From Streptosporangiales bacterium (GTDB taxonomy: Bacteria > Actinomycetota > Actinomycetes > Streptosporangiales > WHST01): 64,000 nucleotides of DNA. A program made the position numbers and the translations under genes. A model generated the notes under the pieces. That model had not been told where the DNA came from. It did no database searches and saw only the letters and a program-made list of their open reading frames with translations. Below are positions 1 through 64,000 of the stretch, in pieces. The first letter of the stretch is position 1, and the number at the start of each line of letters is the position of its first letter. The stretch covers positions 1 to 64,000 of the forward strand of contig WHTA01000010.1 in assembly GCA_009379825.1 (NCBI GenBank), read 5' to 3'.

Positions 1-35
1 CACGTGATCGTCGACCACCACATACAGTGCTGTCA

Positions 36-82
36 GGAGGGTGTTCAGTTCTTTGGTCACACATCGATCTTGAACACCCTCC
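36..82 (-). terminator. Stem-loop downstream of the first gene
   Basis: A perfect 12-bp inverted repeat (36-47 GGAGGGTGTTCA, 71-82 TGAACACCCTCC) encloses a 23-nt loop. It begins about 44 nt after the stop codon of the minus-strand gene at 126-491, so a terminator or 3' stabilising hairpin fits. There is no U-tract, which is common for actinobacterial terminators. It could also serve a convergent gene beyond the left edge. Confidence 0.5.
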
Positions 83-125
83 GCCCCACGTCTCCGCAGC
101 CGCGCCGACCACACCCTTCAAGGAA

Positions 126-491
126 TCACTCATCTAGGGTTGCCTGCTCCTGCTCGCCGGCCAGCGCACGGGTGAAGCACTCCAGTGCCACCGGATCCCT
201 GGTCCCGTCATAGACCCAGCGCGTCCCGAGGACGGAATGCTCCGCCCTTCCGATCAGGTGTGCTTCCGCATGCTCGAGCGGCGCGGCACGGTAGGTCATC
301 GGCACCTGCAGCACACGCCCTGCACGGCGCACGAGCATCGCCTCCACACCGACCTCCCCCTCGGGATCGTCGAAGCGGTAACTCCCGATCGTCTCGATCT
401 CGCCGGAGCCGCCCCACGGCTGCTGGTCGAGCCACGACTCGACGAGTTCTGGCTTGCTCGGCGTGACGGTAGCGCGGTGCAGGATGGCCAT
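126..491 (-). CDS. Maltokinase N-terminal cap-like domain protein
   Basis: This 121-residue protein begins MAILHRATVTPSK and contains WLDQQPW and a GSYRFDDPEGEVGVEAML stretch. Those features match the stand-alone actinobacterial proteins related to the N-terminal cap of maltokinase, a small alpha/beta fold without the kinase lobe. No kinase motif is present, so the role is unknown; a stand-alone cap protein linked to glycogen or trehalose metabolism is only an inference. I chose the ATG at 491 over the GTG at 497 because a TAGGCT -10 element lies 6 nt upstream, which fits a leaderless transcript. The gene stands alone. Confidence 0.7.
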   Translation of the reverse strand: MAILHRATVTPSKPELVESWLDQQPWGGSGEIETIGSYRFDDPEGEVGVEAMLVRRAGRVLQVPMTYRAAPLEHAEAHLIGRAEHSVLGTRWVYDGTRDPVALECFTRALAGEQEQATLDE

Positions 492-497
492 GGGCAC

Positions 498-503
498 AGC
501 CTA
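498..503 (-). promoter_or_regulatory. -10 element for a leaderless start
   Basis: On the minus strand TAGGCT is followed by 6 nt and then the ATG at 491. This spacing puts the transcription start on or next to the start codon. Confidence 0.45.
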
Positions 504-611
504 TGTGGCGCGAAACAGGTCGACCAGAGCGATCAGGAATCGAGAAGCACGGGTTCAGGGCCGCGACTAGGGTGACAGCAAATACCGCCCCGCACGATGG
601 ATGGAGACATC

Positions 612-1064
612 ATGGCTGAACGAAAGGCCGCGAAGAAGAGCGCGAAGAAGACTTCTCCGGGATTCACGGACGAGGAACGGGCCGCGATGATGGAGCGCGC
701 CAAGGAGCTGAAGGGACGTCGCGGCGGCAAGGCCGACGGGGAGAGCGACCTGCTCGCGAAGATCGCCGAGATGCCGGAACCGGATCGCACCATGGCCGAG
801 CGGCTCCATGCCGTCATAACGGCCAGCGCTCCCACCCTCGCGCCGAGAATCTGGTACGGGATGCCCGCGTACGCCAAGGACGGCAAGGTCCTCTGCTTCT
901 TCCAGGGCGCAGACAAGTTCAAGTCGCGGTACGCGACGCTCGGCTTCAACGACCCGGCGAACCTCGACGAAGGCTCCATGTGGCCGACCGCCTTCGCACT
1001 GACGGAGTTGACCGCCGCCGACGAGGCAAAGATCGCCGCGCTCGTGAAGAAAGCCGTGAGCTGA
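612..1064 (+). CDS. DUF1801 domain protein
   Basis: A 150-residue soluble protein with a lysine/alanine-rich N-terminus (residues 1-20) and a C-terminal DUF1801 core that includes the [20 protein letters not shown] segment, typical of the YdhG/YjdI-like family. Family members are loosely linked to iron binding or stress; no substrate is established. The ATG at 612 was chosen over the ATG at 597 because GGAG sits 5 nt before it. The basic N-terminal tail could bind nucleic acid, but that is speculation. It is not obviously in an operon with the MFS gene, which begins 43 nt downstream. Confidence 0.75.
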
Positions 1065-1107
1065 GAACTGACGTAGCCGCCTGCGCTGAGCTGAACCGCG
1101 GTCGACG

Positions 1108-2334
1108 GTGGTCTGGCGTCTCGTCCCCTCCGCCTACCGCCCGGTGCTCGCCAACCGGGTGTTCCTGCGGCTGATCCTCGGCTTCGCAGTCTCGTACCTC
1201 GGGGACGGGATGAGCTTCGTCGCGGTGGCGTGGCTCGCCATCGAGCTCGCGCCACAGGCGACCGCAGGGCTGTGGGTGGGCGGCGCGGTGGCCGCGTACA
1301 CGTTGCCTGGCGTAGTAGGCGCGCTGGTGCTCGGTCGCCGGCTGCGCCGGGTACCGGCAAGGCAGCTGCTGCTCGCCGACAACGTGGTGCGCGGTGTGTT
1401 CCTCGGCGCCGTACCGCTCGCCTGGCTCGCCGGACTGCTCACGCCGCCGCTGTACGTCGTGGTGCTCGCGGTCTCTTCGCTGCTGCACGCATGGGGCAGC
1501 GCTGGCAAGTACACCCTGCTGGCCGAGCTGCTGCCGGACGAGCAGCGGCTCGCCGCGAACACCCTCGTGAGCTCGGTCAACTTCGCCGCCACGATCGCCG
1601 GGCCCGCGATCGCCGGTGTGCTCGTGACGTACGTCAGCTCGGCGCTCGTGCTCGGCCTGGACGCTCTCACCTACGTGTTCGTTGCGGTGCTCGTCGCGCG
1701 GATCAGGCTGCCGTCGTCCGGGCACGTCTCCCCCGTCGACCAGACGGCCGCCCGCGGCGGGCTCGCGTTGCTGCGGTCGCATCCCGAGCTGCTCGGGCTG
1801 CTCACGCTCACCTGGTTCTTCAACTTCCTCTACGGCCCGGTCGAGGTCGCCCTACCGCTGCACGTGACCGACGTCCTACACGCACCGGGCACGCTGCTCG
1901 GCCTCTACTGGATGCTGTTCGGCATCGGCGCAGTGCTCGGCGGGATCGCGGTCGGCGCGCTGCGGCAACTGCCGCTCTGGCCGGTGACGGTCGCCATCGT
2001 GGTCGGCTGGGGGCTCACACTGCTGCCGTTCGGGTTCGACGTGCCGACGGCCGTCACCGTCGCGTGCTTCACGGTCGGCGGCGCGATCTACGGACCGTTC
2101 GTCGCGCTCTCGGTGACGCTCATGCAGGAGAAGTCGCCGCCGCAGCACCTGGCCGCGATGCTCGCCGCCCGAAGCGCGGCGCTGCTCACCGCGTCGCCGC
2201 TCGGCACGGCGCTCGGCGGACCGCCCACCACGGCATTCGGCCCGCAGGCGACGCTCGGCGGCTCGGGACTCGTCACCGTGGCGCTCGGCGCCGTCGCGTG
2301 CGTCCTGCTGCTGACCCGGCGCAGGCGCGGTTGA
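1108..2334 (+). CDS. MFS transporter
   Basis: A 408-residue polytopic membrane protein with about twelve hydrophobic segments and the general look of the MFS_3/enterobactin-exporter-like group. An early SYLGDGMSF segment and a basic GRRLRRVP loop between TM2 and TM3 fit that fold. It probably exports a small molecule or drug; the substrate cannot be read from sequence. It starts with GTG at 1108, and its stop codon overlaps a TTGACA that may be the -35 box of the next gene. It is upstream of a TetR-controlled methyltransferase but has its own 5' region, so co-regulation is unclear. Confidence 0.8.
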   Translation: MVWRLVPSAYRPVLANRVFLRLILGFAVSYLGDGMSFVAVAWLAIELAPQATAGLWVGGAVAAYTLPGVVGALVLGRRLRRVPARQLLLADNVVRGVFLGAVPLAWLAGLLTPPLYVVVLAVSSLLHAWGSAGKYTLLAELLPDEQRLAANTLVSSVNFAATIAGPAIAGVLVTYVSSALVLGLDALTYVFVAVLVARIRLPSSGHVSPVDQTAARGGLALLRSHPELLGLLTLTWFFNFLYGPVEVALPLHVTDVLHAPGTLLGLYWMLFGIGAVLGGIAVGALRQLPLWPVTVAIVVGWGLTLLPFGFDVPTAVTVACFTVGGAIYGPFVALSVTLMQEKSPPQHLAAMLAARSAALLTASPLGTALGGPPTTAFGPQATLGGSGLVTVALGAVACVLLLTRRRRG

Positions 2335-2389
2335 CAGTGGCTCGTCGATGAAGGATTCTGAACAGACGGTCATGAACATCTGTTCAGAA
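2331..2389 (+). promoter_or_regulatory. Promoter with two abutting TetR-type operators
   Basis: TTGACA at 2331-2336 is followed 17 nt later by GATTCT (2354-2359). Two 14-nt operator-like palindromes lie end to end over and after the -10: 2359-2372 (TGAACAGACGGTCA, imperfect) and 2373-2386 (TGAACATCTGTTCA, perfect TGAACA/TGTTCA arms). Together they also form an 11-bp outer inverted repeat, 2356-2366 with 2379-2389. This is the expected target of the TetR protein encoded at 3268. Confidence 0.65.
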
Positions 2390-2413
2390 CCTTGGTGGTC
2401 GGAGGATATCCAG

Positions 2414-3259
2414 GTGGCAGGCATCGTCAACACCGCGCAGGCGGAGGCGTGGAACGGGTACGAGGGCGAGCACTGGGCCGCCCACCAGGACCGCTACGAC
2501 GCGGTGAACAGCGGCTTCAACGACGCCCTGCTCGAGGCCGCCGCGATCGGCGAGCGGGCTCGGGTACTCGACGTCGGCTGCGGGAACGGCCAGCTGACCC
2601 GGCTGGCAGCGCGTCGGGCGCGGCTGGGGCACGCGTCCGGTCTGGACCTGTCGGGGCCGATGCTCGCGCGGGCGCGCGACCGCGCCGCGGCGGAGCAGGT
2701 TCCCAACGTGTCCTTCGAGCATGGCGATGCGCAGGTGTACCCGTTCCCCGACGCTGCGTTCGACGTCGCGATGAGCCGGTTCGGCGTGATGTTCTTCGCC
2801 GACCCGGTCGCCGCGTTCGCCAACATCCGCCGCGCCCTGCGCCCTGCGGGACGGCTCGCGTTCGCGTGCATGACCGCGCTCACCGGCACCGACCTCGGTA
2901 CGGTGTTCGGCGCGATGGGCCCGTACCTGCCTCGGCCCACGGGCGAGGACGGGAGCGGCCCGACGTCGCTGGCCGACCCCGAGCACACCCGGTCGGTGCT
3001 GGCCGCCGCCGGGTTCGAGGACGTCACCTGCACGCGCGTCGAGGTCGACCAGATCTGGGGGCGCGACGTCGCGGACGCGGCCGAGTTCATCACCGGTTGG
3101 GGACCGGTCAGGTACCACCTGGGCCAGGTGGACGCGGAGTCCGCCGCGCAGGCCCGCGACGCGCTCACCGCCGCGCTGCGCGACTTCGCCGAGCCCGACG
3201 CGGTCCGCCTGCGCGGCACCGCGTGGTTGGTGACCGCCGCCGCTCCCGCGCACTCCTGA
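2414..3259 (+). CDS. Class I SAM-dependent methyltransferase
   Basis: A 281-residue methyltransferase with the SAM-binding motif I VLDVGCGNGQ, a second acidic strand end GLDLSG, and a Methyltransf_11-like core. The C-terminal half resembles UbiE/COQ5-type enzymes acting on small molecules; the acceptor is unknown. I chose GTG at 2414 because GGAGG lies 8 nt upstream and the sequence before it is operator DNA; an upstream in-frame ATG at 2348 would put coding sequence inside the operator. It is followed 8 nt later by a TetR regulator gene, probably co-transcribed and autoregulated. Confidence 0.8.
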   Translation: MAGIVNTAQAEAWNGYEGEHWAAHQDRYDAVNSGFNDALLEAAAIGERARVLDVGCGNGQLTRLAARRARLGHASGLDLSGPMLARARDRAAAEQVPNVSFEHGDAQVYPFPDAAFDVAMSRFGVMFFADPVAAFANIRRALRPAGRLAFACMTALTGTDLGTVFGAMGPYLPRPTGEDGSGPTSLADPEHTRSVLAAAGFEDVTCTRVEVDQIWGRDVADAAEFITGWGPVRYHLGQVDAESAAQARDALTAALRDFAEPDAVRLRGTAWLVTAAAPAHS

Positions 3260-3267
3260 CGGGCGAC

Positions 3268-3876
3268 ATGTCACCCAGGAGAGCAGCGGCACTGCGCGAC
3301 GACGACAGCCCGAGCCTGCGCGAGCACCTGATCGCCAGCACCGAACGCATCATCGCCAGCCACGGGACGGCAGGACTCACCGTACGCGCGATCGCCCGCG
3401 AGGCCGGCGTCGCCGACGGCGTGCTCTACAACCACTTCACCGACAGGGAAGAGCTGATCGCCACCGCGCTGCGCACCCACGTCCGCACCGTCGAGGAGAG
3501 CCTGGCCCCGCTTCCAGACCCCGGCGCCGGCACCGTCGAAGCCAACCTCCGTGCGTACCTCGCGTACGGCCTGACCATGCACCGGGCGATCCTGCCGGCG
3601 TTCGCCGGGCTGCTCAACCGACCCACCGTGCTCACCAGGTTCGCGGAGCTGGACGAGCACGGCGAACAGTGGCGCGACCGGCTGACCGACTACCTGCGCG
3701 CCGAGCGGGCACTCGGCCGGCTCGATCCGGACGCCCACGTCGACACCGCCGCAGCAATGCTCGTCGGCATCTGTCACGACACCGTGCTCGCCGGCCTACT
3801 GCAGCCCGACACGAGCCCGACCGAACCCGCGATCGAGCCGGTCGTCGCTACCCTGCTCACCGGAATCGGACGCTGA
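3268..3876 (+). CDS. TetR/AcrR family transcriptional regulator
   Basis: A 202-residue repressor. The N-terminal HTH spans about residues 17-63 (ERIIASHGTAGLTVRAIA, then GVADGVLYNHF), the classical TetR recognition helix ending in YNHF. The C-terminal all-helical part is the ligand/dimer domain. It sits 8 nt behind the methyltransferase gene and probably represses that two-gene unit through the tandem operators at 2356-2389. The ATG at 3268 is the first start after the preceding stop. The effector is unknown; it may be a substrate of the methyltransferase or of the upstream MFS protein. Confidence 0.85.
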   Translation: MSPRRAAALRDDDSPSLREHLIASTERIIASHGTAGLTVRAIAREAGVADGVLYNHFTDREELIATALRTHVRTVEESLAPLPDPGAGTVEANLRAYLAYGLTMHRAILPAFAGLLNRPTVLTRFAELDEHGEQWRDRLTDYLRAERALGRLDPDAHVDTAAAMLVGICHDTVLAGLLQPDTSPTEPAIEPVVATLLTGIGR

Positions 3877-3882
3877 TCCCGC

Positions 3883-3898
3883 GGCAACAGCTGTTGCC
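3883..3898. promoter_or_regulatory. 16-nt perfect palindrome before the symporter gene
   Basis: GGCAACAGCTGTTGCC is a perfect palindrome with no loop, 66 nt before the symporter start. An operator is more likely than a terminator because there is no loop. The cognate regulator is not identified. Confidence 0.4.
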
Positions 3899-3963
3899 AA
3901 CTCGCGCGCGCCGGACCAAACTTTCCCTGGCACACCCACACACCGTTGCTGGGAGGCCGGCCG

Positions 3964-5397
3964 ATGCTCGACACAATCGTGATAATTGCTTACTTCGTGG
4001 TCATCGCGGGTGCCGGGTACTGGGGGTTACGGCGGGCTCGCAGCGCCGAGGACTTCCTCGTGGCGGGCAGACGCCTCGGACCGGTCATGTACGTGGGCAC
4101 GCTCAGCGCCGTTGTCCTAGGCGGTGCGTCGACCATCGGTGGCGTCGGACTCGGTTACCAGCACGGCATCTCGGGCATGTGGCTGGTGTTCATGATCGGC
4201 CTCGGCGTGATGGCACTCGGTGTGTTGATGTCGACCCGCCTCTCCCGGCTCGGCGTCGTCACGGTGTCCGAGGCACTGGAGCACAGGTACGGCCGCGCGG
4301 CGAAGCTGATCAGCGCCTTCGTCGTGGCCGCGTACGCGATGATGATCGCGGTCACGTCGACGATCGCGATCGGCGCGGTCTTCGCACCGGTACTCGGGAT
4401 GGACCCGAAGCTCGCGATCGTGCTCGCCGGCGGGCTGGTAGTCGCGTACTCGGTGGCCGGTGGCATGTGGTCGATCACGCTGACCGACGTGCTGCAGTTC
4501 TGGGTGATGACCGTGGGCATCTTCTTCGCGCTGCTGCCGGTGACGCTGTCCCGCGCGGGTGGCCTGTCCGGCCTGCGCGCAGAGCTGCCCGCCTCGTACT
4601 TCGACTTCGGCGCGATCGGCGGACAGACCATCGCGACGTACTTCCTGCTGTACTTCTTCGGCCTGATGATCGGGCAGGACATCTGGCAGCGCCTGTTCAC
4701 CGCACGCAGCCCACGCGTCGCGCGGTGGGGCAGCATCACCGCGGGCGGGTACTGCATCCTCTACGCGATCGCCGGCGCACTCGTCGGTGCCGCGGCGAAG
4801 GCGTTGCTCCCGCGCCTGGACTCGCCGGACAGCGCGTTCGCCGAGATCGCGACCGAGGTGTTGCCGATGGGCGTCAGCGGGCTGGTGATCGCGGCCGCGC
4901 TCGCCGCGGTGATGTCGACCGCGAGCGCCGGGTTGATGGCGTCGTCGACCCTGCTGGCGCACGACGTGTACGGCGGGTTCCTCGCCCGCGGCGCGCACAA
5001 CCGGGTCGCCGCGAGCCGTATCGCGCTCGTGGTGGTCGGTGTCGCGACGCTCGTCACGGCGGTCGTGGTCGGCGACGTGGTCGGCGCGCTGACGGTCGCG
5101 TACGACCTGCTCACCGGCGCGCTGTTCGTGCCCATCGTGGGAGCGCTGTTCTGGCGCCGTGCCACGGCAGTCGGCGCGGTGTCGGCGATCCTGGTCAGCA
5201 GCGTGGTCGTGATCGTGTTGATGGTGACGCAGGGGCTGTTCTCCAACGAGCCGATCATCTACGGGATGGCCAGCAACCTGGTCGTCTTCGTCGTGGTCAG
5301 CCTGCTGACCAAGCGCACCGCACCGGACGTGCTGGCCGCCTGGGAACGCCGCTTCGCCGGTGAAACTACGACTTCTGCGGACTCGCAGCCTGGTTGA
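3964..5397 (+). CDS. Sodium:solute symporter (SSS) family protein
   Basis: A 477-residue integral membrane protein with about 13 transmembrane segments and the SSS layout: GYWGLRRARSAEDFLVAGRR after TM1, then a G-rich TM2 region (SAVVLGGASTIGGVGLGYQ), as in PutP/PanF-like carriers. It should couple sodium uptake to import of an organic solute such as a carboxylate, amino acid or vitamin; the substrate cannot be assigned. GGAGG lies 7 nt before the ATG at 3964, which decides the start. Its 3' end overlaps the convergent gene at 5366-5797 by 32 nt. Confidence 0.85.
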   Translation: MLDTIVIIAYFVVIAGAGYWGLRRARSAEDFLVAGRRLGPVMYVGTLSAVVLGGASTIGGVGLGYQHGISGMWLVFMIGLGVMALGVLMSTRLSRLGVVTVSEALEHRYGRAAKLISAFVVAAYAMMIAVTSTIAIGAVFAPVLGMDPKLAIVLAGGLVVAYSVAGGMWSITLTDVLQFWVMTVGIFFALLPVTLSRAGGLSGLRAELPASYFDFGAIGGQTIATYFLLYFFGLMIGQDIWQRLFTARSPRVARWGSITAGGYCILYAIAGALVGAAAKALLPRLDSPDSAFAEIATEVLPMGVSGLVIAAALAAVMSTASAGLMASSTLLAHDVYGGFLARGAHNRVAASRIALVVVGVATLVTAVVVGDVVGALTVAYDLLTGALFVPIVGALFWRRATAVGAVSAILVSSVVVIVLMVTQGLFSNEPIIYGMASNLVVFVVVSLLTKRTAPDVLAAWERRFAGETTTSADSQPG

Positions 5398-5797
5398 GCA
5401 AAGCCAGGAACTGCGCGAGCTCGGACTCCAGCTCGGTCAGCCAGTTCTCCATCACCGCCCGGTCGCGGTCCTGCCCCGTCTGCAGGTACGCCCGGTACGG
5501 CTCGGAGCCGCTGATCGCCTGCACGAGGTCGAACATCATGTCCACCATGGTGACCGTGCCAGGGACGCTCGTGATCCCGCCCTCGTGGCCGGCGAACAGC
5601 TCCTCCCCGCTTGTGCGGATCACCTCGATCACCGTGCCGAGCTGGCGGTAAGCGACTGCCCACCGCTGCTCCACATCTGCGCCGTCGGCGACCGGTTCTG
5701 GGAGCAGCGGCACCAGCCGCGCGGCGATCGCTCGCTCCGGCTCGGTCACGTTCCATTCGCCGCTGAGGTTCAGCGAGGGCAGATCGACGTACGCCAT
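5366..5797 (-). CDS. Hypothetical protein, 143 residues
   Basis: I do not recognise a family. The product is a soluble, mostly helical, acidic protein with no signal peptide or cysteine motif (for example VDMMFDLVQAISGSEPYRAY and a helical C-terminus with ELESELAQFLALL). The ATG at 5797 (MAYVDLPSL) is preferred over the ATG at 5809 because a TATGGT -10-like hexamer ends 7 nt upstream, which suggests a leaderless mRNA. It lies 20 nt after the adenosine deaminase stop codon on the same strand, and its 3' end overlaps the convergent symporter gene. Confidence 0.6.
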   Translation of the reverse strand: MAYVDLPSLNLSGEWNVTEPERAIAARLVPLLPEPVADGADVEQRWAVAYRQLGTVIEVIRTSGEELFAGHEGGITSVPGTVTMVDMMFDLVQAISGSEPYRAYLQTGQDRDRAVMENWLTELESELAQFLALLNQAASPQKS

Positions 5798-5817
5798 GCC
5801 GCAGACCATACCCGGGG

Positions 5818-6804
5818 TCAGGTCAGCCAGCCGTCGATGCCGGCGTGCAGCCGCCGCTTCACGTCCGGCGGCGCGAAGGACGCATCCACGGCGTTACGGG
5901 CGAGCCCGGCCAGCTCGGTGTCGTCGTACGCGTACGCGTCGCGCACCCGGGTGTACTCGCCTGTCAGGTCGGCTCCGGTCATCGCGGGGATGTCGGTGTT
6001 GACGGTCACCTGCAAGCCCGCTTCGCGGAGCCTGGGCAGCGGGTGCGTCTCGAACGAGGAAGCGAAGCCAAGCGCGACGTTCGACGACGGGCAGACCTCG
6101 AGCGGTATCCGCAGGTCCCGCACCTCGGCTACGAGGTCCTCGTCCTCGAGCACCCGGATACCGTGCCCGATCCGTTCGGCACGGCCGTCGCGCAGTGCCT
6201 GGCGTACGCTCGCCGCGCCTGCCGCCTCGCCGGCGTGATGCACCACGTGCAGTCCGTTCTCTCGCGCAGCGTCGAAGACGTCCACGAACGGGTCGCCCGG
6301 GTAGCTCTCGTCACCGGCCAGCCCGACCGCCACCACGCCGTCGGTCGCGTACGCGAGCGCGAGCTCGAGGGTGCGCCACGCCCGCGTCACCGACCGGCGC
6401 CTGGAGTGGTCGAGGATCACGCCGTAGTCGATGCCGAACTCCGCGCGCCCGCGGGCGAGCCCGGCGAGCACGTTGGCCAGCGGCATGTCGAGCTCACCCA
6501 GCCGTTCGCCGTGCGCGGCCGCGGTGAACGACACCTCGACGTAGGCCACGCCGTCCGCAGCGTGGTCCGCGCACAGCTGGTACGCCACCTTACGGAAGTC
6601 GTCCGGCCGGCGTAGGCAGGACCGTACGAGCTCGTTCTGCGCGAGGAAGTCCGCGAACCCGCCGAACCGGTGCCGGCCGCCCGACAGCTCCTGCGGCACC
6701 CGCACACCGTGCACGGCGGCGAGGTCGCGCAACGTCGACGGGCGGATCGTGCTCTCCAGGTGGACGTGCAGATGCGCCTTCGGTAACCGCCTCGGATCCC
6801 GCAC
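5818..6804 (-). CDS. add: Adenosine deaminase family protein
   Basis: A 328-residue TIM-barrel amidohydrolase that should hydrolyse adenosine (or a related adenine compound) to inosine and ammonia in the cytoplasm. Visible metal and catalytic motifs are HLHVH near the N-terminus (H13 and H15), HHAGE, RIGHG, VCPSSN and NTDIPA in family order. The last differs from the usual NTDDP, so substrate range may differ. The GTG at 6804 is chosen over the GTG at 6810 because a TAGGCT -10 ends 7 nt before it, as expected for a leaderless transcript. The divergent DUF427 gene shares the mirrored promoter. Confidence 0.85.
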   Translation of the reverse strand: MRDPRRLPKAHLHVHLESTIRPSTLRDLAAVHGVRVPQELSGGRHRFGGFADFLAQNELVRSCLRRPDDFRKVAYQLCADHAADGVAYVEVSFTAAAHGERLGELDMPLANVLAGLARGRAEFGIDYGVILDHSRRRSVTRAWRTLELALAYATDGVVAVGLAGDESYPGDPFVDVFDAARENGLHVVHHAGEAAGAASVRQALRDGRAERIGHGIRVLEDEDLVAEVRDLRIPLEVCPSSNVALGFASSFETHPLPRLREAGLQVTVNTDIPAMTGADLTGEYTRVRDAYAYDDTELAGLARNAVDASFAPPDVKRRLHAGIDGWLT

Positions 6805-6810
6805 GCGCAC

Positions 6811-6835
6811 AGCCTAGGCGAGAGCGTGCCTAGGC
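6811..6835. promoter_or_regulatory. Mirror-image divergent promoter with two leaderless starts
   Basis: A 9-bp perfect inverted repeat (AGCCTAGGC at 6811-6819, GCCTAGGCT at 6827-6835) places one TAGGCT hexamer facing each way. The plus-strand TAGGCT (6830-6835) is 7 nt before the ATG at 6843. The minus-strand one (6811-6816) is 6 nt before the GTG at 6804. Both genes therefore look leaderless. Confidence 0.6.
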
Positions 6836-6842
6836 TGGCTGC

Positions 6843-7583
6843 ATGACGGACGCCCTCAAGACCGAGACCGGACAGAAGCGCGTACGCGCGTACCTCGGCG
6901 GGCAGCTCGTCGCGGACACCCGGCGGCCGGTGCTCGTGTGGGAGCACCCCTACTACCCGGCCTACTACCTGCCGACCGGCGACATCCACGCCGAGCTGAC
7001 ACCCACAGGTGCCGTCGACCGCACCGACGAACGCGGGGAGGCGGCGGTCTGCGACGTCGTGGTCGGAGCGCACACCGCGTCGGCGGCGGCGCTGCGGTAC
7101 GGCGACGGCGCCGATGACGCCGTGCGCGGCCTGGTGCGGCTGGACTGGCACGCGATGGACCAGTGGTTCGAGGAGGACGAACCCGTCGCCGTGCACCCGC
7201 GCGACCCGTACAAGCGGATCGACGTGCTCGCCAGCTCCCGGCACGTCGTCGTGCAGGTGGACGGTGTGGTCGTCGCCGAGTCCCGCCAGCCGCGGATCCT
7301 GTTCGAGACCAGCCTGCTGCCCCGCCACTACCTGCCGCTCACCGACGTACGCATGGACCTGCTGCGCCCGTCCGACCACCGCACGCACTGCCCGTACAAG
7401 GGCACCGCGCACTACTGGCACGTCGCGGTCGGCGACCAGCTGCACGAGAACGTGGTGTGGACGTACCCGGCGCCGCTGCCGGAGAGCCAGAAGATCACCG
7501 GCCTGGCCTGCTTCTACGACGAGCGCGTCGACGTGACCCTCGACGGCGAGCCCCGACCGCGGCCGCACACGCCGTTCTCCTGA
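6843..7583 (+). CDS. DUF427 domain protein (tandem)
   Basis: A 246-residue protein made of two DUF427 repeats, each a small beta-rich fold. Repeat 1 contains RAYLGGQLVADTRRPVLVWE and YYPAYYLPTGDI; repeat 2 contains VVVQVDGVVVAESRQPRILFE and LPRHYLPLTDV, followed by CPYKGTAHYW. This is the common actinobacterial two-domain form of about 250 residues. Function is unknown in the family. The ATG at 6843 is preceded closely by a TAGGCT element rather than a ribosome-binding site, so a leaderless mRNA is likely. It ends 3 nt from the convergent DUF1707 gene. Confidence 0.8.
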   Translation: MTDALKTETGQKRVRAYLGGQLVADTRRPVLVWEHPYYPAYYLPTGDIHAELTPTGAVDRTDERGEAAVCDVVVGAHTASAAALRYGDGADDAVRGLVRLDWHAMDQWFEEDEPVAVHPRDPYKRIDVLASSRHVVVQVDGVVVAESRQPRILFETSLLPRHYLPLTDVRMDLLRPSDHRTHCPYKGTAHYWHVAVGDQLHENVVWTYPAPLPESQKITGLACFYDERVDVTLDGEPRPRPHTPFS

Positions 7584-7586
7584 CGC

Positions 7587-8167
7587 TCAGCGGATGCGGC
7601 GCCAGCGGTGGCCGTAGCCGTAGCGCGCGACCAGCGAACCGTATTCCTTCTCGCCGGTGACCACCAGGTGCGGGTGGCCGGACGACGGTATCTCGGGAAC
7701 CTTGTTGCGAACGCTCCCCACTGCACGATGCAGTCGACCGCGGCGGTCGCGCCGTCCGGCAGGAGCAGGGTGAGGGAGCCATGCTTCATCGACACCTCGA
7801 TCGTGGTGACATCCGCGGCGAACACCGCATGCCGGAAGTCCAGCCGCACCGAACCGTGCATGCGATCGATGACCACCCGGCTCGGCACCTGCCAGCGTCC
7901 CTTGCGCCGCACCGAACCGCCCTTGCCCACCAGCTGCAACGGCTTGCTGTCCGACCGCAGCGCGGGCAGGCCGGCGGACGGCGGCAGGTCGGCGGTGACC
8001 TCGGCGAGCGCGGCATACGTCTGCGACGCGTAGGTGGCCGTCAGCCGGGTCTCCAGCTCGTCGAGCGAGATCCGGCCGTCGCCGGCCGCCTGCCGGATGA
8101 TCTCCGCCGTGCGCTCACGGTCGGCGTCACCGGCGCGGTAGTCCATCGGATCGGAAGGCGCGGGCAT
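7587..8167 (-). pseudogene. DUF1707 protein gene, frameshifted near its 3' end
   Basis: The N-terminal part encodes a DUF1707 domain (YRAGDADRERTAEIIRQA, then SLDELETRL), a short segment common in actinobacterial membrane-associated or regulatory proteins, followed by a beta-strand region like DUF2154/cell-wall-active-antibiotic-response domains. At the C4 run 7716-7719 (G4 on the coding strand) the frame breaks. Reading on in the next frame gives the expected conserved end, VPEIPSSGHPHLVVTGEKEY and then YGYGHRWRRIR, with a stop at 7587. One extra G would restore a 190-odd-residue protein. I suspect a sequencing error. The start at 8167 is uncertain (8146 is possible). Confidence 0.7.
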
Positions 8168-8212
8168 AGGCACCACAGCCAACGGGCAGGTGCGGCTGTC
8201 GGAGTCACCGCC

Positions 8213-8218
8213 TAGCCT
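8213..8218 (+). promoter_or_regulatory. -10 element for a leaderless start
   Basis: TAGCCT lies 6 nt before the GTG at 8225, with no ribosome-binding site between. This fits a leaderless transcript. Confidence 0.4.
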
Positions 8219-8224
8219 CGTGGC

Positions 8225-9328
8225 GTGACCGTCCACACACTGTCCCGCACCGAGGCACGGCGCATCGCCGTGCACGCCCAGCTGCTGACCAAACAGCGGC
8301 CCACTGCACTGTTCGACGTGGTGCACCACCTGACCCTGCTGCAGCTCGACCCGACCGCCGCCATCGCGCCGAACGCGCACCTGGTGGCGTGGAGCCGGCT
8401 CGGCGCGTCGTACTCGCCGGACGAGCTGGACGCCGCCCTGGCCCACCGGGCACTGCTCGAGCTGCACGCGATGATCCGGCCAAGCCTTGACCTGGCGCTC
8501 TACCGCGCGGAGATGGCCGAGTGGCCCGGGCGCGGCGAGCTGAGCGACTGGCAGCTGAGGCACCGCGACTGGGTACGGGCCAACGACGCGTGCCGCCGCG
8601 ACATCGTGTCGCGGCTGGACGCCGCCGGCCCGCTGCGTTCACGCGAGCTGCCGGACACCTGCGCGGTGCCCTGGGCGTCGACCGGGTGGACCAACAACCG
8701 CAACGTCACCCGGCTGCTCGACTTCATGGTGCAGCGCGGCGAGGTGGCGATCGCCGGGCGCAGGGGCCGCGACCGGCTGTGGGACCTGGCCACCCGGGTG
8801 TACCCGGACGACCCTGTGGTCCCGGCCGACGATGCGCTGCGCGTCCGCAACGAGCGGCGGCTGCGCGCGCTCGGCATCGCCCGCGCCACGGCGCCGGTGA
8901 GCCCGGGCGAACCGAGCGACGTGGGCGAGGCCGGCGAGCCGGCGACGGTCGAGGGGGTGCCGGGCACCTGGCGCGTCGACCCGTCGTACCTGGGCCGGCC
9001 GTTCGCCGGGCGCGCGGCGTTGCTGTCCCCGTTCGACCGGCTGCTGCACGACCGCAGACGCACGGTCGAGCTCTTCGAGTTCGAGTACTACCTGGAGATG
9101 TACAAGCCGGCGGCCAACCGCCGCTGGGGCTACTTCGCGCTGCCGATCCTGTACGGCGACCGGCTGGTCGGCAAGCTCGACGCCACCGCCGACCGCAAGG
9201 CCGGCGTGCTCCAGGTGAACGCCGTGCACGAGGACGCCGCGTTCAGCAAGACCATGACTGCTGCCGTGCGCCGCGAGATCAGCGACCTGGCGCGCTGGCT
9301 CGACCTCGACGTCGCCCTGCCCGGCTGA
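8225..9328 (+). CDS. YcaQ/AlkX-like winged-helix DNA glycosylase family protein
   Basis: A 367-residue member of the HTH_42 (DUF1006) family, whose studied members (AlkZ, E. coli YcaQ/AlkX) are DNA glycosylases that open DNA interstrand crosslinks. The N-terminal winged-helix region contains LLQLDPTAAI; the Q40-x-D42 pair sits where the family catalytic QxQ/QxD motif is expected. Later family blocks are seen: LARALLELHAMIRPSL-like text around residues 78-88, then LLSPFDRLLHDRRRT and the FEYYLEMYKP to WGYFALPIL strand region. A role in crosslink repair or self-protection is inferred, not shown. It probably has a leaderless mRNA. It is convergent with the RiPP-locus methyltransferase. Confidence 0.75.
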   Translation: MTVHTLSRTEARRIAVHAQLLTKQRPTALFDVVHHLTLLQLDPTAAIAPNAHLVAWSRLGASYSPDELDAALAHRALLELHAMIRPSLDLALYRAEMAEWPGRGELSDWQLRHRDWVRANDACRRDIVSRLDAAGPLRSRELPDTCAVPWASTGWTNNRNVTRLLDFMVQRGEVAIAGRRGRDRLWDLATRVYPDDPVVPADDALRVRNERRLRALGIARATAPVSPGEPSDVGEAGEPATVEGVPGTWRVDPSYLGRPFAGRAALLSPFDRLLHDRRRTVELFEFEYYLEMYKPAANRRWGYFALPILYGDRLVGKLDATADRKAGVLQVNAVHEDAAFSKTMTAAVRREISDLARWLDLDVALPG

Positions 9329-9356
9329 CCGGGCCCGTCGGCGCCAACGACTGCGG

Positions 9357-10190
9357 TCAGGCGCGCTTGGCGGCGCGCGCGTAGAGCAGGTCGGCGGTCA
9401 GCCGGTCGACGCGTTCTTCGGTCATCCGCTCGCGCAGGGCCGCGCGCACCCGGCTCGCGGCAATCCGGTCCATCGCGTCGACCAGCAACCGGTAGCCGGA
9501 TCCGAGGATGACGGTCCAGAAGGCGTCCGGGTCCGTCGGACGTGTAACGGTCTCGCGCTCGACGGCCGGGGCCGGCAGGCCGGCTGCGGCGAACACCCCG
9601 GCGAGCTTCTCCGGGCTGTTGATCCGCTCCCACGGGATGCTCGCCGGTCGCAGGTCAGGACGGACCGCGCCGACCGCGTCCAGGTACATGGCGTTGCCGG
9701 GCTCGAGCGCCCGAGCACCCCAGGTGGTCACCGCGAGGGTGCCGCCTGGCCGCACGACGCGCCACAGCTCGGCCACCACCGCCGGCAGCTCGACGGCGAA
9801 GTACAGCCCGAGCACGCAGAGCACCACATCGTAGGTCGCGTCCGGCTGGTCCAACGCCGTCATCTCACCGCGGACGAAGCGCACGTTGGTCAGGCCCTGC
9901 CGTGCGGCCTTCACCCGTGCCCGCGCCAGTGGACCGTCCGCGATGTCGATGCCGACGACGGAGCCGACCGGCGCCACTCGCGCAGCGGCGGGCAACGCCG
10001 ACGCGCCCGTGCCGCAGCAGACGTCCAGTACGCGGTGCCCGGGCGCGACGCCGGCCAGAGCGACGGTCCGCGCGCCGCAGTGGTCCCAGAAGAACAGCTG
10101 CGGGTCGTCGAAGTGCTCCGCCGCGGCGTTGAACGTGGCACGCACCAACCGGGCACGGGTGCCATCACGCACCGCAGGTCCGGTTGCCAT
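9357..10190 (-). CDS. SAM-dependent methyltransferase of the RiPP-like locus
   Basis: A 277-residue class I methyltransferase with motif I VLDVCCGTGASALP, then VVGIDIADG and a VVRPGGTLAVTTWG strand, as in the UbiE/Methyltransf_11 group. It is the last gene of the peptide operon. Its ATG at 10190 lies 2 nt after the stop codon of the small peptide gene at 10193-10435, which argues for translational coupling. By position it is the only visible candidate tailoring enzyme for the peptides; N- or C-terminal or side-chain methylation are all possible. A general small-molecule methyltransferase caught in the operon is the alternative. Confidence 0.8.
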   Translation of the reverse strand: MATGPAVRDGTRARLVRATFNAAAEHFDDPQLFFWDHCGARTVALAGVAPGHRVLDVCCGTGASALPAAARVAPVGSVVGIDIADGPLARARVKAARQGLTNVRFVRGEMTALDQPDATYDVVLCVLGLYFAVELPAVVAELWRVVRPGGTLAVTTWGARALEPGNAMYLDAVGAVRPDLRPASIPWERINSPEKLAGVFAAAGLPAPAVERETVTRPTDPDAFWTVILGSGYRLLVDAMDRIAASRVRAALRERMTEERVDRLTADLLYARAAKRA

Positions 10191-10192
10191 GG

Positions 10193-10435
10193 TCACCCGA
10201 AGCCGAGCCACACGCAGGCTGCCGCGGCAGGTGGACAGCTCCACCCCCGCGTACCCGGGTGACGGAACCAGCTCGGGTCGCCCGGGTGATGGTCACCGTA
10301 GTTGCCGCCGAGCGGCACGACGAGGACCTCGAGGAGTTCGCCGCTGTTCGGGTCGATGATCGGCTTCCGTTCCATGAACTGCTCGTATGTCACCCGGCGG
10401 TCGATCGGCCGCTGCACTGGCAGGTTGAGTCGCAC
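10193..10435 (-). CDS. Small peptide with divergent leader motif (P4)
   Basis: An 80-residue product beginning near LNLPVQRPIDRR, a one-residue-shorter version of the leader motif in the three upstream peptides. It lacks GVEA and continues into a longer acidic/aromatic region (PNSGELLEVLVVPLGGNYG, then HHPGDPSWF) ending with a Cys-Pro-Ala-rich tail and two cysteines. It may be a precursor of a different class, or a small accessory protein that binds the protease or methyltransferase. GTG at 10435 has GGGAG 7 nt upstream; a longer start at 10474 (GTG) is possible. The stop is 2 nt before the methyltransferase start. Confidence 0.55.
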   Translation of the reverse strand: MRLNLPVQRPIDRRVTYEQFMERKPIIDPNSGELLEVLVVPLGGNYGDHHPGDPSWFRHPGTRGWSCPPAAAACVWLGFG

Positions 10436-10539
10436 GTGCGTACTCCCGTCGTCTGCGCGCCGAAGCGCGCTCACGCCATGAACTTGCAGCCGACCGGGCC
10501 GTCAGCTCTGTCGCCGGCGGCCCGGTCAGCACGCCCCGG

Positions 10540-10746
10540 TCAGATACCGAAACCGCCCAGGATCGGCAGCGCTGTCTGGGCGACGGTGCCGACACCGCGG
10601 ACGATGTCGTCGAAGAGGCCGTCGGCCTCGACACCACCACCACTGGCACCACCCGCGCCGGCACGCGTCACCGGCACCGCCTGCGACGGCAGGCTCAGTG
10701 CCGGCGACCGCAGTGCGGCCTTTGTGTGAATCGGCTGGTCGATCAT
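10540..10746 (-). CDS. Putative cyanobactin-like precursor peptide P3
   Basis: A 68-residue peptide. The leader carries LPSQAVPVTR at residues 19-28 and a Gly/Ala linker, then GVEA at 38-41, which resembles cyanobactin recognition sequence II, G(L/V)E(A/P)S. If cleaved after GVEA the core would be 27 residues, starting DGLFDDIVRGVG and ending PILGGFGI. It is hydrophobic and can form an amphipathic helix. GGAG lies 6 nt before the ATG at 10746. It is the third of three tandem peptide genes with the same plan, downstream of a PatA/PatG-type protease. No C-terminal AYDG-like macrocyclisation signal is present. Confidence 0.65.
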   Translation of the reverse strand: MIDQPIHTKAALRSPALSLPSQAVPVTRAGAGGASGGGVEADGLFDDIVRGVGTVAQTALPILGGFGI

Positions 10747-10789
10747 CTCTCACTCCTCACTCGATGAACCTTCGTGCTGGCGTGGTCGT

Positions 10790-10975
10790 TCAGCTGTTCA
10801 GCCACTCCTTGGCGTAGGGCCACACCACTCCACCGGCGCCCTCGAGGACGTCACCGATCGGCAAGCCCCAGAGGTTGGCCTCCACGCCGTTGCCGGTGGC
10901 CGTGGCCGCCGACGGACCGATGCGGTTCACTGGTGCCGCCTGCAGCGGCATGTGCAGGTTCGCTGTGTGCGTCAT
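10790..10975 (-). CDS. Putative cyanobactin-like precursor peptide P2
   Basis: A 61-residue peptide with leader motif MPLQAAPVNR (residues 9-18), an 11-residue linker and GVEA at 30-33. The inferred core of 28 residues runs from NLWGLPIGDVLEG through GGVVWPYAKEWLNS. It has three tryptophans, is acidic in the first half and has a Pro-Tyr near the end. GAGGAG lies about 5 nt before the ATG at 10975. Same orientation and spacing as P1 and P3; function is inferred only from motif sharing and position. Confidence 0.65.
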   Translation of the reverse strand: MTHTANLHMPLQAAPVNRIGPSAATATGNGVEANLWGLPIGDVLEGAGGVVWPYAKEWLNS

Positions 10976-11035
10976 CTCGTCTCCTCGTGGTTGCGTTCCA
11001 CCTGCGGCCGGTCAGCGCCAGGCGTCGGCGGACGC

Positions 11036-11230
11036 CTAGACCGACACCCCGTACTGCGTCGCGTAGCACATCTGCCTGGCCATGCCCCTGAGGTGGCTAC
11101 AGCGCGACTGGGCTGCTTCCACACCACCTTCGGACTCCTGCCACGCCAGGTCGTAGTGATCCCGGTTCACCGGGCGTGCCTGGACCGGCAGCGCGACGGT
11201 CGACCGCCGGGATCGCAGTGGGCTCGACAT
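11036..11230 (-). CDS. Putative cyanobactin-like precursor peptide P1
   Basis: A 64-residue peptide with leader motif LPVQARPVNR (residues 14-23), a 12-residue linker and GVEA at 36-39. The inferred 25-residue core is basic and contains two cysteines (C44 and C55) that could form a disulfide or a thioether-type ring, with the end MCYATQYGVSV. A strong AGGAGGT lies 6 nt before the ATG at 11230. It directly follows the protease gene (30 nt gap), so the two are almost certainly co-transcribed. Confidence 0.7.
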   Translation of the reverse strand: MSSPLRSRRSTVALPVQARPVNRDHYDLAWQESEGGVEAAQSRCSHLRGMARQMCYATQYGVSV

Positions 11231-11260
11231 CGGTTACCTCCTAGGAATCGTGGCCACCGC

Positions 11261-13426
11261 TCAGGTACCGAGGAACCGGTGCGCGGGCGCAAGGCTGACG
11301 GGCAGCTCGTCGCTGACGTCGATGGTGAACAGGTACGAGACCCGGGCGCGTCTCTCGTTCTCCGGGTCGAAGAAGGTCGCCACGACGTCCCAGCAGTCCG
11401 AGTCGACCCGGTCGTAAGGGCTCTTCGCGACGGTGATGGTGTCCAGCGTGTAGAGGCCGACGTTCCTGCCCGGCACGTACCTGCCGGACATCAGGCCTGC
11501 CCTGATCTCGTTGGTGAACATGAACGCGTTGGTGCCCGCGTAGTTCAGCGCACGGTCGGCCGGCGTCTGGCCGAGGTTCCTGAACTGGTAGTACACCTTG
11601 TCCAGGAAGGCCCGGACGTTCTGCCGCAGGATGTCTTCGTCGAGCTCGTCCTCCGTGGTCTTCGCGACATCGGCGGTGACCTGCTCCACGGAGGCTTCCA
11701 CCAACGCCGCTTCGTTCCAGGTGTGGATGCCGCGGCTCTTGACCTCGACGACGGGCACGACCTGTCCGGAGAACAGCCGCACCGTGCGGTTCGTCAGCAC
11801 ACCGGGAACGGACACCCGGGAGATGAAGCCGCCCTCGTCGACCGGGCGTGCCTGCCCGGCGATCGCGTCCCTGAACATCTTGTACACGTGCGACACCGGC
11901 GGGAAGGCGGACAGGTTGGTCAGCATCTCGGCGAGATCCGCCGGCCGGCCGGCCGCCTGCTCGAGGCGATCACTGTCCCAGGTCGGGTCGACGACCGGCT
12001 CGCCCCAGTCCATGCCGACCGGCAGCTCCGCCTCGAGCGCGTAGAGCGGAGTGCGGTCCATGTTGAGGGTCCACGTCAGCTTGTCCGACGCCCACGGATT
12101 CCGCGCCAGGTAGGCACTGAGCTGGTTGGGGTCGTACGGGTTCGCCGCCACCGTGGTGTAGGTCTCGGGCTGCTCGCCGCCCGGCGCGGACACCGCGAAC
12201 GGGTCCATCTGTTGCCGGAAGCTGTCCCTGCGCGCCTCGGTACGGAAGTCGAAGCCGATCGTGCCGATCACGTAGACCAGCGACTTCGCACTCTCCCCGC
12301 CGCACTCGCAGCTGGCGGCCGGGCTCACGCCGGGTGCCGGCCGAGCGGGCGCGGCAGCTGCCGGTACCGCGCTGGCCTGCGCACCTACGGCGGGCTCGAC
12401 CGGCACTTCGGCCGGTGGGGCGCCCTCACACGCCGCCTGTACACCCGCCGGCTGAGCTTCAGGTGCAGCCGGCACCGCCTGCTGTGCCGCGGGCTGCACG
12501 TCCTGCGCTTGCATCGTTGGTGAGTCGGAAGTCGTCACAGCTATGTCCCTTCCCCGAGTGATCAGGGCGTACGCCCTTGCCCCGTTGAGCTTTCCGGCGA
12601 GGTACTTACGGCAGTCGGGTGCGACCACCGGGTCGCATTCGGTAGCGCCGCCGACGATGGCGTCGCGTACCGCCAACGGATCGGGCGCGTGCCCATCGGC
12701 CAACTGGCTCGCCAGCAACAGCGCGGCGACGCCGGACACCACGGGCGTGGCGAAGCTGCTGCCGGTGAGCGCCTGCTCCCCGCCACCGGGCGCCGCGCCC
12801 ACGATGTGCTGGCCAGGGGCGAGCACACCGTTGTTCTGGTACTCCTCGCCCCAGTTGTTCGCCGCGAGCGGCTCGCCGCTCCCGTCCGTCGCACCGACGG
12901 CGACCACCGAGGAGACCGCCGCGGGCACCTGCAGACAGTCGCATCCGTCGTTGCCGACCGCGGCTACGACGAGCACGCCGTTGTCCTCGCACAGTTGTAG
13001 CGCTCGGGCGAGGATGGGGTCCGGCACTCCGCCAGGGGTGCGCTCACCACCGCTGATGTTCACGACGTGGGCGCCCTCTTGCACCGCACGCTCGATGGCT
13101 CGCGCGAGATCGAGCTGCGACACGCGCGTGTCGCTGCCGTCGCGGAACACCGGCAGTAGCAACCCGCGGCAGCGCGGCGCGATACCGACGACGGGCGAAC
13201 CGGGTTGGCCGAAGAGCAAGCTCGTCACGTGCGTACCGTGCAGCGACATCGGGCCGATTCCCGCGGGATCCTGCACGAGGGTCCCGAGCCTGGTCAGATC
13301 CGCCCCGGCGAGACACGGGTGCGCCTGGTCGACGGGACCGTCGAGAACGGCGATGCAGATCGCGGGGTCACCCAGATTCTGGGCCAGTCGCAGTGGCAAC
13401 CCTGGCACGGCCGACCGTACGTCCAC
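11261..13426 (-). CDS. PatA/PatG-family cyanobactin-type maturation protease
   Basis: A 721-residue protein. Residues 1-290 are a subtilisin-like S8 protease with D29 (VLDG), H63 (LHGTHV), oxyanion N159 (AVGND) and S224 (TGSSFATP). An Ala/Pro linker (about 296-371) with a CEC pair at 373-375 leads to a C-terminal region (381-721) starting LVYVIGTIGFDFRTEARRDS, which matches the C-terminal domains of PatG-type proteases. There is no signal peptide, so processing should be cytoplasmic. The likely job is leader cleavage of the peptides encoded next door, perhaps after GVEA. GGAGGT lies 5 nt before the GTG at 13426. Macrocyclase activity is uncertain because the peptides lack an AYDG-like tail. 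Confidence 0.8.
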   Translation of the reverse strand: MDVRSAVPGLPLRLAQNLGDPAICIAVLDGPVDQAHPCLAGADLTRLGTLVQDPAGIGPMSLHGTHVTSLLFGQPGSPVVGIAPRCRGLLLPVFRDGSDTRVSQLDLARAIERAVQEGAHVVNISGGERTPGGVPDPILARALQLCEDNGVLVVAAVGNDGCDCLQVPAAVSSVVAVGATDGSGEPLAANNWGEEYQNNGVLAPGQHIVGAAPGGGEQALTGSSFATPVVSGVAALLLASQLADGHAPDPLAVRDAIVGGATECDPVVAPDCRKYLAGKLNGARAYALITRGRDIAVTTSDSPTMQAQDVQPAAQQAVPAAPEAQPAGVQAACEGAPPAEVPVEPAVGAQASAVPAAAAPARPAPGVSPAASCECGGESAKSLVYVIGTIGFDFRTEARRDSFRQQMDPFAVSAPGGEQPETYTTVAANPYDPNQLSAYLARNPWASDKLTWTLNMDRTPLYALEAELPVGMDWGEPVVDPTWDSDRLEQAAGRPADLAEMLTNLSAFPPVSHVYKMFRDAIAGQARPVDEGGFISRVSVPGVLTNRTVRLFSGQVVPVVEVKSRGIHTWNEAALVEASVEQVTADVAKTTEDELDEDILRQNVRAFLDKVYYQFRNLGQTPADRALNYAGTNAFMFTNEIRAGLMSGRYVPGRNVGLYTLDTITVAKSPYDRVDSDCWDVVATFFDPENERRARVSYLFTIDVSDELPVSLAPAHRFLGT

Positions 13427-13511
13427 AGTCGACCTCCCGTCCGAGGCGGAGGTGCGTCGGCGCCGCTGGTGGGCGCTCGTCTCAGCGTGCCGCGGACGTA
13501 CGGATCGGGCA

Positions 13512-13529
13512 CGAGTGGCGCACTACTCG
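13512..13529 (-). promoter_or_regulatory. LuxR-type operator candidate, site B
   Basis: Read on the minus strand this is CGAGTAGTGCGCCACTCG, an imperfect palindrome with CGAGT/ACTCG ends. Its centre is about 94 nt before the protease start codon. It is one of three copies in the locus. Confidence 0.6.
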
Positions 13530-13601
13530 AATTCGCTGGCTGGTCCCGCAGCATCGCGGGCGGCGACCGCGTGGGACGCGACGATCATCACGGTCGGAGG
13601 C

Positions 13602-13619
13602 GAGTAACCGACTACTCGG
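13602..13619 (-). promoter_or_regulatory. LuxR-type operator candidate, site C
   Basis: On the minus strand CGAGTAGTCGGTTACTCG, with perfect CGAGTA/TACTCG arms. It lies between the regulator stop codon (13636) and the protease gene, about 184 nt before the protease start. Confidence 0.6.
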
Positions 13620-13635
13620 ATCGACGGCGACCGGG

Positions 13636-16251
13636 TCAGCAGTCGAGCACCATGGCAGCGAGATCGGCCCGCCTGGTGACGCCGAGCTTCGCCGACGCCC
13701 GGTAGAGATGGCCTTCGACCGTACGCACCGACACGACCAACCGGTCCGCGATCTCCTTGTTCGTCAGCCCCCGCGCGGCCAGCGTGACGATCTCCCGCTC
13801 CCGCCCCGTCAGGGGGAGCGGGCGTGCGACCGCGACCAGCGCCGGCGTCCTGGCGCCCTCGCAGCTCTGCGCCAGGCGGTACGCCCGCGCCGCCGCCGAC
13901 TGCGCCGCGGCACCTGCTCCGCGACGGCCATACCCGGTCGCGGCCTGCGCGGCGGCGTCGGCAGCCGGCACCAGGTCGCCCATCCGTTCCCACCGCACCG
14001 ACGCCTCGTCGAGAGCCACACCGTCGTCCGCGCCGAGCGCGGCGGCGTGTGCGGCGGCGACCTGCGCCCGCGGGCCGTCGACCGACCTCGTCAACTCGGC
14101 CAGCCGTGCCGCCGGGGTCGGATCGCCGAAGCAGACGGCCGTGTGCAGCGCCAGCACTTCGTGTGCGAGCTGCCCGGCCCGTGCCGCCTCACCGGCTGCG
14201 GTGGTGGCCAGCTCGATCGCCTGCGTGACGGCACCTCCCGCGGCGGCCACCCAGGCGTGGGCCAGCGACAGCTCGGGAGCCAGGAAACCGAACGCGGGAT
14301 GCCGGCCCGCTTGCAACTCCGCCAGCGTCCCCTCGGCCGCGGCCCGGTCGCCCGACATCGCGAACGCCTCGGTCAGGCTGAGCAGGCAACGGAACTCCCA
14401 GCCGGGCACGTCGGCATCGGCCAGGCCGGCCCGCGCCTCCCGCAACCACCTGACCGCCGTCCGCAACCGCCCGCGCGCGAGGGCAGCATGCCCGAGCAGG
14501 GTCACGCCCATCAGGTGCAGGGGGCCGAACACGCTCGCACTCTCCGCCCGGCGGTCGTGCGCGATCCGGTCGAGCTCGTCCAGCCGGCCGGCCAGCCGCA
14601 GCACGATCATGTGCAGGTCGCTCAGCCCGAACCGGAGCACGGCACCGTCGAACGGCCGGGTGCCGGCCGCGTAGCCCCGCGCCGCCGCCGCCTCCACCTC
14701 GTCGCAGCGACCGGTGAGCCCGAGACCGAGGACCAACCCCCACGTCGCGAGCACCACCTGCTCGTCCGGCAGGTCGGCAGCGGCGAGGGCGGCACGCGCG
14801 CACCGCACGGCCTCGTCCGGCCGACCGGCGAAGCCGTGGAACGCGGCACGCATCGCCGTCAGTGCCTGCCGTTGCGCGGCGTCGCTGATCGCCGCGTCGG
14901 CCGCGTCTATGACGGCGACGGCCTCGGCCGGTTTGCGCAACGTCCAGAACAGGTTCCCCGACCGCACGACTGCCACCTGCCGGCGCTGGACGTCTGTACG
15001 AGCGACCTCGCCGAGCTCGGCGAGCTCACTGTCGACCTTGGCGCCGCGGTCGAGCCAGGTGAGCGCGTACGCCAAGGTGAGCCTTGGTTCGAATCCGCCG
15101 CCGGCGGCGATCGCCGCACGGGCGAGTCGTTCCGCAAGTGCGAGGTCGACGAAGCGGATCGCCGACTGCGCCGCGGAGGCCAAGAGCTCGGGATCCGGCC
15201 GCAGGTCGGAGTCGAGGGCGAACACGGCGCGACGCAACCTGTCACTGGCGCGCCGGTCGGCGAACGTCGCCATGGCGGTGGCGATCCGGCCAGCGAGTCG
15301 GCGGGCGCGCAGCCGACCGATCGCCGCGCGCCGCACTTCGCCGAAGAGCGGGTGGGTCAACCTGGCCCGTAACCGCTGGCCGTCGCGCTCGACGGTCAGC
15401 ACACCCGCCGCCTCCGCCGCTTCCACCACCGCGGGGTCGACCAGCTGCAGCAGGAGAGGTACGCCCAGCGGCTCCCCTACGGCCAGCACGTCGACCGCTT
15501 CGCGTACCGGCTCCGACAGAGCGCCCATCCGTGCCTCTATCAGCTCGGCCAACCCGGGCGTGATGGCCGGTTTCCCCGTCCACCGCCAGACGCCGTGGAC
15601 CGAGCTCAACCGGCCGGCCGCCCGCTCACCGTCGACGAGCTGATGGAGGTACAGCACGTTGCCCTGGGTCAGCGCCCACATCCGCGCCGCGCTGATGCTC
15701 TCCACCGGGCCACCGAGCACTGCCTCGAGCAACCTCGTGCTCTCGTCCTCGGACAACGGCTGCAGCTCCAGCCGGTCGAGGTGCCCGTCCTTCCACAACG
15801 CCGTCACCGCATCAGGCGATGTCCCACCGGTCCGCACCGTGACGACGACCGCGGCCGCCCGGCTCACCACCAGCTGGTGGACCAGCAGGGCCGAGAGCTC
15901 GTCGAGCAGGTGCGCGTCGTCGACGCCCACGACCACACCGGCGGTGTCCGGTACGGCGAGCAACCTGTCCCTGGCCGCCTGCAGTGCGCGGGCCGGGCCA
16001 CCGCCGGCGGCTCCCACCCAGGCACCGAACGCACCCATCGGCACCTGACGCGCGGAGAGGGTCGCGGCCACCCACCGGGTGACGTCACCGCGCCGTCCGG
16101 TCGAGGCGAGCGTTTCGCGTGCCAGCCGGGTCTTGCCTACGCCCGCTGCTCCCGCAAGCACAGCGCCTCGTGGTCCGTCGCGCGGGCGTAATGCGTCGTG
16201 CAGAAAACCCAGTTCCTCGGCCCGCCCGACAAGCGGCCACTCGCACCCCAT
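13636..16251 (-). CDS. LuxR family regulator with AAA/STAND ATPase (LAL type)
   Basis: An 871-residue regulator. The N-terminal ATPase has Walker A GAAGVGKT (34-41) and a Walker B-like VVVGVDDAHLLD around residue 110. A long helical repeat middle region (TPR-like, about 300-800) follows, and a C-terminal LuxR HTH (about 812-871, LTGREREIVTLAARGLTNKE then VRTVEGHLYRASAKLGV) ends the protein. Such large LuxR proteins usually activate secondary-metabolite genes. It lies between operator A (upstream, before the small HTH gene) and operators B and C (before the protease operon), so it likely controls both. The ATG at 16251 begins MGCEWPLVGRAEEL, a typical start; no clear Shine-Dalgarno is seen. 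Confidence 0.85.
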   Translation of the reverse strand: MGCEWPLVGRAEELGFLHDALRPRDGPRGAVLAGAAGVGKTRLARETLASTGRRGDVTRWVAATLSARQVPMGAFGAWVGAAGGGPARALQAARDRLLAVPDTAGVVVGVDDAHLLDELSALLVHQLVVSRAAAVVVTVRTGGTSPDAVTALWKDGHLDRLELQPLSEDESTRLLEAVLGGPVESISAARMWALTQGNVLYLHQLVDGERAAGRLSSVHGVWRWTGKPAITPGLAELIEARMGALSEPVREAVDVLAVGEPLGVPLLLQLVDPAVVEAAEAAGVLTVERDGQRLRARLTHPLFGEVRRAAIGRLRARRLAGRIATAMATFADRRASDRLRRAVFALDSDLRPDPELLASAAQSAIRFVDLALAERLARAAIAAGGGFEPRLTLAYALTWLDRGAKVDSELAELGEVARTDVQRRQVAVVRSGNLFWTLRKPAEAVAVIDAADAAISDAAQRQALTAMRAAFHGFAGRPDEAVRCARAALAAADLPDEQVVLATWGLVLGLGLTGRCDEVEAAAARGYAAGTRPFDGAVLRFGLSDLHMIVLRLAGRLDELDRIAHDRRAESASVFGPLHLMGVTLLGHAALARGRLRTAVRWLREARAGLADADVPGWEFRCLLSLTEAFAMSGDRAAAEGTLAELQAGRHPAFGFLAPELSLAHAWVAAAGGAVTQAIELATTAAGEAARAGQLAHEVLALHTAVCFGDPTPAARLAELTRSVDGPRAQVAAAHAAALGADDGVALDEASVRWERMGDLVPAADAAAQAATGYGRRGAGAAAQSAAARAYRLAQSCEGARTPALVAVARPLPLTGREREIVTLAARGLTNKEIADRLVVSVRTVEGHLYRASAKLGVTRRADLAAMVLDC

Positions 16252-16291
16252 GGCCGGATCGTACGAGCCGGTTCATGAACATTTCGGTGGT

Positions 16292-16495
16292 TCACGGCGA
16301 CTGCTCCTCAAGAAGCGCGGCCAACTTGGCTTCGGCAACTGCTAGTAGCGGCCGTACCGCCTCCGGCTCGATCCCTAGACGTTCTGCAATCTGCTCGTTC
16401 GTCGCTTCATCGTCCAGCAGTTGCAGGGCGAGAGCATGGGCAACCGGCAACCGCTGCATCGCTGCCGCCCGCGCACCGTCGGTTGGCCCAGACAT
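16292..16495 (-). CDS. Small sigma-70 region 4-like HTH protein
   Basis: A 67-residue protein, nearly all one helical domain: LPVAHALALQLLDDEATNEQ then IAERLGIEPEAVRPLL form a helix-turn-helix like sigma-70 region 4, with a helical tail AEAKLAALLEEQ. It has no other sigma-factor region, so it cannot act as a complete sigma factor. Similar small HTH proteins accompany actinobacterial regulators; a partner or modulator role for the LuxR protein 40 nt downstream is an inference. It sits directly behind operator A, so it probably heads a two-gene regulatory transcript. Confidence 0.65.
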   Translation of the reverse strand: MSGPTDGARAAAMQRLPVAHALALQLLDDEATNEQIAERLGIEPEAVRPLLAVAEAKLAALLEEQSP

Positions 16496-16529
16496 GCTTC
16501 TACCATCCGGGCCGCTCTCGCGGCGGACA

Positions 16530-16547
16530 CGAGTAGTCGCCCACTCG
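16530..16547. promoter_or_regulatory. LuxR-type operator candidate, site A
   Basis: CGAGTAGTCGCCCACTCG on the plus strand, 15 of 18 positions identical to site B. It is centred about 43 nt before the start of the small HTH gene, upstream of the LuxR regulator, which suggests autoregulation. Confidence 0.6.
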
Positions 16548-16570
16548 AGTTCGGGCGGGCGTCGGCTCGC

Positions 16571-17527
16571 TCACAGGTCCGACGGGTCGGTGTTGGCGCC
16601 GCAGCACACCACGGCGACGCGCTCGCCGGCGGCGGGGCGGTACGCGCCGGAGCGCAGCGCGGCAAGCGCGGCGGCGCCACTGTGCTCGACGACGATCCGG
16701 CAGCTCGCCCAGAGGTGCCGCCTCGCCTCTACGATGGCGTCGTCGGTGACGAGCACGCTCGCCACGTTCGTCGCGCTCGTCGTGGCGTACGCGATGGTGC
16801 CCGCGCGCCTGGCGCCGAGCGAGTCTGCGGCCACGGCCGTGGTGTCCACCTCGATGTCGACGGGCCCGCCCGCGGCGAACGCCGCGTGCAGCGTCGGCAG
16901 GTTGGCGGGTTCGACGGCGACCACGTCCGCCCTGCCGGCGAGCCCGGCGGTGATGCCCGCGATCAAGCCGCCACCGCCGGCCGCGACGAGCACGGTGTCG
17001 AACTCCGCCTGCTCGAGCAGCTCGAGCGCCAGCGTGCCCTGTCCCGCGCACACCTCACGCTGGTCGTAGGCGTGCACCTCCACTGCCCCGGTCGCCGCGA
17101 TCCTGGCCTTCGCCGCGGCGAGCGCGTCGGCGTAGCTGGCGCCGCCGACCACCACCTCGGCGCCGTAGCCGCGCAGCCGGTCCGCCTTGACCTTGCTGAT
17201 CACCTCGGGCACGTAGATCTCGGCGGACGCACCGATCCGGCCGGCGCCGTACGCCACCGCGAGGCCCGCGTTGCCGCCGGAAGCGGCCACCACACCGGCG
17301 TCGGTCAGCTCGCCGGACTCGGCGGCGGCAAGCAGCCGGTTCGTCGCGCCGCGCGCCTTGAAGGTGCCGGTGTGCTGGAGGTACTCCAGCTTCAGCGACA
17401 CCGGTGTGCCGTCGTCCCGCTCGACGGCCACCACGGGTGTGCGGCGGACGTGCTGGCGGATGCGATCGTGGGCCTGCTCGACCTCGACGGTGGTGAGGGC
17501 GTCGGTGAGCTCGTCACAACTAGTCAC
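16571..17527 (-). CDS. PLP-dependent threonine/serine dehydratase family protein
   Basis: A 318-residue fold-type II PLP enzyme. The cofactor lysine lies in TGTFKARGATNR (K57), followed by the SGGNAGLAVAYGA substrate loop and the AAGGGGLIAG phosphate-binding loop, in the order of threonine ammonia-lyase/serine racemase. There is no C-terminal ACT regulatory domain, so it resembles catabolic or stand-alone dehydratases that turn Thr or Ser into 2-oxoacids and ammonia. GTG at 17527 overlaps the preceding stop (GTGA), which sets the start; a much longer upstream reading is out-of-frame shadow. Last gene of a three-gene operon. Confidence 0.8.
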   Translation of the reverse strand: MTSCDELTDALTTVEVEQAHDRIRQHVRRTPVVAVERDDGTPVSLKLEYLQHTGTFKARGATNRLLAAAESGELTDAGVVAASGGNAGLAVAYGAGRIGASAEIYVPEVISKVKADRLRGYGAEVVVGGASYADALAAAKARIAATGAVEVHAYDQREVCAGQGTLALELLEQAEFDTVLVAAGGGGLIAGITAGLAGRADVVAVEPANLPTLHAAFAAGGPVDIEVDTTAVAADSLGARRAGTIAYATTSATNVASVLVTDDAIVEARRHLWASCRIVVEHSGAAALAALRSGAYRPAAGERVAVVCCGANTDPSDL

Positions 17528-17937
17528 GCTGAGCACCCTACGCCGCGCCTGCGGTGTTCGTCGCACCAGCGACGTGAGCAGCCGTTGGTGCGGTCGACGA
17601 CCGGCCGGCCGCACCTGGCGCACCGCTTGAACCTGCCCCAGCCCGACAGCGCGACCAGCTCGGCGACGGCGCACACGGCCGCCGTCACGGGGGTGACCAG
17701 GCGGCCGCGGCCCACGTACACCAGCCGCCAGGAACCTGGGCAGCCGTCGAGGCACGGCTGCGCTCCCAGCTCGACCATCAGCTCGTTCAGCCGATCCGCT
17801 GCGGCCGACTCGTCCGGCAGCGCCCACAGCACTCGACACAGGCCCGGCTGCCCACCCGCGAGGAAGTGCTCGGCCAGCCTGAGCCCAGGGTCGAGTGCTG
17901 CGAACGGCGGCCGTACCGCCGCCCCACGGGTCGCCAC
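17524..17937 (-). CDS. CGNR-type zinc-finger protein (short)
   Basis: A 137-residue protein. The C-terminal treble-clef region reads FKRCARCGRPVVDRTNGC with SRRWCDEHRRR after it, the zinc-binding plan of CGNR family regulators, although the strict CGNR signature is replaced here. The N-terminal part (residues 1-95) corresponds to a shortened ABATE-like (stress-activation) domain. These proteins are presumed transcription regulators. It starts with GTG at 17937, 2 nt after the L11-like gene stop, and overlaps the dehydratase start by 4 nt, so the three are translationally linked. Confidence 0.65.
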   Translation of the reverse strand: MATRGAAVRPPFAALDPGLRLAEHFLAGGQPGLCRVLWALPDESAAADRLNELMVELGAQPCLDGCPGSWRLVYVGRGRLVTPVTAAVCAVAELVALSGWGRFKRCARCGRPVVDRTNGCSRRWCDEHRRRGVGCSA

Positions 17938-17939
17938 GG

Positions 17940-18350
17940 TCAGCCCTCCTCGACGCGGACCCCCATCGAGCGCGCCGTGCCCGCGACGGTGCGTGCGGCC
18001 TTCGCCAGGTCGGCGGTGTTCAGGTCCGGCAGCTTCCGCGCCGCGATCGTCTCGAGCTGGGCCCGCGACAGCACCCGGTCACCGGACGAGCCGTTCGTCG
18101 CGAGCGCCTGCTTGATCAGCGACGCGGTGGGCGGCGTCTTGTAACGCAGCTCGAACGACTTGTCGTCGTAGATGGTGATGACGACTGGCACGATGTCGCC
18201 GCGCTGGCCGGCGGTCGCCTCGTCGTAGGCGCGCTTGACGGCCATCATGTTCACGCCCGTCGGCCCGAGCATCTTGCCCAGGTCGACGACCGCCGCGTCA
18301 CCCGCGGCCAACTCCACGGTCAGCCGGTGGCCGACCTTCTTCACTGCCAT
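17940..18350 (-). CDS. Ribosomal protein L11 paralogue lacking the conserved prolines
   Basis: A 136-residue protein clearly homologous to ribosomal L11: GVNMMAVKRAYDEAT, IPVVITIYDDKSFE-like text, KTPPTASLIKQAL and a C-terminal RTVAGTARSMGV. It is not next to rplA, rplJ or secE/nusG, so it is a second copy. The N-terminal loop that in normal L11 reads NPxPPVGPAL is here AAVVDLGKML. Relative to E. coli numbering P20, P22, P23 and P26 become A, V, D and K, with no gap. Changes at those prolines are linked to thiopeptide (thiostrepton) resistance in established work. GAGGAGG precedes the ATG. A resistance or specialised-ribosome role is inferred. Confidence 0.8.
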   Translation of the reverse strand: MAVKKVGHRLTVELAAGDAAVVDLGKMLGPTGVNMMAVKRAYDEATAGQRGDIVPVVITIYDDKSFELRYKTPPTASLIKQALATNGSSGDRVLSRAQLETIAARKLPDLNTADLAKAARTVAGTARSMGVRVEEG

Positions 18351-18426
18351 CGTGCCCCCTCCTCGGTTCTCGCTTGCCGAGGCAGGAAGCTATGGCCTCC
18401 AGAGGGTGGAGACTCAAGTCCGAGAG

Positions 18427-20296
18427 CTACGCGACGGCCGGCACGACGTCCACGTCCGCCGCCCGCACGTAGCCCATCCGGTGGCCCATCCACACCAGGT
18501 AGTACCTGTCCTTGCCGACGATCTGCCGGCCGGGCACCTGGTACTCCTTCGCGTAGTAGTAGTCGGTCTGGACCTTCGGGTCCGCGACCACCACGGACCG
18601 GCCGGACTCGAGCGAGTACTGCAGTGGCTTCAGCTCTTGGTACGGCACGTCGTCCGGGTACGCGCTCTCCTCCGGGTACGCGGTGCCGTAGAACGGGATC
18701 GAGTCGCTGCCGGCCTTCGGCTGCGCCACTGGTCGGATTGTCGGCCGGGTCGTGGAACCACGCCTGCTGGCCGAGGTACCAGACCGCCGTCCAGTCGCCG
18801 TCGCGGCCCGCGTACGGGTACTGCGCGCCCGCCGCGGCCCTGGCGCCGATGTCGGACACGTTCGTGGTGCTCGGGCTGCCGTCCGGCTGCAGGCCGACGT
18901 CGTTGACGAGCGGCGCGTCGTCGTTCGGCTCGGTGCGCAGGTAGACGAAGTTGGTGCCGGGTTCGTCGCACGCCGCGTCCGGGTCGTCGCCGCAACCGGC
19001 GACCAGCTGGTCGTTGCCCGCGAAGCCAGGCAGGATCGTGACGACGCCGCCGCGCGGGTTGTTGCCAGGGGCGATCGGCGAGTCCAGCAGGTCGAAGTAG
19101 TGCTCCCAGTCCCAGAACGGCCCGGGGTCGTGGTGCATGGCGGGCACCCGGCTCGGCTCGGTCGCCGGCACCTGGTCGTGCCCGATGATGTGCGAACGGT
19201 CGAGCGGGACGTCGTACTTCTCCGCCAGGTAGCGCACGAGGGCGGCGGAGTTCTGGTACATCGCCTCGGTGTACCAGCTGCCGTCGGCCTCGTAACCCTC
19301 GTGCTCGATGCCGATCGAGTGCATGTTCGTGTACCAGTTGCCGGCCTGCCACGCGACGTTCTTGTGCTTGACGTGCTGCGCGACCTGACCGTCGTTCGAC
19401 CTGATCGTGTACTGCCAGCTCACGTACTCCGGATCCTGCACGAGCTCGAGCGTGTTGGCCCAGGTCTCCTCGGTGTCGTGCACGACGATCTGGTCGATCT
19501 TCATGTCGTCCGGGCGGTTCGCGAGGTCGTGGTTGCCGTAGTCGCCAGGCCCGTCGCCGTACTTCTCGTACGGCGCGGGGATCCACTGGCAGCCGAGTCG
19601 CTCGGGGCACTGCACCTTGCCCTCGCTCTTGCTGTCGGCGAGCCGGAGCCGGCCGAGCTGTGCGCGCGCCGGCTGCACGTCGGGATGCGGCGCGAGCCGC
19701 ACCCGTTCACCGTCCGCCGTCGTACGCGCGGCGCCGTCGCGCATCCGCGCGAAGACCTGGTTGGCGAACGACTCTGCGACCGGCCTGGTGGACGCACCGC
19801 TGTACTTCGCCACCGCCGCGTACCAGTCGCCGGCGGGCGTGCCGCGCCCAGTCGACAGGTCAAGCTTGCGTTGGTAGTCGGCCAGCAGAGCGGCTCCGCC
19901 GCGGACGTTCGCCGCCGGGTCGTCGCGCAGCTCCGCGGCGCGCGTGCCGGTAAGGCGCGCGGCACGGTCGAGCGTGTGCAGCGCCGTGTCGGACGGCGTG
20001 ACCCGCGCCGTGTGCTCGCGGTCGCCGACACCTGTGGGTGCGTCCGCGTCGGTGAGGTGCATCGGCCCGTAGCCGCCGGCTCTGCTCGGCCGGCCCGCAT
20101 GGTCCTCCCAGCGCGACTGCAGGTACGAGACGCCGAGCAGCACCTCGACAGGCACGTCGAACTCCGCCGCCGCGGCGTTGAACTCCTGCTGCAGCGACGG
20201 CATCGGGGCGGGGCCGGCAGCGGCCTGCGGGGCGACCACCGCGACCGGTGTGGCGACGACGACTGCGGCCAGCATGACGCGGTACCGACGGCGCAT
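18427..20296 (-). pseudogene. Secreted N-acetylmuramoyl-L-alanine amidase, frameshifted
   Basis: The product starts with a signal peptide (MRRRYRVMLAAVVVATPVAV then AAG), a helical region (about residues 25-200), and an Amidase_2 zinc-amidase domain with IVVHDTEETW, MHSIGIEHEGY, HIIGHDQVPA and MHHDPGPFWDW, which hydrolyses the amide bond of peptidoglycan stem peptides outside the cell. A C-terminal SH3-like region follows. The frame breaks near 18730 in NPT; shifting frame continues into VAQPKAGSDSIPFYGTAYPE and ends at 18427. One surplus base explains it. The ATG at 20296 has GGAG 7 nt upstream. A sequencing error is the simplest reading; if real, the last 100 residues are lost. Confidence 0.75.
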
Positions 20297-20437
20297 ACCC
20301 CGACTCCTCACCCCTCGGTAGGAAAGCTGCAGCTACCCTGGTCCCTCCGTTAGGAACTGTCAACGCTATGCGGCGCGGTGTGACTGCCGGCCGGGTCGAT
20401 AGCCTGACAGGCAGTTCGAGAATGCAAGGGGGGTCCG

Positions 20438-20929
20438 GTGGCCGACTCGTCGTTCGACATCGTCAACAAGGTCGATCGTCAAGAGGTCGACAACGCCTTG
20501 AACCAAGCGGCCAAGGAGATCTCGCAGCGCTACGACTTCAAAGGTACGAACGCGTCCCTCGCGTGGTCGGGTGAGAAGCACATCGAGATCCGGGCGAACA
20601 GCGAGGACCGCGCGAAGGCGGTGCTCGACGTGTTCCAGACCAAGCTGGTCAAGCGCGGCGTCTCGTTGAAGACCCTGGACGCCGGCGACCCGCAGCTGTC
20701 CGGCAAGGAGTACCGGCTCGGCTGCGACCTCACCGAGGGCATCTCGCAGGAGAACGCGAAGAAGCTCACCAAGCTGATCCGCGACGAGGCCCCGAAGGGC
20801 GTGAAAGCCCAGATCCAGGGCGACGAGCTCCGCGTCTCGGCGAAGAAGAAGGACGACCTGCAGACCGTCATCTCCCTCATCAAGGAGAAGAACTTCGACT
20901 TCGCCGTACAGTTCGTGAACTACCGCTGA
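20438..20929 (+). CDS. yajQ: YajQ family nucleotide-binding protein
   Basis: A 163-residue protein matching YajQ over its full length: [20 protein letters not shown] at the start, [12 protein letters not shown], then [20 protein letters not shown] and [11 protein letters not shown] at the end. Some family members bind cyclic di-GMP; others were described as nucleic-acid binders. The GTG at 20438 follows an AAGGGGGG ribosome-binding site. It is monocistronic, divergent from the amidase gene, and followed by a stem-loop. Confidence 0.9.
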
Positions 20930-20946
20930 GCCGACGCAGCACCACT

Positions 20947-20969
20947 ACATCGGCCACCGCTGCCGATGT
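20947..20969 (+). terminator. Stem-loop after yajQ
   Basis: ACATCGGC (20947-20954) and GCCGATGT (20962-20969) form an 8-bp perfect stem with a 7-nt loop, starting 18 nt after the yajQ stop. There is no U-run. A third GCCGATGTG copy recurs at 20989. Confidence 0.5.
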
Positions 20970-21068
20970 GAGAGCAACAATCCGCCCCGCCGATGTGGAA
21001 CCATTTCCCGGACCTGCCGCGTCGGCCGGTTGTGCAGCCGACGACGGCCACGCCGTCCCGTCCGAAAG

Positions 21069-21962
21069 GTGCAAGCACGGTATGCCCGAGTTGACACGAA
21101 GTTCCCCGAGCTCCAGGGGCCGCTGACACTGCGGGTGGGCGCGCTGCAGCAAGCGGGCGGTGACGCACCCGTATCGGTGGTAACGGATCCGGGGATCTCG
21201 TCGCCACAGCTGACGGTCCGCGGGTCACAGGAGGACCTCGACCAGGTCTCGCTCGACACTCGTGCCGGCCGTCTCGGCGTCTCCCTCCCGGGCAGCTCCG
21301 GTGGCGGGATCAACATCACCGGCGGGACCGTCATCGGGAACATCTCCGGCGGTGCGATCTCGATCGGTCGCAACAACTCGATATCCATCGACGGCGACAT
21401 GCATATCGGCGGCGTCAGCGGCCGCACCATCGTCAACGGGGTCGACGTCACCGACTACGTCCCAGCAACCTGGCGGAGCCGCGGGGCGCGAGCCGATGTC
21501 CCTCGAGGCCCGCATCCCGCCGGGCTCCTCGGTCGAGGTCGACCTCAAGAACCCAGCGGTGCGCCTCGATGGCAGTTCCGTGGCATCGACGTCCACAACC
21601 ATACCGGCGACATCCAGGTACAGGGCGAGTTCGGCGCCGGAAGAGTCCAGTCGCACACCGGCAGCATCTCGGTCGGCAGCGTGACGGGCAACGCCAACCT
21701 CCGCACCCACACCGGCAACATCCACGTCGAGCACGCAGATCCCGCCAACGGCCTCGACATGCGGACGCACACCGGGAACGTCATCTACCGCGTCGGCAGC
21801 CTCGACGCGCTCAACAAGATCCAGGGACGCACCCACACCGGCAACGTCACGCACGGCACCAGCGCGCGGGCATCGGCCCAGCGACCACAGAACCGGCAGC
21901 AGGAACGACCTGGTGAACGTGGTTCACCACACCGCGGCCGGTTCGACGGCAGGTCGTGGTGA
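21069..21962 (+). pseudogene. Beta-repeat (DUF4097/polymer-forming-like) protein, two compensating frameshifts
   Basis: The coding text is repetitive beta-strand sequence: GGINITGGTVIGNISGGAIS, SIDGDMHIGGVSGRTIVNG, then HNHTGDIQVQG, SHTGSISVGS, THTGNIHVEH, THTGNVIYRV and THTGNVTHGT. These are short HTG-centred repeats of a beta-solenoid, like DUF4097 or bactofilin-type proteins. Between about 21463 and 21573 the frame moves by one and then returns; the intervening text SLEARIPPGSSVEVDLKNPA fits the same protein. The start is unclear (GTG at 21069 or further upstream near 20993). No signal peptide is seen. Two single-base errors are likelier than decay. Confidence 0.55.
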
Positions 21963-21974
21963 CCACGACTGCCT

Positions 21975-22196
21975 AGTCCCTCAGCTGCCGACCGCTTCGG
22001 CGGCGGGGTCTGTCATCATCGCGCTCGTGTTGAGTGTGCGGGTGATGTGTCCGGCGGAGCGGACGCGCTGCAGCTCAGCATCAACCTTGCCGGCATCGTC
22101 GCGGCGGGTTCGGTCACGCTGCTTGTGCAGCACGTGATCTGGTCGACGGTACGTACGGCTGCGCGCGGCACGGCAGCACGCCGGCTGACGACGCGC
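21975..22196 (+). pseudogene. Possible remnant of a DUF389 membrane protein C-terminus
   Basis: Out of the annotated frames this 220-nt stretch reads GGADALQLSINLAGIVAAGS then VTLLVQHVIW, much like the last helix of DUF389 family membrane proteins. Another hydrophobic run (AAGSVIIALVLSVRVM) lies just upstream in a second frame. No start codon with a ribosome-binding site is seen, and the 5' part of the gene is missing. It lies between the beta-repeat gene and the convergent phoD gene. A chance match in GC-rich DNA is possible. Confidence 0.3.
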
Positions 22197-23870
22197 TCAG
22201 TGCCACTTCCGCGGGTCGGTCCAGCCGGTGCTCAGCGGCAGCGGGCCGCCCGGTCCCATCTCCGGGTCGCCGCGTAGGCGCAGCAGCGGCCGCGGTGCGA
22301 CGTCGCGTACCTCGACGCCCGGGCGGCCGGACTCCACGACGAACGTCGCGTACGTCCCTCCGTCCGCCTTCGGCTGGGTGACGCTCGAGACGACACGCAG
22401 CTCCGTGGTCAGCTGGTCCTTGTCGGCGTGGCACAGCAGGAAGCCGCGCTGGTGGTCGATGAACTTCCAGTGCGGGCTCTTCGCCTTGATCGGGTCGAAG
22501 ATGCTGTGGAACGCGGCCAGGTCCGGGTTGCCGCCGGACGAGATGGACGTGCCGGTCAGCTCCGCACCGACGACCGGCGACTTCTCGTCCTCGAAGTCCG
22601 GCCGCAGGTCGCACACCCAGGTGGAGTGCCGGTCACCGGTCATGAAGACGACGTTCTGCGCGTCCGCCTCGTGCAGTGTGGACAGCAGCCGCCGCCGCTG
22701 CACCCGGTACCCGTCCCAGTTGTCGAGGTCGTACAGCAGGTCGCGGCCAGGCAGCCGGTCGTTCTGCGCGATCATCGCCTGGTTGGCCACCAGGTTCCAC
22801 GTCGCGGACGTGTCGGTGAGCCGGTCGAGCAACCACCTCTCCTGCTCCTTCCCCGTGATGCTCAACGCCGGGTTCTTCGCCTCCTGCAACGTCCGCGGCT
22901 GGTCGCTGCGGTACTGGCGGGTGTCGAGCACGCTGACCCGGACGTGCCGGCCGAACCGCAGCCCGCGGTACAGGCGCATGGCGGCGCCGTGCGGGTGCGC
23001 GCGGTAGCGCAGCGGCATGTGCTCGAAGTACGCGCGCATCGCGGCCTTCCGCCGCTTCCTGAACTCCTTGTGCGACTGGTCGTCCGGGTCCTGCGGCACG
23101 TCGGCGGCGTAGTTGTTGTCCACCTCGTGGTCGTCGAACGTGACCACCCACGGTGCGTTCGCGTGGGCGGCCTGCAGGTTGGGGTCGGTGCGGTACTGCG
23201 CATACCGGTTCCGGTACTGCTCCAGCGTCATCGGCTCGCCGTCGCCCTCGTGCTGCCGCACGTACTCCTTCTTGTGCGGCTTGCTCTCGTAGATGTAGTC
23301 GCCGAGGAAGAAGACCACCGCGACGTCCTGGTCGGCCAGGTGCGCGAGCGGGGTGAAGTAGCCGTTCTGCCAGTTCTGGCAGGACGCCACCGCGAACCGC
23401 ACCGGCGTCGCCGCGTCGTGCGGCGGCGCCGTCCTCGTACGACCGACCGGGCTCACCCGGTCGCCGGCGCGGAACCGGTAGAAGTACTCGCGGTCCGGGT
23501 CGAGGCCGCCGGCCTCGACGTGCACGCTGTGCGCGTACTCGGGGCGCGCGAACTCGGTGCCGCTGGCCACCGGGCAGGTGAACCGCTCGTCGCAGGCGAC
23601 CTGCCACTGCACCGGCACCGGGCGGTCCGGCATGCCGCCGCCGTGCAGCGGTTCCGGCGCCAGCCGGGTCCACAGCACGACGCTGTGCGGCTCCGGGTCC
23701 CCGGACGCGACGCCGAGCGTGAACGGCTCGCCGCGCAGCCGCGGGTTCGCCACGCTCTGTGCGGCATGTGCCCAGGACGGCGCCAGGGTCGCCGTCGCCG
23801 CACCTACGAGCACTGACCCCGCCGTCGTGATGAACCGCCGGCGGCTGGTCAACGCGGAAGATCCGGTCAT
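22197..23870 (-). CDS. phoD: Alkaline phosphatase D (PhoD family), Tat-exported
   Basis: A 557-residue phosphodiesterase/alkaline phosphatase. The N-terminus has a twin-arginine signal (SRRRFITTAGSVLVGAA, residues 9-25, cleavage near AHA). A PhoD N-terminal beta domain is followed by the metallophosphatase core: VASCQNWQNGYFTP, VVFFLGDYIYES, WVVTFDDHEVDNNYA, and a late FMTGDRHSTWV block. Family enzymes release phosphate from diesters and monoesters outside the cell, usually with Ca and Fe cofactors. The ATG at 23870 begins MTGSSALTSRRR; a longer in-frame reading upstream would bury the Tat motif. No PHO box could be seen in the 241-nt upstream gap. Confidence 0.88.
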   Translation of the reverse strand: MTGSSALTSRRRFITTAGSVLVGAATATLAPSWAHAAQSVANPRLRGEPFTLGVASGDPEPHSVVLWTRLAPEPLHGGGMPDRPVPVQWQVACDERFTCPVASGTEFARPEYAHSVHVEAGGLDPDREYFYRFRAGDRVSPVGRTRTAPPHDAATPVRFAVASCQNWQNGYFTPLAHLADQDVAVVFFLGDYIYESKPHKKEYVRQHEGDGEPMTLEQYRNRYAQYRTDPNLQAAHANAPWVVTFDDHEVDNNYAADVPQDPDDQSHKEFRKRRKAAMRAYFEHMPLRYRAHPHGAAMRLYRGLRFGRHVRVSVLDTRQYRSDQPRTLQEAKNPALSITGKEQERWLLDRLTDTSATWNLVANQAMIAQNDRLPGRDLLYDLDNWDGYRVQRRRLLSTLHEADAQNVVFMTGDRHSTWVCDLRPDFEDEKSPVVGAELTGTSISSGGNPDLAAFHSIFDPIKAKSPHWKFIDHQRGFLLCHADKDQLTTELRVVSSVTQPKADGGTYATFVVESGRPGVEVRDVAPRPLLRLRGDPEMGPGGPLPLSTGWTDPRKWH

Positions 23871-24111
23871 CGCTGGCACCTCGTCCAGAAGCGAATCTGG
23901 GGTCGGTTCCAGCGGAGTCCGGCCAAGTGACCGGGAAGACGACCGAAAGCGAAGCGTAGGCGGCCAGTTGCAGAACGTAAGGGCGGACGCTGCCTGCTCG
24001 CGTCCAGTCGGCGAACCGCACGTGTCGCCGCGAAGAAGAGCAGCCGACATGAACCGTCCGGCCCCCGGAGCCGTTGTGCCGGGTACCGGGGGTAGCCGCA
24101 GGAGGTAAACC

Positions 24112-24567
24112 ATGCGCAGGACCGTCGGAATACTCGCCGCCGCCCTACTCGGGGCAGCCCTCGCCGTCGCTCCCGGAGTGGCCGGTGCCGCCCCGGGCGG
24201 GGCGCCGGCCATACCGCTCAACCCGGAGCAGGAGACGCCGCCCGCCGTCAGCGACGGCAGCGGGTTCTTCTCCTACACCGTCGACGGCGACGAGCTATGC
24301 TACACGCTCGAGGTCAGGGACCTGACCGCCGCGCCGGTGGCGGCGCACATCCACGTCGGACCGCGGAACGTCGCCGGGCCGATCGTCATCGGCCTGACCA
24401 CGCCGCCCGCCGCGACCAGCACCGTCAGCGCGTGCCTGACCGCCGCCGAGGGCGGCGAGATGACGCCGGCCGAGCTGGCCGCGCTCGTGGACGACCCGCG
24501 TGCGCACTACGTCAACGTGCACACGCCGATGTTCCCCGGCGGGGAGGTGCGTGGCCAGCTCAAGTGA
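24112..24567 (+). CDS. Secreted CHRD domain protein
   Basis: A 151-residue protein with a Sec signal peptide (MRRTVGILAAALLGAALAVA, cleavage around AGA-AP) followed by one CHRD domain: LNPEQETPPAVSDGSGFFSY, LCYTLEVRDL, AAHIHVGPRNVAGPIVIGL, and the terminal FPGGEVRGQLK signature. CHRD domains occur in secreted bacterial proteins of uncertain function. AGGAGGT lies 6 nt before the ATG. It is divergent from phoD and has no linked gene downstream on the same transcript that can be proved. Confidence 0.85.
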   Translation: MRRTVGILAAALLGAALAVAPGVAGAAPGGAPAIPLNPEQETPPAVSDGSGFFSYTVDGDELCYTLEVRDLTAAPVAAHIHVGPRNVAGPIVIGLTTPPAATSTVSACLTAAEGGEMTPAELAALVDDPRAHYVNVHTPMFPGGEVRGQLK

Positions 24568-24583
24568 ATCCGCTAGGCTGCCG

Positions 24584-24610
24584 GAGAATTTCACGTTAAT
24601 ATGAATTCTC
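24584..24610 (+). promoter_or_regulatory. TetR operator overlapping a leaderless promoter
   Basis: GAGAATT (24584-24590) and AATTCTC (24604-24610) form a 7-bp inverted repeat with a 13-nt spacer that ends exactly at the ATG of the TetR gene. A TAATAT -10-like hexamer (24597-24602) lies inside the repeat, 8 nt before the ATG. Binding would block transcription, giving autorepression of the TetR-glycosyltransferase pair. Confidence 0.55.
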
Positions 24611-25198
24611 ATGAAAGCAGGGCGGCCGTACACGATGACCGCGCGCGCCGAGGCTGCGGCTGAGACGAAGCAGCGCATCCTCGACGCCGCGGTGCGTGCC
24701 CTGCAGGACACGTTCAGGTCCGACATCCGCCTGGAGGACGTCGCCGCCGCCGCGGGCGTCAGCGTGCAGACGGTGCTGCGGGTGTTCGGCCGGCGGGCCC
24801 GGCTGATCGACAGCGCGATGGCGGCCGTCGTCGCACAGATCGGCGCGGGGCTCGACCAGGCGCCGCCCGGCGATGTCGACGCGTCCGTCACGGCCTGGTT
24901 CGACCACTACGAACGCTTCGGCGACCTGGTCGTGCGCAACCTCGCCGACGAGTCCGACCCGGCGGTCGCCTACCTCGTCCGCACCGGCCGCAGCAGGCAC
25001 CGCCAACGGGTGCAGCGCCAGTTCGCGCCGCAGCTCGCTGACGTCCCGTCAGGTGAGCGCGCCCGGCTGGTCGACGCACTCGTCTGCGCCTGCGACGTCT
25101 ACACCTGGAAGCTGCTGCGCCGCGACATGGGCCGATCCCGGCGTCAGGCCGAGTCGACGATGCGGCTGACCATCACTGCACTGCTCGGCGGTCGTTGA
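24611..25198 (+). CDS. TetR/AcrR family transcriptional regulator
   Basis: A 195-residue regulator with an N-terminal HTH (RLEDVAAAAGVSVQTVLRVF, about residues 37-56) and an all-helical C-terminus. The terminal F of VLRVF replaces the more common YHHF of the family. It is followed after one nucleotide by a glycosyltransferase gene, so this regulator probably controls its own operon through the inverted repeat at 24584-24610. The start is supported by the -10 placement; no Shine-Dalgarno is present. The ligand is unknown, perhaps a glycosyl acceptor such as a macrolide or flavonoid. Confidence 0.85.
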   Translation: MKAGRPYTMTARAEAAAETKQRILDAAVRALQDTFRSDIRLEDVAAAAGVSVQTVLRVFGRRARLIDSAMAAVVAQIGAGLDQAPPGDVDASVTAWFDHYERFGDLVVRNLADESDPAVAYLVRTGRSRHRQRVQRQFAPQLADVPSGERARLVDALVCACDVYTWKLLRRDMGRSRRQAESTMRLTITALLGGR

Positions 25199-25199
25199 C

Positions 25200-26359
25200 A
25201 TGCGCTTCACGTTCACCACCTGGTACGGCGCGGGCAACCAGGTACCGGCCACCGGGGTGGCACAGGAGTTGGCGGCCCGTGGCCACCAGTGCGCTTCGCC
25301 GGTTACACCGGCCAGCGGCAGCACTTCGAGAGCCGCGGTTTCGCGTTCACCGTGCTGGAACGCGCGAACGCCGCGTACCGCGTGGACGAGCCACCGGAAC
25401 GAGTGATGGCCGCCCTCGTGGAGGGCGTCTGGGCGTCCCCCGAGCACCTCGCGGACGTTGCCGACCTGTCCGCCGACCAGCCGTACGACGCGCTGGTCGT
25501 CGACTGCACGATGTTCGGCGTGCTGGCCGCCGCGGAGAACGCGACCACGCCGACCGCCGTGCTCGTACATAGCGCACCGGGTGCGATCCTGCCGCCGCAC
25601 GGATGGGGCGAATCAATGATGCTCGGTGCGGTCAACCAGATGCGGCAGACCGCAGGCCTGCCCGACGTGGACACCGGTTGGGCGACGTGGACGCCGTTCC
25701 CCGTGCTCGCGACGAGCATCCGCGACCTCGACCCGCTGGCAGCGCAGGCGCCGGCGTCGTTCGGCTACGTCGGGCCGGTGTCAGAACGGACCCGGCCGTC
25801 CGGCGACGCGCTCCCGTGGCAGCCCGGCGACCGGCGGCCCCTCGTCGTGGCCAGCTTCTCCACCGGCTACGCGTGGGACCAGCGGTCGCGTATCGAGCGC
25901 ACGCTGCACGCGCTCGCCGACGGCGACGGCTACCGGGTGCTCGCGCTCACCGCGATGGCCGACACCGCAGGGCTCGACGTACCGCCCAACGCCGCGCTGC
26001 GCACCTACCTGCCGCACACCGAGGTGCTGCCTGAGGCCGCCGTCGTGGTGACGCACGCGGGACACGGCACGGTGACGGCGGCGCTCGCGCACGGCGTGCC
26101 GCTGGTGTGCCTGCCGAACCCGGCCGCGGACCAGCCTGCGCTGGCCGCGCGGGTGGCGGCGCTCGGCGCCGGCATCGCGCTCGACGGCGAGACCGCCACC
26201 GCGGACGAGATCGGCGCCGCCGTACACACGGTAGGTACGGACCCGAGCTACCGGGCCGCGGCGGAGAAGCTCGCCGCAGCCATCGCAGGAGCACCGGGCG
26301 CCGCCGGCGCGGCCGACACCCTCGAGCACCTCGCGGCTACCCGCGACCGCGGCGATTGA
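25200..26359 (+). pseudogene. UDP-glycosyltransferase (MGT-like family 1), frameshifted
   Basis: The frame opens MRFTFTTWYGAGNQVPATGV then AQELAARGH, the start of macrolide/antibiotic glycosyltransferases, and breaks at 25289-25290. The next frame continues RFAGYTGQRQHFESRGFAFT and runs to 26359 with family blocks VVASFSTGYAWDQRSRIERT, LRTYLPHTEVLPEAAVVVTH then AGHGTVTAALAHGVPLVCLP, the nucleotide-sugar donor-binding motif. One missing G (CAG GTG) would repair the gene to about 386 residues. It directly follows the TetR gene. Likely a natural-product or xenobiotic glycosyltransferase; the acceptor is unknown. Probably a sequence error. Confidence 0.75.
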
Positions 26360-26385
26360 CCGAAGTTATACGACCGTCATACAAT
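26356..26385 (+). promoter_or_regulatory. Promoter with an internal inverted repeat, likely GntR-controlled
   Basis: TTGACC (26356-26361) and TACAAT (26380-26385) are spaced by 18 nt. Between and across them lies an inverted repeat, 26366-26384: TTATACGA, CCG, TCATACAA, with 6 of 8 positions matching between arms. It is placed to block RNA polymerase and precedes the catabolic operon whose last gene is a GntR/FCD regulator. Confidence 0.6.
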
Positions 26386-26417
26386 CCGTTCATCGGACGA
26401 GGGACGCCGTCGTAGAT

Positions 26418-27233
26418 GTGGATCGCATGCCGGAGCCAGCGCAGCCGCCAGCGGGCGGCACGTACGAGGTCATCGCGGTCCGCTACGGCACCCGCACGTC
26501 GGCCAAGAGCGAGAACTACCTCAACTACCACCTGTACGGCGAGCCGGACGCCGACGTCACGATGGCGTACTACTTCTGGATCGCGCGCAACGCCGACCGC
26601 ACCGTGGTCATCGACACCGGTTTCGACACCGCCGTCGGGGTGCGCCGCGGCCGCACCTCGCTGATCGAGCCACGCTACGCGCTCACCGCGCTCGGCGTCG
26701 ACACGGTCGACCAGGTGGTGGCCACGCACGGGCACTACGACCACATCGGCAACCTCGACCTGTTCCCCACCGCCGAGGTCGTCGTGGACAGGCGCGAGTA
26801 CGAGTTCTGGCACGGCCCTTACGGCGACCGGCTGCTGTTCGCTGCGCCGACCGAGCTGGCCGAGCTCCGCCAGCTCACGGCGATCCGCGACGAGGGCCGG
26901 CTGACGCTGACCGGCGAACGCCACGACGTGGCACCGGGCATCGAGGCCGTGCGCGTCGGCGGCCACACCCCAGGTCAGCTGGTGGTGACCGTCGCCACGG
27001 CGGACGGCACCGCGATCCTCGCGTCGGACGCCGTGCACTTCTACGAGGAGTACGAGCTCGGCCGCCCGTTCTCCGTCATCGCGGACCTGGAAGAGATGTA
27101 CCGCGCCTACGACCTGCTCGCGGAGATGAGCCAGGACCGGGGCCGGGTGCTGATCGCCGGGCACGACCCGGCGGACGCCGACAGGTTCGGGTTGGTCGAC
27201 CCGAGCTTCGACTTCGCGCTGCGTATCGGTTGA
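26418..27233 (+). CDS. Metallo-beta-lactamase fold hydrolase
   Basis: A 271-residue MBL-fold protein with the metal motif THGHYDHIGN and later metal-binding histidine and aspartate positions (GHTPGQ, ASDAVHF, IAGHDP). It resembles N-acyl-homoserine-lactonase-like and other lactone hydrolases, but the substrate is not determined by sequence. As the first gene of a seven-gene operon, a ring-opening step on a lactone in a catabolic route is plausible. Start: GTG at 26418 or ATG at 26427; no strong ribosome-binding site is visible. It lies about 33 nt after the -10 box. Confidence 0.75.
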   Translation: MDRMPEPAQPPAGGTYEVIAVRYGTRTSAKSENYLNYHLYGEPDADVTMAYYFWIARNADRTVVIDTGFDTAVGVRRGRTSLIEPRYALTALGVDTVDQVVATHGHYDHIGNLDLFPTAEVVVDRREYEFWHGPYGDRLLFAAPTELAELRQLTAIRDEGRLTLTGERHDVAPGIEAVRVGGHTPGQLVVTVATADGTAILASDAVHFYEEYELGRPFSVIADLEEMYRAYDLLAEMSQDRGRVLIAGHDPADADRFGLVDPSFDFALRIG

Positions 27234-27270
27234 CCCGGCGCACGCGACAACGACAACCGGGAGGCCGACT

Positions 27271-28113
27271 GTGACGCGATCGTCGTTGGCGGGCAAGGTC
27301 GCCGTCGTCACCGGGGCGGCGCGTGGTCTGGGTGAGGCGAGCGCCAGGCGGCTGGCCGCGGAAGGCGCCTCGGTAGTGGTCGTCGACACCCACGGCGCCG
27401 GGGCGGAACGGGTGGCCGCAGAGCTGCCGTCCGCACTCGCGGTCGAGGCCGACATCGCGGACGAGGCGGCGGTCGACGCGTACGTCCGTGCGGCGGTGGA
27501 CCGGTTCGGCCGCATCGACCTGCACCACCTGAACGCCGGCATCTTCGGCACTTTCGACGCGCTCCCGGACATCGACGTCGCCGACTTCGACCGCGTCCTG
27601 GCGGTGAACCTGCGCGGCCCGTTCCTCGGCGTGCGGGCCGCCTTCCGGCAGTACCGCGAACAGCGCAGCGGCGGCGCGATCGCGCTCACCGCGTCGATCG
27701 CGTCGTTGCGCGGCAGCGCCGACCTGCTGCCGTACCAGACGTCGAAGCACGGCGTGCTCGGCATCGTGCACGGCGCCGCGGTCTACGGCGGGCCGCTCGG
27801 TGTGCGGGTGAACGCGGTCGCGCCCGGCATCGTGCCGACCGAGCTATTCGCGGCCGGCGGCACCGACCAGGCCGGCGGTGGCTCCGACATGGCCAGGCGC
27901 GCCAGCACCACACCGCTGCGCCGGGCCGGCACGGCCGACGAGATCGCGGCCGTGGCGGCGTTCCTGCTCAGCGACGACTCGGCGTACATGACCGGCGAGG
28001 TGGTCTCCGTCGACGGCGGCGCCGCCGCGGTCAACACCGTGCGCCCGTCCGGTGGCGCAGGAGCGTGGGACACCGCCGCCATCGACGGCGGCCAGGGAGC
28101 GAGGCGGACATGA
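27271..28113 (+). CDS. SDR family oxidoreductase
   Basis: A 280-residue classical short-chain dehydrogenase. It has the cofactor motif TGAARGLGEAS at residue 15, VVVDTHG (acidic residue ending strand 2, pointing to NAD), NAGIFG, then the active-site Ser of LTASIAS and a YQTSK catalytic pair. The C-terminus DDSAYMTGEVVSVDGG is typical. It would oxidise a secondary alcohol or reduce a ketone in the pathway. GGGAGG precedes the GTG at 27271. Its stop overlaps the next start (ATGA). Confidence 0.8.
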   Translation: MTRSSLAGKVAVVTGAARGLGEASARRLAAEGASVVVVDTHGAGAERVAAELPSALAVEADIADEAAVDAYVRAAVDRFGRIDLHHLNAGIFGTFDALPDIDVADFDRVLAVNLRGPFLGVRAAFRQYREQRSGGAIALTASIASLRGSADLLPYQTSKHGVLGIVHGAAVYGGPLGVRVNAVAPGIVPTELFAAGGTDQAGGGSDMARRASTTPLRRAGTADEIAAVAAFLLSDDSAYMTGEVVSVDGGAAAVNTVRPSGGAGAWDTAAIDGGQGARRT

Positions 28114-29024
28114 CACAGACACCGATCGGCTTCATCGGGCTCGGCAACATGGGCGGCCGGATCGCGCGCCGCATCGTCGACGCAGGACGCCCGGTACTCG
28201 GCTACGACCCGGCGCCGGGTGCGGCGGAGGCCGCAGGCGCGACCGCTGCCGCGTCGGTGGCCGAGGTCACCGCGAACGCCGACTGCGTACTCATGTCGTT
28301 GCCGGACAGCACGGCGGTTGAGTCCGTGATGCGCGGCGCCGACGGCGTCGTTGCGCACTGCCGCAGCGGCCAGGTCGTCGTCGACCTCACCACCGCCGAC
28401 CCCAGCTCGACGGTGGCCCTGCACGCCGAGCTCGACGCAGCGGGCGGCACGTACGTCGACGCCGGTGTGTCCGGCGGCGCGTCCGCGGCGGAGAAGGGCA
28501 CATTGACGATCATGGCCGGCGGACCCACGCAGCTGCTGGACGAGCTGGCCTGGCTGTTCGAGCCGTTCGCCTCTGCCGTGCACCCGATGGGCGGGCCGGG
28601 TGCCGGGCACACCGCCAAGCTGCTGAACAACTTCCTCAACGCGGTCAACCTGGCGGCGACGGCCGAGGTGATGGTGGCCGGGCGCAGGGCCGGGCTCGAC
28701 CTGAAGACGCTGCTCGATGTGATCAACACCAGCAGCGGCGTCAACTTCGCGTCGCTCAACAGGTTCCCGCGTATCATCACCGGTGACTACCTGGAGGGCG
28801 GGCTCACCGGCGCGCTGATGCTGAAGGACGTCAAGCTCTACGTCGAGCTGCTTGGCGACCTCGGGGTCCCGTCGCTGAACTCCGCAGGACCCATTGCGAG
28901 TTTCGGCCTGGCCAACAGCCAGGGTTACGCCGACCTGATCAGCAACCGCGTCGTCGACGCGCTCGGTGATCTGGCCGGCGGTGTACGTGTCCACGACCGA
29001 GCAGGGGGAGTTGACAACCCATGA
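28110..29024 (+). CDS. NAD(P)-dependent beta-hydroxyacid dehydrogenase (HIBADH family)
   Basis: A 304-residue enzyme of the 3-hydroxyisobutyrate/6-phosphogluconate dehydrogenase family. The signature FIGLGNMGGRIAR opens the nucleotide fold, VDAGVSGGASAAEKGTL is the substrate loop, and GAGHTAKLLNNFL contains the catalytic lysine. It oxidises a beta-hydroxyacid to a semialdehyde or ketoacid. The ATG overlaps the preceding stop, and its stop overlaps the next start, both as ATGA. A second paralogue lies 0.8 kb downstream in the same operon. Confidence 0.8.
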   Translation: MTQTPIGFIGLGNMGGRIARRIVDAGRPVLGYDPAPGAAEAAGATAAASVAEVTANADCVLMSLPDSTAVESVMRGADGVVAHCRSGQVVVDLTTADPSSTVALHAELDAAGGTYVDAGVSGGASAAEKGTLTIMAGGPTQLLDELAWLFEPFASAVHPMGGPGAGHTAKLLNNFLNAVNLAATAEVMVAGRRAGLDLKTLLDVINTSSGVNFASLNRFPRIITGDYLEGGLTGALMLKDVKLYVELLGDLGVPSLNSAGPIASFGLANSQGYADLISNRVVDALGDLAGGVRVHDRAGGVDNP

Positions 29025-29416
29025 AGATCGTCCGCAACAGCACTGCCGGCCGGCCGTCGGAGCAGCGCTCCGACACCTTCACAGGAACGGTGTGGGCCGA
29101 CCCGGTCATGCCGACGACCGACGACACGACGATCAACAACGTGTTCTTCTCCCCCGGTGCCCGCACCCACTGGCACACCCACGAGCGCGGGCAGGTGCTG
29201 CACGTCGTCGCCGGCAGTGGACTCATCTGCTCGGCTGGCGGCACACCCGAGCAGATCGGCGTCGGCGACACCATCTGGATCCCCGCCGGTGAGCGCCACT
29301 GGCACGGCGCGAACGAGGACAGCTACCTGTTGCACACGGCGGTCTCGTTGGGTACCACCGCGTGGGCGGACGCGGTCAGCGACAGCGAGTACGGCGCGGA
29401 GCGGGGCGATCGATGA
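29021..29416 (+). CDS. Cupin domain protein
   Basis: A 131-residue single-domain cupin with a metal-binding motif GARTHWHTHERGQVLHVVAG (two histidines and a Glu-equivalent turn) and a second motif ERHWHGA. Related small cupins act as isomerases, dioxygenases or sensors in aromatic and organic-acid catabolism. It is an operon middle gene with ATGA overlaps on both sides. The exact reaction cannot be assigned. Confidence 0.75.
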   Translation: MKIVRNSTAGRPSEQRSDTFTGTVWADPVMPTTDDTTINNVFFSPGARTHWHTHERGQVLHVVAGSGLICSAGGTPEQIGVGDTIWIPAGERHWHGANEDSYLLHTAVSLGTTAWADAVSDSEYGAERGDR

Positions 29417-29805
29417 GTCAGCACAACGGTTCCGACCGCTTCGAGCGCGGTCTCGCCACCCGTAAGGAAGTGCTCGGCGCCGAGCACGTCGAGCGGTCCC
29501 TCGCGCAGGCGAGCGACTTCGCGCAGCCGGTGCAGCAGCTCGCCACCGAGTACTGCTGGGGCGAGATCTGGACCCGGCCAGGCCTGGAACGCAAGACCAG
29601 GAGCATGCTCAACCTGGTGATGCTCACCGCGCTGAACCGGATGCACGAGCTCGGCGTGCACGTACGCGGCGCGGTCGCCAACGGCTGCACGGCGGAGGAG
29701 ATCCGCGAATGCCTGTTGCAGGCGACGGTCTACTGCGGCATGCCGGCCGGCCTGGACGCGTTCCGGGTCGCGGAGCGCGTACTGAACGAGCTGGCCGATG
29801 AGTGA
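29413..29805 (+). CDS. Carboxymuconolactone decarboxylase (CMD) family protein
   Basis: A 130-residue helical CMD-family protein: ATEYCWGEIWTRPGLERKTR, then MLNLVMLTALNRMHELGVHV and ATVYCGMPAGLDAF. This resembles PcaC gamma-carboxymuconolactone decarboxylase more than AhpD peroxidase-type proteins, as no CxxC pair is seen. A decarboxylation or ring-opening step after the lactonase-like gene is a reasonable inference. Its ATG overlaps the cupin stop, and it overlaps the next gene by 8 nt. Confidence 0.8.
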   Translation: MSQHNGSDRFERGLATRKEVLGAEHVERSLAQASDFAQPVQQLATEYCWGEIWTRPGLERKTRSMLNLVMLTALNRMHELGVHVRGAVANGCTAEEIRECLLQATVYCGMPAGLDAFRVAERVLNELADE

Positions 29806-30736
29806 CGAGTCCGACCTGAGCACCGTCGGGTTCGTCGGCCTCGGCAACATGGGCGCCGTCATGGCGGCCCGCCTGCTCGACGCCGGCTACCCGGTACGTG
29901 GCTACGACACGTCGACCGCCGCCATGACGGCGCTCGGCGAGCATGCCGGCGCGGTGTGCGTGCCGACAGCCGCCGACGTGGCCGAAGGCGCGTCGGCCGT
30001 CATCCTCATGCTGCCGGACTCCGACGTCGTCGAGCGCGTACTGCTCGACGACGGGCTGCTCGACCGGATGGCCGCAGGCGCCATCGTCGTCGACATGAGC
30101 TCCTCTGAGCCCGCGCGTACCGTCGAGCTCGCGCGGCGCGCGGGAGAACACGGCGTGCGCTTCGTGGACGCACCCGTCTCGGGCGGCGTCACCGGTGCGC
30201 GTGCCGGCACGCTGTCGGTGATGGTCGGCGGCGACGCTGCCGACGTACGGCGGTGCGAGCCGATGTTCGGCGTGTTCGGCAGCAACGTCGTACACGTCGG
30301 GCGCAGCGGCGCCGGGCACGCGATCAAGGCGCTGAACAACCTGATGTCGGCGACCCACCTGCTGGCCAGCTCGGAGGCATTGCTCACCGCGCGGGAGTTC
30401 GGCATCGACCTGGAGGCGGCGCTCGGCGTCGTCAACGGGTCCACCGGGCGCAGCGGCTCCACCGAGTACAAGTGGCCGTCGTTCATCCTGCCGGGCAACT
30501 TCGCGTCCGGCTTCGCCATGCGACTGATGCTGAAGGACGTCCAGATCGGCCTCGGCCTGTGCCACTCGCTCGGCATGCCCGCGCAGCTGTGCGAGAGCAC
30601 CGCCGCACTGTGGCAGCGCGCCGCCGGCGAGCTGCCCACCGACGCCGACCACACGGAGATCGCCCGCTGGCTGGAGGGCCTGCGCGACCTCGCCGACGAG
30701 GGCGACGCGGAGTCCTCGCATAGGATCTCCCCGTGA
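29798..30736 (+). CDS. Second beta-hydroxyacid dehydrogenase (HIBADH family)
   Basis: A 312-residue paralogue of the protein at 28110, with FVGLGNMGAVMAARLLDAG, VDAPVSGGVTGARAGTL and GAGHAIKALNNLM (catalytic lysine). The two copies are diverged enough to act on different hydroxyacids. It overlaps CMD at its start and the GntR gene at its end (GTGA). A pathway with two successive hydroxyacid oxidations is suggested, but unproven. Confidence 0.8.
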   Translation: MSDESDLSTVGFVGLGNMGAVMAARLLDAGYPVRGYDTSTAAMTALGEHAGAVCVPTAADVAEGASAVILMLPDSDVVERVLLDDGLLDRMAAGAIVVDMSSSEPARTVELARRAGEHGVRFVDAPVSGGVTGARAGTLSVMVGGDAADVRRCEPMFGVFGSNVVHVGRSGAGHAIKALNNLMSATHLLASSEALLTAREFGIDLEAALGVVNGSTGRSGSTEYKWPSFILPGNFASGFAMRLMLKDVQIGLGLCHSLGMPAQLCESTAALWQRAAGELPTDADHTEIARWLEGLRDLADEGDAESSHRISP

Positions 30737-31431
30737 GTCAAGAGCCATCCGTCGCCTCCTGGGGTGCACCGAGCCTCGGCCGGGTCGCCGCGCCACTGCG
30801 CGAGCAGGTCACCGCGGTGCTCCGGCAGGCGATCCTCGACTTCGACCTCAAGCCCGGCCAGCGACTGGTCGAGCGGGAGCTGATCGAGCAGCTCGGCGTC
30901 TCGCGTACGACGGTCAGGGAGGCCCTGCGCCAGCTCAACGTCGAGGGCCTGGTCACGGTGATCCCGCAGAAGGGTGCGGTGGTCGCCACCCCGTCGCCTG
31001 AGGACGCCGCGGACCTCTACGAGGTGCGGGCGATGCTAGAGGCGATGACCGTACGCCGGTTCATCGCACGCGCCACGGACGAGCACTTCGGCCAGCTGCG
31101 CGCGGCGTTCGAGGACGCCGTCGTCGCGTTCGCGGACACCGAGAACATCCGCGCACTGCTTCGCGCGAAGGACGACATCTACGCCGTGCTGATGGCGGGC
31201 GCGGGGAGCAACCCGATCCAGGAGATCCTGGAGGGCCTGCAGGCCCGCGTACGCGCGCTGCGCGCCACCTCGCTGTCGCAGCCTGGCCGGCCCGCGCAGT
31301 CGATCAAGGAGCTGCGGCGCCTGGTCGAGGCGATCGAGGCACGTGACCCGGAACGCGCCGCACAGGTGTGCACCGAGCACATCAACAAGGCGGCCGCCAC
31401 CGGCCTCAGCGCACTCACCGAGGAGAGCTGA
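30733..31431 (+). CDS. GntR family regulator (FCD type)
   Basis: A 232-residue repressor. The N-terminal winged HTH (residues about 20-85: LRQAILDFDLKPGQRLVERE, GVSRTTVREALRQLNVEGLV) is followed by an all-helical FCD ligand domain with the expected Asp/His pattern in the second half. It is the last gene of the operon it probably controls, and the inverted repeat inside the operon promoter at 26366-26384 is its best target. It overlaps the preceding stop by GTGA, and its 3' end overlaps the convergent hydrolase gene by 17 nt. Confidence 0.85.
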   Translation: MSQEPSVASWGAPSLGRVAAPLREQVTAVLRQAILDFDLKPGQRLVERELIEQLGVSRTTVREALRQLNVEGLVTVIPQKGAVVATPSPEDAADLYEVRAMLEAMTVRRFIARATDEHFGQLRAAFEDAVVAFADTENIRALLRAKDDIYAVLMAGAGSNPIQEILEGLQARVRALRATSLSQPGRPAQSIKELRRLVEAIEARDPERAAQVCTEHINKAAATGLSALTEES

Positions 31432-32275
31432 CCGCCGCGTCGGTGTCCGCGAGGAACTCGGCGATCGCGGCGGCAAGCCGGCTCGGCTGGTCCCAGGGCA
31501 GCAAGGTATAGCTGTCTGCGACCTCGACGTAGCGTGCGTCCGGCAGCAGCTCGGCCAGCCTGCGGCCGTGCGCCGGTGGCATCACGCGGTCCTCGCCTGC
31601 CCACCCGACCAACGCCGGCCGGTCGTAGTGCGGCAGCTGGGCCGCGGCCCACGAGGTGTCCCGGCTGCTCACCGCGCGCAGGAAGCGGCCGACGTCCCGT
31701 CGCACGCCGCGACTGCGGCGTACGGGGTCGAACCAGCGATCGGCCGCGGCCGGCGACAGCGGACGCTTCGCCATCCAGCCGAACGTGACCGGCAGCCGCC
31801 GCAGCGCCGCCGCGCGCAGCGTCTGCCCGGCGAGCCACAGCCCGCCGGGCAGGTAGGCGGCCGCCACGCAGGCCCGACCTGGCAGCCCGGGCGGGAAGTT
31901 CTCGAACGCGTCGCACGAGGTGAGCACCAGCCGCCGCACGACGTCCGGCCGCTTCGCCACCCACAGCTGGGCGAGCGCGCCGCCGGTGTCGTTGGCCACT
32001 ACCGTCACCGCCGACAGCGCCAGCCGCTCGACGAGCTCGGCCAGCAGGTCGGCGAGGCCGAGCGGGGTGCAGTCGGCGTCCTCGTGCAGCGGCCGGCGGT
32101 GCGAGCCGAGCGGCAGCGTCGGGACGACGCACCGGTACGTGCCGGCGAGCTCGTCCACGACCGGCCGCCAGAGCGTCGCGTCGGTGAGCACCCCGTGCAG
32201 GAAGAGCAGCACCGGGCCGTCGCCGCCGGTGTCGAGGTACTCGACGGTGCCCGCGGGCAACGTGCCCTCGGGCAT
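31415..32275 (-). CDS. Alpha/beta hydrolase with Asp-type nucleophile elbow
   Basis: A 286-residue alpha/beta hydrolase. The oxyanion strand LLFLHGVLTD is standard, but the nucleophile elbow reads VVANDTGGALAQL, so an aspartate, not serine, sits at the GxNxG position, as in haloalkane/haloacetate dehalogenase or epoxide-hydrolase-like enzymes. The region where the catalytic histidine is expected reads SYTLLPWDQP, with no histidine. The activity may therefore differ from a normal triad enzyme. GAGGAGG lies just before the ATG at 32275. Divergent from and probably controlled by the TetR gene at 32339. Confidence 0.75.
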   Translation of the reverse strand: MPEGTLPAGTVEYLDTGGDGPVLLFLHGVLTDATLWRPVVDELAGTYRCVVPTLPLGSHRRPLHEDADCTPLGLADLLAELVERLALSAVTVVANDTGGALAQLWVAKRPDVVRRLVLTSCDAFENFPPGLPGRACVAAAYLPGGLWLAGQTLRAAALRRLPVTFGWMAKRPLSPAAADRWFDPVRRSRGVRRDVGRFLRAVSSRDTSWAAAQLPHYDRPALVGWAGEDRVMPPAHGRRLAELLPDARYVEVADSYTLLPWDQPSRLAAAIAEFLADTDAAVSSPR

Positions 32276-32310
32276 GTGGACCTCCTCTTCCCGGCCGGCT
32301 TCCGCGATGG

Positions 32311-32346
32311 GTAATCAATCGATTATCTTGATAATCCGATGATTAC
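32311..32346. promoter_or_regulatory. 36-nt near-perfect palindrome, divergent operator
   Basis: The sequence from 32311 to 32346 is an almost complete dyad: GTAATC...GATTAC outer arms, an inner GATTATC-TT-GATAATC with perfect 7-bp arms, and only a short internal mismatch. It contains GATAAT -10-like hexamers on both strands and overlaps the TetR start. It would repress both divergent genes. Confidence 0.65.
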
Positions 32347-32947
32347 AGAGGATCGCGCGGCCGTCCAGGGCAGCACCCGCGAGCGACTGATCACCGCGGG
32401 CCTGAACCTGTTCGCCGAACACGGCTACCGGGCCACGACCGTCGGCCAGATCGAGCAGGCCGCCGGGCTGCAGCCGCGCCGCGGCGCCCTCTACCGGCAC
32501 TTCCCGAGCAAGGAGGCGCTCCTCGTCGCCGCCGTGCACAGGTACCTCGACTCCGTGCAGGCCGGCAGGGACGAGTTCGTCAACCGTCCGCCGGGAGACG
32601 TCCGCACGGAAGCCGTGCTAGTCGGCCACTGGGTGCTCGCGGAGCTGGACGCACAACGTCAGATCTCGCACCTGCTCGAACGCGAGGGGCACCGGATCCC
32701 GCGCCAGCGCGACCTGTTCCGCGCCCAGGTGTCCGACCCCGGCTACCGCGCCATGGCGGAGCTGTTGAAGCGCTGGCGCGGCGGAGCCGACGACACCGAC
32801 CTCGACGCACTGGCCGTCGCCGTGCTCGGCGCGATCGTGAACTTCCGGCGCTCCACCTGGACCTTCGGCGCACCGCCGCTCGACCGAACCGACGAGGAGT
32901 TCGTACAGGCGTGGGCCGACCAGTGCGCCCACCTCACCCGGCACTGA
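32339..32947 (+). CDS. TetR/AcrR family transcriptional regulator
   Basis: A 202-residue regulator with the HTH around residues 10-58 (LITAGLNLFAEHGYRATTVG then IEQAAGLQPRRGALYRHFPS) and a helical ligand domain ending in QAWADQCAHLTRH. It is divergent from the alpha/beta hydrolase gene with a shared 36-nt palindrome between them, which is the classical local-repressor layout. The start at 32339 lies inside the palindrome, so the true initiation could be a few codons downstream. The effector is likely the hydrolase substrate or a structural relative. Confidence 0.85.
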   Translation: MITEDRAAVQGSTRERLITAGLNLFAEHGYRATTVGQIEQAAGLQPRRGALYRHFPSKEALLVAAVHRYLDSVQAGRDEFVNRPPGDVRTEAVLVGHWVLAELDAQRQISHLLEREGHRIPRQRDLFRAQVSDPGYRAMAELLKRWRGGADDTDLDALAVAVLGAIVNFRRSTWTFGAPPLDRTDEEFVQAWADQCAHLTRH

Positions 32948-32955
32948 GCCAGGCT

Positions 32956-32974
32956 AATACCCCCTTGGGGTATT
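32956..32974 (+). promoter_or_regulatory. CsoR-type operator
   Basis: AATACCCC (32956-32963), CTT, GGGGTATT (32967-32974): a perfect 8-bp inverted repeat with a 3-nt spacer, followed by another GGGTAT. This matches the ATACCC...GGGTAT sites bound by actinobacterial CsoR-type copper-sensing repressors. It lies 63 nt before the membrane-protein gene. Confidence 0.6.
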
Positions 32975-33036
32975 GGGTATCTCGTGCTACTGTCCTGCAT
33001 ACCCGCATGGCGCGGGCATAGCGCGAGGAGACTGCG

Positions 33037-33603
33037 ATGACGGCACCGACGACCGCCAGCCCAGCCCGACCACTGCTGCGCCGCTGGCCCACCGTCGCCG
33101 GCCTCGCCTTCGCCGCGTTCGTCGGGTTCGACTCCGGCGGCGGCGCGGATCTCGCCCCGGTGCTCGCCGCGGCCGCCGTCGTCTATCTCGGCGCGGCTGC
33201 CCTAGGCAAGCACGGCGCGGCCTGGCCGCTGTTCTTCGGCACCGTGGTCGTGATCACCGTGACAAGACTCGTCGACGACCGCATCGAGCCGACCTGGCTG
33301 CTGTTCGGTGCCGGAGCGGTGCTGTTGGTGTACGGCCTGCTGCGCGGCGCGCTCCGACCGGTTTACGGGTTGCCGCTGCAGACACTGGCGCTGCTCGCGT
33401 ACGGCGCGGTCGCCGCGGTCGGGCTGCTGCTGCACCCACCGCTCGGCGCCTACCTGGTGGCGCTCGGCCTGCTCGGCCACGCGGCCTGGGACCTTTACCA
33501 CTTCCGTACCAGCCGGGTGGTGAGCCCTTCGCTGGCCGAGTTCTGCCTGGTACTCGACGCCACGCTGGCCGTCGTCATCGTCGCCTTGACGGCCCTCGGC
33601 TGA
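33037..33603 (+). CDS. Small polytopic membrane protein behind a CsoR-like site
   Basis: A 188-residue protein with about five hydrophobic segments (for example LFFGTVVVITVTRLVDDR, LLFGAGAVLLVYGLLRGAL, LALLAYGAVAAVGLLLHPPL, GLLGHAAWDLYHF) and no known catalytic motif. A histidine pair (GHAAWDLYHF) near the C-terminus could bind metal. With a CsoR-type operator upstream, copper or thiol stress control is suggested. I do not recognise the family. GAGGAG precedes the ATG at 33037. The gene is alone; no CsoR or copper ATPase gene is in the window. Confidence 0.7.
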   Translation: MTAPTTASPARPLLRRWPTVAGLAFAAFVGFDSGGGADLAPVLAAAAVVYLGAAALGKHGAAWPLFFGTVVVITVTRLVDDRIEPTWLLFGAGAVLLVYGLLRGALRPVYGLPLQTLALLAYGAVAAVGLLLHPPLGAYLVALGLLGHAAWDLYHFRTSRVVSPSLAEFCLVLDATLAVVIVALTALG

Positions 33604-33612
33604 CCCGGCGGG

Positions 33613-33819
33613 TCAGGCGACGCGCTCCCAGTCGTAGGTGTCCCTGATGTGGTCGTTGAAGTAGATGCCCTGGGAGTCCGCGTTCAGCAGGTGGACGTAG
33701 ACGTGCTCGGGCACGCCGACGTACCGGTACACCGCGCCGCTGCGGAACTCCACCTCGAGCACGCCGCGGGCGTGGCCGACACTGGCAAGCACGCTCGACC
33801 CGACCGGCACCCGCTGCAT
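33613..33819 (-). CDS. KTSC domain protein
   Basis: A 68-residue protein matching the KTSC domain: RVPVGSSVLASVGHARGVLE, then VEFRSGAVYRYVGVPEHVYV and a terminal HIRDTYDWERVA. Members are small, widespread and functionally uncharacterised, with a beta-sheet fold proposed to bind nucleic acid. It lies 18 nt after cobS on the same strand and may be read through from the cobalamin operon, although nothing links it to cobalamin. Confidence 0.8.
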   Translation of the reverse strand: MQRVPVGSSVLASVGHARGVLEVEFRSGAVYRYVGVPEHVYVHLLNADSQGIYFNDHIRDTYDWERVA

Positions 33820-33837
33820 GCCACCAGGCTGGCCCGC

Positions 33838-34602
33838 TCAGCTCAGCAAGGCAAGGGTGACGAGGGTGGTCGTACTCACCGTCTCCACCACAGCGCCGTA
33901 GACATCGCCGGTGACGCCGCCCAGCCGCCGCACCGCGTACGCGCGCAGCAGCGCACCGGCCAGCAGCCCGGCCGAAGCGGCGACGGCCAGCCGCCAGCCG
34001 AGCGCGACCGCACCGAAGATGCCGGGCAGCGCCGCCAACGCCACCACGGCCACCGCGTACGCGTACCGCACCACGCGCGGCACTGCACCGGTGACCAACG
34101 CGCCGAAGCCGTCCGTCCGCGCACCCGGCGCACCCGTCGCCAGCACCACGCCGACCCGCGCTGCCACCGCAGACGCGCACAGCGCGGCCGCCGCCCACCA
34201 GATCGGCACCGCGGCGAGCGCCACCACCTGACACGCAAGGGCGAAGCCCAGCGCCACCACGCCCATCGGCCCGATGTCGGAACGTCGCATGATCGCCAAC
34301 GCGTCGCTCGCCGGCCGCCGGCTGCCGAGGCCGTCGGCGGTGTCGGCCAGCCCGTCCAGGTGCAGCGCGCCTGTGGCCACGGCGAGCAACCCGACGGCGA
34401 GCAGGCCGGCGAGCAACCGACCTGGAGTGCCGTCCACGGCGACCCGTACGCCCACGAGCACGGCTGCGCTCCCGGCAGCGAGCAGCACCCCGACGACCGG
34501 CAGGCACAACACCGCCCGCTTCGCATCGACGCGGCGCACCTCCACCGGCCCGGCCACCGGCAGCACGGTGAACAGGCTCAGCGCCGTACGCAACGGACTC
34601 AT
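33838..34602 (-). CDS. cobS: Adenosylcobinamide-GDP ribazoletransferase (CobS/CobV)
   Basis: A 254-residue membrane enzyme joining adenosylcobinamide-GDP and alpha-ribazole phosphate in the last assembly step of the nucleotide loop. It has several hydrophobic segments and the family motifs ALHLDGLADTADGLG (acidic metal-binding pair) and RRLGGVTGDVYGAVVE. The ATG at 34602 overlaps the stop of the upstream fusion gene (ATGA). It is the final gene of the 19-gene operon. Confidence 0.92.
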   Translation of the reverse strand: MSPLRTALSLFTVLPVAGPVEVRRVDAKRAVLCLPVVGVLLAAGSAAVLVGVRVAVDGTPGRLLAGLLAVGLLAVATGALHLDGLADTADGLGSRRPASDALAIMRRSDIGPMGVVALGFALACQVVALAAVPIWWAAAALCASAVAARVGVVLATGAPGARTDGFGALVTGAVPRVVRYAYAVAVVALAALPGIFGAVALGWRLAVAASAGLLAGALLRAYAVRRLGGVTGDVYGAVVETVSTTTLVTLALLS

Positions 34603-36365
34603 CGCAGCCTGCGGGGCACACCTGCCGTGCACAGCCACACCTGCTGGCACTCCGCCGCGATCCGCGCGTTCAGCCGGCCGAGCTCGTCGCGGAACCGGCG
34701 CCCGGCGTAGGTGCCAGGCACGACCCCGGAGCCCGCCTCGTCGCTGACCGCCACCACGTGCCTGGTCGTCTTGCGCCAGGCGGCGACCAGCGCGTCGACG
34801 CGTTCCTCCACGGCACGGTCGGCGTCCGGGTCGCGTCGCCAGGCACCGCACTCGTCCAGCACCGCGGTGAGCCAGGTAGCCAGGCCGTCGACGAGCAGCG
34901 GCGGCTCGTCGACGGCGTCCAGCAACGACACCAGGTCGAGCGTCTCGACCGTCGTCCAGCCGGACGGCCGGCGCTCCTGGTGTAGCCGCACCCGCTCCGC
35001 CCACTCGGCGTCGTCCGGTGCGGGCGCCGGCCCGGTGGCTACGTACGCCACCTGCTCGCGCCCGGCGAGCAACCGCTCTGCCGTCGCCGACTTCCCCGAC
35101 CGCGCACCACCGAGCACCAGCACGCGGTCGGCGGAGGTGCGTTCCTGGCCCGTGGTCGAGGCGAACCCAGCCACATCGCCGATCACCACCACCGCAGGGT
35201 TGGCGATCTCCGCGGCGTCGGCGGCGGCCACGAACTCGCCGAGCGGCGCCGTCACCACCCGCTGCCGCGGTGTGCAGCCCTCCACGACGCATGCAGCCGG
35301 GGTGTCCGCGGGCATCCCGGCGGCACGCAACGAGTCGACGATCGCCGCGAGGTTCTCCACGGCCATCAGCAGCACCAGGGTGGTGCCGCACTTCGCAAGT
35401 GCGGCCCAGTCGACCTGGCTACGCGGATCGTCAGGCGGCACATGGCCGGACACGACCGTGAACCCTTGTGTCACGCCACGATGGGTGACCGGCACCCCGG
35501 CCGACGCGGCCGCCGCGACCGCGCTCGTCACGCCGGGTACCACCTCGACCGGCACATCGGCGTTCGCGCAGGCGATGACCTCCTCGAGGCCACGGCCGAA
35601 GACGAACGGGTCGCCGCCCTTCAGCCGCACGACCCGGCGGCCCGCCCTGGCGTGCTCGACGAGCGCCTCGTTTATGCGTTCCTGCCGCATCCCTGCCGCA
35701 CGCGGCACCTTCGCCGCGTCGATCACCTCGACCCCGGACGGCAGCTCGTCGAGCACGTCGTGCGGGGCGAGCCTGTCGGTGATGACGACGTCCGCCGCCC
35801 GCAGCAACTCCTTGCCCCGCACGGTCAGCAGGCCGGGGTCACCAGGCCCGCCACCGACGATGGCCACCCCGCCCGGCTCGTTGTCACGGCTCTCGCTCAC
35901 GGACTCGTGCACGAGCTCGACGAACCGGTCGCGCAACGCCGCCGAACGCCGCGGCTCGCGCTGCGCGTTCACGGCGACCGTGACGCCGTCGGCGCGGCCC
36001 ACCGCAGGTGTCCACGCGGCCGACGCGACGCCGTCGTCGGCGCGTACGCACCACAGCCGGCGGTCCTCCGCAGCAGCAGCCACGGTCGCGTTCACCTCAG
36101 GCCGGTCGGTGCACGCGAACGCGAACCAGGCGCCGTCCAGGTCGACCGGCTCGAACGCCTTGCGCGCAACGGTGATCACGCCGCGGTCGGCGAGGTCGGC
36201 CAGTGCGGGGGTCAGGTCGGGCGCGACCACACGAACGTCCGCACCGGCGGCGCGCAGGCCGCCCACCTTCCGCATCGCGACCGTACCGCCGCCGACCACG
36301 ACGGCGAGCCGGCCACGTATCCGCAGCGACACCGGGTAGAGCAACTCGTCGTCCATCCGCCTCAC
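34599..36365 (-). CDS. Triple fusion: CysG-N / CobA (SUMT) / CobU
   Basis: A 588-residue protein with three enzymes in one chain. Residues about 1-160 are a siroheme-type dehydrogenase/chelatase fold (RLAVVVGGGTVAMRKVGGL). Residues about 166-405 are the uroporphyrinogen-III C-methyltransferase (VAIVGGGPGDPGLLTVRG, RLKGGDPFVFGRGLEE, VVSGHVPPDD). Residues about 411-588 are cobinamide kinase/guanylyltransferase CobU (LVLGGARSGKSATAERLL, YVATGPAPAPDD, VVAVSDEAGSGVVP). It thus covers entry to the corrin route and a late nucleotide-loop step. GTG at 36365 overlaps the CobT stop. The linker at about 406-410 is short, and the frame is unbroken, so a true fusion is likely. Confidence 0.85.
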   Translation of the reverse strand: MRRMDDELLYPVSLRIRGRLAVVVGGGTVAMRKVGGLRAAGADVRVVAPDLTPALADLADRGVITVARKAFEPVDLDGAWFAFACTDRPEVNATVAAAAEDRRLWCVRADDGVASAAWTPAVGRADGVTVAVNAQREPRRSAALRDRFVELVHESVSESRDNEPGGVAIVGGGPGDPGLLTVRGKELLRAADVVITDRLAPHDVLDELPSGVEVIDAAKVPRAAGMRQERINEALVEHARAGRRVVRLKGGDPFVFGRGLEEVIACANADVPVEVVPGVTSAVAAAASAGVPVTHRGVTQGFTVVSGHVPPDDPRSQVDWAALAKCGTTLVLLMAVENLAAIVDSLRAAGMPADTPAACVVEGCTPRQRVVTAPLGEFVAAADAAEIANPAVVVIGDVAGFASTTGQERTSADRVLVLGGARSGKSATAERLLAGREQVAYVATGPAPAPDDAEWAERVRLHQERRPSGWTTVETLDLVSLLDAVDEPPLLVDGLATWLTAVLDECGAWRRDPDADRAVEERVDALVAAWRKTTRHVVAVSDEAGSGVVPGTYAGRRFRDELGRLNARIAAECQQVWLCTAGVPRRLR

Positions 36366-37417
36366 CTCTTGTCAAGGACACCGGCGCTGTCGAACGTCGC
36401 CACGTCGCGCAGCACACCGGCCGCGGACTGCACCAGCGGCAGCGCGAGCACCGCGCCGGAGCCCTCGCCGAGCCGCAGGTCGAGGTCGAGCAGCGGCCGC
36501 AGGTCGAGCGCGGCCAGCGCGTGCCGCGCACCCGGCTCGACCGAGACGTGCCCGGCGATGAGCGCGTGCACGACGTCGGGCGCGAGCGCGTGCGACACCA
36601 GCGCCGCGGCGACGACGGTGACGCCGTCGAGCACCGCTGGCACCCGGTGTGCGGCCGCCCCGAGCAGGAACCCGGCGATCGCCGCGTGCTCAAGCCCGCC
36701 GACCGCGGCCAGCACGCCGACCGGGTCGTCGGGATCCGGCCGGTGTGTCGCCAGCGACCGCTCCACCACCGCGACCTTGCGCGCCCAGGCCGCCTCGTCC
36801 ACGCCCGCACCGTGCCCGGTCACCTGCTGCACGGGCACGCCGGTGCAGGCCGCGACCAACGCGGCGGACGGCGTGGTGTTCGCGATGCCCATGTCGCCGG
36901 CCAGCAGGCACCGGTTGCCGGCGGCCACCAGCTCGCGCGCGGTCTCGATGCCCACCTCGACCGCCCGTACGGCCTCGGCGCGCGTCATCGCAGGCTCGAC
37001 GGCGATGTTCCCCGTGCCCCGGCGTACGTTGCGGCGCAACAGGTCCGGCGCGTCCGGCAGCTCGGTGGCCACCCCGACGTCGACGACGCTCACCGAGGCA
37101 CCGCACTGTGCGGCAGCCACGTTGACGACGGCGCCGCCGGCAAGGAAGTTCGCCACCATCTGCGCGGTCACCTCCTGCGGCCACGCGGTGACGCCTTCGG
37201 CGTGTACGCCGTGGTCGCCGGCGAACACCGCGATGGCCGCCGGTTCTGGCAACGGCGGCGGGCACTCGCCGGCGAGCACCGCGAGCCGCACGCCCACGTC
37301 CTCCAGCGCACCGAGCGACCCCCGCGGTTTGGTCAGCTGGCCGTGCCGCTGCCACGCCTCCGCCTCGACGGCCGGGTCAGGGGCGGCGATCGCCGCAATC
37401 GTCCGGTCCAGCGTCAC
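36362..37417 (-). CDS. cobT: Nicotinate-nucleotide--dimethylbenzimidazole phosphoribosyltransferase
   Basis: A 351-residue enzyme making alpha-ribazole phosphate, the lower ligand of cobalamin. Family signatures are LTKPRGSLGALE, FAGDHGVHAEGVTAWPQEVT, GNRCLLAGDMGIANTTPSAA, and the catalytic glutamate loop LRLGEGSGAVLAL. I chose GTG at 37417 (VTLDRTIAAI) because it overlaps the upstream stop as GTGA; a longer in-frame reading upstream is shadow text. This is the DMB-using CobT, not the CobT of cobaltochelatase. Confidence 0.92.
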   Translation of the reverse strand: MTLDRTIAAIAAPDPAVEAEAWQRHGQLTKPRGSLGALEDVGVRLAVLAGECPPPLPEPAAIAVFAGDHGVHAEGVTAWPQEVTAQMVANFLAGGAVVNVAAAQCGASVSVVDVGVATELPDAPDLLRRNVRRGTGNIAVEPAMTRAEAVRAVEVGIETARELVAAGNRCLLAGDMGIANTTPSAALVAACTGVPVQQVTGHGAGVDEAAWARKVAVVERSLATHRPDPDDPVGVLAAVGGLEHAAIAGFLLGAAAHRVPAVLDGVTVVAAALVSHALAPDVVHALIAGHVSVEPGARHALAALDLRPLLDLDLRLGEGSGAVLALPLVQSAAGVLRDVATFDSAGVLDKR

Positions 37418-38445
37418 CGGAGCACCTCCGACAGGGTCTGGACGAACGACTCGGTCACCCCAGGCTCCCTTACGGCGATGCGCAACCAGTCCGGGCCGAG
37501 GCCAGGGAACGTGTCCCCACGACGTACGGCGAAACCCCGCTGCCGCAAGGCCTCCCGCACGCCCAGGCCGTCGCGCACCCGCAACAGCACGAACGGCGCA
37601 CGCGGCACTCCGACCACCTCGACGCCGGGCACGTCGCGCAGCAGGTCGAGCAGGTACTCCCGGTGCGTCACGGCGACCCGTGCGGTCGCGTCCGCCTCCG
37701 CGACGGCGGCAGTCGTCGTGCACGCCTGCGCCGCGACAAGTGCCGGCGTCGACACCGACCACGGCGGCTGCACCTCGGCCAACCGCGTCACCAGGTCGAC
37801 GGCGCCGAGCAGGTAACCCACCCGCAGCCCGGCCAACCCCCAGGTCTTCGTGAGACTGCGTACGACGAGCAGCCCGGGCACGTCGGTCGCGGCGGCGAGG
37901 CTCTCCGGCTCGCCCGGTATGGCGTCGAGGAACGCCTCGTCCACGACAAGCACCCGACCCGGCCGGGCGAGCGCCCGCAGTTCGTCCGCCGGATGCAGCA
38001 CCGACGTCGGGTTGGTCGGGTTGCCGACCACCACCAGGTCGGCACCGTCCGGTACGTCGGCCGGCCGCAGCACGAACCCGTCGGCGGCGTCGAGCAGCTG
38101 CCGGTGCACGTCGTGCCCGGCCGCGCGCAGTGCGGCTTCGGGCTCGGTGAACTGCGGATGCACGACCACCGCGTGCCGCGGCTGCAGTGCACGGGCGATC
38201 AACGTGAACGCCTCGGCCGCGCCCGCGGTCAACAGCACCTGCTCCGCAGGCCGCCGGTGCCGCGCCGCCACCACCTCACGGGCGACGGCCGACCGCGGGT
38301 AACTGGCGAGCCCGTCCAGGCTGGCGGCGAGCTCCGCGCGCAACCAGGCCGGCGGCTGCTGCCTGCGCACGTTGACGGCGAGGTCGACGAGACCGGTGTC
38401 GAGCTCCGCGTCGCCGTGGTGGCGCAGGTCCACGTCAACCGACAT
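37414..38445 (-). CDS. cobC: PLP-dependent CobC-type aminotransferase (threonine-phosphate decarboxylase-like)
   Basis: A 343-residue fold-type I PLP enzyme of the CobC/CobD (Rv2231c-like) family, thought to make (R)-1-amino-2-propanol phosphate, the linker of the nucleotide loop. Visible motifs are LASYPRS, the VVVGNPTNPTSVLHPAD turn, VVDEAFLDAIPG, and the PLP lysine in SLTKTWGLAGLRVGYL. The ATG at 38445 overlaps the end of CbiX by 11 nt. A longer reading from 38559 is shadow sequence. Confidence 0.88.
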   Translation of the reverse strand: MSVDVDLRHHGDAELDTGLVDLAVNVRRQQPPAWLRAELAASLDGLASYPRSAVAREVVAARHRRPAEQVLLTAGAAEAFTLIARALQPRHAVVVHPQFTEPEAALRAAGHDVHRQLLDAADGFVLRPADVPDGADLVVVGNPTNPTSVLHPADELRALARPGRVLVVDEAFLDAIPGEPESLAAATDVPGLLVVRSLTKTWGLAGLRVGYLLGAVDLVTRLAEVQPPWSVSTPALVAAQACTTTAAVAEADATARVAVTHREYLLDLLRDVPGVEVVGVPRAPFVLLRVRDGLGVREALRQRGFAVRRGDTFPGLGPDWLRIAVREPGVTESFVQTLSEVLR

Positions 38446-39340
38446 GATGGTGCCCGTGTCCGTGGCCGTGCGAGTGCGCGGGGTCGTCCGGGTGGTGGTG
38501 CGGCAGCTGCGGTGCGCCCACCTTGTCCGCGAAGCCGGGCAGGGCGATGCGGTAGACACAGGTGTCGCAGTTCATCCTGATGTCACCGCCGACCGCCTCG
38601 TCGTAGCGTTCGAGCACCAGGTCGGCGAGCTCGTCGCAGTCGCCGATGAGGTCGGCCACCCGCACCTCCATCGCCTGGTCCGCTGCCGCGAACTCCTGTG
38701 ACTGGGCGACGATGCGGTCGGGCAGCACTCCGGGGAAGAGGAAGTACGGCGCCACCACCACCCGCGACGCACCGAGCTTGCGCACCTTGTCCAACGCCGC
38801 GGGCACAGACGGCTCGGCCAGCGAGATGAACGACGGCTCCACGCCCGCGTAACCGCGCCCCTCCCACAGCAGCCTGGCGACCTTCGCGACCTCGGCGTTG
38901 GCGTCCGGGTCGGTGGAGCCGCGGCCGACGAGCACCACGTACGTGTCCGCGCGGTCGGCACCGTCGAGCGCGTCGTCGATACGTGCCGCGACGACGTCCT
39001 GCAGCACCGGGTGCGGCCCGAGCGGCCGGCCGTAGCGGTACCTCAGGCCCGGGTGCCGTACCTGCTCGCGGGCCATCGCGCCGGGGATGTCGCCCTTGCC
39101 GTGCCCGGCGGCCGTCAGCACCAACGGCACCGTCGCCACGTCGTGGTGCCCGGTGGCGACGACCTTCCCGACCGCGTCGGTCACCGGCGGCGGGGCGAGC
39201 TCGATGAAGCCGCCCTCCACCACAGGCACCCGGTCGGCCACCCGGGTGCGCACGCGGTCGATGAACGCGTGGAACTCGCGCACCCCCTTCTCGCTCTTCG
39301 TGCCATGCCCGACGATCAGCAGCGGCAGCATCTCGGTCAT
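38435..39340 (-). CDS. cbiX: Sirohydrochlorin cobaltochelatase, CbiX family, with His-rich tail
   Basis: A 301-residue CbiX-type chelatase of two homologous halves: VGHGTKSEKGVREFHAF in the first and VVLVGRGSTDPDANAEVAK in the second, each with an active-site His or Gly-rich loop. It inserts cobalt into sirohydrochlorin, the early-cobalt route. The C-terminus has CDTC and a striking histidine run (HHHPDDPAHSHGHGHGHHH), which could store or deliver Co. The ATG at 39340 overlaps the cobH stop. Confidence 0.88.
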   Translation of the reverse strand: MTEMLPLLIVGHGTKSEKGVREFHAFIDRVRTRVADRVPVVEGGFIELAPPPVTDAVGKVVATGHHDVATVPLVLTAAGHGKGDIPGAMAREQVRHPGLRYRYGRPLGPHPVLQDVVAARIDDALDGADRADTYVVLVGRGSTDPDANAEVAKVARLLWEGRGYAGVEPSFISLAEPSVPAALDKVRKLGASRVVVAPYFLFPGVLPDRIVAQSQEFAAADQAMEVRVADLIGDCDELADLVLERYDEAVGGDIRMNCDTCVYRIALPGFADKVGAPQLPHHHPDDPAHSHGHGHGHHHVG

Positions 39341-39930
39341 CCCTTCTCCCCCTCCAGGTAGAGCAGGGCGTTCACGGCCGCGGCGGCGACCGCCGACCCG
39401 CCCTTCTCGCTTCGGTTGCTCACCGCGGGCAGACCGCTCGCCCGTAGGTCGTGCTTCGACTCCACCGCGCCGACGAACCCGACGGGCAGCCCGACGACAA
39501 GCGCCGGTGCCACGTCGAGCTCGAGGATCGCCGTCAACGCCGTCGGCGCGTTGCCGACCACCCACACCGCGCCGGCGCCGACCTCCTCGTACGCGAGCCG
39601 GATCGCCGCGGCCGAGCGGGTGGAGCCCTGCGCCTGTGCCAGCGCCGGGACGCGCGGGTCGCGGATGCGGCAGACGACCTCGCGCGTGGTGATGCCGGCG
39701 GCGATCATCTCCGCGTCGGCGACCACAGGTGCGCCCGCGTGCAAGGCGGCAAGGCCGCCGGCGAGCGCATCCTCCTCGCACACCAGGTCGGCGACGTAGT
39801 CGACGTCGGCGCTCGCGTGCACCACGCGTTCGACCACTGCCCGCTGCAGCGGCGCGAGGTGACCGGTGTCCACGCGCGAGCGCAGGATCTCGTACGACTC
39901 GCGTTCGATCGCGCTGACCACCCGCGTCAT
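39337..39930 (-). CDS. cobH: Precorrin-8X methylmutase (CobH/CbiC)
   Basis: A 197-residue mutase moving the C11 methyl to C12 to form hydrogenobyrinate or cobyrinate. The catalytic histidine is in RVVHASADVDY, and the conserved GLPVGFVGAVESK loop follows. ATG at 39930 and stop at 39337 overlap neighbouring genes by ATGA. The long plus-strand shadow readings across it are not genes. Confidence 0.92.
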   Translation of the reverse strand: MTRVVSAIERESYEILRSRVDTGHLAPLQRAVVERVVHASADVDYVADLVCEEDALAGGLAALHAGAPVVADAEMIAAGITTREVVCRIRDPRVPALAQAQGSTRSAAAIRLAYEEVGAGAVWVVGNAPTALTAILELDVAPALVVGLPVGFVGAVESKHDLRASGLPAVSNRSEKGGSAVAAAAVNALLYLEGEKG

Positions 39931-41000
39931 CGGGCTGCCCCGTACTTCCGGTCGAACCCGCCGACCCGCCAGGCGAGCGCCGCACCGAGCCAGGCGGTGA
40001 GGAACAGCCCGACGATGATGTAGCCGAGCAGCTCGAAGTGGTCGCCGATGGCCGCGTACGCCGCGAGCGGGCCGCCGATCCCCGTGCCGCCGACGACCAG
40101 CCCGGCCAGGTACACGGTGCCGACGAAGCAGGCGACGACCACGGTCATGCCGGTGGTCGCGAGGTTGTAGTAGAGCTTGCGCGCCGGGCTCCGGAACGCC
40201 CACGAGTACGCGCGGGTCATCAGCAAGCTGTCCGCCGTGTCCAGCGCACTCATCCCGGCGGCGAACAGCAACGGGAGCGTGAGCACGGCGAGCATCGGCA
40301 ACGTGCCCGCGGTCGCCGCGCTCGCCGACAGCGTCAGCAACGTCACCTCGGATGCGGTCTCCAGGCCGAGCCCGAAGAGCAAGCCGACGGGGAACATGTG
40401 CCACGACGACCGGATCAGGCTGCGTGCCCGGCCGCCGAGCATCCGGTTCATCAGCCCGCGGTTGAGCAGCTGCAGCTCGAGGTCCTTCTCGTCCAGCTCG
40501 CCGCGGGTCAGCTGCCGCCACAGCTTCCCCACCCCGACGAGCACGAGCGCGTTGAGCGCGGCCACCAGCAGCAGAAAGGTGGCCGCCACTGCCGCCGCCA
40601 CCACGCTGCCGTAGGTGCGGAACGCGTCCACCTTCGCGGCCGTGGCCGCGCCGGCCGCGATCGCGACGATCAACGACAGCACGAACACCACCGACGAGTG
40701 GCCCATGGCGAAGAAGAAGCCGACCCCCACCGGCCGCCGGCCGCGCTGCAGCATCAACCGCGTGGTGTCGTCGATGGCCGCGATGTGGTCGGCGTCGAAC
40801 GCGTGCCGCATGCCCAGTGCGTACGCCAGCGTGCCCGCGCCCGCGAACGACGTGGCCGCCGCGAGGTTGTTCGCGTAGTACAGGTACATCGACCAGCCGA
40901 CCACGTGGATGCCGGCGATCACGCCGATCATGCCGGACAACCGCAGCCGCTCCGCTCTCGTCCAGCGACCGGAGGCGACCACGTCGGAGCGGACATTCAT
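39927..41000 (-). CDS. NiCoT family nickel/cobalt transporter
   Basis: A 357-residue secondary transporter with the NiCoT signature MRHAFDADHIAAIDDTTR (H66 onwards, second transmembrane region) and later LGLETASEVTLL, typical of HoxN/NixA. It has about eight transmembrane helices. Its place inside the cobalamin operon points to cobalt uptake. ATG at 41000 overlaps the ferredoxin stop. Regulation follows the upstream cobalamin riboswitch. Confidence 0.9.
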   Translation of the reverse strand: MNVRSDVVASGRWTRAERLRLSGMIGVIAGIHVVGWSMYLYYANNLAAATSFAGAGTLAYALGMRHAFDADHIAAIDDTTRLMLQRGRRPVGVGFFFAMGHSSVVFVLSLIVAIAAGAATAAKVDAFRTYGSVVAAAVAATFLLLVAALNALVLVGVGKLWRQLTRGELDEKDLELQLLNRGLMNRMLGGRARSLIRSSWHMFPVGLLFGLGLETASEVTLLTLSASAATAGTLPMLAVLTLPLLFAAGMSALDTADSLLMTRAYSWAFRSPARKLYYNLATTGMTVVVACFVGTVYLAGLVVGGTGIGGPLAAYAAIGDHFELLGYIIVGLFLTAWLGAALAWRVGGFDRKYGAAR

Positions 41001-41188
41001 GGCGAGACTCCTTCACTGGTAAGGCTGATCGCGTCGACGGGGCAGATCTCCACGCACTCCCCGCATCCGGTGCAGCAGTCGTCGAGCACGACGAGCACGC
41101 CGTCGCTGGGCCGGATCGCATGCTCAGGACAGGTGAGCAGGCACGCACCGCAGCCCTGGCACGCGCCGATGGTGGCTACCGCGACCAT
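40997..41188 (-). CDS. 2x[4Fe-4S] ferredoxin-like protein
   Basis: A 63-residue ferredoxin with two cluster motifs, ACQGCGACLLTCP and CCTGCGECVEICP. It overlaps the end of the CbiGH gene by 13 nt and ends as ATGA with the NiCoT start, so it is fully embedded in the operon. It could feed electrons to a corrin ring reductase or to cobalt reduction before adenosylation; neither is proven. The start ATG 41188 (MVAVATIGAC) is one of two options. Confidence 0.85.
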   Translation of the reverse strand: MVAVATIGACQGCGACLLTCPEHAIRPSDGVLVVLDDCCTGCGECVEICPVDAISLTSEGVSP

Positions 41189-42867
41189 CGGTATCCCCGC
41201 GGTGTCACCATCCGGCCGCTGCGGATACGGCTGTTCGTGCTGCCGACGATCACCAGGCACGCCATGTCGACCGTCGTCTCGTCGAAGTCGGCGAGGGTGG
41301 TGAGCTCGACGTGCTCCTCGGCACGGGTCGCGTGCCGTACGACGCCTACCGGCGTGTGCGGCGGCCGGTGCTCGGCGAGCAGGCCGACCGCCTTGCCCAG
41401 CTGCCAGTGCCTACCGGCGCTACGCGGGTTGTAGAACGTCACCACGTAGTCGGCCTCTGCTGCGGCTTGCACCCGGCGTTCGATGGCGGCCCAGGGCGTG
41501 TTGAGGTCGGACAGCGACACCACCGCGTGGTCGTGCCCGAGCGGTGCGCCGAGCAAGGCCGAGGCCGCGAGGTTGGCCGTGATGCCTGGCACGGCGGTCA
41601 CGTCGATGTCGTCGCCGGCGAGGTCGAGCGCCGGGCTGGCCATCGCGTACACGCCGGCGTCGCCGGATCCCAGTAGTGCCACCGCGTTCCCGGCCGCGGC
41701 CGCGTCCACGGCGGACCGCGCGCGGGCCTCCTCGTCGCCGAGCCCGGTGGCACGGATGCTCGTGCCTGGCCTGAGCAGGTCGCGCACCTGGTCGATGTAC
41801 TGGTCGAGCCCGACGACCACGGACGCGCGGCGCAGTTCGTCGGTTGCCTTCTGCGGCAGCAGATCCCTGGCGCCTGGACCGATGCCGACGACGGCGAGCC
41901 GACCCCGCGGCCGCACCCGCGCGATGGCGACGGTGGCCATGGCGGACTTCCGCTTCTGCACCACGAGTTCCGCCGCACCGACCAGCGCGCTCGCCTCCGC
42001 GACACTCGGCGTGCCGACCGCGCGTTGCGCGGCGTCGCTGGGGTTCGGCACCTCCACCGTCGCCAGCCGTTCGGCCGGATAGGTGTGCAGCGCCCAGCCA
42101 TACCTCTCGGCCGTCGCGACGACGCCGGGCTCGTCGCGCTTGGCATCCACCGTGGCGAGCGCACACACCGACGACGGCGAGAGCCCGGACTCGCGCAGCG
42201 CCCGCTGTACAAGGTCGGCCACCTCGTCGGCGGGTGCACCCTTGCTGGCACCGACACCGACGACGAGCGACGGCGGCCGCAGCACGACCGTGTGGCCGTC
42301 GTCGGCGGCGATGTCGGTGTCCGTGATGACGACGCGGTGTGTGCCGTCGTCCGGCAACCGCCCGCCGACGCTGACGTTCGGCGGGAAGGCGGGCAGCGGC
42401 CACGTGGCGTCGCACTCCAGCCGCACCGGCTCGCCGTCGAGCATCGCCCTGCCCACTGCCGCTGTCGCACCTTCGACCGGCCAGCCGAGCATGTCGAGTC
42501 CTGGCACGGTGGCGGCGTCGGTGGCCGTGGTGATCACCGGCGTGGCACCGAGCACATCGGCGACGCGGGTGGCGAGCTCGTTGGCGCCTGCGCCGTGCCC
42601 GCCGAGCAGTGCGACGGCGTGCTGTGCGCTTTCGTCCACGCACACCACGGCGGGGTCTGTGTGCTTGTCGGCGAGCAGCGGCGCGACGAGACGTACTGTC
42701 GCGCCGACGGCGAGGAAACACACCAGCGCATCACAGTCGCGCCACGCCTGCTCGACCGCGGTCTTCGCCCTCTCGTCGTAGACCCGGGTCTCCTCCGGCC
42801 ACGCCTGCGCTAGCCGGTGCGCGGCCGACCGCCCAGCCGCGGTAGCGGCGATCAGTGCGATGGTCAT
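41176..42867 (-). CDS. CbiG-CbiH fusion: cobalt-precorrin 5A hydrolase and C17-methyltransferase
   Basis: A 563-residue bifunctional enzyme. The N-terminal part (1 to about 310) has CbiG motifs: VCFLAVGATVRLVAPLL-like text (ALVCFLAVGATVRL), LGGHGAGANELA and LVVGVGASKGAPADEV. The C-terminal part (about 325-563) is the tetrapyrrole methylase CbiH/CobJ: LAVVGIGPGARDLLPQKAT, LLGSGDAGVYAMAS, VPGITANLAASALLGAPL, VTFYNPRSAGRHWQLGKA. It performs ring contraction and acetaldehyde release steps of the oxygen-independent route. ATG at 42867 overlaps the CobL stop by ATGA. Confidence 0.9.
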   Translation of the reverse strand: MTIALIAATAAGRSAAHRLAQAWPEETRVYDERAKTAVEQAWRDCDALVCFLAVGATVRLVAPLLADKHTDPAVVCVDESAQHAVALLGGHGAGANELATRVADVLGATPVITTATDAATVPGLDMLGWPVEGATAAVGRAMLDGEPVRLECDATWPLPAFPPNVSVGGRLPDDGTHRVVITDTDIAADDGHTVVLRPPSLVVGVGASKGAPADEVADLVQRALRESGLSPSSVCALATVDAKRDEPGVVATAERYGWALHTYPAERLATVEVPNPSDAAQRAVGTPSVAEASALVGAAELVVQKRKSAMATVAIARVRPRGRLAVVGIGPGARDLLPQKATDELRRASVVVGLDQYIDQVRDLLRPGTSIRATGLGDEEARARSAVDAAAAGNAVALLGSGDAGVYAMASPALDLAGDDIDVTAVPGITANLAASALLGAPLGHDHAVVSLSDLNTPWAAIERRVQAAAEADYVVTFYNPRSAGRHWQLGKAVGLLAEHRPPHTPVGVVRHATRAEEHVELTTLADFDETTVDMACLVIVGSTNSRIRSGRMVTPRGYRWSR

Positions 42868-44048
42868 CGGCGTTCACCCCACACCACGACGACAGGGTTC
42901 GTGGCGGCCAGTCGGTGCGCGCCATCGGGCAGTGCTGCAAGCCGAGACGCCTGCAGCTGCGTGGCCGCCACCCGGTAGCCGGCCGTGGTCAACGCGTCCG
43001 CGGCCGGCCCGACGCGTTCGAGCGCGGCCAGTGCCACCACCACGGTGGTCGGTCGTCGCGCCGCGACCGCCGCGACGACCGCGGTACCACCACCGCCGAC
43101 GAAGACGGCGTCCGGTTCCGGCAATGCGTCCAGGGCAGCTGGCGCCTCTGCACGAACCACGTCGACGCGCACCCCGTGCGCTGCGGCGTTCGCCTCTATG
43201 CGTGCGCATTGCTCGGCGTCGCGTTCGAGCGCCACGACGGCCGCACCGAACCGCGCACATTCCACCGCGACCGACCCGCTGCCCGCGCCGACGTCCCACA
43301 CCAACGTGCCGGGCCGCGGTGCGAGCTTGGCCAACGCGAGCGCACGCACCTCGGCCTTGGTGACCATCGCGTCGCGGTGCTCGAAGTCGTCCTCGGGCAG
43401 CGCCCAACCGTCGGGTACGGCGACGCGTGGCCACGACCACCCGGCCGAGGTGGCGTCGAGCGCGGGGTCGAGCACCAGCACGACGTTCGGGTCGCGCCAG
43501 CCACGGGCGGCGGCCTCGGCCCGCGTGCACGGCGTCACGGTCTCGCCGGCCGTGCCGAGCAACTCGGCGACCACCAGCTGCCGCGGCCTGTCATCCAGCG
43601 CCGCGGCGAGCTCGGCCGGGCCAGCGCCTGGCGTGGTGAGCACGGCGACCTTGTGGTGCGCGCGGCAGGTGTTGACCGCCGGCCGCAGGTCGCGTCCGTG
43701 CGCGCTCACCACGACTGCGTCGTCCCACGAGACGCCGGCACGGGCGAACGCCTGCGCCACCGACGACACCGCCGGGTGCACGACATACGTGAGGCCGCGC
43801 TCGTGCATCGCGCGGACGATGCCGAAGAACCCGGGGTCGCCGGACGCGAGCACCACTGCGTCTCCGTCGTGCTTGCCGAGCTCGTCGAGCGCGTCCCCGA
43901 CGTTGCCGAGCACGACGGTACGCGCGGCGGACGGAACGTCCACCGCGTCCAGGTGCCGGCGCCCGCCGACGACGAGCGTCGCTGTGGCGAGCGCGTCCGT
44001 GACGGCGGCGGACAGTGCGGAGCCGTCCAGCCCGATGACGGTGATCAT
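42864..44048 (-). CDS. cobL: Precorrin-6Y methyltransferase CobL (CbiE-CbiT)
   Basis: A 394-residue bifunctional methyltransferase. The N-terminal CbiE half carries MITVIGLDGSALS and VLASGDPGFFGI; the C-terminal CbiT half has LVWDVGAGSGSVAVECAR for SAM binding and VFVGGGGTAVVAAVAA. It methylates C5 and C15 and decarboxylates the C12 acetate. The ATG at 44048 overlaps the CbiD stop. Shadow readings on the other strand and a longer start at 44594 are rejected. Confidence 0.92.
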   Translation of the reverse strand: MITVIGLDGSALSAAVTDALATATLVVGGRRHLDAVDVPSAARTVVLGNVGDALDELGKHDGDAVVLASGDPGFFGIVRAMHERGLTYVVHPAVSSVAQAFARAGVSWDDAVVVSAHGRDLRPAVNTCRAHHKVAVLTTPGAGPAELAAALDDRPRQLVVAELLGTAGETVTPCTRAEAAARGWRDPNVVLVLDPALDATSAGWSWPRVAVPDGWALPEDDFEHRDAMVTKAEVRALALAKLAPRPGTLVWDVGAGSGSVAVECARFGAAVVALERDAEQCARIEANAAAHGVRVDVVRAEAPAALDALPEPDAVFVGGGGTAVVAAVAARRPTTVVVALAALERVGPAADALTTAGYRVAATQLQASRLAALPDGAHRLAATNPVVVVWGERR

Positions 44049-45199
44049 GCGGCGTTCACCCACTCCGGGCGGGTAGCGGCGACGACGGTGGCACCGGTGA
44101 AGTCGACCATCGCTACGTCGGCGTCGTACTGGCCCTGGCCGGCGCGTTCCAGCACCGAGCACACCCGGGCGCAGATCAGGTCGCCCACCTGGCGTAGCAC
44201 GCCGTCGCGCTCCCAGATCTCGTACGCGTGCCTGCCGGTGTTCGCTGTCGCGACGTCCGCCACCGTCGAGGCGTCCGCACCGGCGGCCTCGGTGAGCGCG
44301 GCGAGCTGGCCGACGTCGACCTTCGACCTGGTGTAGTGCGTCATCAGCACGCCGGCGGAGAGCTTGGCCAGCTTGCCCGCCATGCCGACGAACACCACCC
44401 GCTCCACGCCGACGGAGCAGGCGCGCCGTAGCGCGGCGCCGGTGAAGTCGCCGACCTCGACGAAGCACACCTCGGCCAACTCGGGCAGCAGCTGCATCGC
44501 GCCGCGCTCTGTGCGCCCGCCGGTACACAGCACCACCGTGCGCTCGCCCTGTCCCGCGAGCACGGAGACCGCCTGCTCGACGCTCGCCCGCCACGACGCC
44601 GTGGAGAACGGCCGCACGATCCCCGTGGTGCCGAGGATGGAGATGCCGCCGAGGATGCCGAGCCGCCGGTTGGTGGTCTTGCGCGCCATCCGCTCGCCGT
44701 CCGGCACAGAGATGACCACCCGCGCCCCGCGCCGGCCGAGGTCGACGACCTCGCCGACGGCCTTCGTGATCATCTCCCGCGGCGGCCCGGTGATGGACGG
44801 CTCGCCGACGGGGATGCCCAGACCTGGTTTGGTGACGATGCCGACACCTTCACCGCCGTCGAGCCCTACGCCCGGCTCGTCGCGCCACGAAACCGTCGCC
44901 GTCAGATGCGCGCCGTGCGTGACGTCCGGGTCGTCGCCGGCGTCCTTCACCACGACGGCCGTCGCGCGGCGGTGGTCGTACTCGCAGGAATGTACGTCGA
45001 AACGCACCCGCTGCCCGACGGGGATCGCGACCTCCACCTCCTGCTGCGCGCACTGGTCGCGCAGCGCGGTGGTCGCCGCCTTCGCCGCCGCCGACGCACA
45101 CGTGCCGGTCGTCCAGCCGGTGCGCAGGGCGCGCTTCTTCACCTTCGCCGTACGCGGCAGGTCGGGCTCGCGCAGCTCGGGCTCTGGCGGTTCGGTCAT
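44045..45199 (-). CDS. cbiD: Cobalt-precorrin-5B C1-methyltransferase CbiD
   Basis: A 384-residue CbiD protein with family signatures LRTGWTTGTCASAAAKAA, GVGIVTKPGLGIPVGEPSIT, NRRLGILGGISILGTTGIV and AGKLAKLSAGVLMTHYTRSK. CbiD performs the C1 methylation of the oxygen-independent pathway; the aerobic equivalent CobF is absent. ATG at 45199 (MTEPPEPELREPD) overlaps the CobM stop by ATGA. Confidence 0.92.
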   Translation of the reverse strand: MTEPPEPELREPDLPRTAKVKKRALRTGWTTGTCASAAAKAATTALRDQCAQQEVEVAIPVGQRVRFDVHSCEYDHRRATAVVVKDAGDDPDVTHGAHLTATVSWRDEPGVGLDGGEGVGIVTKPGLGIPVGEPSITGPPREMITKAVGEVVDLGRRGARVVISVPDGERMARKTTNRRLGILGGISILGTTGIVRPFSTASWRASVEQAVSVLAGQGERTVVLCTGGRTERGAMQLLPELAEVCFVEVGDFTGAALRRACSVGVERVVFVGMAGKLAKLSAGVLMTHYTRSKVDVGQLAALTEAAGADASTVADVATANTGRHAYEIWERDGVLRQVGDLICARVCSVLERAGQGQYDADVAMVDFTGATVVAATRPEWVNAA

Positions 45200-45999
45200 G
45201 GCGTCTTGCTCTCCCGCAGGGCACGGCGGGCGGCGCGGTCGGCCTTGCGGTAGCCGTGGAAGTGGCCGGGGTGGTAGAGGTGCGACCTGGTGCCGGTCGC
45301 GTCCAGCGCACGGCCGACGAGGAACAGCGTGTGCTTCCAGAGCTTGTGCTCCTTGACCGTGCGTTCGAGCGAGTCGACCGTACATTGGACGATCAGCTCC
45401 TCCGGCCAGGTCGCCTGGTACGCGATGACCACAGGGGTGTCCGGCGGGTAGCCGCCGTCGAGCAGCTCCTGCCGCAGCTGCCCGGACCGCGCGGCGCCGA
45501 GGAACACCGCCATGGTGGTGCCGTGCCTGGCGAACTCGCGCACCTCCTCGCGCGGCGGCATCGGTGTCTTGCCGCCGCCGAGCCTGGTCAGCACCACCGA
45601 CTGCGCGACCTCGGGCACGGTCAGCTCCCGGTCGACGATCGCCGCCACGGCGGAGAACGCGCTGACGCCGGGGATGGTCTCGTGCTCGATGCCGAGCTCG
45701 TCGCAGGTCTCACGCTGCTCCTGCACCGCACCCCACAGCGCCGGGTCGCCGGAGTGGATGCGCGCGACGACGAGACCGTCGGTCTTCGCCCGGACGTAGA
45801 GGTTGCGTACGTCCTCGAGCGGGAGCCCGGCGGAGTCGATGATCTCCGCGTCCGCCTTCGCGTGCTCGAGCACGTCGGCGTGTACGAGGCTGGCGGCCCA
45901 CACCACGATGTCGGCCTCGGCGATGACCCGCGCCGCACGCAACGTCAACAGGTCGGCCGCACCCGGCCCGGCCCCGACGAACCACACCTTCGCGCTCAC
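45196..45999 (-). CDS. cobM: Precorrin-4 C11-methyltransferase (CobM/CbiF)
   Basis: A 267-residue SAM tetrapyrrole methylase: VWFVGAGPGAADLLTLRAAR, then ARIHSGDPALWGAVQEQ, VPGVSAFSAVAAI and LTRLGGGKTPMP. It methylates C11 of precorrin-4. GTG at 45999 overlaps the CobI stop (GTGA). The basic C-terminal tail (GYRKADRAARRALRES) is longer than usual. Confidence 0.92.
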   Translation of the reverse strand: MSAKVWFVGAGPGAADLLTLRAARVIAEADIVVWAASLVHADVLEHAKADAEIIDSAGLPLEDVRNLYVRAKTDGLVVARIHSGDPALWGAVQEQRETCDELGIEHETIPGVSAFSAVAAIVDRELTVPEVAQSVVLTRLGGGKTPMPPREEVREFARHGTTMAVFLGAARSGQLRQELLDGGYPPDTPVVIAYQATWPEELIVQCTVDSLERTVKEHKLWKHTLFLVGRALDATGTRSHLYHPGHFHGYRKADRAARRALRESKTP

Positions 46000-46721
46000 A
46001 GCCTGCCTCCTCGGCCCGAGCGGCGCCCGGGAACCAACACGGTGGACAGGTACGGGGCAGGGCCGGTCATCTCGGCCGCCGGCCTGACGTCCTCGTCGGT
46101 CAGCCCGAGGCTCGCGCCATACACAGCGGTGTCGAGCCGGCCGGCGCGTTCGACGGCTTCGAGCATCCGCGGCAGCTGTCGGCCGCCCTTGTACGCGACG
46201 ACCGTGTCGAACGCGGCCAGCGCGGCCTGGAACCTCTCGACACCTGCGGTCATCGGGAACAGCGCGAGCGTCTCGCTGCCTTCACTCAACACGGTGCCGC
46301 TGCGCGCCGCGAGGTCCTGCATGGCCGTGACGCCTGGAATGGTCGGCGTGGCCACCTCGGGCAACCGGGCGCGTACGGTCTGCGCGAGGTAGGTGAAGGT
46401 GGAGTAGACGTTCGGGTCGCCGATGGTCGCGAACGCCACGGTCTCCGCGCCGTCGCCGAACGCGGCGACCACGGTGTCGGCGGCGGCGTCCCATGCCGCC
46501 TCACGGCGCGCGGAGTCGGTGCGCTCGTTCAGCGCGAACACCACCCGGCGCACCCGGTCGTGCCCCACGTGCGCCTGCACGGTCGCTTCCGCCCGGCCCG
46601 GCTCGTCGTCGGCGAGCACCGGCACCAACACCAGGTCGGCGTCGCGCAGCACCCGCACGGCCTTCACCGTCACCAGCTCCGGGTCACCAGGGCCCACACC
46701 CACACCGATCAGCTGCCGCAT
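45996..46721 (-). CDS. cobI: Precorrin-2 C20-methyltransferase (CobI/CbiL)
   Basis: A 241-residue tetrapyrrole methylase: LIGVGVGPGDPELVTVKAV, FALNERTDSARREAAWDA, FATIGDPNVYSTFTYLAQTV and VPGVTAMQDLAARSG-like IPGVTAMQDLAARSG. It methylates C20 of precorrin-2 or its cobalt form. Its start ATG and the preceding CobB stop share one base (TGATG). Confidence 0.92.
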   Translation of the reverse strand: MRQLIGVGVGPGDPELVTVKAVRVLRDADLVLVPVLADDEPGRAEATVQAHVGHDRVRRVVFALNERTDSARREAAWDAAADTVVAAFGDGAETVAFATIGDPNVYSTFTYLAQTVRARLPEVATPTIPGVTAMQDLAARSGTVLSEGSETLALFPMTAGVERFQAALAAFDTVVAYKGGRQLPRMLEAVERAGRLDTAVYGASLGLTDEDVRPAAEMTGPAPYLSTVLVPGRRSGRGGRL

Positions 46722-48079
46722 CACGCCACCGCCTCCTGGTACGCCGCGGCGGCGCGCACCACTCGCTCCGCCACCGCGGGGATGCCGGCCCAGTGCAGGT
46801 GCAGGTACGACGCGTGTACGTTGCCGCGCACGAAGCCCTCCTGGCGGCCGCCGAACCTCCACGCCGGCGGGACGCTGTGCGCCGGCTCGATCGCGGTGCG
46901 GTGGAACTCGTGCGCACGTACGGTCGTGCCGGCGTCGGCGAGCACGGAGCCGGTCGCGGCGGTCGCCTCGCCGTAGCCGAGGCTGAGCTTCTCCGTCATC
47001 CGCGCGGTCGCGTCGAGCACACCGCACATCGGCTTGCCGTCCAGCTCCTCGGCCAGGTACAGCAGGCCGGCGCACTCGGCGGCGACCGGCGCCCCGGTAG
47101 CGGCCAGCTCGGCGACCGCCGTGCGTAGCGGTTCGTTGGCGGAGAGGTCGTCGGCGTACATCTCGGGGAAGCCGCCGCCGATCACCAGCGCTGCTGTGCG
47201 TTCCGGCAACTCCTTGTCGTGCAACGGATCGAACGACACCACGTCGGCGCCCGCCGCGGTGAGCAGCTCGGCCGTCTCGGCGTAGGAGAACGTGAACGCC
47301 GCACCGCCGGCGATCGCGACCGTGGGACGGTCGGCTACCCGCACCTCGGGCGGCGACCATGGTTGTGCGGTAAGCGTGCCTGCCGTGCGCGCGACCGTGA
47401 GCACGGCGTCGAGGTCGACGGCGTCGGCGACCACTGCGCCGAGCCGTTCGACCAGCGTCACGGCCTCGTCCGCGCGCTCGGCGGCGGGTACCAGACCGAG
47501 GTGCCGCGACGGCGTGGTCACCGCGTCGGTCGTACGGATCGCGCCGAGCACGCGCACCCCGAGGTCGGCGAGCGCTGTGCGCACGATCTCCTCGTGCCGC
47601 GGCGACGCCACCCGGTTCAGCACGACGCCGCCCACCCGTATCCGCGGGTCGTACGACGCGAACCCGGCCACGACGGCAGCGACCGAACGAGCCTGCGCCG
47701 CGACGTCGACGACGAGTACTACCGGAGCGTCCAGCAGTCGCGCGACGTGTGCGGCGGAGCCGTGCGAGGTGGTGCCCTGCCCGTCGAAGAGCCCCATCAC
47801 GCCCTCGATCACCGCGACGCCGGCGCCGGTGGCGCCGTGCAGGAACAGCGGCGCGATCAGCTCCTCACCGCACAGCACCGGGTCGAGGTTGCGGCCCGGA
47901 CGGCCGCTGGCGAGCGCGTGGTAGCCGGGGTCGATGTAGTCCGGCCCGACCTTGTGCCCGGACACCGCCAACCCACGTGCCCGCAGCGCGGCGAGCAACC
48001 CGGTGGCGACGGTCGTCTTGCCGTGCCCGGATGCGGGCGCGGCAACGACGATCCGCGGCACGTCGGCAGTGTTCACCAT
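46721..48079 (-). CDS. cobB: Cobyrinate a,c-diamide synthase (CobB/CbiA)
   Basis: A 452-residue glutamine-dependent amidase that amidates the a and c carboxylates. The N-terminal synthetase domain has the P-loop APASGHGKTTVATGLLAAL, then HKVGPDYIDPGYHALASG and VIEGVMGLFDGQ; the C-terminal type-1 glutamine amidotransferase domain has ECAGLLYLAEELDG with the nucleophile Cys. The ATG at 48079 overlaps the CobO stop by 7 nt; a GTG at 48076 is an alternative. Confidence 0.92.
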   Translation of the reverse strand: MVNTADVPRIVVAAPASGHGKTTVATGLLAALRARGLAVSGHKVGPDYIDPGYHALASGRPGRNLDPVLCGEELIAPLFLHGATGAGVAVIEGVMGLFDGQGTTSHGSAAHVARLLDAPVVLVVDVAAQARSVAAVVAGFASYDPRIRVGGVVLNRVASPRHEEIVRTALADLGVRVLGAIRTTDAVTTPSRHLGLVPAAERADEAVTLVERLGAVVADAVDLDAVLTVARTAGTLTAQPWSPPEVRVADRPTVAIAGGAAFTFSYAETAELLTAAGADVVSFDPLHDKELPERTAALVIGGGFPEMYADDLSANEPLRTAVAELAATGAPVAAECAGLLYLAEELDGKPMCGVLDATARMTEKLSLGYGEATAATGSVLADAGTTVRAHEFHRTAIEPAHSVPPAWRFGGRQEGFVRGNVHASYLHLHWAGIPAVAERVVRAAAAYQEAVA

Positions 48080-48687
48080 TCGATGCCCCGCTGGCCTTTC
48101 TGGCCGACGTCCATCGGGTGCTTCACCTTGGTCATCTCGACGACCAGGTCGGCGGCGTCGACCAGGCGTTGGTCGGCGTCCCTGCCGGTTACCACCACGT
48201 GCTGCGTGCCCGGCCGCGAGCGCAGCGTCTCGACCACGTCGTCGACGTCCACCCAGCCCCACTTCATCGGGTAGGTGAACTCGTCGAGCACGTAGAACCT
48301 GTACGCCTCGTCGGCGAGGTCGCGCTTGACCTGCGCCCAGCCCTCGCGTGCGTCGGCGGCGTGGTCCTCCTCGCCGCGGCGGTGCCTGATCCACGACCAG
48401 CCCTCGCCCATCTTGTGCCAAGTGACTGGCGCGCCCTCGCCGGTCTGCTCGTGCACGCCACCGAGCGCGCGCAGCGCGGCCTCCTCGCCGACCTTCCACC
48501 TGGCGCTCTTCACGAACTGGAACACGGCGATCGGCCAGCCCTGGTTCCACGCGCGCAACGCCAGACCGAACGCCGCGGTCGACTTGCCCTTCATCGCACC
48601 GGTGTGCACGACAAGCAGCGGCCGGTGCCTGCGCTGTTTCGTGGTGAGCCCGTCGTCGGGCACCACCGCCGGCTTACCCTGTGGCAT
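48073..48687 (-). CDS. cobO: Cob(I)yrinic acid a,c-diamide adenosyltransferase (CobO)
   Basis: A 204-residue CobA/CobO-type adenosyltransferase that attaches the 5'-deoxyadenosyl group to Co(I). The P-loop VVHTGAMKGKSTAAFGLAL, FQFVKSARWKVGEE, YVLDEFTYPMKWGWVDVDDV and VVVTGRDADQRLVDAADLVV blocks are all present. Its ATG abuts the stop of the ChlID gene (TAGATG). Confidence 0.93.
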   Translation of the reverse strand: MPQGKPAVVPDDGLTTKQRRHRPLLVVHTGAMKGKSTAAFGLALRAWNQGWPIAVFQFVKSARWKVGEEAALRALGGVHEQTGEGAPVTWHKMGEGWSWIRHRRGEEDHAADAREGWAQVKRDLADEAYRFYVLDEFTYPMKWGWVDVDDVVETLRSRPGTQHVVVTGRDADQRLVDAADLVVEMTKVKHPMDVGQKGQRGIEW

Positions 48688-50655
48688 CTACGCCGCCTCC
48701 CTGATCGTTCGCACCGAAGCCGACAACGCGTCGGCCGCCAGCTCGTCGAGGCGCAACACGTTGCCGCGCAACGCATCCGCGAGCTTCGCGGCGAGGCCGA
48801 GCCGCACCGGACCGTTCTCGCAGTCGACGACCACGCTCGCGACGCCGGTCGCCGCGAGCCAGTCGGCGGCGGCGTATGCGTCGCGCAGCGGTTGCTCGCC
48901 GCCGGTGGCGCGGCCGTCGGTGACGACGACGAGCAGTGCACGCCGCGACGGGTCGCGCAGCCGCTCCACCCGCAACACGTCGGCGGCACGCAGCAACCCG
49001 GCAGCCAACGGGGTACGGCCACCTGTGGGCAGGTCGGTCAGCCGCGTCGCCGCCGTGTCGACCGACGACGTCGGCGGCAACGCAACCTCCGCCGCATTGC
49101 CGCGGAACGTCACCAGGCCGACCTTGTCGCGGCGCTGGTACGCGTCGAGCAGCAGCGAGAGCACCGCGCCCTTCACAGCGCCCATCCGTGCCCGCGCCGC
49201 CATCGAACCGCTGGCGTCCACGGCGAACAACACGAGGTTGCTCTCGCGGCCCTCGTGCCGCGCCTCGCGCAGGTCGCCGCGCCGCAACACCAGGCCGGTG
49301 CCGCTCCGCCCGCGCGCGTGCTGGTGCGGCGCCGCCGCGGCCACCGTGGCGGGCACGTGCAACCTGGTCACCGTGGCCCGCGGCACCGCCGCGCCGGTCA
49401 CCCGGCCTGAGTCGGTACGCGCCCGCGACCGGCGCCCGGCCGCGCCGGTCCCGACGCCTGGCACCTCGAGCCGGCGCGCCGCGAACGTGGCGCCAGGCGC
49501 GGCCGTCGAGGTCCCGGCAGGCGCATGCCCATTGCCCTGCGCCGAACTCGTCTCGTCGCTGCTCGTCGTCGTGCCGCCGTCGTCCGGTGCCGGCGCACCA
49601 TCACCGGGGCCGTCGTCGTCCGGGCCGTCAGGATCGTTGTCCTCGGGTGTCTGCTGTGCCTCGTCGAGTGCCTGGTCGAGCTGCTCCTCGTCCAGCTGCG
49701 GGGCGTCGAACGGGTTGCGCCTGCGCCGGTGCGGCAACGCCAACCGGGCGGCCACCCGTACGTCCTCGGCGGTGACCTCGGTACGGCCCTGCCAGGCCGC
49801 GTGTGCGAGCGCGGCACGCGCGGTAACCAGGTCGGCGCGCAGCCCGTCGACGTCGAACGACGCGCACACCGACGCGATCTGCCGCAGCGCCGCGTCCGGC
49901 AAGGCCACGTCGGGCAACCGCCGGCGGGCCGTCGCGATGTCCGCGGCGAGCGCGGCTTCGGCGTCCGCCCACTTGTCGGTGTAGCTGCCGGGGGCGGCGT
50001 CGTGCGCGAGCCTGCGCCTGACCACCTCGCTGCGCAGCTCCGCGTCGCGAGGGGCGGCGACGTCGACGGTGAGGCCGAACCGGTCGAGCAGCTGCGGGCG
50101 CAGCTCGCCCTCCTCCGGGTTCATCGTGCCGACGAGCAGGAAGCGCGCGGCATGGCGTACCGACACGCCCTCGCGCTCGACGTACGACGTGCCGAGCGCG
50201 GCGGCGTCGAGCAGCAGGTCCACCACGTGGTCGTGCAGCAGGTTGACCTCGTCGACGTACAGCACGCCCCGGTGCGCGGCGGCGAGCAGACCCGGTTGGT
50301 ACGTCTGCACGCCCTCGGTGAGCGCGCGTTCCACGTCGAGCGAACCGACCACGCGGTCCTCGCTCACCCCGACCGGCAGCTCCACCAGCCGCGCGGACCT
50401 GGTGGTCGCGCTCGACCCGTTGTGCGGTCCGTCCACGCACTGCGGGTCGGGCGTCGCGGGATCGCAGGAGAACCGGCAGTCCTGCACCACCGGCACGTTG
50501 GGCAGCAACGCGGTCAGCGCGCGCACCATGGTCGACTTCGCGGTGCCCTTCTCGCCGCGGACGAGCACCCCGCCGATGGCCGGCGACACCGCGTTCAACA
50601 CAAGCGCCAACCGCGCGTCGTCCATCCCGACGACCGCCGTGAACGGGTAGCTCAT
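48688..50655 (-). CDS. Magnesium-chelatase-like ChlI-ChlD fusion (cobaltochelatase AAA+ partner)
   Basis: A 655-residue AAA+ ATPase fused to a vWA domain. The N-terminal half has Walker A GEKGTAKSTMVRALTALL and Walker B VLYVDEVNLLHDHVVDLLLD with LLVGTMNPEEGELRPQLLDR. An acidic, proline-rich linker (around residues 320-440) follows, then a MIDAS vWA domain with FAVDASGSMAARARMGAVKG. It takes the place of CobS and CobT (chelatase) in actinobacteria and drives metal insertion with CobN. It overlaps CobN (ATGA) and abuts CobO. Confidence 0.9.
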   Translation of the reverse strand: MSYPFTAVVGMDDARLALVLNAVSPAIGGVLVRGEKGTAKSTMVRALTALLPNVPVVQDCRFSCDPATPDPQCVDGPHNGSSATTRSARLVELPVGVSEDRVVGSLDVERALTEGVQTYQPGLLAAAHRGVLYVDEVNLLHDHVVDLLLDAAALGTSYVEREGVSVRHAARFLLVGTMNPEEGELRPQLLDRFGLTVDVAAPRDAELRSEVVRRRLAHDAAPGSYTDKWADAEAALAADIATARRRLPDVALPDAALRQIASVCASFDVDGLRADLVTARAALAHAAWQGRTEVTAEDVRVAARLALPHRRRRNPFDAPQLDEEQLDQALDEAQQTPEDNDPDGPDDDGPGDGAPAPDDGGTTTSSDETSSAQGNGHAPAGTSTAAPGATFAARRLEVPGVGTGAAGRRSRARTDSGRVTGAAVPRATVTRLHVPATVAAAAPHQHARGRSGTGLVLRRGDLREARHEGRESNLVLFAVDASGSMAARARMGAVKGAVLSLLLDAYQRRDKVGLVTFRGNAAEVALPPTSSVDTAATRLTDLPTGGRTPLAAGLLRAADVLRVERLRDPSRRALLVVVTDGRATGGEQPLRDAYAAADWLAATGVASVVVDCENGPVRLGLAAKLADALRGNVLRLDELAADALSASVRTIREAA

Positions 50656-53600
50656 CCGTCTCCTTCCAGGTCGCCTTCGAGCTCTAGGTAGGTGTCCTGC
50701 AGCTGCTGCACGGTGTCCGGGTCCGGCTGCGCCCACAGGCCGCGGTCGGCGGCCTCGAGCAACCGTTCCGCGATGCCGCGCAGCGCCCACGGGTTCGACC
50801 GCTGCATGAACTCGCGCACCTGCTCGTCGAAGACGTACGACGCGGCGAGCTGCTCGTACATCCAGTCGTCGACGACGCCCGCGGTCGCGTCGTAACCGAA
50901 CAGGTAGTCGACGGTGGCGGCCATCTCGAACGCGCCCTTGTAGCCGTGCCGCTGCATTGCCTGCATCCACCGCGGGTTCACCACCCGCGCGCGGAACACC
51001 CGCTTGGTCTCCTCGGCGAGCGTGCGCGTGCGCACCTGGTCGGGCACCGCGGAGTCACCGACGTACGCGGCCGGCGAGCTGCCGGTGAGCTGCCGCACCA
51101 TCGCTACCATGCCGCCGTGGAACTGGAAGTAGTCGTCGGAGTCGACGATGTCGTGCTCGCGGGTGTCCTGGTTCTTCGCGGCGACGGAGATCCGGCGGAA
51201 CGCGCTCTCCATGTCCGCACGCGCCTCGCGTCCGTCCAGGCCACGACCGTACGCGTAGCCGCCCCACACCGCGTACACCTCGGCGAGGTCGGCGTCGGTG
51301 CGCCAGTTGCGTGCATCCATCAACGGCAGCAGGCCCGCGCCGTACGCGCCAGGCTTGGAACCGAAGATGCGTGCGGTGGCGCGGCGCCGGTCGCCGTGTG
51401 CCCGCTCGTCCTCGACCACGTGCGCGCGCACGTAGTTGTCGTCCGGCGACTCGTCGAGCTCGGCGACCGTACGTACGGCGTCGTCGAGCATGGCCACCAC
51501 GTGCGGGAAGGCGTCGCGGAAGAACCCGGAGATGCGGATGGTCACGTCGATGCGCGGCCGGCCGAGCTCGGCCAGCGGCGTCACCTCGAACCCCGTGACC
51601 CGCCTGGACGCGTCGTCCCACGTCGGTTGCACGCCGAGCAGCGCGAGCACCTCCGCGATGTCGTCGCCCTGGGTGCGCATGGCCGACGTGCCCCAGACGG
51701 TTAGCCCCACCGAGCGCGGGTACTCCCCCGTGTCCTCTTGGTGCCGCGCGATCAGCGAGTCGGCCAGCGCCACACCGACGTCCCAGGCATTGCGCGACGG
51801 GATGCCCTTCGGGTCGACGGAGTAGAAGTTGCGGCCGGTCGGCAGCACGTTCACCAGGCCGCGGGTGGGCGAGCCTGACGGGCCCGCGGGCACGTAGCCA
51901 CCGTCGAGTGCATGCAGCAGGTTGCCGACCTCGTCGGTCGTACGCGCCAACCGCGGTACGACCTCGGTGGCCGCGAACTCCAGCACCCGCACCACATCCG
52001 GGACTTCGCGGCCGAGCACCTCGACGGTCACCGAGGGCGCCTTCGTGACGTCCCAACCGCTGGTGTCCATCCCCACGACCAGCTGCTTGGCCAGCGTCTC
52101 GAGCACGTCCACCACGTCCGCACCACTGCCACCCGCGGCCAGCTCGCCCAGCGCCTGCGGTGCCTCGACCCGCTCGCCCGGGGCAGCGAGCAACGTGCGC
52201 TCGTCGAGGTCGAACGCAGCGGCGATCGCGGATCGCAGTCCTGGCAACGCCTGCCGCCCGCCCCACACCTGATTCGCGCGTAGCACTGCGAGCACCGTGT
52301 CGACCAGCTGTTCGCCTGCGGGCGCGTTGCCGAGCACGTGCAGGCCGTCGCGGATCTGTACGTCCTTGACCTCGCAGAGGTACCCGTCGATGTGCATGAC
52401 GAAGTCGTCGAACTCGTCCTCGGCGGGCATCTCGTCCTGGTGCAGGTCGTGGTGCAGCTGTGCCGCCTGCACGAGCGACCACACCTGCGCCCGCACGGTC
52501 GGCAGCTTCGCCGGATCCAGCGCCTGCACGGTGGCGTACTCGTCGAGCAGCTGCTCCAGCTTCGCCAGGTCCCCGTACGTGTCCGCGCGCGCCATCGGCG
52601 GGATCATGTGGTCGACGACGGTCGCGTGCGCGCGCCGCTTGGCCTGCGTGCCCTCGCCTGGGTCGTTGACGATGAACGGGTACACCAGCGGCACGTCACC
52701 GAGCACCGCGTCGGGAGCGCACTCTGCGGACAGCCCGAGCCCCTTGCCCGGCAACCACTCCAGCGTGCCGTGCTTGCCCAGATGGACAACCGCGTCGGCG
52801 CCGAACTCGGTGTCGAGCCAGCGGTACGCGGCGAGGTAGTGGTGGCTGGGTGGCAGGTCGGGATCGTGGTAGATGGCCACCGGGTTCTCGCCGAAGCCGC
52901 GCGGTGGCTGGATCATCAGCACCACGTTGCCGAACTGCAGCGCGGCGAGCACGATCTCGTCGCCGTCGACGTACAACCCGCCTGGCGGTTCGCCCCAGTG
53001 CTCGCGCACGTTCTCGCGCAACGCCTCGGGCAGCGACCCGAACCACTCCCGGTAGTCCGCGAGCGGAACCCGGAACGGTGCGACGGTGAGCTGTTCCTCG
53101 GTCAGCCACTCGACGTCGTGCCCACCCGCGGCGATCAGCCGGTGTACGAGCTCGTCGCCGTCGTCGGAGAACCCGTCGCCGACGTCGTATCCGGCCTCCT
53201 GCAAGGCCTGCAGCACCACGACGGCCGACGCGGGGGTGTCCAGGCCAACCGCGTTACCGACCCTGGCGTGCTTGGTGGGGTACGAGGAGAGCACGAGCGC
53301 GAGCCGCTTGTGCGGGTTAGGCGACCGCCGCAGCCGCGCGTGCCGTACGGCGATACCCGCAACCCGGGCGGCGCGCTCGGGATCGGCGACGTACACCGGT
53401 ACGTCGTCGTCGCTGGTCTCCTTGAACGAGAACGGCACGGTGACCAGGCGGCCGTCGAACTCGGGGATGGCCACCTGCATCGCCGCGTCCATCGGCGTAA
53501 GCGCGGCGTCCGAGTCGTGCCAGGTCTGCCACGGCGAGGTGAGGCACAACCCCTGGACGACGGGGACGTCGAGAGCGGCGAGCGCGCCTACGTCCCAGCC

Positions 53601-54308
53601 GTCCTCGTCGCCGCCTGCCGTTGCGTCGGATGCCACGGCGCCACCGGCGGCGAGCACGGTCACCACCAAGGCGTCGAGACCGCCGAGCAGCTCGTAGACC
53701 TCGGCGTCCGCAGAACGCAGCGAGCCGCAGAACACCGACAGGGCGTTGGCACCCGCCGCCTCCACGGCGTCCGCCAGCACGTCGACGAACCCGGTGTTGC
53801 CCGACACCGCGTGCGCGCGGTAGAAGACGATGCCGACCGTCGGCCGGTCGTCGCGGTGTTCGCGCGTGCCGTGGATTCCGCTGCTGGGCAAAGATTTCGG
53901 CGGCTCGAAGCCTTCGCCGGTGAGCCTGATGGTGTCGGAGAGGAAGTTGGCCAGCTCCGCCAGGTTGTCCGGCCCGCCCTCGCGCAGGTACTCGAGCGCC
54001 TGTGTCGCCACGCCGCCCGGCACGGTCGACAGCGCCATCAGCTCGGCGTCCGGCGTCGGCTCACCGCTGAGCACGACGACGGGAACCCCCGCGTCGAGCA
54101 CCGCCTTGAGTCCCTGTTCCCAACTGCGCTTGCCCCCGAGCAACCGCACGACGACGCAGTACGCGCCGTCGACGAGTGCCGGCACGTCCGCCGCCTCCGT
54201 GCGTGCGGGGTTGGCCAACCGCCACGGCGCGCCGCTCGACTTCGCAGCGAGCAGGTCGGTGTCCGCGGCGGAGAGCAACACGATCGGCTGTGGTACGTCG
54301 GCTGTCAT
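50652..54308 (-). CDS. cobN: Cobaltochelatase large subunit CobN
   Basis: A 1218-residue protein of the CobN/BchH family with blocks [61 protein letters not shown], and [20 protein letters not shown] near the end. It inserts cobalt into hydrogenobyrinate a,c-diamide with ATP (late insertion). Its presence beside CbiX, CbiD and CbiG (early insertion) gives a mixed gene set. ATG at 54308 overlaps the CobQ stop. Confidence 0.93.
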
Positions 54309-55792
54309 GGCGCCCCCGGTGGTAGCAACGGCAAATCCTTCGGCACACCCGCGTCGAGCAACCGGAGCAAGGCGTCGGTATCCAGGTGCTCGGCGACCAA
54401 GTCGCCGAGCCCGTCCAGCCGGCGTTGCCGTACCTCGGCGAACGACACCTCACCCGCGAGCACGAACCTGCGCCCGGACTCCGCGGCGACGGTACGCAGC
54501 AACGCACGGCGGAACCCGTCGCACTCGAGCACGCCGTGCCACGTCGTGCCACGTACGGCACCGACCGCGCACCCGCCGAGGAACGGGTCGCCGGCCTCGA
54601 CGTCCACCACACCGTGGTGGATCTCGTAGCCCTCGACCGGTTCACCGAACGCCGAACCGGTCGGCCGGCCGAGGGTCTTCCCCGGCAGGAACCGCACGCT
54701 GGCAGGCAGCAGGCCGAGCCCCGCTACCTTGCCGGCGCGGCTCTCCACGTCGTCGTGGATCTCGCGGGCGAGCATCTGGTAGCCACCGCAGATGCCGAGG
54801 ATCGGGCGCCCGGCGGCGGCGCGCTCGGCAAGCACGTCGGCGATGCCACGCTCACGCAGCCAGCCGAGGTCACCGACCGTCGCGCGGGTGCCAGGCAGCA
54901 CCACCAGGTCGGCGTCGTGCAGCTCCGCCGGCGACGTGACGAACCTGACCACCACACCGGGCTCGGCGGCCAGCGCGTCCACGTCGGTGAAGTTGCTGAT
55001 CCGCGGGAACCGTACGACGGCCACTCTGAGCACGTCGTCACCGGCCGGTGGCGTGGGCTCGGCGTTGCGCCCTGCGGCGAGGTCGAGGGAGTCCTCGGCG
55101 TCCAGCCAGAGACCGTGCAGCCACGGCAGTACGCCGAACACCTGGCGGCCGGTGTGGTCACGCAACATGTCCAGGCCAGGCGCGAGCAGCCGATCGTCGC
55201 CGCGGAACTTGTTCACCACGAACCCGGCGATCAGCCGCTGGTCGGCGGCGTCGAGCAACGCGAGCGTGCCGTACATGCCGGCGAACACGCCGCCCCTGTC
55301 GATGTCGCCGACGACGAGCACCGGCAGGTCGGCAGCACGGGCCAGCCCCATGTTCGCGATGTCGCGGTCACGCAGGTTGATCTCCGCCGGGCTACCCGCG
55401 CCCTCGCAGATCACCGCGTCGAAGCGGGCGCGCAGATCGGCCAGGCAGTCGTTGACCGTCTGCTGCAGCCGCGGCTTGAGATCGCGGTACGACAGCGCGT
55501 CCACCTCGGCCACCGGCTGGTCGAGCAGCATCACCTGGGTGCGTTCGCCGCCCGGCTTCAGCAGCACCGGGTTCATCGCGCCCTCGGGCTCCACGCCGGC
55601 CGCGGCCGCCTGCATCGCCTGCGCCCGGCCGATCTCCGCGCCGTCGCGAGTGACGTACGAGTTCAGCGACATGTTCTGCGCCTTGAACGGCGCGATCTTT
55701 ATGCCGCGCCTGGCCAACCATCGGCAGATCCCGCCGGTGACCACGCTCTTGCCGGCGTCCGACGTCGTCCCCGCGACCAGCAGCCCGCTCAC
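54305..55792 (-). CDS. cobQ: Cobyric acid synthase (CobQ/CbiP)
   Basis: A 495-residue glutamine-dependent amidase for side chains b, d, e and g. The N-terminus starts [20 protein letters not shown] (P-loop) and [20 protein letters not shown]; the glutamine amidotransferase domain has [15 protein letters not shown] and later a HHGVVDVE region with the catalytic His. GTG at 55792 overlaps the CbiB stop (GTGA). A longer in-frame start at 55843 is unlikely. Confidence 0.93.
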
Positions 55793-56724
55793 CGCCGACC
55801 ACCCCCGCACGCCACGGCAGTGACGGCAAGCGCCACGGCCCACAGCAGCAGCGAGAGCCGTACGGCGCGGGCGATGTCGTCGACCTCCGGTGTGTTCCCG
55901 TTACCCAGCGTGCCGCGGCGTTCGCGCTGCCCGGCGTAGACGTTCGCGCCGCCGAGCCGCAGCCCCAGCGCACCGGCGAACGCGGCCTCCACCCGGCCGG
56001 CGTTCGGGCTCGGGTGGTCGCCGCCGTCGCTGCGGGCCACCTGCCACGCGGTGGCCGCGCTGCCGCCGACCAACGGCGCGAGCGCGGCAACCAGCAGTGC
56101 AGTCAGCCGGGCCGGCACGAGGTTGGCGAGGTCGTCGAGGCGCGCTGCGGCCCAGCCGAACCGCAGGTACCGCGGGCTGCGGTGGCCGACCATGGCGTCC
56201 AGCGTGTTGACGGCCCGGTACGCGAGCAGGCCGGGCACGCCTGCGACCGCACCCCAGCACAGCGGTGCGACGACCGCGTCCGCGGTGTTCTCCGCCACCG
56301 ACTCGACGGTCGCGCGGGTCAGCTCGGCGCGGTCGAGGGTGTCGGCATCGCGGCCGCACAGGTGACCGAGCCTGCCCCGTGCCTCGGGGACCCGGTCGTC
56401 GCGCAGCAGGCCGGCCATGGCCGTGCCCTCGCGCGCCAGCGTGGTGCCGCCGAGTACCGCCCACGTGCTGACCGCGACGGTCGCCACCCGTACGGCCGGC
56501 TGCCGGCTCACCCGCTGCAGCGCACAGCCGAGCGCCGTCGCGCCACCGACCAGTGCCGCCGTGTACAGCGCACCCCTGCCACGTGAGTCCGCCCAGCACC
56601 GGCGTTCCGCGGCCGCTGCAAGGCGGCCGAAGGCCGCAACCGGATGCGCACGACGTGGGTCGGCGAACGCCAGGTCGAGGACGGATCCGAGCAGCAGCCC
56701 GAGCGCGCGCTCGGACAGCCTCAC
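55789..56724 (-). CDS. cobD: Adenosylcobinamide-phosphate synthase (CbiB/CobD)
   Basis: A 311-residue integral membrane enzyme joining the aminopropanol (phosphate) to the f carboxylate. Family motifs are [58 protein letters not shown] and [23 protein letters not shown] at 56724 is about 110 nt downstream of the riboswitch aptamer. First gene of the operon. Confidence 0.92.
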
Positions 56725-56832
56725 CGAGGCGAGATCAGCGGCAGCTCAACAGTGGGAGATGCGGGCGACACCCGCGGAACACGTAACGCCATGCGCGATC
56801 ACCTTCCCCGGGGTATCCACGCCCCGTACGAA

Positions 56833-57000
56833 GTGCTCGACGGCCGGAGTTCCTGGCTCCCGGATCGCCGCTCCCTTCGGCCTTCCCACCGCATGCGCGG
56901 CAGTGACCACCACGAAGGTCGCTCCCCGGTGACAGTGGCGGGACCGCGTCGGATTCGCACCGACTTCCTCCACTGCCGTCGACGGACCTTGGAAGAACAC
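56833..57000 (-). promoter_or_regulatory. Cobalamin riboswitch
   Basis: On the minus strand the aptamer shows GGTGCGAATCC (J3/4-like), the conserved GTCCCGCCACTGT (56929-56940 region), a GGGAAGG turn, and a B12 box GAGCCAGGAACTCCGG (56842-56860). P1 pairs GUGUUC (56995-57000) with GAGCAC (56833-56838). About 108 nt separate it from cbiB. A GCGGG-TGTCG-CCCGC hairpin (56761-56775) in that interval may be part of the expression platform. It would turn down the whole operon when cobalamin is plentiful. The rest of the 323-nt gap 56725-57047 shows nothing else. Confidence 0.9.
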
Positions 57001-57047
57001 CACACGCCGACATGCGGCGTCAAGCTGACCGACTCACCTGGCGGCGG

Positions 57048-58097
57048 CTACTTCACCGCGGGCATCACCTCGTCGTGGACGAGCTGGAGCTGCTCGCTCA
57101 TCGTGGCCACGCCGGGCAGCTCCATGCCGGAGAACGTCTTCACCAGGGCGACGTCGGTGATCGCGAGGATCATGTGGTTCACCCCGGTGCCGCTGATCTG
57201 CGAGTTGATCTTCGCGACGCACTCCTCCGGCGTGCCCGCGATGGACAGCCGGTCGGCGAGGTCGGGCGACGTCAGCTCGTACGCCTGGTCCACCCGGCCG
57301 GCGCCCACCGCGGCGATGATGTCGGTCAGCTCCGCCGGGTCGACGTCGTTGCGTTCCAGCTGCTCCTTCGGCATCGCCGAGGCGTACAGGCCGACCATGG
57401 CGCGCGCCGCGTTCTTCGCGGCCTCGGAGTCCGGGCCGGTCGCGAAGACGACCCAGGCGCCGAGGTCGAGCGAGTCGGCGTCCTTGCCGGCACGCTCCGC
57501 ACCGATCCGCACATTCTCCACCATGTAGTCGTACGCGCGCCTGGTGTAGCTAAGCGCGTGGTGCACGCCGTCGGAGAGCTCACCGGCCGCCTGGAACGAC
57601 TTCGGGCCCCGCATGGCGCCCAGCTTCACCGGCACCCGCTCCTGCACGGGACGGGCGAAGGTGAACAACCCCTGGTACGAGTAGAACTGGCCCTCGCTGG
57701 TGATGGCGCCCTCGTCGAGGAGCGTCCGTACGGCGTGGTGCGCCTCCTTCATCCGGGTCAACGGTTTGCTCTTCACCCAGTTGATGCCGTACTGCGCGAG
57801 CAGCCCGAAGTTGCCCGAGCCAAGCACGCACTCCGCCCTGCCACCGGTGAGCTCATCGAGCGTCGCCGTCGCCTGCGCGATGAGCGACGGCTCGCGCAGG
57901 GTGACGGCGGACAGGCTCGGCCCGAAGCGGATGTTCGACGTCTTGTCCGCAGCCGCGGCGAAGAGCAGCCACAGATCCTTGTGCCATGTCTCGTCGGCCG
58001 CGTAGCAGCCGTAGTAGCCGAGCCGATCGGCCAGCTTGATCGACTCGATCGTCTCGTCGAGCGGATAGTCAGGCAGCATCACATAGCTGAACTTCAT
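57048..58097 (-). CDS. LLM-class (F420-dependent-like) flavin oxidoreductase
   Basis: A 349-residue TIM-barrel protein of the luciferase-like monooxygenase class: MKFSYVMLPDYPLDETIESI, GYYGCYAADETWHKDLWLLF, IRFGPSLSAVTLREPSL and ELTGGRAECVLGSGNFGLL. The group includes F420-dependent glucose-6-phosphate and methylene-tetrahydromethanopterin reductase relatives and FMN monooxygenases; the cofactor is not certain. It is the last gene of the minus-strand operon with the aldehyde dehydrogenase. GAGGTGAAGAG precedes the ATG. Confidence 0.82.
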   Translation of the reverse strand: MKFSYVMLPDYPLDETIESIKLADRLGYYGCYAADETWHKDLWLLFAAAADKTSNIRFGPSLSAVTLREPSLIAQATATLDELTGGRAECVLGSGNFGLLAQYGINWVKSKPLTRMKEAHHAVRTLLDEGAITSEGQFYSYQGLFTFARPVQERVPVKLGAMRGPKSFQAAGELSDGVHHALSYTRRAYDYMVENVRIGAERAGKDADSLDLGAWVVFATGPDSEAAKNAARAMVGLYASAMPKEQLERNDVDPAELTDIIAAVGAGRVDQAYELTSPDLADRLSIAGTPEECVAKINSQISGTGVNHMILAITDVALVKTFSGMELPGVATMSEQLQLVHDEVMPAVK

Positions 58098-58130
58098 CTC
58101 TTCACCTCGGCGCGTTCGGTGTGGGTATCG

Positions 58131-59555
58131 TTACTCCAAACTGGACATCACGTGCTTCACCCTCGTGTAGTCCTCCAAGCCGTACATCGACAGGTCCTTG
58201 CCATAACCGGAGTGCTTGAAGCCGCCGTGCGGCATCTCCGCGACGAGCGGGATGTGCGTGTTGATCCAGACGCAGCCGAAGTCGAGCCGCTTGGCCATCC
58301 GCATCGCCTTACCGTGGTCCTTCGTCCAGACGCTCGACGCGAGGCCGTACTCCACGCCGTTGGCCCAGCGCAGTGCCTCGTCCTCGTCGCTGAACTTCTG
58401 CACGCTGACGACCGGACCGAAGATCTCGTTCTGCACGGCCTCGTCGTCCTGCTGCAGGTTGGCGACCACCGTGGGGGCGTAGAAGTACCCCTTGTCACCG
58501 ACCTGGGAGCCGCCGGTCCGCAGGTCCGCGTGGTCGGGCAGCCGGTCCACGAAACCACTCACCCTGGCGAGCTGGTCGGCGTTGTTCAGCGGCCCGTAGT
58601 CGGCGCCGTCCACCGCACCCGTCGTGGTGCCGGCCGCCTGCTCCTGCAGTGCCGCGACGAAGTCGTCGTGCACCCGCGGACCGGCAAGCACCCGGCTGGC
58701 CGCCGTGCAGTCCTGCCCGGCGTTGAAGTAGGCGGCCGCGGCGATTCCCTCCGCCGCCGCGGCCACGTCTGCGTCGTCGAAGACGATCACCGGTGCCTTG
58801 CCGCCCAGCTCGAGGTGTACGCGCTTGAGGTCATTGGCCGCGGCGAGCGCGACCTCCTTGCCGGCGCGCACGCTGCCGGTGATCGACACCATCGCGGGGA
58901 TCTTGTTGGACACCAGCTCGGCGCCAGTCGCGCGGTCACCGCAGACCACGTTGAACACACCCTCGGGCAGGAACTCCGCGGCCACCTCGGCGAGCCACGC
59001 CGTGCTGACCGGCGTGGTGTCGGACGGCTTGAGCACCACCGTGTTGCCTGCGGCGAGCGCGGGCGCGAACTTCCACAGCGCCATCAGGGCCGGGTAGTTC
59101 CACGGCGTCACCTGAGCGCACACGCCGACGGGCTCCCTGCGTATCCACGACGTCAGGCCACTCATGTACTCCGCCGACGCGCGTCCCTCGAGCACCCGGG
59201 CCGCGCCGGCGAAGAAGCGCAGCTGGTCGAGGAACATCGGCAGTTCTTCCTGCCTGGTGAGCTCCAGCGGCTTGCCCGTGTTCTCGCACTCGAGCGCGAG
59301 GAACTCGTCCTGGCGCGACTCGACCGCGTCGGCGAGCCTGGAGAGCGCCAGCTGACGCTCGGCTGGTGTGCTGTCGCGCCACTTCTCGAACGCGCGCTCC
59401 GCGACGCTGAGCGCGTGTTGCACGTCGTCGGCACCGGACACGGGCGCGGTCCCGTAGGCCGAGCCGGTCACGGGGTCGATCAGCGGCGCGGTCTGCCCGC
59501 TGCCCGCGTCCTCCTGCTTGCCGCCGACGAAGTTCCGTACGGTTCGCTGCGTCAT
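58131..59555 (-). CDS. Aldehyde dehydrogenase, aminobutyraldehyde dehydrogenase-like
   Basis: A 474-residue NAD-dependent aldehyde dehydrogenase. Catalytic and binding motifs are TPWNYPALMALWKFAPALAA, ITGSVRAGKEVALAA, HLELGGKAPVIVFDDADVA (general base Glu), and FNAGQDCTAASRV (nucleophile Cys). The NAGQDCTA text is typical of gamma-aminobutyraldehyde (PatD/Prr) enzymes, which finish amine breakdown. ATG at 59555 overlaps the repaired stop of the permease (ATGA). An amine or polyamine catabolic route fits the permease upstream. Confidence 0.85.
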   Translation of the reverse strand: MTQRTVRNFVGGKQEDAGSGQTAPLIDPVTGSAYGTAPVSGADDVQHALSVAERAFEKWRDSTPAERQLALSRLADAVESRQDEFLALECENTGKPLELTRQEELPMFLDQLRFFAGAARVLEGRASAEYMSGLTSWIRREPVGVCAQVTPWNYPALMALWKFAPALAAGNTVVLKPSDTTPVSTAWLAEVAAEFLPEGVFNVVCGDRATGAELVSNKIPAMVSITGSVRAGKEVALAAANDLKRVHLELGGKAPVIVFDDADVAAAAEGIAAAAYFNAGQDCTAASRVLAGPRVHDDFVAALQEQAAGTTTGAVDGADYGPLNNADQLARVSGFVDRLPDHADLRTGGSQVGDKGYFYAPTVVANLQQDDEAVQNEIFGPVVSVQKFSDEDEALRWANGVEYGLASSVWTKDHGKAMRMAKRLDFGCVWINTHIPLVAEMPHGGFKHSGYGKDLSMYGLEDYTRVKHVMSSLE

Positions 59556-61041
59556 CTCTGCTCCTGTTCCGTACCGGCGACCGCTGTGCTGTTCTTGTAC
59601 GGCCGTAGCGCCACGAGTATCACGAGACCGGCCCCACCACCACGACTCCGGAGAGCAGCGTGAGGTAGTTGTCGTACCAGGGGGCGTCGGGTGTGCGCGG
59701 CCACACCATGTTCACGATCGCCGCGACGCCGTACGCGAGCGCAAGCACGTTGACGAGCATGCCCCAGCGCCCGAGGGTGAACTGGCCGGCCGGCCGCCAG
59801 CCGGTCAGCCGGGCACGCAACGCGGCGAGCACCACCATCTGGAAGCCGAGGTAGATGCCGAGCACGGCGAACGACACGATCTTCGTGATCGCCTCGGTGG
59901 AGAACCTGGACAGCAGCACCACGACCGCCGGCACCACGGCGCCCACGAGCAGCGCGTACGGGGGCACCCCGCGCGAGTGCGAGAACCTGGCCAGCAGCGC
60001 GGCGCCCGGCAGCATCTTGTCCCTGCCGTACGAGTACAGCAGCCGGCTCGCGGCCGCCTGCAGGCTGAGCGCGCAGGAGACGAACGAGACCAGCACGATG
60101 AACAGCACCACCCGCGCACCCCAGGTGCCGAAGGCCGCACTCAGCACACCGGAGACCGGGTCGGGGTTCGCACCGGAGTAGACGGCCTGGAAGTCCGGCA
60201 CCGCGAGGATCAGCGCGAGGCAGACGAACGTCGCGGCGGCGCCACCGACGTAGATGGTCATCCGCATCGCCTTCGGGATCCGCCGGCCGGGGTTCTTCAC
60301 CTCCTCGGCGACGTCACCGCACGCCTCGAAGCCATAGTACTGGAAGATGCCGATCAGCCCGGCGGCGAGGAACGCACCGAGGTACGAGCCCTCGCCTGCG
60401 GCGCCGAAGCTGTCGAACAGCGCGCCCAGGTTGTGGTGCCGCTCGGTGATCAACAGCCAGGCGCCGCGGCCAGCGCGCCGATGATCTCCGTGCTGAACCC
60501 GATGATGGCGGCGATGCTGAGCACCTTCGTGCCGCCCAGGTTGATGGCCGTCGCGATAAGGATCATCACGAGCGCGCAGCCGATGGTGGCGTTGATCGAC
60601 GCCTCGAAACCGAGTAGTGCGGCCAGGTACGGCCCCGCCCCGTACACCACGCTGGCGATCGTGACGAGCAACGCGATCGCGTAGACCCAGCCGGTCAACC
60701 ACGCCCACTTGCGTCCCCACAGCCGCAGCGACCAGGGGTACACCCCGCCGGCGACGGGGAACTGCGAAACCACCTCGCCGAAGACGAGAGCGACCAGCAG
60801 CTGCCCCACGCCGACGATCAGCAGGCTCCAGATCATCGGCGGGCCCGCCGACCGCGAGCGACGTCGCGAACAGCGTGTACACGCCGACGACCGGCGACAG
60901 GTAGGTGAACCCGAGCGAGAAGTTCGCCCACGGGCTCATCTCCCTGCGGAACTCCGAGGTGTACCCGAGCGCGGCCAGCTGCGCGGCATCGCTGTCGGCA
61001 GACTGGGCTGACTGCTGCGGCGTGACAGGGTTCACCGGCAC
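59552..61041 (-). pseudogene. Amino-acid/amine permease (APC family), three frameshifts
   Basis: Read across three frame changes this is a 12-helix APC permease of about 490 residues: FRREMSPWANFSLGFTYLSP then VVGVYTLFATSLAVGG at the start, MIWSLLIVGVGQLLVALVFG and KWAWLTGWVYAIALLVTIAS (second frame, 60450-60836), then YYGFEACGDVAEEVKNPGRR and later helices. Breaks are near 60845, near 60463 and at the C4 run 59632-59635. Beyond the last one the frame reads GAGLVILVALRPYKN to a stop at 59552 that overlaps the dehydrogenase ATG. Errors are the likely cause because each repair restores conserved text. Confidence 0.75.
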
Positions 61042-61072
61042 GGCCTCCTCGCTTCTCTTCGACCGTCCCGCG

Positions 61073-61351
61073 CTAGCGCGGTTCCTCGCGCTCGATCTCG
61101 TCCAGCAGCTCTTGACCCGAGAGCACCTCGTCTGCCCAGTGCCTGTGCATCCACTCCAGGTGGTCCGTACGGCTCGCGGCGATGCGCAACGTGTCCCAGT
61201 TGGGGAACAGCTGCTGCGCGACGTTCACCGTCATCAGCTTCGGGTCGACCTCGAAGATGTGCTCGAACCGCTCGATGGCGACGTCGGTGATCTGCTTGGC
61301 CGGCGGCGGCGTGTGCTGCTCGCCGTACCGGTAACCGCTCGGCTCACTCAT
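61073..61351 (-). CDS. Hypothetical protein, 92 residues, coupled to the FAD oxidase
   Basis: I do not recognise a family. The protein is hydrophilic and helical (KQITDVAIERFEHIFEVDPK, then LFPNWDTLRIAASRTDHLEW, ending DEIEREEPR), with no signal or metal motif. It starts 8 nt inside the end of the FAD oxidase gene, so the two are translationally coupled. A small subunit or assembly factor for the oxidase is possible. Confidence 0.65.
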   Translation of the reverse strand: MSEPSGYRYGEQHTPPPAKQITDVAIERFEHIFEVDPKLMTVNVAQQLFPNWDTLRIAASRTDHLEWMHRHWADEVLSGQELLDEIEREEPR

Positions 61352-62866
61352 CGCCTGACCTCCCCGTCTCGTACGCCCGGTCGAGCAGGTACTTGCCCGG
61401 GTTCATGATGTTGTTCGGGTCGACGGCCTTCTTGACGTCGAGCATCACGTCGAAGCCGCCGCCCAGCTCCACCGGCACCAGGTCGACCTCGCCGGCACGG
61501 CATGCGCCGTGGCAGGCGCTGATCGAACCGCCGTGCCGCACGGTGACCTCCGCGATGTCCTTCTTGGCCTGCACCCAGGCGGCCCACGCCTCGTCGTCGA
61601 GGTTCTGCTCCCAGATCCCGACGTCGATCTCCGTCAGGTAGTCGACGCCGGTGTCCGCGCTGGTGTAGCAGAACATGCCCCAGTCGTCGAAGATGTCGTA
61701 CCGCTCGCGCAGCCGCTCGATGATGCCGTGCCACTCCAGCCGCACCTGCGGCAGCTTCGTGTAGTTGATGGCCGCGTCCTCGCAGTGCCAGCTCATCGGC
61801 GCCACCTGCCCGGAGCGGGTGCGGCCGTGCAGCGGCGTCGCGTAGCGGTCGTGCCTGGCCGCCCAGTCACCGTGCGAGATCTCGTCGCCGAGGTACTTCG
61901 CGCCGGCGTCGCGCGCGATGCGCATGAACCGCTTACCGCCCGCACGCACCTCGTCCTCGTTGCCGTACGCGACTGCGCAGACGAGCGCACGCACGTCCGC
62001 CGGCTGCGGGATGTACGCCTCGTCGTCGCGGCGCAGGTAGTCGACCTTCCACTCGTCGAAAAGCACCGCACCGGCGAACGTCGCGACACCTGCGTGCGCC
62101 AGCCGCTGCAGGCACGTGTACGCGCTGTCGTAGTCGGGGAACGCCCAGAACGGCGAGAACTCCGCCTCCGGGGCTTGGGGTAGAGCTTCAGCGTCGCCTC
62201 GGTGGCGATACCCAGCGTGCCCTGGTGCCCCATGAAGAGATGCTTCAGCTGGTACCCGGTGGAGCTCTTCGACACCTTCGGCCCGCCGCCGTCACCGACC
62301 CTGATCACCTTGCCTGTCGGCAGCACGAAGTCGAAGTTGAGCACCAGGTCGCGCGAGTGCCCGTACCTGGAGCCGATCAGCGACCACCCGCTGGTGCCGA
62401 TCCGGCCGCCGACGAGCGAGCACGGGTACGACGCAGGGTCGTCCGGGTAGATCAACCCGTACTGCGGGCCGATCACCTCGTTCAGCTTCAGCATGTTGAT
62501 GCCGGCGCCGACCCGGCAGGTGCGGTTGACCGGGTCGACGTCCTTGATGTCGTTCATCCGCTTGACGTCGATCACCATGCCCTGCCGCTCAGGCACGGCA
62601 CCGTCGGTCAGCCCGGTGCCGCCGTCGCGCGGTACGACCGGGATGCGGTGCCGGTTCGCGATCTTGACGGCCTCGGCGACCTCCTTGGTCGACCCGGGCA
62701 GCACCACCAGGTCGGGCACCCGCTCCTTCCACCGGTGCACGGGGAACGGCGCAGGCACCCGCGCACGGTTGAACCGCTCGGTCTTCGACGTGAGCACGTG
62801 CTCTCCGCCGAGCACGTCGGTGAGCTCACCGATCACCCGGTCGGACAGTTCAGGCGCCATAGTCAT
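61344..62866 (-). pseudogene. FAD-linked oxidase (GlcD/2-hydroxyacid dehydrogenase-like), frameshifted
   Basis: The first frame (62866 to about 62180) has the PCMH/BBE FAD-binding domain: VVPRDGGTGLTDGAVPERQG, INMLKLNEVIGPQYGLIYPD and SKSSTGYQLKHLFMGHQGTL. At the G4 run 62177-62180 the frame breaks; one more base continues PEAEFSPFWAFPD into the C-terminal half that ends at 61344 with LGGGFDVMLDVKKAVDPNNI then MNPGKYL, the conserved end of such oxidases. It would oxidise a 2-hydroxyacid or a related alcohol. It overlaps the Fe-S gene by ATGA upstream. Probably a sequence error. Confidence 0.8.
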
Positions 62867-63993
62867 GCGCGACCGCCTCCTCCCTCACCTACTCGCGAGC
62901 CGCCGACCTCGATGCCGAGCGATTCCGCGAGCAGCTCGTGGATGTCGACCACGTCGATCGATTCGGCCTCGCCCGCTTCGGCCAGCGGCCGCTCCGACCA
63001 CGGGCAAGCGGAGACCAGCGTGTCCACCTCGAGCTCGGCCGCCTTCGCCAACCGGCTCGCGCTGATCTTCCTGGTGAGGTCCGGCTTCTCGATCGGCAGA
63101 CCGGCGCCGCCACCGGAGCAGTACGACCACTGCGTCACGCGGTCGACGTCGTTGAACGTCAGGCCGGGGATGGACCGGAGGATCTGCCTGGGTTCCTGCC
63201 AGACCCCCTTGCGCTTGTTGAGGCGACAGGGGTCGTGGTACGTGATGGTCTTCTCGACCGGCACGCTCGGCGTCAGCGTGCCGTCCTCGATCAGCTGCGC
63301 GAGCAGCTCGACCACCAGGACGATCTCGATGTCGTAGTCGTCGCCGAAGAACTTCGGATAGTCCTCGGTGAACGTGATGTAGTCGTGCGGGTCGAGCACG
63401 AGCACCCGGCGCACACCGGTGGCGCGCCAGTCGGCCAGGTTGTGCTCGGCGAACCGCTTGGACTGCTCGCGGTAGCCCATCTCCGCCGCCGGGCCGCCGC
63501 AGCACCACTGCTCGCGCATCAGCCCGAACGGATACCCGGCCCGCTGCAGGATCTGCGCCACCGCCCGCGGTACCGAGGTGCGATAGAACGCCGCCTCGCA
63601 GTCGACGAACAGGATCGTCTCGCCGCCGATCGGGATGTCCAGACCCTCGCTCCAGTCCCGGACGCGCTCCTGACTGACCGGCACCTCGCCGAGCACCGGT
63701 TCGTGGCTGCGCTCGTCGGTGAGCATGTTCCACCGCTGGTAGCCAGGCTGGTGCACGCCGTTGTCCACGGCCAGCGCACGCATCTCCTTCACCAGCTCGA
63801 CCGTGCGGGTGCGGAACCGGTAGAAGTCACCGGTGAAGAGCGTGTTCGGGCAACGCAGCTCGCAGGCACCGCACTGGGTGCAGTTCACGTAGTCGGCGGC
63901 GACGTCCTCGACGGTCAGGTCGCCGGCCTCCATCGCCACCACGTTGGCGTGGAACGCCGTCGGCGTCCACGCCTCGTTGCGGGTCACCTGCAT
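62863..63993 (-). CDS. Fe-S cluster-binding heterodisulfide-reductase-like subunit (CCG domains)
   Basis: A 376-residue or longer protein, the partner of the FAD oxidase as in GlcDEF or lactate-utilisation complexes. It has a [4Fe-4S] motif CTQCGACELRCP near the N-terminus, and CCG/cysteine-rich blocks FVDCEAAFYR, QWCCGGPAAEMGY, YHDPCRLNKRKGVW and WSYCSGGGAGLP. The frame stays open to the window edge, so a second cluster motif could lie outside. ATG at 63993 is a possible start, and it may be partial. Its stop overlaps the oxidase start by ATGA. Confidence 0.8.
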   Translation of the reverse strand: MQVTRNEAWTPTAFHANVVAMEAGDLTVEDVAADYVNCTQCGACELRCPNTLFTGDFYRFRTRTVELVKEMRALAVDNGVHQPGYQRWNMLTDERSHEPVLGEVPVSQERVRDWSEGLDIPIGGETILFVDCEAAFYRTSVPRAVAQILQRAGYPFGLMREQWCCGGPAAEMGYREQSKRFAEHNLADWRATGVRRVLVLDPHDYITFTEDYPKFFGDDYDIEIVLVVELLAQLIEDGTLTPSVPVEKTITYHDPCRLNKRKGVWQEPRQILRSIPGLTFNDVDRVTQWSYCSGGGAGLPIEKPDLTRKISASRLAKAAELEVDTLVSACPWSERPLAEAGEAESIDVVDIHELLAESLGIEVGGSRVGEGGGGRA

Positions 63994-64000
63994 AACCGGG

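Follow-up and report, generated by a model that had tools for sequence, protein, structure and literature searches.

A stand-alone PatA-type cyanobactin protease with leader peptides conserved in actinobacteria and cyanobacteria

Cyanobactins are usually viewed as a mostly macrocyclic, cyanobacterial family made with two proteases, PatA and PatG. The locus at positions 9357-13426 of the actinomycete DNA analysed here (64,000 nucleotides, the window) raises the question of what a single protease of this family would make from the short peptides encoded beside it. The protease gene, three precursor genes, a fourth small ORF and a methyltransferase gene all lie on the minus strand with narrow intergenic gaps, each located as a sequence-only reading of the window had placed it (Table 1).

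Table 1. Features of the locus and its upstream neighbour (window coordinates)
Feature	Position	Strand	Basis
PatA-type cyanobactin leader protease	11261..13426	-	TIGR03895, PF00082, PF18047, PF18065, PDB neighbours
Precursor peptide A	11036..11230	-	Leader LPVQARPVNR, site GVEAA, CxxLxGxARxxCY core (SRCSHLRGMARQMCYATQYGVSV)
Leader motif LPVQARPVNR of peptide A, N-terminal	11162..11191	-	Alignment
GVEAA of peptide A, predicted PatA cleavage region (RSII-like)	11111..11125	-	Consensus G(L/V)E(A/P)S (PMC10885120)
Precursor peptide B1	10790..10975	-	Leader MPLQAAPVNR, site GVEAN, core LWGLPIGDVLEGAGGVVWPYAKEWLNS
Leader motif MPLQAAPVNR of peptide B1	10922..10951	-	Alignment
GVEAN site of peptide B1, predicted	10874..10888	-	Alignment
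Precursor peptide B2	10540..10746	-	Leader LPSQAVPVTR, site GVEAD, amphipathic-helix core GLFDDIVRGVGTVAQTALPILGGFGI
Leader motif LPSQAVPVTR of peptide B2	10663..10692	-	Alignment
GVEAD site of peptide B2, predicted	10621..10635	-	Alignment
PatB-like small protein	10193..10435	-	LPVQRPIDR N-terminus; GDP..W; C-terminal GW-x-C...C-x-W-x-G
SAM methyltransferase (PF13649/UbiE-like), same operon	9357..10190	-	Profile matches
LuxR/AAA (LAL-type) regulator, directly upstream	13636..16251	-	Neighbourhood annotation

The small genes are not chance ORFs, as shown by Shine-Dalgarno-like sequences, third-position composition and conservation. Sequences such as aggagg and gaggag precede PatA, pepA, pepB1 and pepB2, with a weaker one before the fourth gene, and GC3 is of coding type (0.77-0.88) in all five. 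The pattern P.Q..P[VIL].R occurs four times in the six frames of the window against 0.78 expected and is not very rare in GC-rich DNA; its presence in each of three successive ORFs on one strand, all within ~700 bp, has a chance of ~1e-8, and the motif is found again in related loci. The locus of cyanobactin protease and peptides is thus confirmed as real. A viral origin was rejected, with no relatives in viral contigs and no PHROG for the peptides. The LAL-type regulator possibly controls the pathway; a BTAD regulator occupies the corresponding upstream place in related Streptomyces loci.

The protease scores 616 bits against TIGR03895, far over the curated cut-off of 421. It consists of an S8 domain (about residues 1-290), a Pro/Ala-rich linker, PatG_D (384-482) and the PatG_C DUF (599-718), so that the C-terminal half, for which the sequence-only reading had proposed this comparison, matches as that reading expected. 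The catalytic residues it had named (D29, H63, N159 and S224) are all present. The spacing from the aspartate to the histidine is 34, similar to that in other PatA proteins, the only proteins in this comparison. PADLOC finds a match to its generic subtilase model only. The nearest PDB entries are 4h6w and 4h6v, both PatA type, and 4uvq for the DUF. The S8 domain matches 4h6w with E 5e-97 and the PatG macrocyclase 4aks with 3e-47, the latter aligned only from residue 60. Of the earlier label "PatA/PatG-type", the cyanobactin family stands and the PatG type does not; judged by sequence, the protease is of the PatA subtype (N-terminal, leader-cutting), with an intact Asp-His-Asn-Ser set.

The same module is found in seven other actinobacterial loci, four of them on named Streptomyces plasmids; the hosts are S. 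soli, Streptomyces (plasmids and chromosome) and G671. Related stand-alone PatA loci lie in seven cyanobacterial genomes or plasmids, with peptides of the same two types: type A, defined by CxxLxGxARxxC, and type B, the amphipathic-helix peptides. Loss of the peptides from beside the protease, named beforehand as one of the findings that would speak against the pathway, was not seen in the actinobacterial loci, where they are conserved in 8/8. The stand-alone proteases form one clade (support 99/94, present in 100% of 200 bootstrap trees), separate in the tree from the PatA proteins of two-protease loci. Left out of the group were G1103 and G1210 (a single PatG_C protein, PatG-type in appearance) and G1216 (a partial PatG_C match). 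One of G1103 and G1210 adjoins a precursor with a FAGDDAE tail, the other a PatF-like protein. No account of stand-alone PatA loci was found in the open-access literature searched.

All three precursors align over an N-terminal cyanobactin leader motif, LPxQxxPVxR, and a PatA site, GVEA-x. Relative to the published PatA cleavage consensus G(L/V)E(A/P)S (PMC10885120), the window peptides carry GVEAA, GVEAN and GVEAD, with position 5 relaxed, and G-[VLI]-E-[AP]-x occurs in most of 25 type-B peptides. The leaders match cyanobactin leaders by hhalign (E 6.5e-6). TIGR04446 matches one cyanobacterial B peptide with E 0.002 and the B1 leader weakly (E 0.15; 12.4 bits, cut-off 35), the best score of the window peptides, all of which fall below the curated cut-offs of TIGR03678 and TIGR04446. 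Actinobacterial type A peptides have no family in Pfam or NCBIfam. The leader alignment shows no YcaO-docking LAELSEE helix in any of the three window precursors. No precursor of the stand-alone type has an RSIII tail (AYDG, FAG, FADE), and the AYDG tail mentioned in the sequence-only reading has no counterpart in the window. The precursors are modular: leaders are conserved and cores variable across related loci, and in one locus (L090) three leaders are identical over 138/138 nt and carry two different cores, the fourth leader matching at 132/138.

Both peptide types are common to the two phyla, with cross-phylum homology at E 6e-9 (type A) and 9e-9 (type B). The type of peptide A recurs in the seven other actinobacterial loci and in 2-3 cyanobacterial loci, and the B2 core resembles that of the cyanobacterial locus L137, GIFDDVLGVAKTVAPIAAKAAVPFLTSLI. 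Core lengths are 10-38 aa. A helix is predicted for the core of peptide A and, in a single-sequence model, for residues 42-65 of B2. The B cores are hydrophobic, and 100 degrees is the one angle at which they show amphipathicity (mean z 1.71; other angles -0.4 to -0.5; leaders 0.18); some of them lack it (e.g. L001_2, L068_1). Core charge is near neutral, unlike that of typical cationic antimicrobial peptides. Membrane activity is not obvious for type A peptides.

No YcaO is encoded anywhere in the source genome, which extends the absence first noted in the window. That absence had been taken as the unusual point; the known anacyclamide and piricyclamide pathways are also YcaO-free, and what is unusual here is the lack of PatG and of the RSIII tail. 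The source genome has no second PatG_C protein, and the S. soli genome likewise has a single one, leaving no PatG-type macrocyclase. PatF-type prenyltransferase (TIGR04445) is absent from the source genome and was found in 0/10 genomes of the stand-alone type and in 5/5 canonical control genomes. The locus contains no dedicated exporter.

The reading we favour, with a probability of about 0.7, is that leader removal by PatA alone yields bacteriocin-like peptides that are linear and probably act on membranes. This upholds the earlier outline of a stripped-down pathway in which one cyanobactin-family protease removes the leaders of its own peptides. Cytosolic PatA (S8 and DUF) would recognise the shared leader motif of each precursor and, going by the published consensus, would cut after G-V-E-A/P-x. 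The released linear cores would comprise a type-A helix containing two cysteines and a pair of amphipathic type-B helices, and would most likely act on membranes in a bacteriocin- or surfactant-like manner under an antibiotic-type regulator. Lacking PatG and the RSIII tail, the pathway would close no ring; lacking YcaO and its docking helix, it would form no heterocycle. In an NMR experiment no binding was seen between the isolated PatG-DUF and the PatE' precursor (PMC4259220), a result that argues against contact between DUF and leader, at least for PatG. Further points against the scheme are the near-neutral charge of the cores, the type A peptides, those B cores that are not amphipathic, and peptide scores below the curated precursor cut-offs; moreover, membrane-active peptides freed in the cytosol would have to be exported or the producer made immune.

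The fourth small ORF had been read as a precursor like the other three. We reject it as an ordinary precursor; its family, present in 7/8 actinobacterial loci of the type, resembles PatB. The window protein aligns with a PatB alignment at an hhalign probability of 74.6% (E 3e-5) and gives no TIGR04220 match by hmmscan; its cyanobacterial counterpart matches TIGR04220 (PatB/AcyB/McaB) with E 0.0025 over residues 1-22 only. With its leader-like N-terminal motif, it is probably an accessory working with PatA. The counterpart in two cyanobacterial loci has a type-A-like segment at its end, and the protein may have a double role, PatB-like and precursor.

The methyltransferase gene begins just past the stop codon of the PatB-like gene, as it might if this enzyme (or an unlinked one) decorated the cores, with the leader still attached or already removed. 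A methyltransferase occupies the same position in two cyanobacterial loci, but it belongs to an unrelated family (PF04072; BLASTP against the window enzyme, E 0.14), and in none of the seven other actinobacterial loci (L001, L068, L081, L087-L090) does a homologue adjoin the peptides. The decoration proposed earlier thus finds no support, and on this lack of conservation the enzyme is rejected as a core component; it is probably accessory or unrelated to the pathway. We regard modified cores as unlikely.

It is likewise improbable that the peptides, once mature, serve in aerial growth, as signals or as surface-active agents, and not as antibacterial weapons. Their hydrophobic, near-neutral character would suit such a role, as would the hosts (actinomycetes and cyanobacteria) and the antibiotic- or development-type regulators upstream, but hypervariable, multi-copy plasmid cores are more what one expects of a diversifying weapon than of a signal or surfactant that stays fixed. 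An ordinary macrocyclic pathway, with one protease both removing the leader and cyclising the core, is very unlikely. The protease family includes macrocyclases, and actinobacterial two-protease loci of macrocyclic type with FAG/FADE tails exist (L040, L045, L046); cyclisation by the window protease is nevertheless rejected on its PatA-like S8 domain, the tail missing from every precursor of the type, the long cores and the distinct clade. A conflict module, in which stress or phage activates the protease to free membrane-damaging peptides inside the producer, is also very unlikely. In its favour, the protease is cytosolic and an exporter absent, three cyanobacterial loci have a patatin close to CBASS phospholipase effectors immediately downstream, and NB-ARC genes lie near two loci. 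Against it, leaders and protease come from a natural-product family, the regulators are antibiotic-type, a defence system would not usually have several precursors whose cores vary, and a patatin is near only 1/8 actinobacterial PatA genes, 9 kb off.

The stand-alone proteases mark a monophyletic branch, found in cyanobacteria and actinobacteria and on Streptomyces plasmids, in which PatA without PatG would free longer peptides. We give even odds to the broader proposal of a two-phylum class that keeps the ancestral cyanobactin leader simply as a tag for release, the freed peptides being linear and unmodified (amphipathic helices, CxxLxGxARxxC, cysteine-rich), with a PatB-like helper. The system is stripped to protease, leader and PatB-like protein. 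The leader motif at the N-terminus is conserved but is not known to have been explained. No function has been assigned to the PatA/PatG DUF or to PatB (PMC4259220). Since DUF, PatB-like protein and leader motif persist with all other enzymes gone, in vitro tests of all three need only one protein and one peptide. With their many copies and variable sequences, the cores would be a source of gene-encoded linear peptides missed by standard precursor models.

Class II and leaderless bacteriocins and amphibian peptides of the temporin and aurein type are also short, hydrophobic, amphipathic linear helices; leader and protease differ from those of the stand-alone type, and the likeness of the cores, offered as a lead only, would be convergent. 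Actinobacterial two-protease loci (L040-L051) share the phylum, a PatA homologue, a PatB-type small protein and LPIQSAPVxR leaders with the window locus, but they encode an additional S8 protease, their short cores carry FAG/FADE tails, and their PatA belongs to a different clade. The cyanobactin-like locus of Saccharopolyspora sp. NFXS83 (PMC10145562) is provisionally grouped with them. Linear cyanobactins (aeruginosamide/viridisamide, and muscoride by the MusD route) resemble the predicted products in being non-cyclic and derived from cyanobactin leaders; they use YcaO with prenyl- and methyltransferases on very short cores, whereas the stand-alone type conserves no modifying enzyme. The anacyclamide/piricyclamide/prenylagaramide-type pathways (TIGR04446 precursors) are alike in lacking YcaO and in their PatA-type protease, LPxQxxPVxR leader, G-x-E-x-S type site and several precursor genes with variable cores. 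They differ in having a PatG macrocyclase, a PatF prenyltransferase and an RSIII tail, while the cores of the stand-alone type are longer and helical or cysteine-containing.

All genes that the sequence-only reading had placed in the locus were found on the minus strand at the positions it predicted, and the catalytic residues D29, H63, N159 and S224 were confirmed in the 721-aa protease. Shine-Dalgarno-like sequences precede the protease gene and the peptide genes pepA, pepB1 and pepB2, with a weaker one before the fourth gene; third-position GC is of the coding type in all five. The protease scores above the cut-off for TIGR03895 (616 bits, cut-off 421) and, as predicted, matches PatG_C (PF18065, 112 bits); PF18047 and PF00082 are also matched, and the C-terminus resembles the PatG DUF structure 4uvq (1e-55). 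The S8 domain is closest to the N-terminal cyanobactin proteases 4h6w (E 5e-97) and 4h6v (2e-92), whereas the PatG macrocyclase 4aks gives only 3e-47, with the alignment starting at residue 60. Because of this difference, the protease is, judged by sequence, PatA and not PatG. An AlkZ-like DNA glycosylase gene (PF06224) converges on the operon, and corrin/cobalamin biosynthesis-like genes, judged by translated starts and gene order, lie elsewhere in the window.

All three window peptides have LPxQxxPVxR in their N-terminal part, and in each of them GVEA-x precedes the core. A chance origin of the former was ruled out by its presence in 3/3 consecutive ORFs. The precursors contain neither the LAELSEE helix, which directs heterocyclisation, nor the AYDG/FAG tail needed by PatG (consensus: PMC10885120, PMC4663559). 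The whole genome encodes a single PatG_C protein, as does that of the closest relative, Saccharopolyspora soli; the remaining TIGR03895 matches in the window genome are far under the cut-off. A model search of this genome found no PatF-type prenyltransferase (the same model detected it in 5/5 canonical cyanobactin genomes), and the lack of YcaO noted for the window extends to the whole genome. As cyanobactins without YcaO are already known, the unusual feature is the missing PatG and tail rather than the missing YcaO.

Type-A (CxxLxGxARxxC) and type-B (amphipathic-helix) peptides are each homologous across phyla in profile comparisons (E 6e-9 and 9e-9). Type-B leaders are related to canonical cyanobactin leaders (E 6.5e-6) and the PatB-like family to PatB (E 3e-5); TIGR04446 matches one cyanobacterial type-B leader (E 0.002). 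Leader/core modularity of the usual kind is seen in Streptomyces NBC_00299: two different cores are spread over three precursors that have the same 138-nt leader sequence, and a third core follows a fourth leader that matches at 132/138 nt. The type-B cores, 25 in all, are hydrophobic, averaging 0.39 against -0.03 for the leaders. They show amphipathicity at an angle of 100 degrees, with a mean z of 1.71, and none at 60, 130 or 170 degrees; the summed z is too high because related cores are not independent. AlphaFold2 without an alignment modelled a helix across both tested cores with moderate confidence.

PatA with one type-A and one to several type-B peptides, usually with a PatB-like protein, is shared by S. 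soli, genomes G671 and G866 and four named Streptomyces plasmids (the second S. xanthophaeus plasmid record, H3, is left out), on which a BTAD regulator adjoins. None of these loci has a methyltransferase next to the peptides. G866 holds two PatG_C copies of equal score near both ends of its linear Streptomyces-like chromosome. A different actinobacterial type has another S8 protease beside PatA and PatB, and its short cores carry FAG/FADE tails; L040, L045 and L046/L047 also hold precursors, for example MNLPIQSAPVVRTINGAPSTDRDGAEQSLWPVVPIPGVPFADENDE, that resemble those of genuine macrocyclic, heterocycle-free cyanobactins. In L053-L058, L085 and L086, the S8 protease (~300 aa) and PatG_C protein (about 290-410 aa) are encoded by two genes rather than one, and no cyanobactin leader peptide could be recognised close by.

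Positions of the window genes and of features in the compared loci
Feature	Location	Positions	Strand or remark
PatA-type protease	window	11261-13426	-
pepA	window	11036-11230	-
pepB1	window	10790-10975	-
pepB2	window	10540-10746	-
PatB-like (fourth gene)	window	10193-10435	-
AlkZ-like DNA glycosylase	window	8225-9328	+
Corrin/cobalamin biosynthesis-like genes	window	34599-56724	
PatG_C copies	G866:C1	12567; 7071169	
PatA, PatB-type protein, second S8 protease	L040, L042, L043, L045, L046, L047, L051		same gene order
PatA, PatB-type protein, second S8 protease	L082-L084 (f105)		
PatB-like protein	L136	9600 onward	
PatB-like protein	L137	9963 onward	
Patatin-like phospholipase	L136	10112-11254	just downstream of stand-alone PatA locus
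Patatin-like phospholipase	L137	10271 onward	just downstream of stand-alone PatA locus
Patatin-like phospholipase	L139	8375-9550	just downstream of stand-alone PatA locus

PatG_C occurs in 22/244 cyanobacterial genomes, at least five of which have PatA, adjoined by leader peptides, without a PatG_C partner anywhere in the genome; within their plasmid records, two cyanobacterial plasmids do likewise. The stand-alone loci of G1218 and G1274 encode peptides of both types, CYKLKGMARNICMAAY for type A and GIFDDVLGVAKTVAPIAAKAAVPFLTSLI for type B, which are similar to their window counterparts (GMARQMCYA and GLFDDIVRGVGTVAQTALPILGGFGI, respectively); in the other cyanobacterial stand-alone loci the cargo is cysteine-rich. 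In the cyanobacterial loci L136 and L137, the PatB-like proteins terminate with CGIFSGLSRAMCFAACGVF, a type-A-like segment, which gives the impression of a fusion between PatB and a type-A core. Three cyanobacterial stand-alone PatA loci (L136, L137 and L139) are followed directly by a patatin-like phospholipase gene; the phospholipases of L136 and L139 strongly match PADLOC CBASS phospholipase effector models.

In an IQ-TREE tree of 39 proteins, the 15 stand-alone PatA, labelled from gene content before tree building, form a single clade (UFboot 99, SH-aLRT 94, 100% of 200 bootstrap trees), whose two branches are actinobacterial (100/100) and cyanobacterial (97/93). PatA of the actinobacterial two-protease loci forms its own clade.

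We propose that PatA on its own would cleave every leader after G-V-E-A/P-x, freeing linear peptides. Precursors may dock via LPxQxxPVxR, since this motif and the DUF are retained where every other enzyme has been lost. NMR with PatG-DUF and PatE' gave a negative result, which counts against a simple DUF-leader contact, at least for PatG (PMC4259220). The nature of the cores, together with an arrangement that is plasmid-borne, variable and multi-copy, leads us to infer membrane activity of the freed peptides. Neither an exporter nor an immunity gene could be recognised at the locus, and full-text searches of an open-access library gave no prior description of the system. In its working, the system would resemble the opening step of cyanobactin maturation. 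It lacks the PatG and RSIII tail that mark a cyanobactin pathway, and the name that suits it best is stand-alone PatA variant of the cyanobactin family.

Follow-up and report, generated by a model that had tools for sequence, protein, structure and literature searches.

A lone PatA-type protease and neighbouring peptides with a two-part cyanobactin-like leader in a Streptosporangiales bacterium

Small adjacent genes whose products begin alike and end differently raise the question of what kind of peptide system they encode and which enzyme reads their common part. Such a run occurs on contig WHTA01000010.1 of a Streptosporangiales bacterium, of which the first 64,000 nucleotides (hereafter the window) were analyzed. 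Four peptide genes, P1 to P4 in this order, all lie on the minus strand downstream of a protease gene (11261-13426). The first-pass annotation had proposed that three of these peptides share a leader block and a GVEA motif resembling a cyanobactin recognition sequence, next to a PatG-type protease.

Peptide genes and their two-part leaders

P1 (11036-11230, minus strand) contains LPVQARPVNR, a spacer of 12 residues and GVEAA, with the leader block PVQARPVNR located by motif scan at 11162..11188 and GVEAA, which resembles recognition sequence II (RSII) of the cyanobactins, placed at 11111..11125 by its position in the translation and by comparison of 49 leaders. P2 (10790-10975, minus strand) has MPLQAAPVNR, an 11-residue spacer and GVEAN (block PLQAAPVNR from the motif scan at 10922..10948, RSII-like site at 10874..10888), and P3 (10540-10746, minus strand) has LPSQAVPVTR, a 9-residue spacer and GVEAD (block PSQAVPVTR from the motif scan at 10663..10689, RSII-like site at 10621..10635). 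Cleavage is predicted behind GVEAN and GVEAD, with the predicted cores LWGLPIGDVLEGAGGVVWPYAKEWLNS in P2 and GLFDDIVRGVGTVAQTALPILGGFGI, which is amphipathic, in P3. All three genes start with ATG and are preceded by purine-rich, ribosome-site-like stretches. The order of parts, P-x-Q-x-x-P-V-x-R and then GVEA at the spacings given, was absent from all 200,000 shuffles made per peptide, and P-x-Q-x-x-P-[VI]-x-R occurs only four times when the 64 kb window is translated in six frames (∼128,000 residues), three of them in P1 to P3. Neither the motif parts nor their order are expected by chance, and the coordinates and shuffles agree with the annotated sharing of the block and GVEA by three adjacent peptides.

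Known PatA enzymes cut behind G(L/V)E(A/P)S (PMC10885120). The proposed likeness of GVEA to RSII holds for its place, before a variable core and beside a protease of the PatA/PatG family, but it extends to GVEA and not to the full G(L/V)E(A/P)S, since the fifth residue in the window is A, N, or D where the cyanobactin consensus has S; in relatives of the system, GVEAS, GVEPS, and GIEPS are found. Similarly, the divergence of cores after GVEA applies to P2 and P3, which are variable-core precursors (type B), but not to P1 (type A), where the leader is followed by a conserved C-x10-CYA core. In the P1-type peptides of 13 loci, both cysteines of C-x10-C are invariant, and G and A(R/Q) between them are kept in nearly all. 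P1 is a separate conserved type, whose sequence suggests a conserved product or signal rather than a variable one.

P4 (10193-10474, minus strand) carries the shortened block LPVQRPIDR and lacks GVEA, as had been annotated. Its true start may be a GTG at 10435, giving VRLNLPVQRPIDRR...RGWSC...CVWLG. The block and a GDP-P stretch are common to the P4-type proteins of 14 loci, which usually also have RGW-C...C-W-G. An NCBIfam search of P4 gave no PatB match, whereas the P4-type profile compared with PatB gave P=1.5e-5, weaker without the block (P=0.01); the part outside the block scored 16.8, above the maximum of 13.6 among 200 column shuffles. Judged from these profiles, P4 is probably a divergent PatB. 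The block is also present in PatB itself and underlies its match to the precursor profiles, which exceeded every shuffle; PatB-family proteins sharing PxQxxPVxR with precursor leaders occur at L013 2822-3073 and L097 9501-9713 and, probably, at window 10193-10474. This common block is a hint at the role of PatB. No PatC was seen.

The protease and its neighbors

The protease (11261..13426, minus strand) is an S8 enzyme of 721 aa with PatG_D and PatG_C (DUF) domains (TIGR03895, PF00082, PF18047, PF18065), and scores 616 bits against TIGR03895, the PatA/PatG cyanobactin maturation protease family (cut-off 421). Its annotation as PatG-type was ruled out by the tree, the ranking of PDB matches and the loop length. 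A tree of 35 proteases places it within a 13-member actinomycete clade (100/100), which joins cyanobacterial PatA (100/98) apart from cyanobacterial PatG; its best PDB match is the N-terminal cyanobactin protease PagA (4h6w, E 5e-97), with the PatG macrocyclase 4aks reaching only 3e-47; and its Asp-His stretch has 49 residues, compared with 50 in cyanobacterial PatA and 85 in cyanobacterial PatG, so that the 36-residue macrocyclase insertion of the latter is absent. Because the second proteases of actinomycete PatA+PatG pairs likewise have no such insertion, more weight is given to the tree than to the loop. On this sequence evidence, the protease is of the PatA type, a predicted leader cutter. 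No second TIGR03895 protein above the cut-off is present in its own genome, so no PatG partner was found, and no YcaO protein was found there either. The stretch QARPVDE within the protease was considered as a copy of the leader block and rejected, since it is unconserved in Saccharopolyspora soli and in cyanobacteria (GQVLPPD, GQIQPEN) and is taken as chance.

The gene immediately following P4 in the same orientation (9357-10244) encodes a SAM methyltransferase, and a LuxR-type (AbsR2-like) regulator is encoded at 13636-16251. Both were rejected as conserved parts of the cassette. Homologues of the window methyltransferase are lacking near all other solo-PatA loci, and the methyltransferase found in S. 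soli ∼2 kb upstream of the protease also has no match at the other solo-PatA loci. A SARP/BTAD regulator stands divergent beside the protease in S. soli (L012 2984-3703) and at ten other loci (Streptomyces, Saccharopolyspora) in place of the LuxR-type gene, which is therefore at most a local replacement. Across the cassette, neither an exporter nor an immunity gene nor a modifying enzyme was found to be conserved, with no macrocyclase, YcaO heterocyclase or prenyltransferase seen. In addition, a conserved protein of ∼260 aa with no Pfam match (CHGQGRAADF...HIHMQ) and a metallopeptidase-like look is encoded near seven solo-PatA loci (L012 7981-8772; L064 12704-13480; L092-L095; L065 14003-14509), though not in the window. 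The CobN-type chelatase and CobB/CobQ-like genes at window 50652-55843 represent ordinary cobalamin biosynthesis.

Related loci and the border between leader and core

At least 12 further loci with the cassette (Streptomyces, Saccharopolyspora, and others), or at least 13 counting the window, were found. In S. soli (L012), five small genes that share the leader block follow a protease relative (61% identity), and the genome has one PatA, no PatG and no second family member above the cut-off. Further solo-PatA loci (L064/L116, L065, L066, L090-L095, L100, L113-L115) came from actinomycete genomes searched with profiles and from a search of plasmids. Most of these loci encode, besides the protease, a single P1-type peptide, a single P4-type protein and between one and four variable peptides; public annotation labels the protease "S8 family serine peptidase" and the peptides "hypothetical protein". 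Among 392 genomes sampled from the genus Streptomyces, about 2% carry the solo-PatA cassette, and a P1 profile gave 10 strong matches, all adjoining solo PatA or, in one case, its remains; the profile was built partly from the same loci, so this result shows absence elsewhere rather than independent discovery. In that one case (L130 7608-8524), a solo-PatA gene decayed to fragments stands beside a recognizable P1-type peptide. A leader search of 72,556 plasmids matched only five records, each also holding solo PatA. At L065 (G359 contig 1), the cluster stands close to each end of a contig of 7.1 Mb, in what look like terminal inverted repeats; other Streptomyces carry it on plasmids. Two extra precursors with a like leader (L115 9305-9838, minus strand) are encoded on the HUAS 31 plasmid ∼3 kb from the main cluster, in the opposite orientation.

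Conservation in homologous loci had been set beforehand as a check on the motif pair, and both parts were kept in all 49 leader-bearing peptides (P1 and P2/P3 types) from at least 13 loci, with the GVEA-like site mostly 12–13 residues behind the block; in a few rows, the automatic pick took an earlier G-x-x-x, and a better site is visible in those rows. Leaders at L064 that are 93–100% identical through GVEAN precede three distinct cores, and at L065, two cores follow identical leaders ending in GVEPS. Near-identical leaders followed by unrelated cores place the leader/core border at RSII. No recognition sequence III (RSIII) and no tail follow any of 36 type B cores, which all end at the stop codon and contain no cysteine (36/36). 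Their mean Eisenberg hydrophobicity is 0.47, compared with about −0.1 for the leaders, with a net charge near zero, and 23 of the 36 exceed shuffled versions of themselves in amphipathicity, a count in which related cores are not independent. The hydrophobic moment compared with shuffles gave p=0.001 for P3 and p=0.10 for P2. Predicted products vary widely in length, from 9 to 38 aa; the linear free-ended cores predicted for the Streptomyces carrier NBC_00299 are GLINLLAKGIGSLFG, GFLDEWGPKIARGIGGLFG, and FLPLLGALGSLLF.

The block might have seemed private to the window system, but it equals the N-terminal block of cyanobactin PatE leaders, where the strict form occurs as LPNQGAPVIR and LPHQGKPVLR (L013/L014). 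No window precursor scored above a family cut-off in NCBIfam, and the best match of P2, a weak one (E 0.15) spanning both blocks, was TIGR04446 (PirE; anacyclamide/piricyclamide precursors), against which a precursor from an actinomycete PatA+PatG cluster gave 0.0014. In profile comparison, the solo-PatA leaders resemble the precursors of such clusters (P=4.8e-8). Recognition sequence I (RSI) is the leader stretch that recruits the heterocyclase. No LAELSEEAL-like RSI stretch was seen in the 49 leaders, as expected without YcaO.

Proposed working and its alternatives

The locus probably encodes a minimal cyanobactin-derived system in which PatA would read a two-part leader, cut after RSII and free peptides that are most likely linear. 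We infer that the block PxQxxP(V/I)xR serves for docking, followed by a spacer of 9–14 residues and then RSII in the form G(V)E(A/P)(S/N/D/A), and that the cut falls behind RSII, which would set free the C-terminal segment up to the stop codon. Because the cores end at the stop codon and there is neither an RSIII nor a ring-forming enzyme, the product should be linear. The likeliest product set, as the sequences suggest, is linear helical peptides freed by a lone PatA; those of P2 and P3 would be unmodified or barely modified, near-neutral, hydrophobic, amphipathic and bacteriocin-like, and membrane action is the likeliest use of such cores. P1 would yield a conserved C-x10-C peptide that has its own function, and P4 would act as a PatB-like accessory with the docking block and without the cutting site.

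Modification of the cores before the PatA cut, by an enzyme such as the SAM methyltransferase, draws on the placement of this gene immediately behind P4, in the same orientation, and on the methyltransferase upstream of the S. soli protease, but it is unlikely given that neither enzyme has a homologue at other solo-PatA loci, the type B cores are free of cysteine and the genome has no YcaO. A macrocyclic cyanobactin-like system, with the lone protease both cutting the leader and joining the core ends, is consistent with the presence of macrocyclases in TIGR03895 and with the FADEGDE-like tails of precursors from actinomycete PatA+PatG relatives. This is nevertheless very unlikely, because no RSIII or tail follows the 36 type B cores and the tree places the protease with PatA; the missing PatG Asp-His insertion points the same way, although it is not decisive alone, given the second proteases of the actinomycete pairs. 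That the peptides are propeptide- or inhibitor-like regulators of the protease, with GVEA as a substrate mimic and no released product, draws on the block in P4 and PatB without a cutting site and on the lack of any exporter seen; it appears most improbable, since C-terminal parts that are hypervariable while their leaders are identical, together with repeated copies of the genes, fit products rather than inhibitors.

The preferred reading, release of linear peptides by a lone PatA, has its nearest parallel in the anacyclamide/piricyclamide systems (PirE/AcyE, TIGR04446), which also combine a two-part leader without RSI, a PatA protease, a PatB-family protein (a probable one here) and variable cores. 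Unlike these, the window system has no PatG macrocyclase and no RSIII, with no prenyltransferase seen; its cores are longer, Cys-free, amphipathic and end at the stop codon, and the C-x10-C peptide P1 is additional. With patellamide-type systems (PatA-PatG, PatE TIGR03678), it shares the PatA-type protease, the N-terminal leader block and an RSII-like site, but not PatD/YcaO, RSI (LAELSEEAL), PatG or repeated core cassettes. Actinomycete pair clusters (L036, L038, L040, L097, L098) are alike in leader block, probable PatB-family protein and the absence of a visible heterocyclase, and differ in having two proteases of another protease clade and FADEGDE/FAGDDAE-like precursor tails. PatA+PatG-like pairs with a PatB-family protein and such precursor ends, again with no heterocyclase seen, occur at these five loci and at L042 and L044, and the tails suggest that their products are probably macrocyclic cyanobactin-like peptides outside cyanobacteria. 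The linear cyanobactins aeruginosamide and viridisamide (PMC4663559) also combine linear products, here predicted, with a cyanobactin protease system, but they comprise 3–5 residues with thiazole, prenyl and methyl groups (PMC4663559), in contrast to predicted ribosomal segments of 9–38 residues with no thiazole, prenyl or methyl enzymes of that kind. Similarly, the class III lanthipeptide protease AmyP is an S8 protease that cuts leaders at an E-containing motif ((T/S/A)EVE; PMC10885120), as predicted here, but it belongs to another protease family, and no lanthionine synthetase was seen here.

In the literature found, cyanobactin-like genes of actinomycetes receive passing mention only, for example in Saccharopolyspora NFXS83 (PMC10145562), and no PatA-only system is described in the open-access literature; subscription journals fell mostly outside this scope, and an earlier description is possible. 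Records scattered over the chromosomes and plasmids of actinomycetes as "hypothetical protein" or "S8 family serine peptidase" can be read together as one peptide system, whose products are searchable by exact mass owing to the predictable cutting site. No binding of PatE by the PatG domain was found in PMC4259220. Conservation of PxQxxPVxR and GVEA(S) without a heterocyclase or macrocyclase suggests that both are read by PatA rather than by PatD or PatG, and the leader jobs of cyanobactins become separable in solo-PatA systems, where few other parts would confuse tests of what PatB and the C-terminal PatA/PatG domain do. A bolder and more doubtful proposal is that these loci form a recurrent actinomycete PatA-only class, in which leader removal without ring chemistry would release helical peptides without modification, in families of several to a cluster behind one leader, and PatB-family proteins with the same docking block would act on the same protease site. 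If true, this would give a first role to PatB and to the conserved N-terminal leader block.

Follow-up and report, generated by a model that had tools for sequence, protein, structure and literature searches.

A family of actinomycete ribosomal protein L11 paralogues with an altered thiopeptide-contact loop and a MerR-type promoter

The paralogue gene and its neighbourhood

The window, by which we mean the whole stretch of 64,000 nucleotides that was analysed, carries on its reverse strand a gene for a protein with both domains of ribosomal protein L11. The features that concern us here are as follows.

18387-18417 (minus strand): MerR-type promoter/operator, TTGAGT-CTCCACCCTCTGGAGGCCA-TAGCTT, with a 19-bp spacer and a CTCC-N7-GGAG dyad
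18355-18364 (minus strand): ribosome binding site GAGGAGGGGG, read directly from the sequence, ahead of the ATG at 18350
17940-18350 (minus strand): L11 paralogue of subfamily A, 136 aa, with Pfam PF03946 and PF00298, one of a clade of 61 paralogues
18267-18296 (minus strand): altered thiopeptide-contact loop AAVVDLGKML, codons 19-28, by alignment one residue shorter than the canonical loop, with K at position 26
17524-17937 (minus strand): short CGNR/ABATE-type zinc-finger protein, starting 2 nt past the L11 stop
16571-17536 (minus strand): serine/threonine dehydratase (PRK08246, 398.7 bits), overlapping the CGNR gene
11261-13426 (minus strand): PatA/PatG-type RiPP maturation protease (TIGR03895, 616 bits), 4.5 kb downstream of the paralogue

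Both L11 Pfam domains score above their curated cut-offs (PF03946, E 4e-15, 55.6 bits versus 32.9; PF00298, E 3e-15, 57 bits versus 21.4), whereas the TIGR01632 equivalog cut-off of 141.85 bits is not reached (107.6 bits); the protein is thus not the canonical rplK product. Its reading frame is intact with a GC3 of 0.96, and the gene is a real, full-length L11 paralogue. The sole other L11 in the genome (G000; 6.15 Mb in 169 contigs, completeness estimate 100%) is the canonical rplK at G000:C58:9013-9426, which is unlinked to the paralogue and lies in a secE-nusG-rplK-rplA-rplJ-rplL context, the gene names being taken from inspection of the translations. A preliminary description, made from the letters of the window, had named the gene an L11 paralogue far from the normal L11 operon, and in both respects it was right. 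The alignment with the main rplK that it had proposed gives 44% identity, with the contact prolines absent from the paralogue.

The same description placed the paralogue in an operon with the CGNR protein and the dehydratase, a view that we can uphold in its first half. From gene order, the CGNR gene is a probable operon partner: a CGNR family lies directly downstream of the paralogue in seven loci, with zf-CGNR recognised in six and ABATE in four of these seven members, at weak scores. The dehydratase gene overlaps the CGNR gene and is possibly co-transcribed, but it was not found among the neighbours common to paralogue loci. Both the dehydratase and the PatG-type protease were rejected as partners, since neither is conserved near paralogues.

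Several other observations were made in the window. Two small ORFs downstream of the PatA/PatG protease (10790-10975 and 11036-11230, both on the minus strand) share a QA(A/R)PVNR motif and look like RiPP precursor peptides. Upstream of the paralogue, an Amidase_2 gene (18427-20311, minus strand) seems to be frameshifted near 18.73 kb, its plausible C-terminus continuing in another frame to a stop at 18427; this is either a sequencing error or real. Finally, a long series of genes, all on the minus strand (33838-56511), reads like a cobalamin biosynthesis cluster, as judged from the translations only.

A paralogue family with a shortened loop

When 345 genomes of the same order were searched with a profile, about 40 proved to have a second L11 of the paralogue type. 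The same type was found by a GTDB scan in Amycolatopsis, Kibdelosporangium, Kutzneria, Prauserella, Actinocrispum, Pseudonocardia, Allokutzneria and Saccharothrix, with further carriers in Actinoalloteichus, Dactylosporangium, Micromonospora, Plantactinospora, Planosporangium, Nocardia, Nonomuraea and Sinosporangium. Many soil actinomycetes, the strain studied here among them, thus have such a spare L11. Some genomes of the searched order have paralogues identical to those in named Nonomuraea and Sinosporangium records, so that the genome under study probably belongs to the Streptosporangiales as well. In a maximum-likelihood tree built on few columns, the 61 paralogues group together and are separated from canonical L11 with 99/96 support. 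They comprise subfamily A (n=32 including the window copy; example loop AGNAPVVDLGKMLGQTGVN), which has the fixed changes C39->K and N43->D outside the loop, and subfamily B (n=29; loop AGEAGPANVGKDLGPLGIN). Within subfamily A, only a Nocardia pair diverges more than the window copy, which has a branch length of 0.59 and a C-terminal loop that is shortened in the alignment. Across fifteen close paralogue pairs, dN/dS is 0.07-0.28, which denotes purifying selection; hence, the paralogue genes make functional proteins. No paralogue was found in the assembly (97% complete) of a sister species of the same genus (G001). At one further locus (L166, in G073), an operator is followed from 4430 on by the start of a paralogue-like frame, and the profile search listed only one L11 for that genome; the frame probably represents an incomplete or broken paralogue.

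In E. coli numbering (Met = 1), canonical L11 has P20, P22 and P23 in 20/20 sequences, and P or T at position 26. With the preceding AG and the following LGxxGVN as anchors, the canonical loop has 15 residues and that of the paralogue, AG-DAAVVDLGKMLG, has 14. Likewise, within the genome under study, the paralogue loop reads AGDAAVVDLGKMLGPTGVN and the canonical rplK has a normal loop that is one residue longer. MAFFT places a one-residue deletion at the PP pair, and this deletion is present in 61/61 paralogues; the residue of the pair that remains is D, E, N or T, and K stands at position 26 in 60/61. For the window loop, the best reading of the alignment would be P20->V, deletion of one of P22/P23 with the other replaced by D, V24->L and P26->K, the exact position of the gap between 20 and 23 being uncertain. 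The preliminary description had aligned AAVVDLGKML without gaps and had derived from this the changes of P20, P22, P23 and P26 to A, V, D and K. Its central observation holds, in that the contact prolines are lost and P26 has become K; the gapless alignment and the exact substitutions are wrong, because the paralogue loop is one residue shorter and the deletion falls in the PP pair. Two subfamilies have this pattern fixed, and close pairs show the low dN/dS given above; it is therefore not due to chance.

The N-terminal prolines of uL11 stack with thiopeptides in the cleft formed with H43/H44, and changes at these positions reduce binding (PMC5960728). Elsewhere in the paralogues the L11 character is maintained: the C-terminal rRNA-binding residues K72, P74, K113, D116, N118, R134, S135, M136 and G137 are nearly invariant in the paralogue alignment, and the framework of conserved glycines and prolines is retained. 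The paralogue thus resembles canonical L11 in its two Pfam domains and its rRNA-binding residues, and differs from it in the missing contact prolines, the TIGR01632 score, its place outside the secE-nusG-rplK-rplA operon and its MerR-type promoter.

The MerR-type promoter and its candidate regulator

The window promoter, read as TTGAGTCTCCACCCTCTGGAGGCCATAGCTT at 18387-18417 on the minus strand, scores 18 against 15 for the best shuffle, and is followed by a leader longer than in many relatives and by a GAGGAGG ribosome binding site. Upstream of the paralogues as a family, the promoter takes the form TTGA[GC]T-CTCC-N7-GGAG-N4-TAGCGT with a 19-bp spacer. At a score threshold that was reached, but never exceeded, by 2,920 shuffled sequences, a promoter of this type is present ahead of 24/32 subfamily A genes and 22/29 subfamily B genes, as against 0/15 canonical genes. 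In many paralogues, about 7 nt separate the -10 hexamer from the start codon, and the transcripts of these genes are therefore probably leaderless.

In the 6.15 Mb genome, the exact operator occurs at two sites, namely the window gene and C29:8530, while the reversed control pattern gives 0; with one mismatch allowed, the same search returned 9 sites versus 11 for the control, which is noise. The pattern TTGAGTCTCC-N7-GGA has 85 sites in 80 genomes versus 1 for its reverse, and 73 of the 85 adjoin a paralogue or a MerR homologue. Of the remaining 12, seven lie ahead of genes for stand-alone proteins of ~180 aa and two ahead of DUF2268 predicted Zn proteases; the rest precede one MerR fragment, one ABC ATPase and, in one case, nothing clear. 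The stand-alone proteins (L173:1163-1699, L174, L175, L176, L177, L178 and L181) each lie behind the same operator, and the C-terminal domain of the MerR protein described below shares 39% identity (E 1e-33) with the one used for comparison. The DUF2268 genes (L179:2156-3019, minus strand; L180:1104-1991, plus strand; E 1e-35 and 3e-34) have their start codon near the -10 box, and the proteases that they are predicted to encode could degrade a peptide drug.

There is no MerR gene beside the window paralogue. The second exact operator lies before the following gene.

G000:C29:8568-9515: MerR gene, candidate for an unlinked regulator, with an operator at G000:C29:8530-8550, 17 nt before the gene

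Its product has a PF13411 DNA-binding domain (69.4 bits versus a cut-off of 21.6) and is 49% identical to the MerR protein encoded beside the paralogue in locus L033. In 32/40 paralogue-bearing genomes, a MerR homologue is found no more than 400 bp from the paralogue, divergently in the loci inspected, and a second genome (G079) has an unlinked pair of paralogue and MerR gene, both with operators. We predict that, in the genome under study, the window paralogue and this MerR gene constitute a two-gene regulon. MerR homologues with such operators occur also in genomes that have no paralogue, often with an AAGGGGA right half; hence, the regulator family is broader than its link to L11. In the sister species G001, a MerR gene and its operator are kept (L167, 4404-5383) where the paralogue was not found. 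Control by a MerR-type switch would be a new element in the story of L11 paralogues.

The candidate regulator was further compared with the TipA class (TipAL/TipAS, Mta, SkgA) and with the drug-binding protein AlbA. It shares with them a MerR DNA-binding domain, a TTGACCCT...AGG-type operator between -35 and -10, and an operator ahead of its own gene; stand-alone sensor domains, as in TipAS and AlbA, are found under the same operator. Unlike in the TipA class, the half-sites are CTCC/GGAG, Pfam TipAS stays below cut-off, and the target gene encodes a ribosomal protein, for which no TipA-class counterpart was found in the literature searched. In a fold search with the model of a whole MerR relative, known MerR proteins matched over the DNA-binding half only. 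The sensor domain of a Nonomuraea relative (L094) was then modelled alone (pLDDT 79; the model is that of the relative's domain and not of the protein encoded here), and this all-helical model has TipAS and AlbA as its eight best VIA-align rows. The structure 2mbz, TipAS with promothiocin, aligns over 86 residues at 3.0 A with a Z of 6.0, which is below 8; the AlbA rows have Z 4.8-5.3 and unrelated chains reach at most 4.2. The Foldseek match is weak (E 0.35). By hhalign, the domain aligns weakly with TipAS (13%), too weakly for membership to be claimed. Pfam TipAS is matched weakly in 4/9 MerR members (best E 0.0015), and with the curated profile both the MerR protein of this genome (E 0.057) and the best family member fall below cut-off. 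Since three weak lines agree, each below the usual thresholds, we regard the sensor domain as only probably related to TipAS/AlbA.

A TipA with a TipAS domain was also considered as regulator of the window gene and was rejected, as PF07739 has 0 matches in the genome. Nevertheless, the operators upstream of the paralogue in L034, L045 and L046 have a CGTGAGG right half, which the published tipA operator resembles (PMC7762955). The paralogue genomes with operators of this tipA-like kind (G090, G205 and G212) have true TipAS-type regulators, and TipA itself may therefore drive the paralogue there.

What the altered L11 may do

Given that the rRNA-binding residues are kept, the prolines are lost and the switch is of a drug-sensor MerR type, the best explanation in our view, and one that we hold with somewhat more belief than doubt, is an inducible, drug-refractory L11 under MerR control that replaces normal L11. 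The MerR regulator encoded at G000:C29:8568-9515, which has an operator before its own gene, would occupy the paralogue's operator and switch on the alternative L11; most likely, it would sense a peptide antibiotic, or another inhibitor, through its all-helical C-terminal domain. As its C-terminal rRNA-binding residues are retained, the induced L11 could then substitute for normal L11 at H43/H44 of 23S rRNA. Drugs of the L11-rRNA cleft would bind badly to the shorter, charged, proline-less loop, because the prolines that stack with their thiazoles are gone, and translation would continue. The idea of a thiopeptide-refractory L11 copy, already raised in the preliminary description, is the best supported of those considered and, from what sequences can tell, partly supported.

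The L11 proline loop matters for RelA and factor function, and drug exclusion is therefore not the sole reason to change its prolines. Because the same loop serves drug binding and RelA/GTPase function, the main rival is an L11 specific to stress, which would adjust the GTPase-associated centre or the stringent response: when the MerR protein senses the stress in question, ribosomes with this L11 would activate RelA poorly or differ in their handling of factors. MerR proteins do sense many stresses, and CGNR/ABATE proteins are annotated as stress-induced regulators. We nevertheless consider this explanation unlikely, in that the stand-alone sensor domains and DUF2268 proteases under the operator, as well as a sensor probably related to TipAS/AlbA, fit drug defence better, and the site of thiazole contact coincides with the charged, shortened loop.

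It is improbable that the protein acts outside translating ribosomes, for example as an rRNA-binding regulator or a decoy. Its low identity to the canonical protein (44%) and the fixed subfamily A changes C39->K and N43->D outside the loop would suit such a role, but the H43/H44-binding residues and the glycine and proline framework are kept as in a ribosomal protein.

Producer self-resistance, in which the strain would make an L11-targeting peptide and keep a resistant L11, has a presumed precedent in TclQ, the L11 paralogue of thiocillin and micrococcin P1 clusters (Bacillus, Staphylococcus); TclQ is presumed to replace native L11, and its cluster also holds a putative MerR regulator, tclU (PMC12724294). 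We compared the paralogues with the micrococcin immunity L11 from a Staphylococcus hominis plasmid. In both cases an extra L11 has a changed thiopeptide-contact loop. However, TclQ keeps P20, P22 and P23 with T at 26, whereas the paralogues have the PP deletion and K26; TclQ sits inside a biosynthetic cluster and branches with canonical L11, whereas the neighbour comparison found no thiopeptide biosynthetic cluster around the paralogues, which branch separately (99/96). The paralogue would thus act in the way presumed for TclQ, but with its different surroundings and branch the family does not belong to the TclQ group. No description of it was found in the open-access literature, where TclQ did appear, and to that extent the family seems new.

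Carriers of the paralogue match thiopep_ocin (TIGR03891) slightly more often than non-carriers, at 32/39 versus 25/40, which is little difference; among the matches listed, the nearest thiopep_ocin to share a contig with a paralogue lies ~150 kb from it. The PatA/PatG-type protease gene 4.5 kb downstream in the window might also hint at a producer, but proteases of the PatG type go with other classes of RiPP, and the gene shows no conservation in the vicinity of paralogues. In the genome under study, with its completeness estimate of 100%, TIGR03891 has no match. As this thiopeptide-type dehydratase domain is absent, we reject self-resistance as quite improbable, and with it the suggestion of the preliminary description that this is a producer's spare L11; an environmental threat is likely instead. 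Finally, it is very unlikely that the window copy is a chance or decaying duplicate that currently has no function in this strain. Its long branch (0.59), its shortened C-terminal loop and the failure to find a paralogue in G001 would suit this reading, but the frame is intact (GC3 0.96), the perfect operator has its only other match at the regulator, and purifying selection acts throughout the family.

Taken together, our results lead us to propose, tentatively and with rather less assurance than for the replacement of L11 itself, that the paralogues may belong to a widespread actinomycete antibiotic-defence regulon. In this regulon, a TipA-like MerR sensor would swap in a drug-refractory L11 on demand, in some lineages along with Zn proteases and drug-binding domains that stand alone, and the peptides countered would come from the environment and not from the strain itself. 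The site protected would be the same as with the thiostrepton-type 23S rRNA A1067 methyltransferases, which modify the rRNA, whereas in the paralogue it is the protein part of that site that differs. If this holds, inducible exchange of a ribosomal protein would be an added defence against L11-site antibiotics outside producers, with ribosomes rebuilt around a refractory L11 instead of rRNA methylation or drug efflux, and TipA-like sensors would gain an effector at the very target of the drug. The operator together with an L11 paralogue would then be a genome marker for exposure to antibiotics of the GTPase-associated centre, and a natural L11 without the proline loop would be useful to separate drug binding from RelA and factor function.
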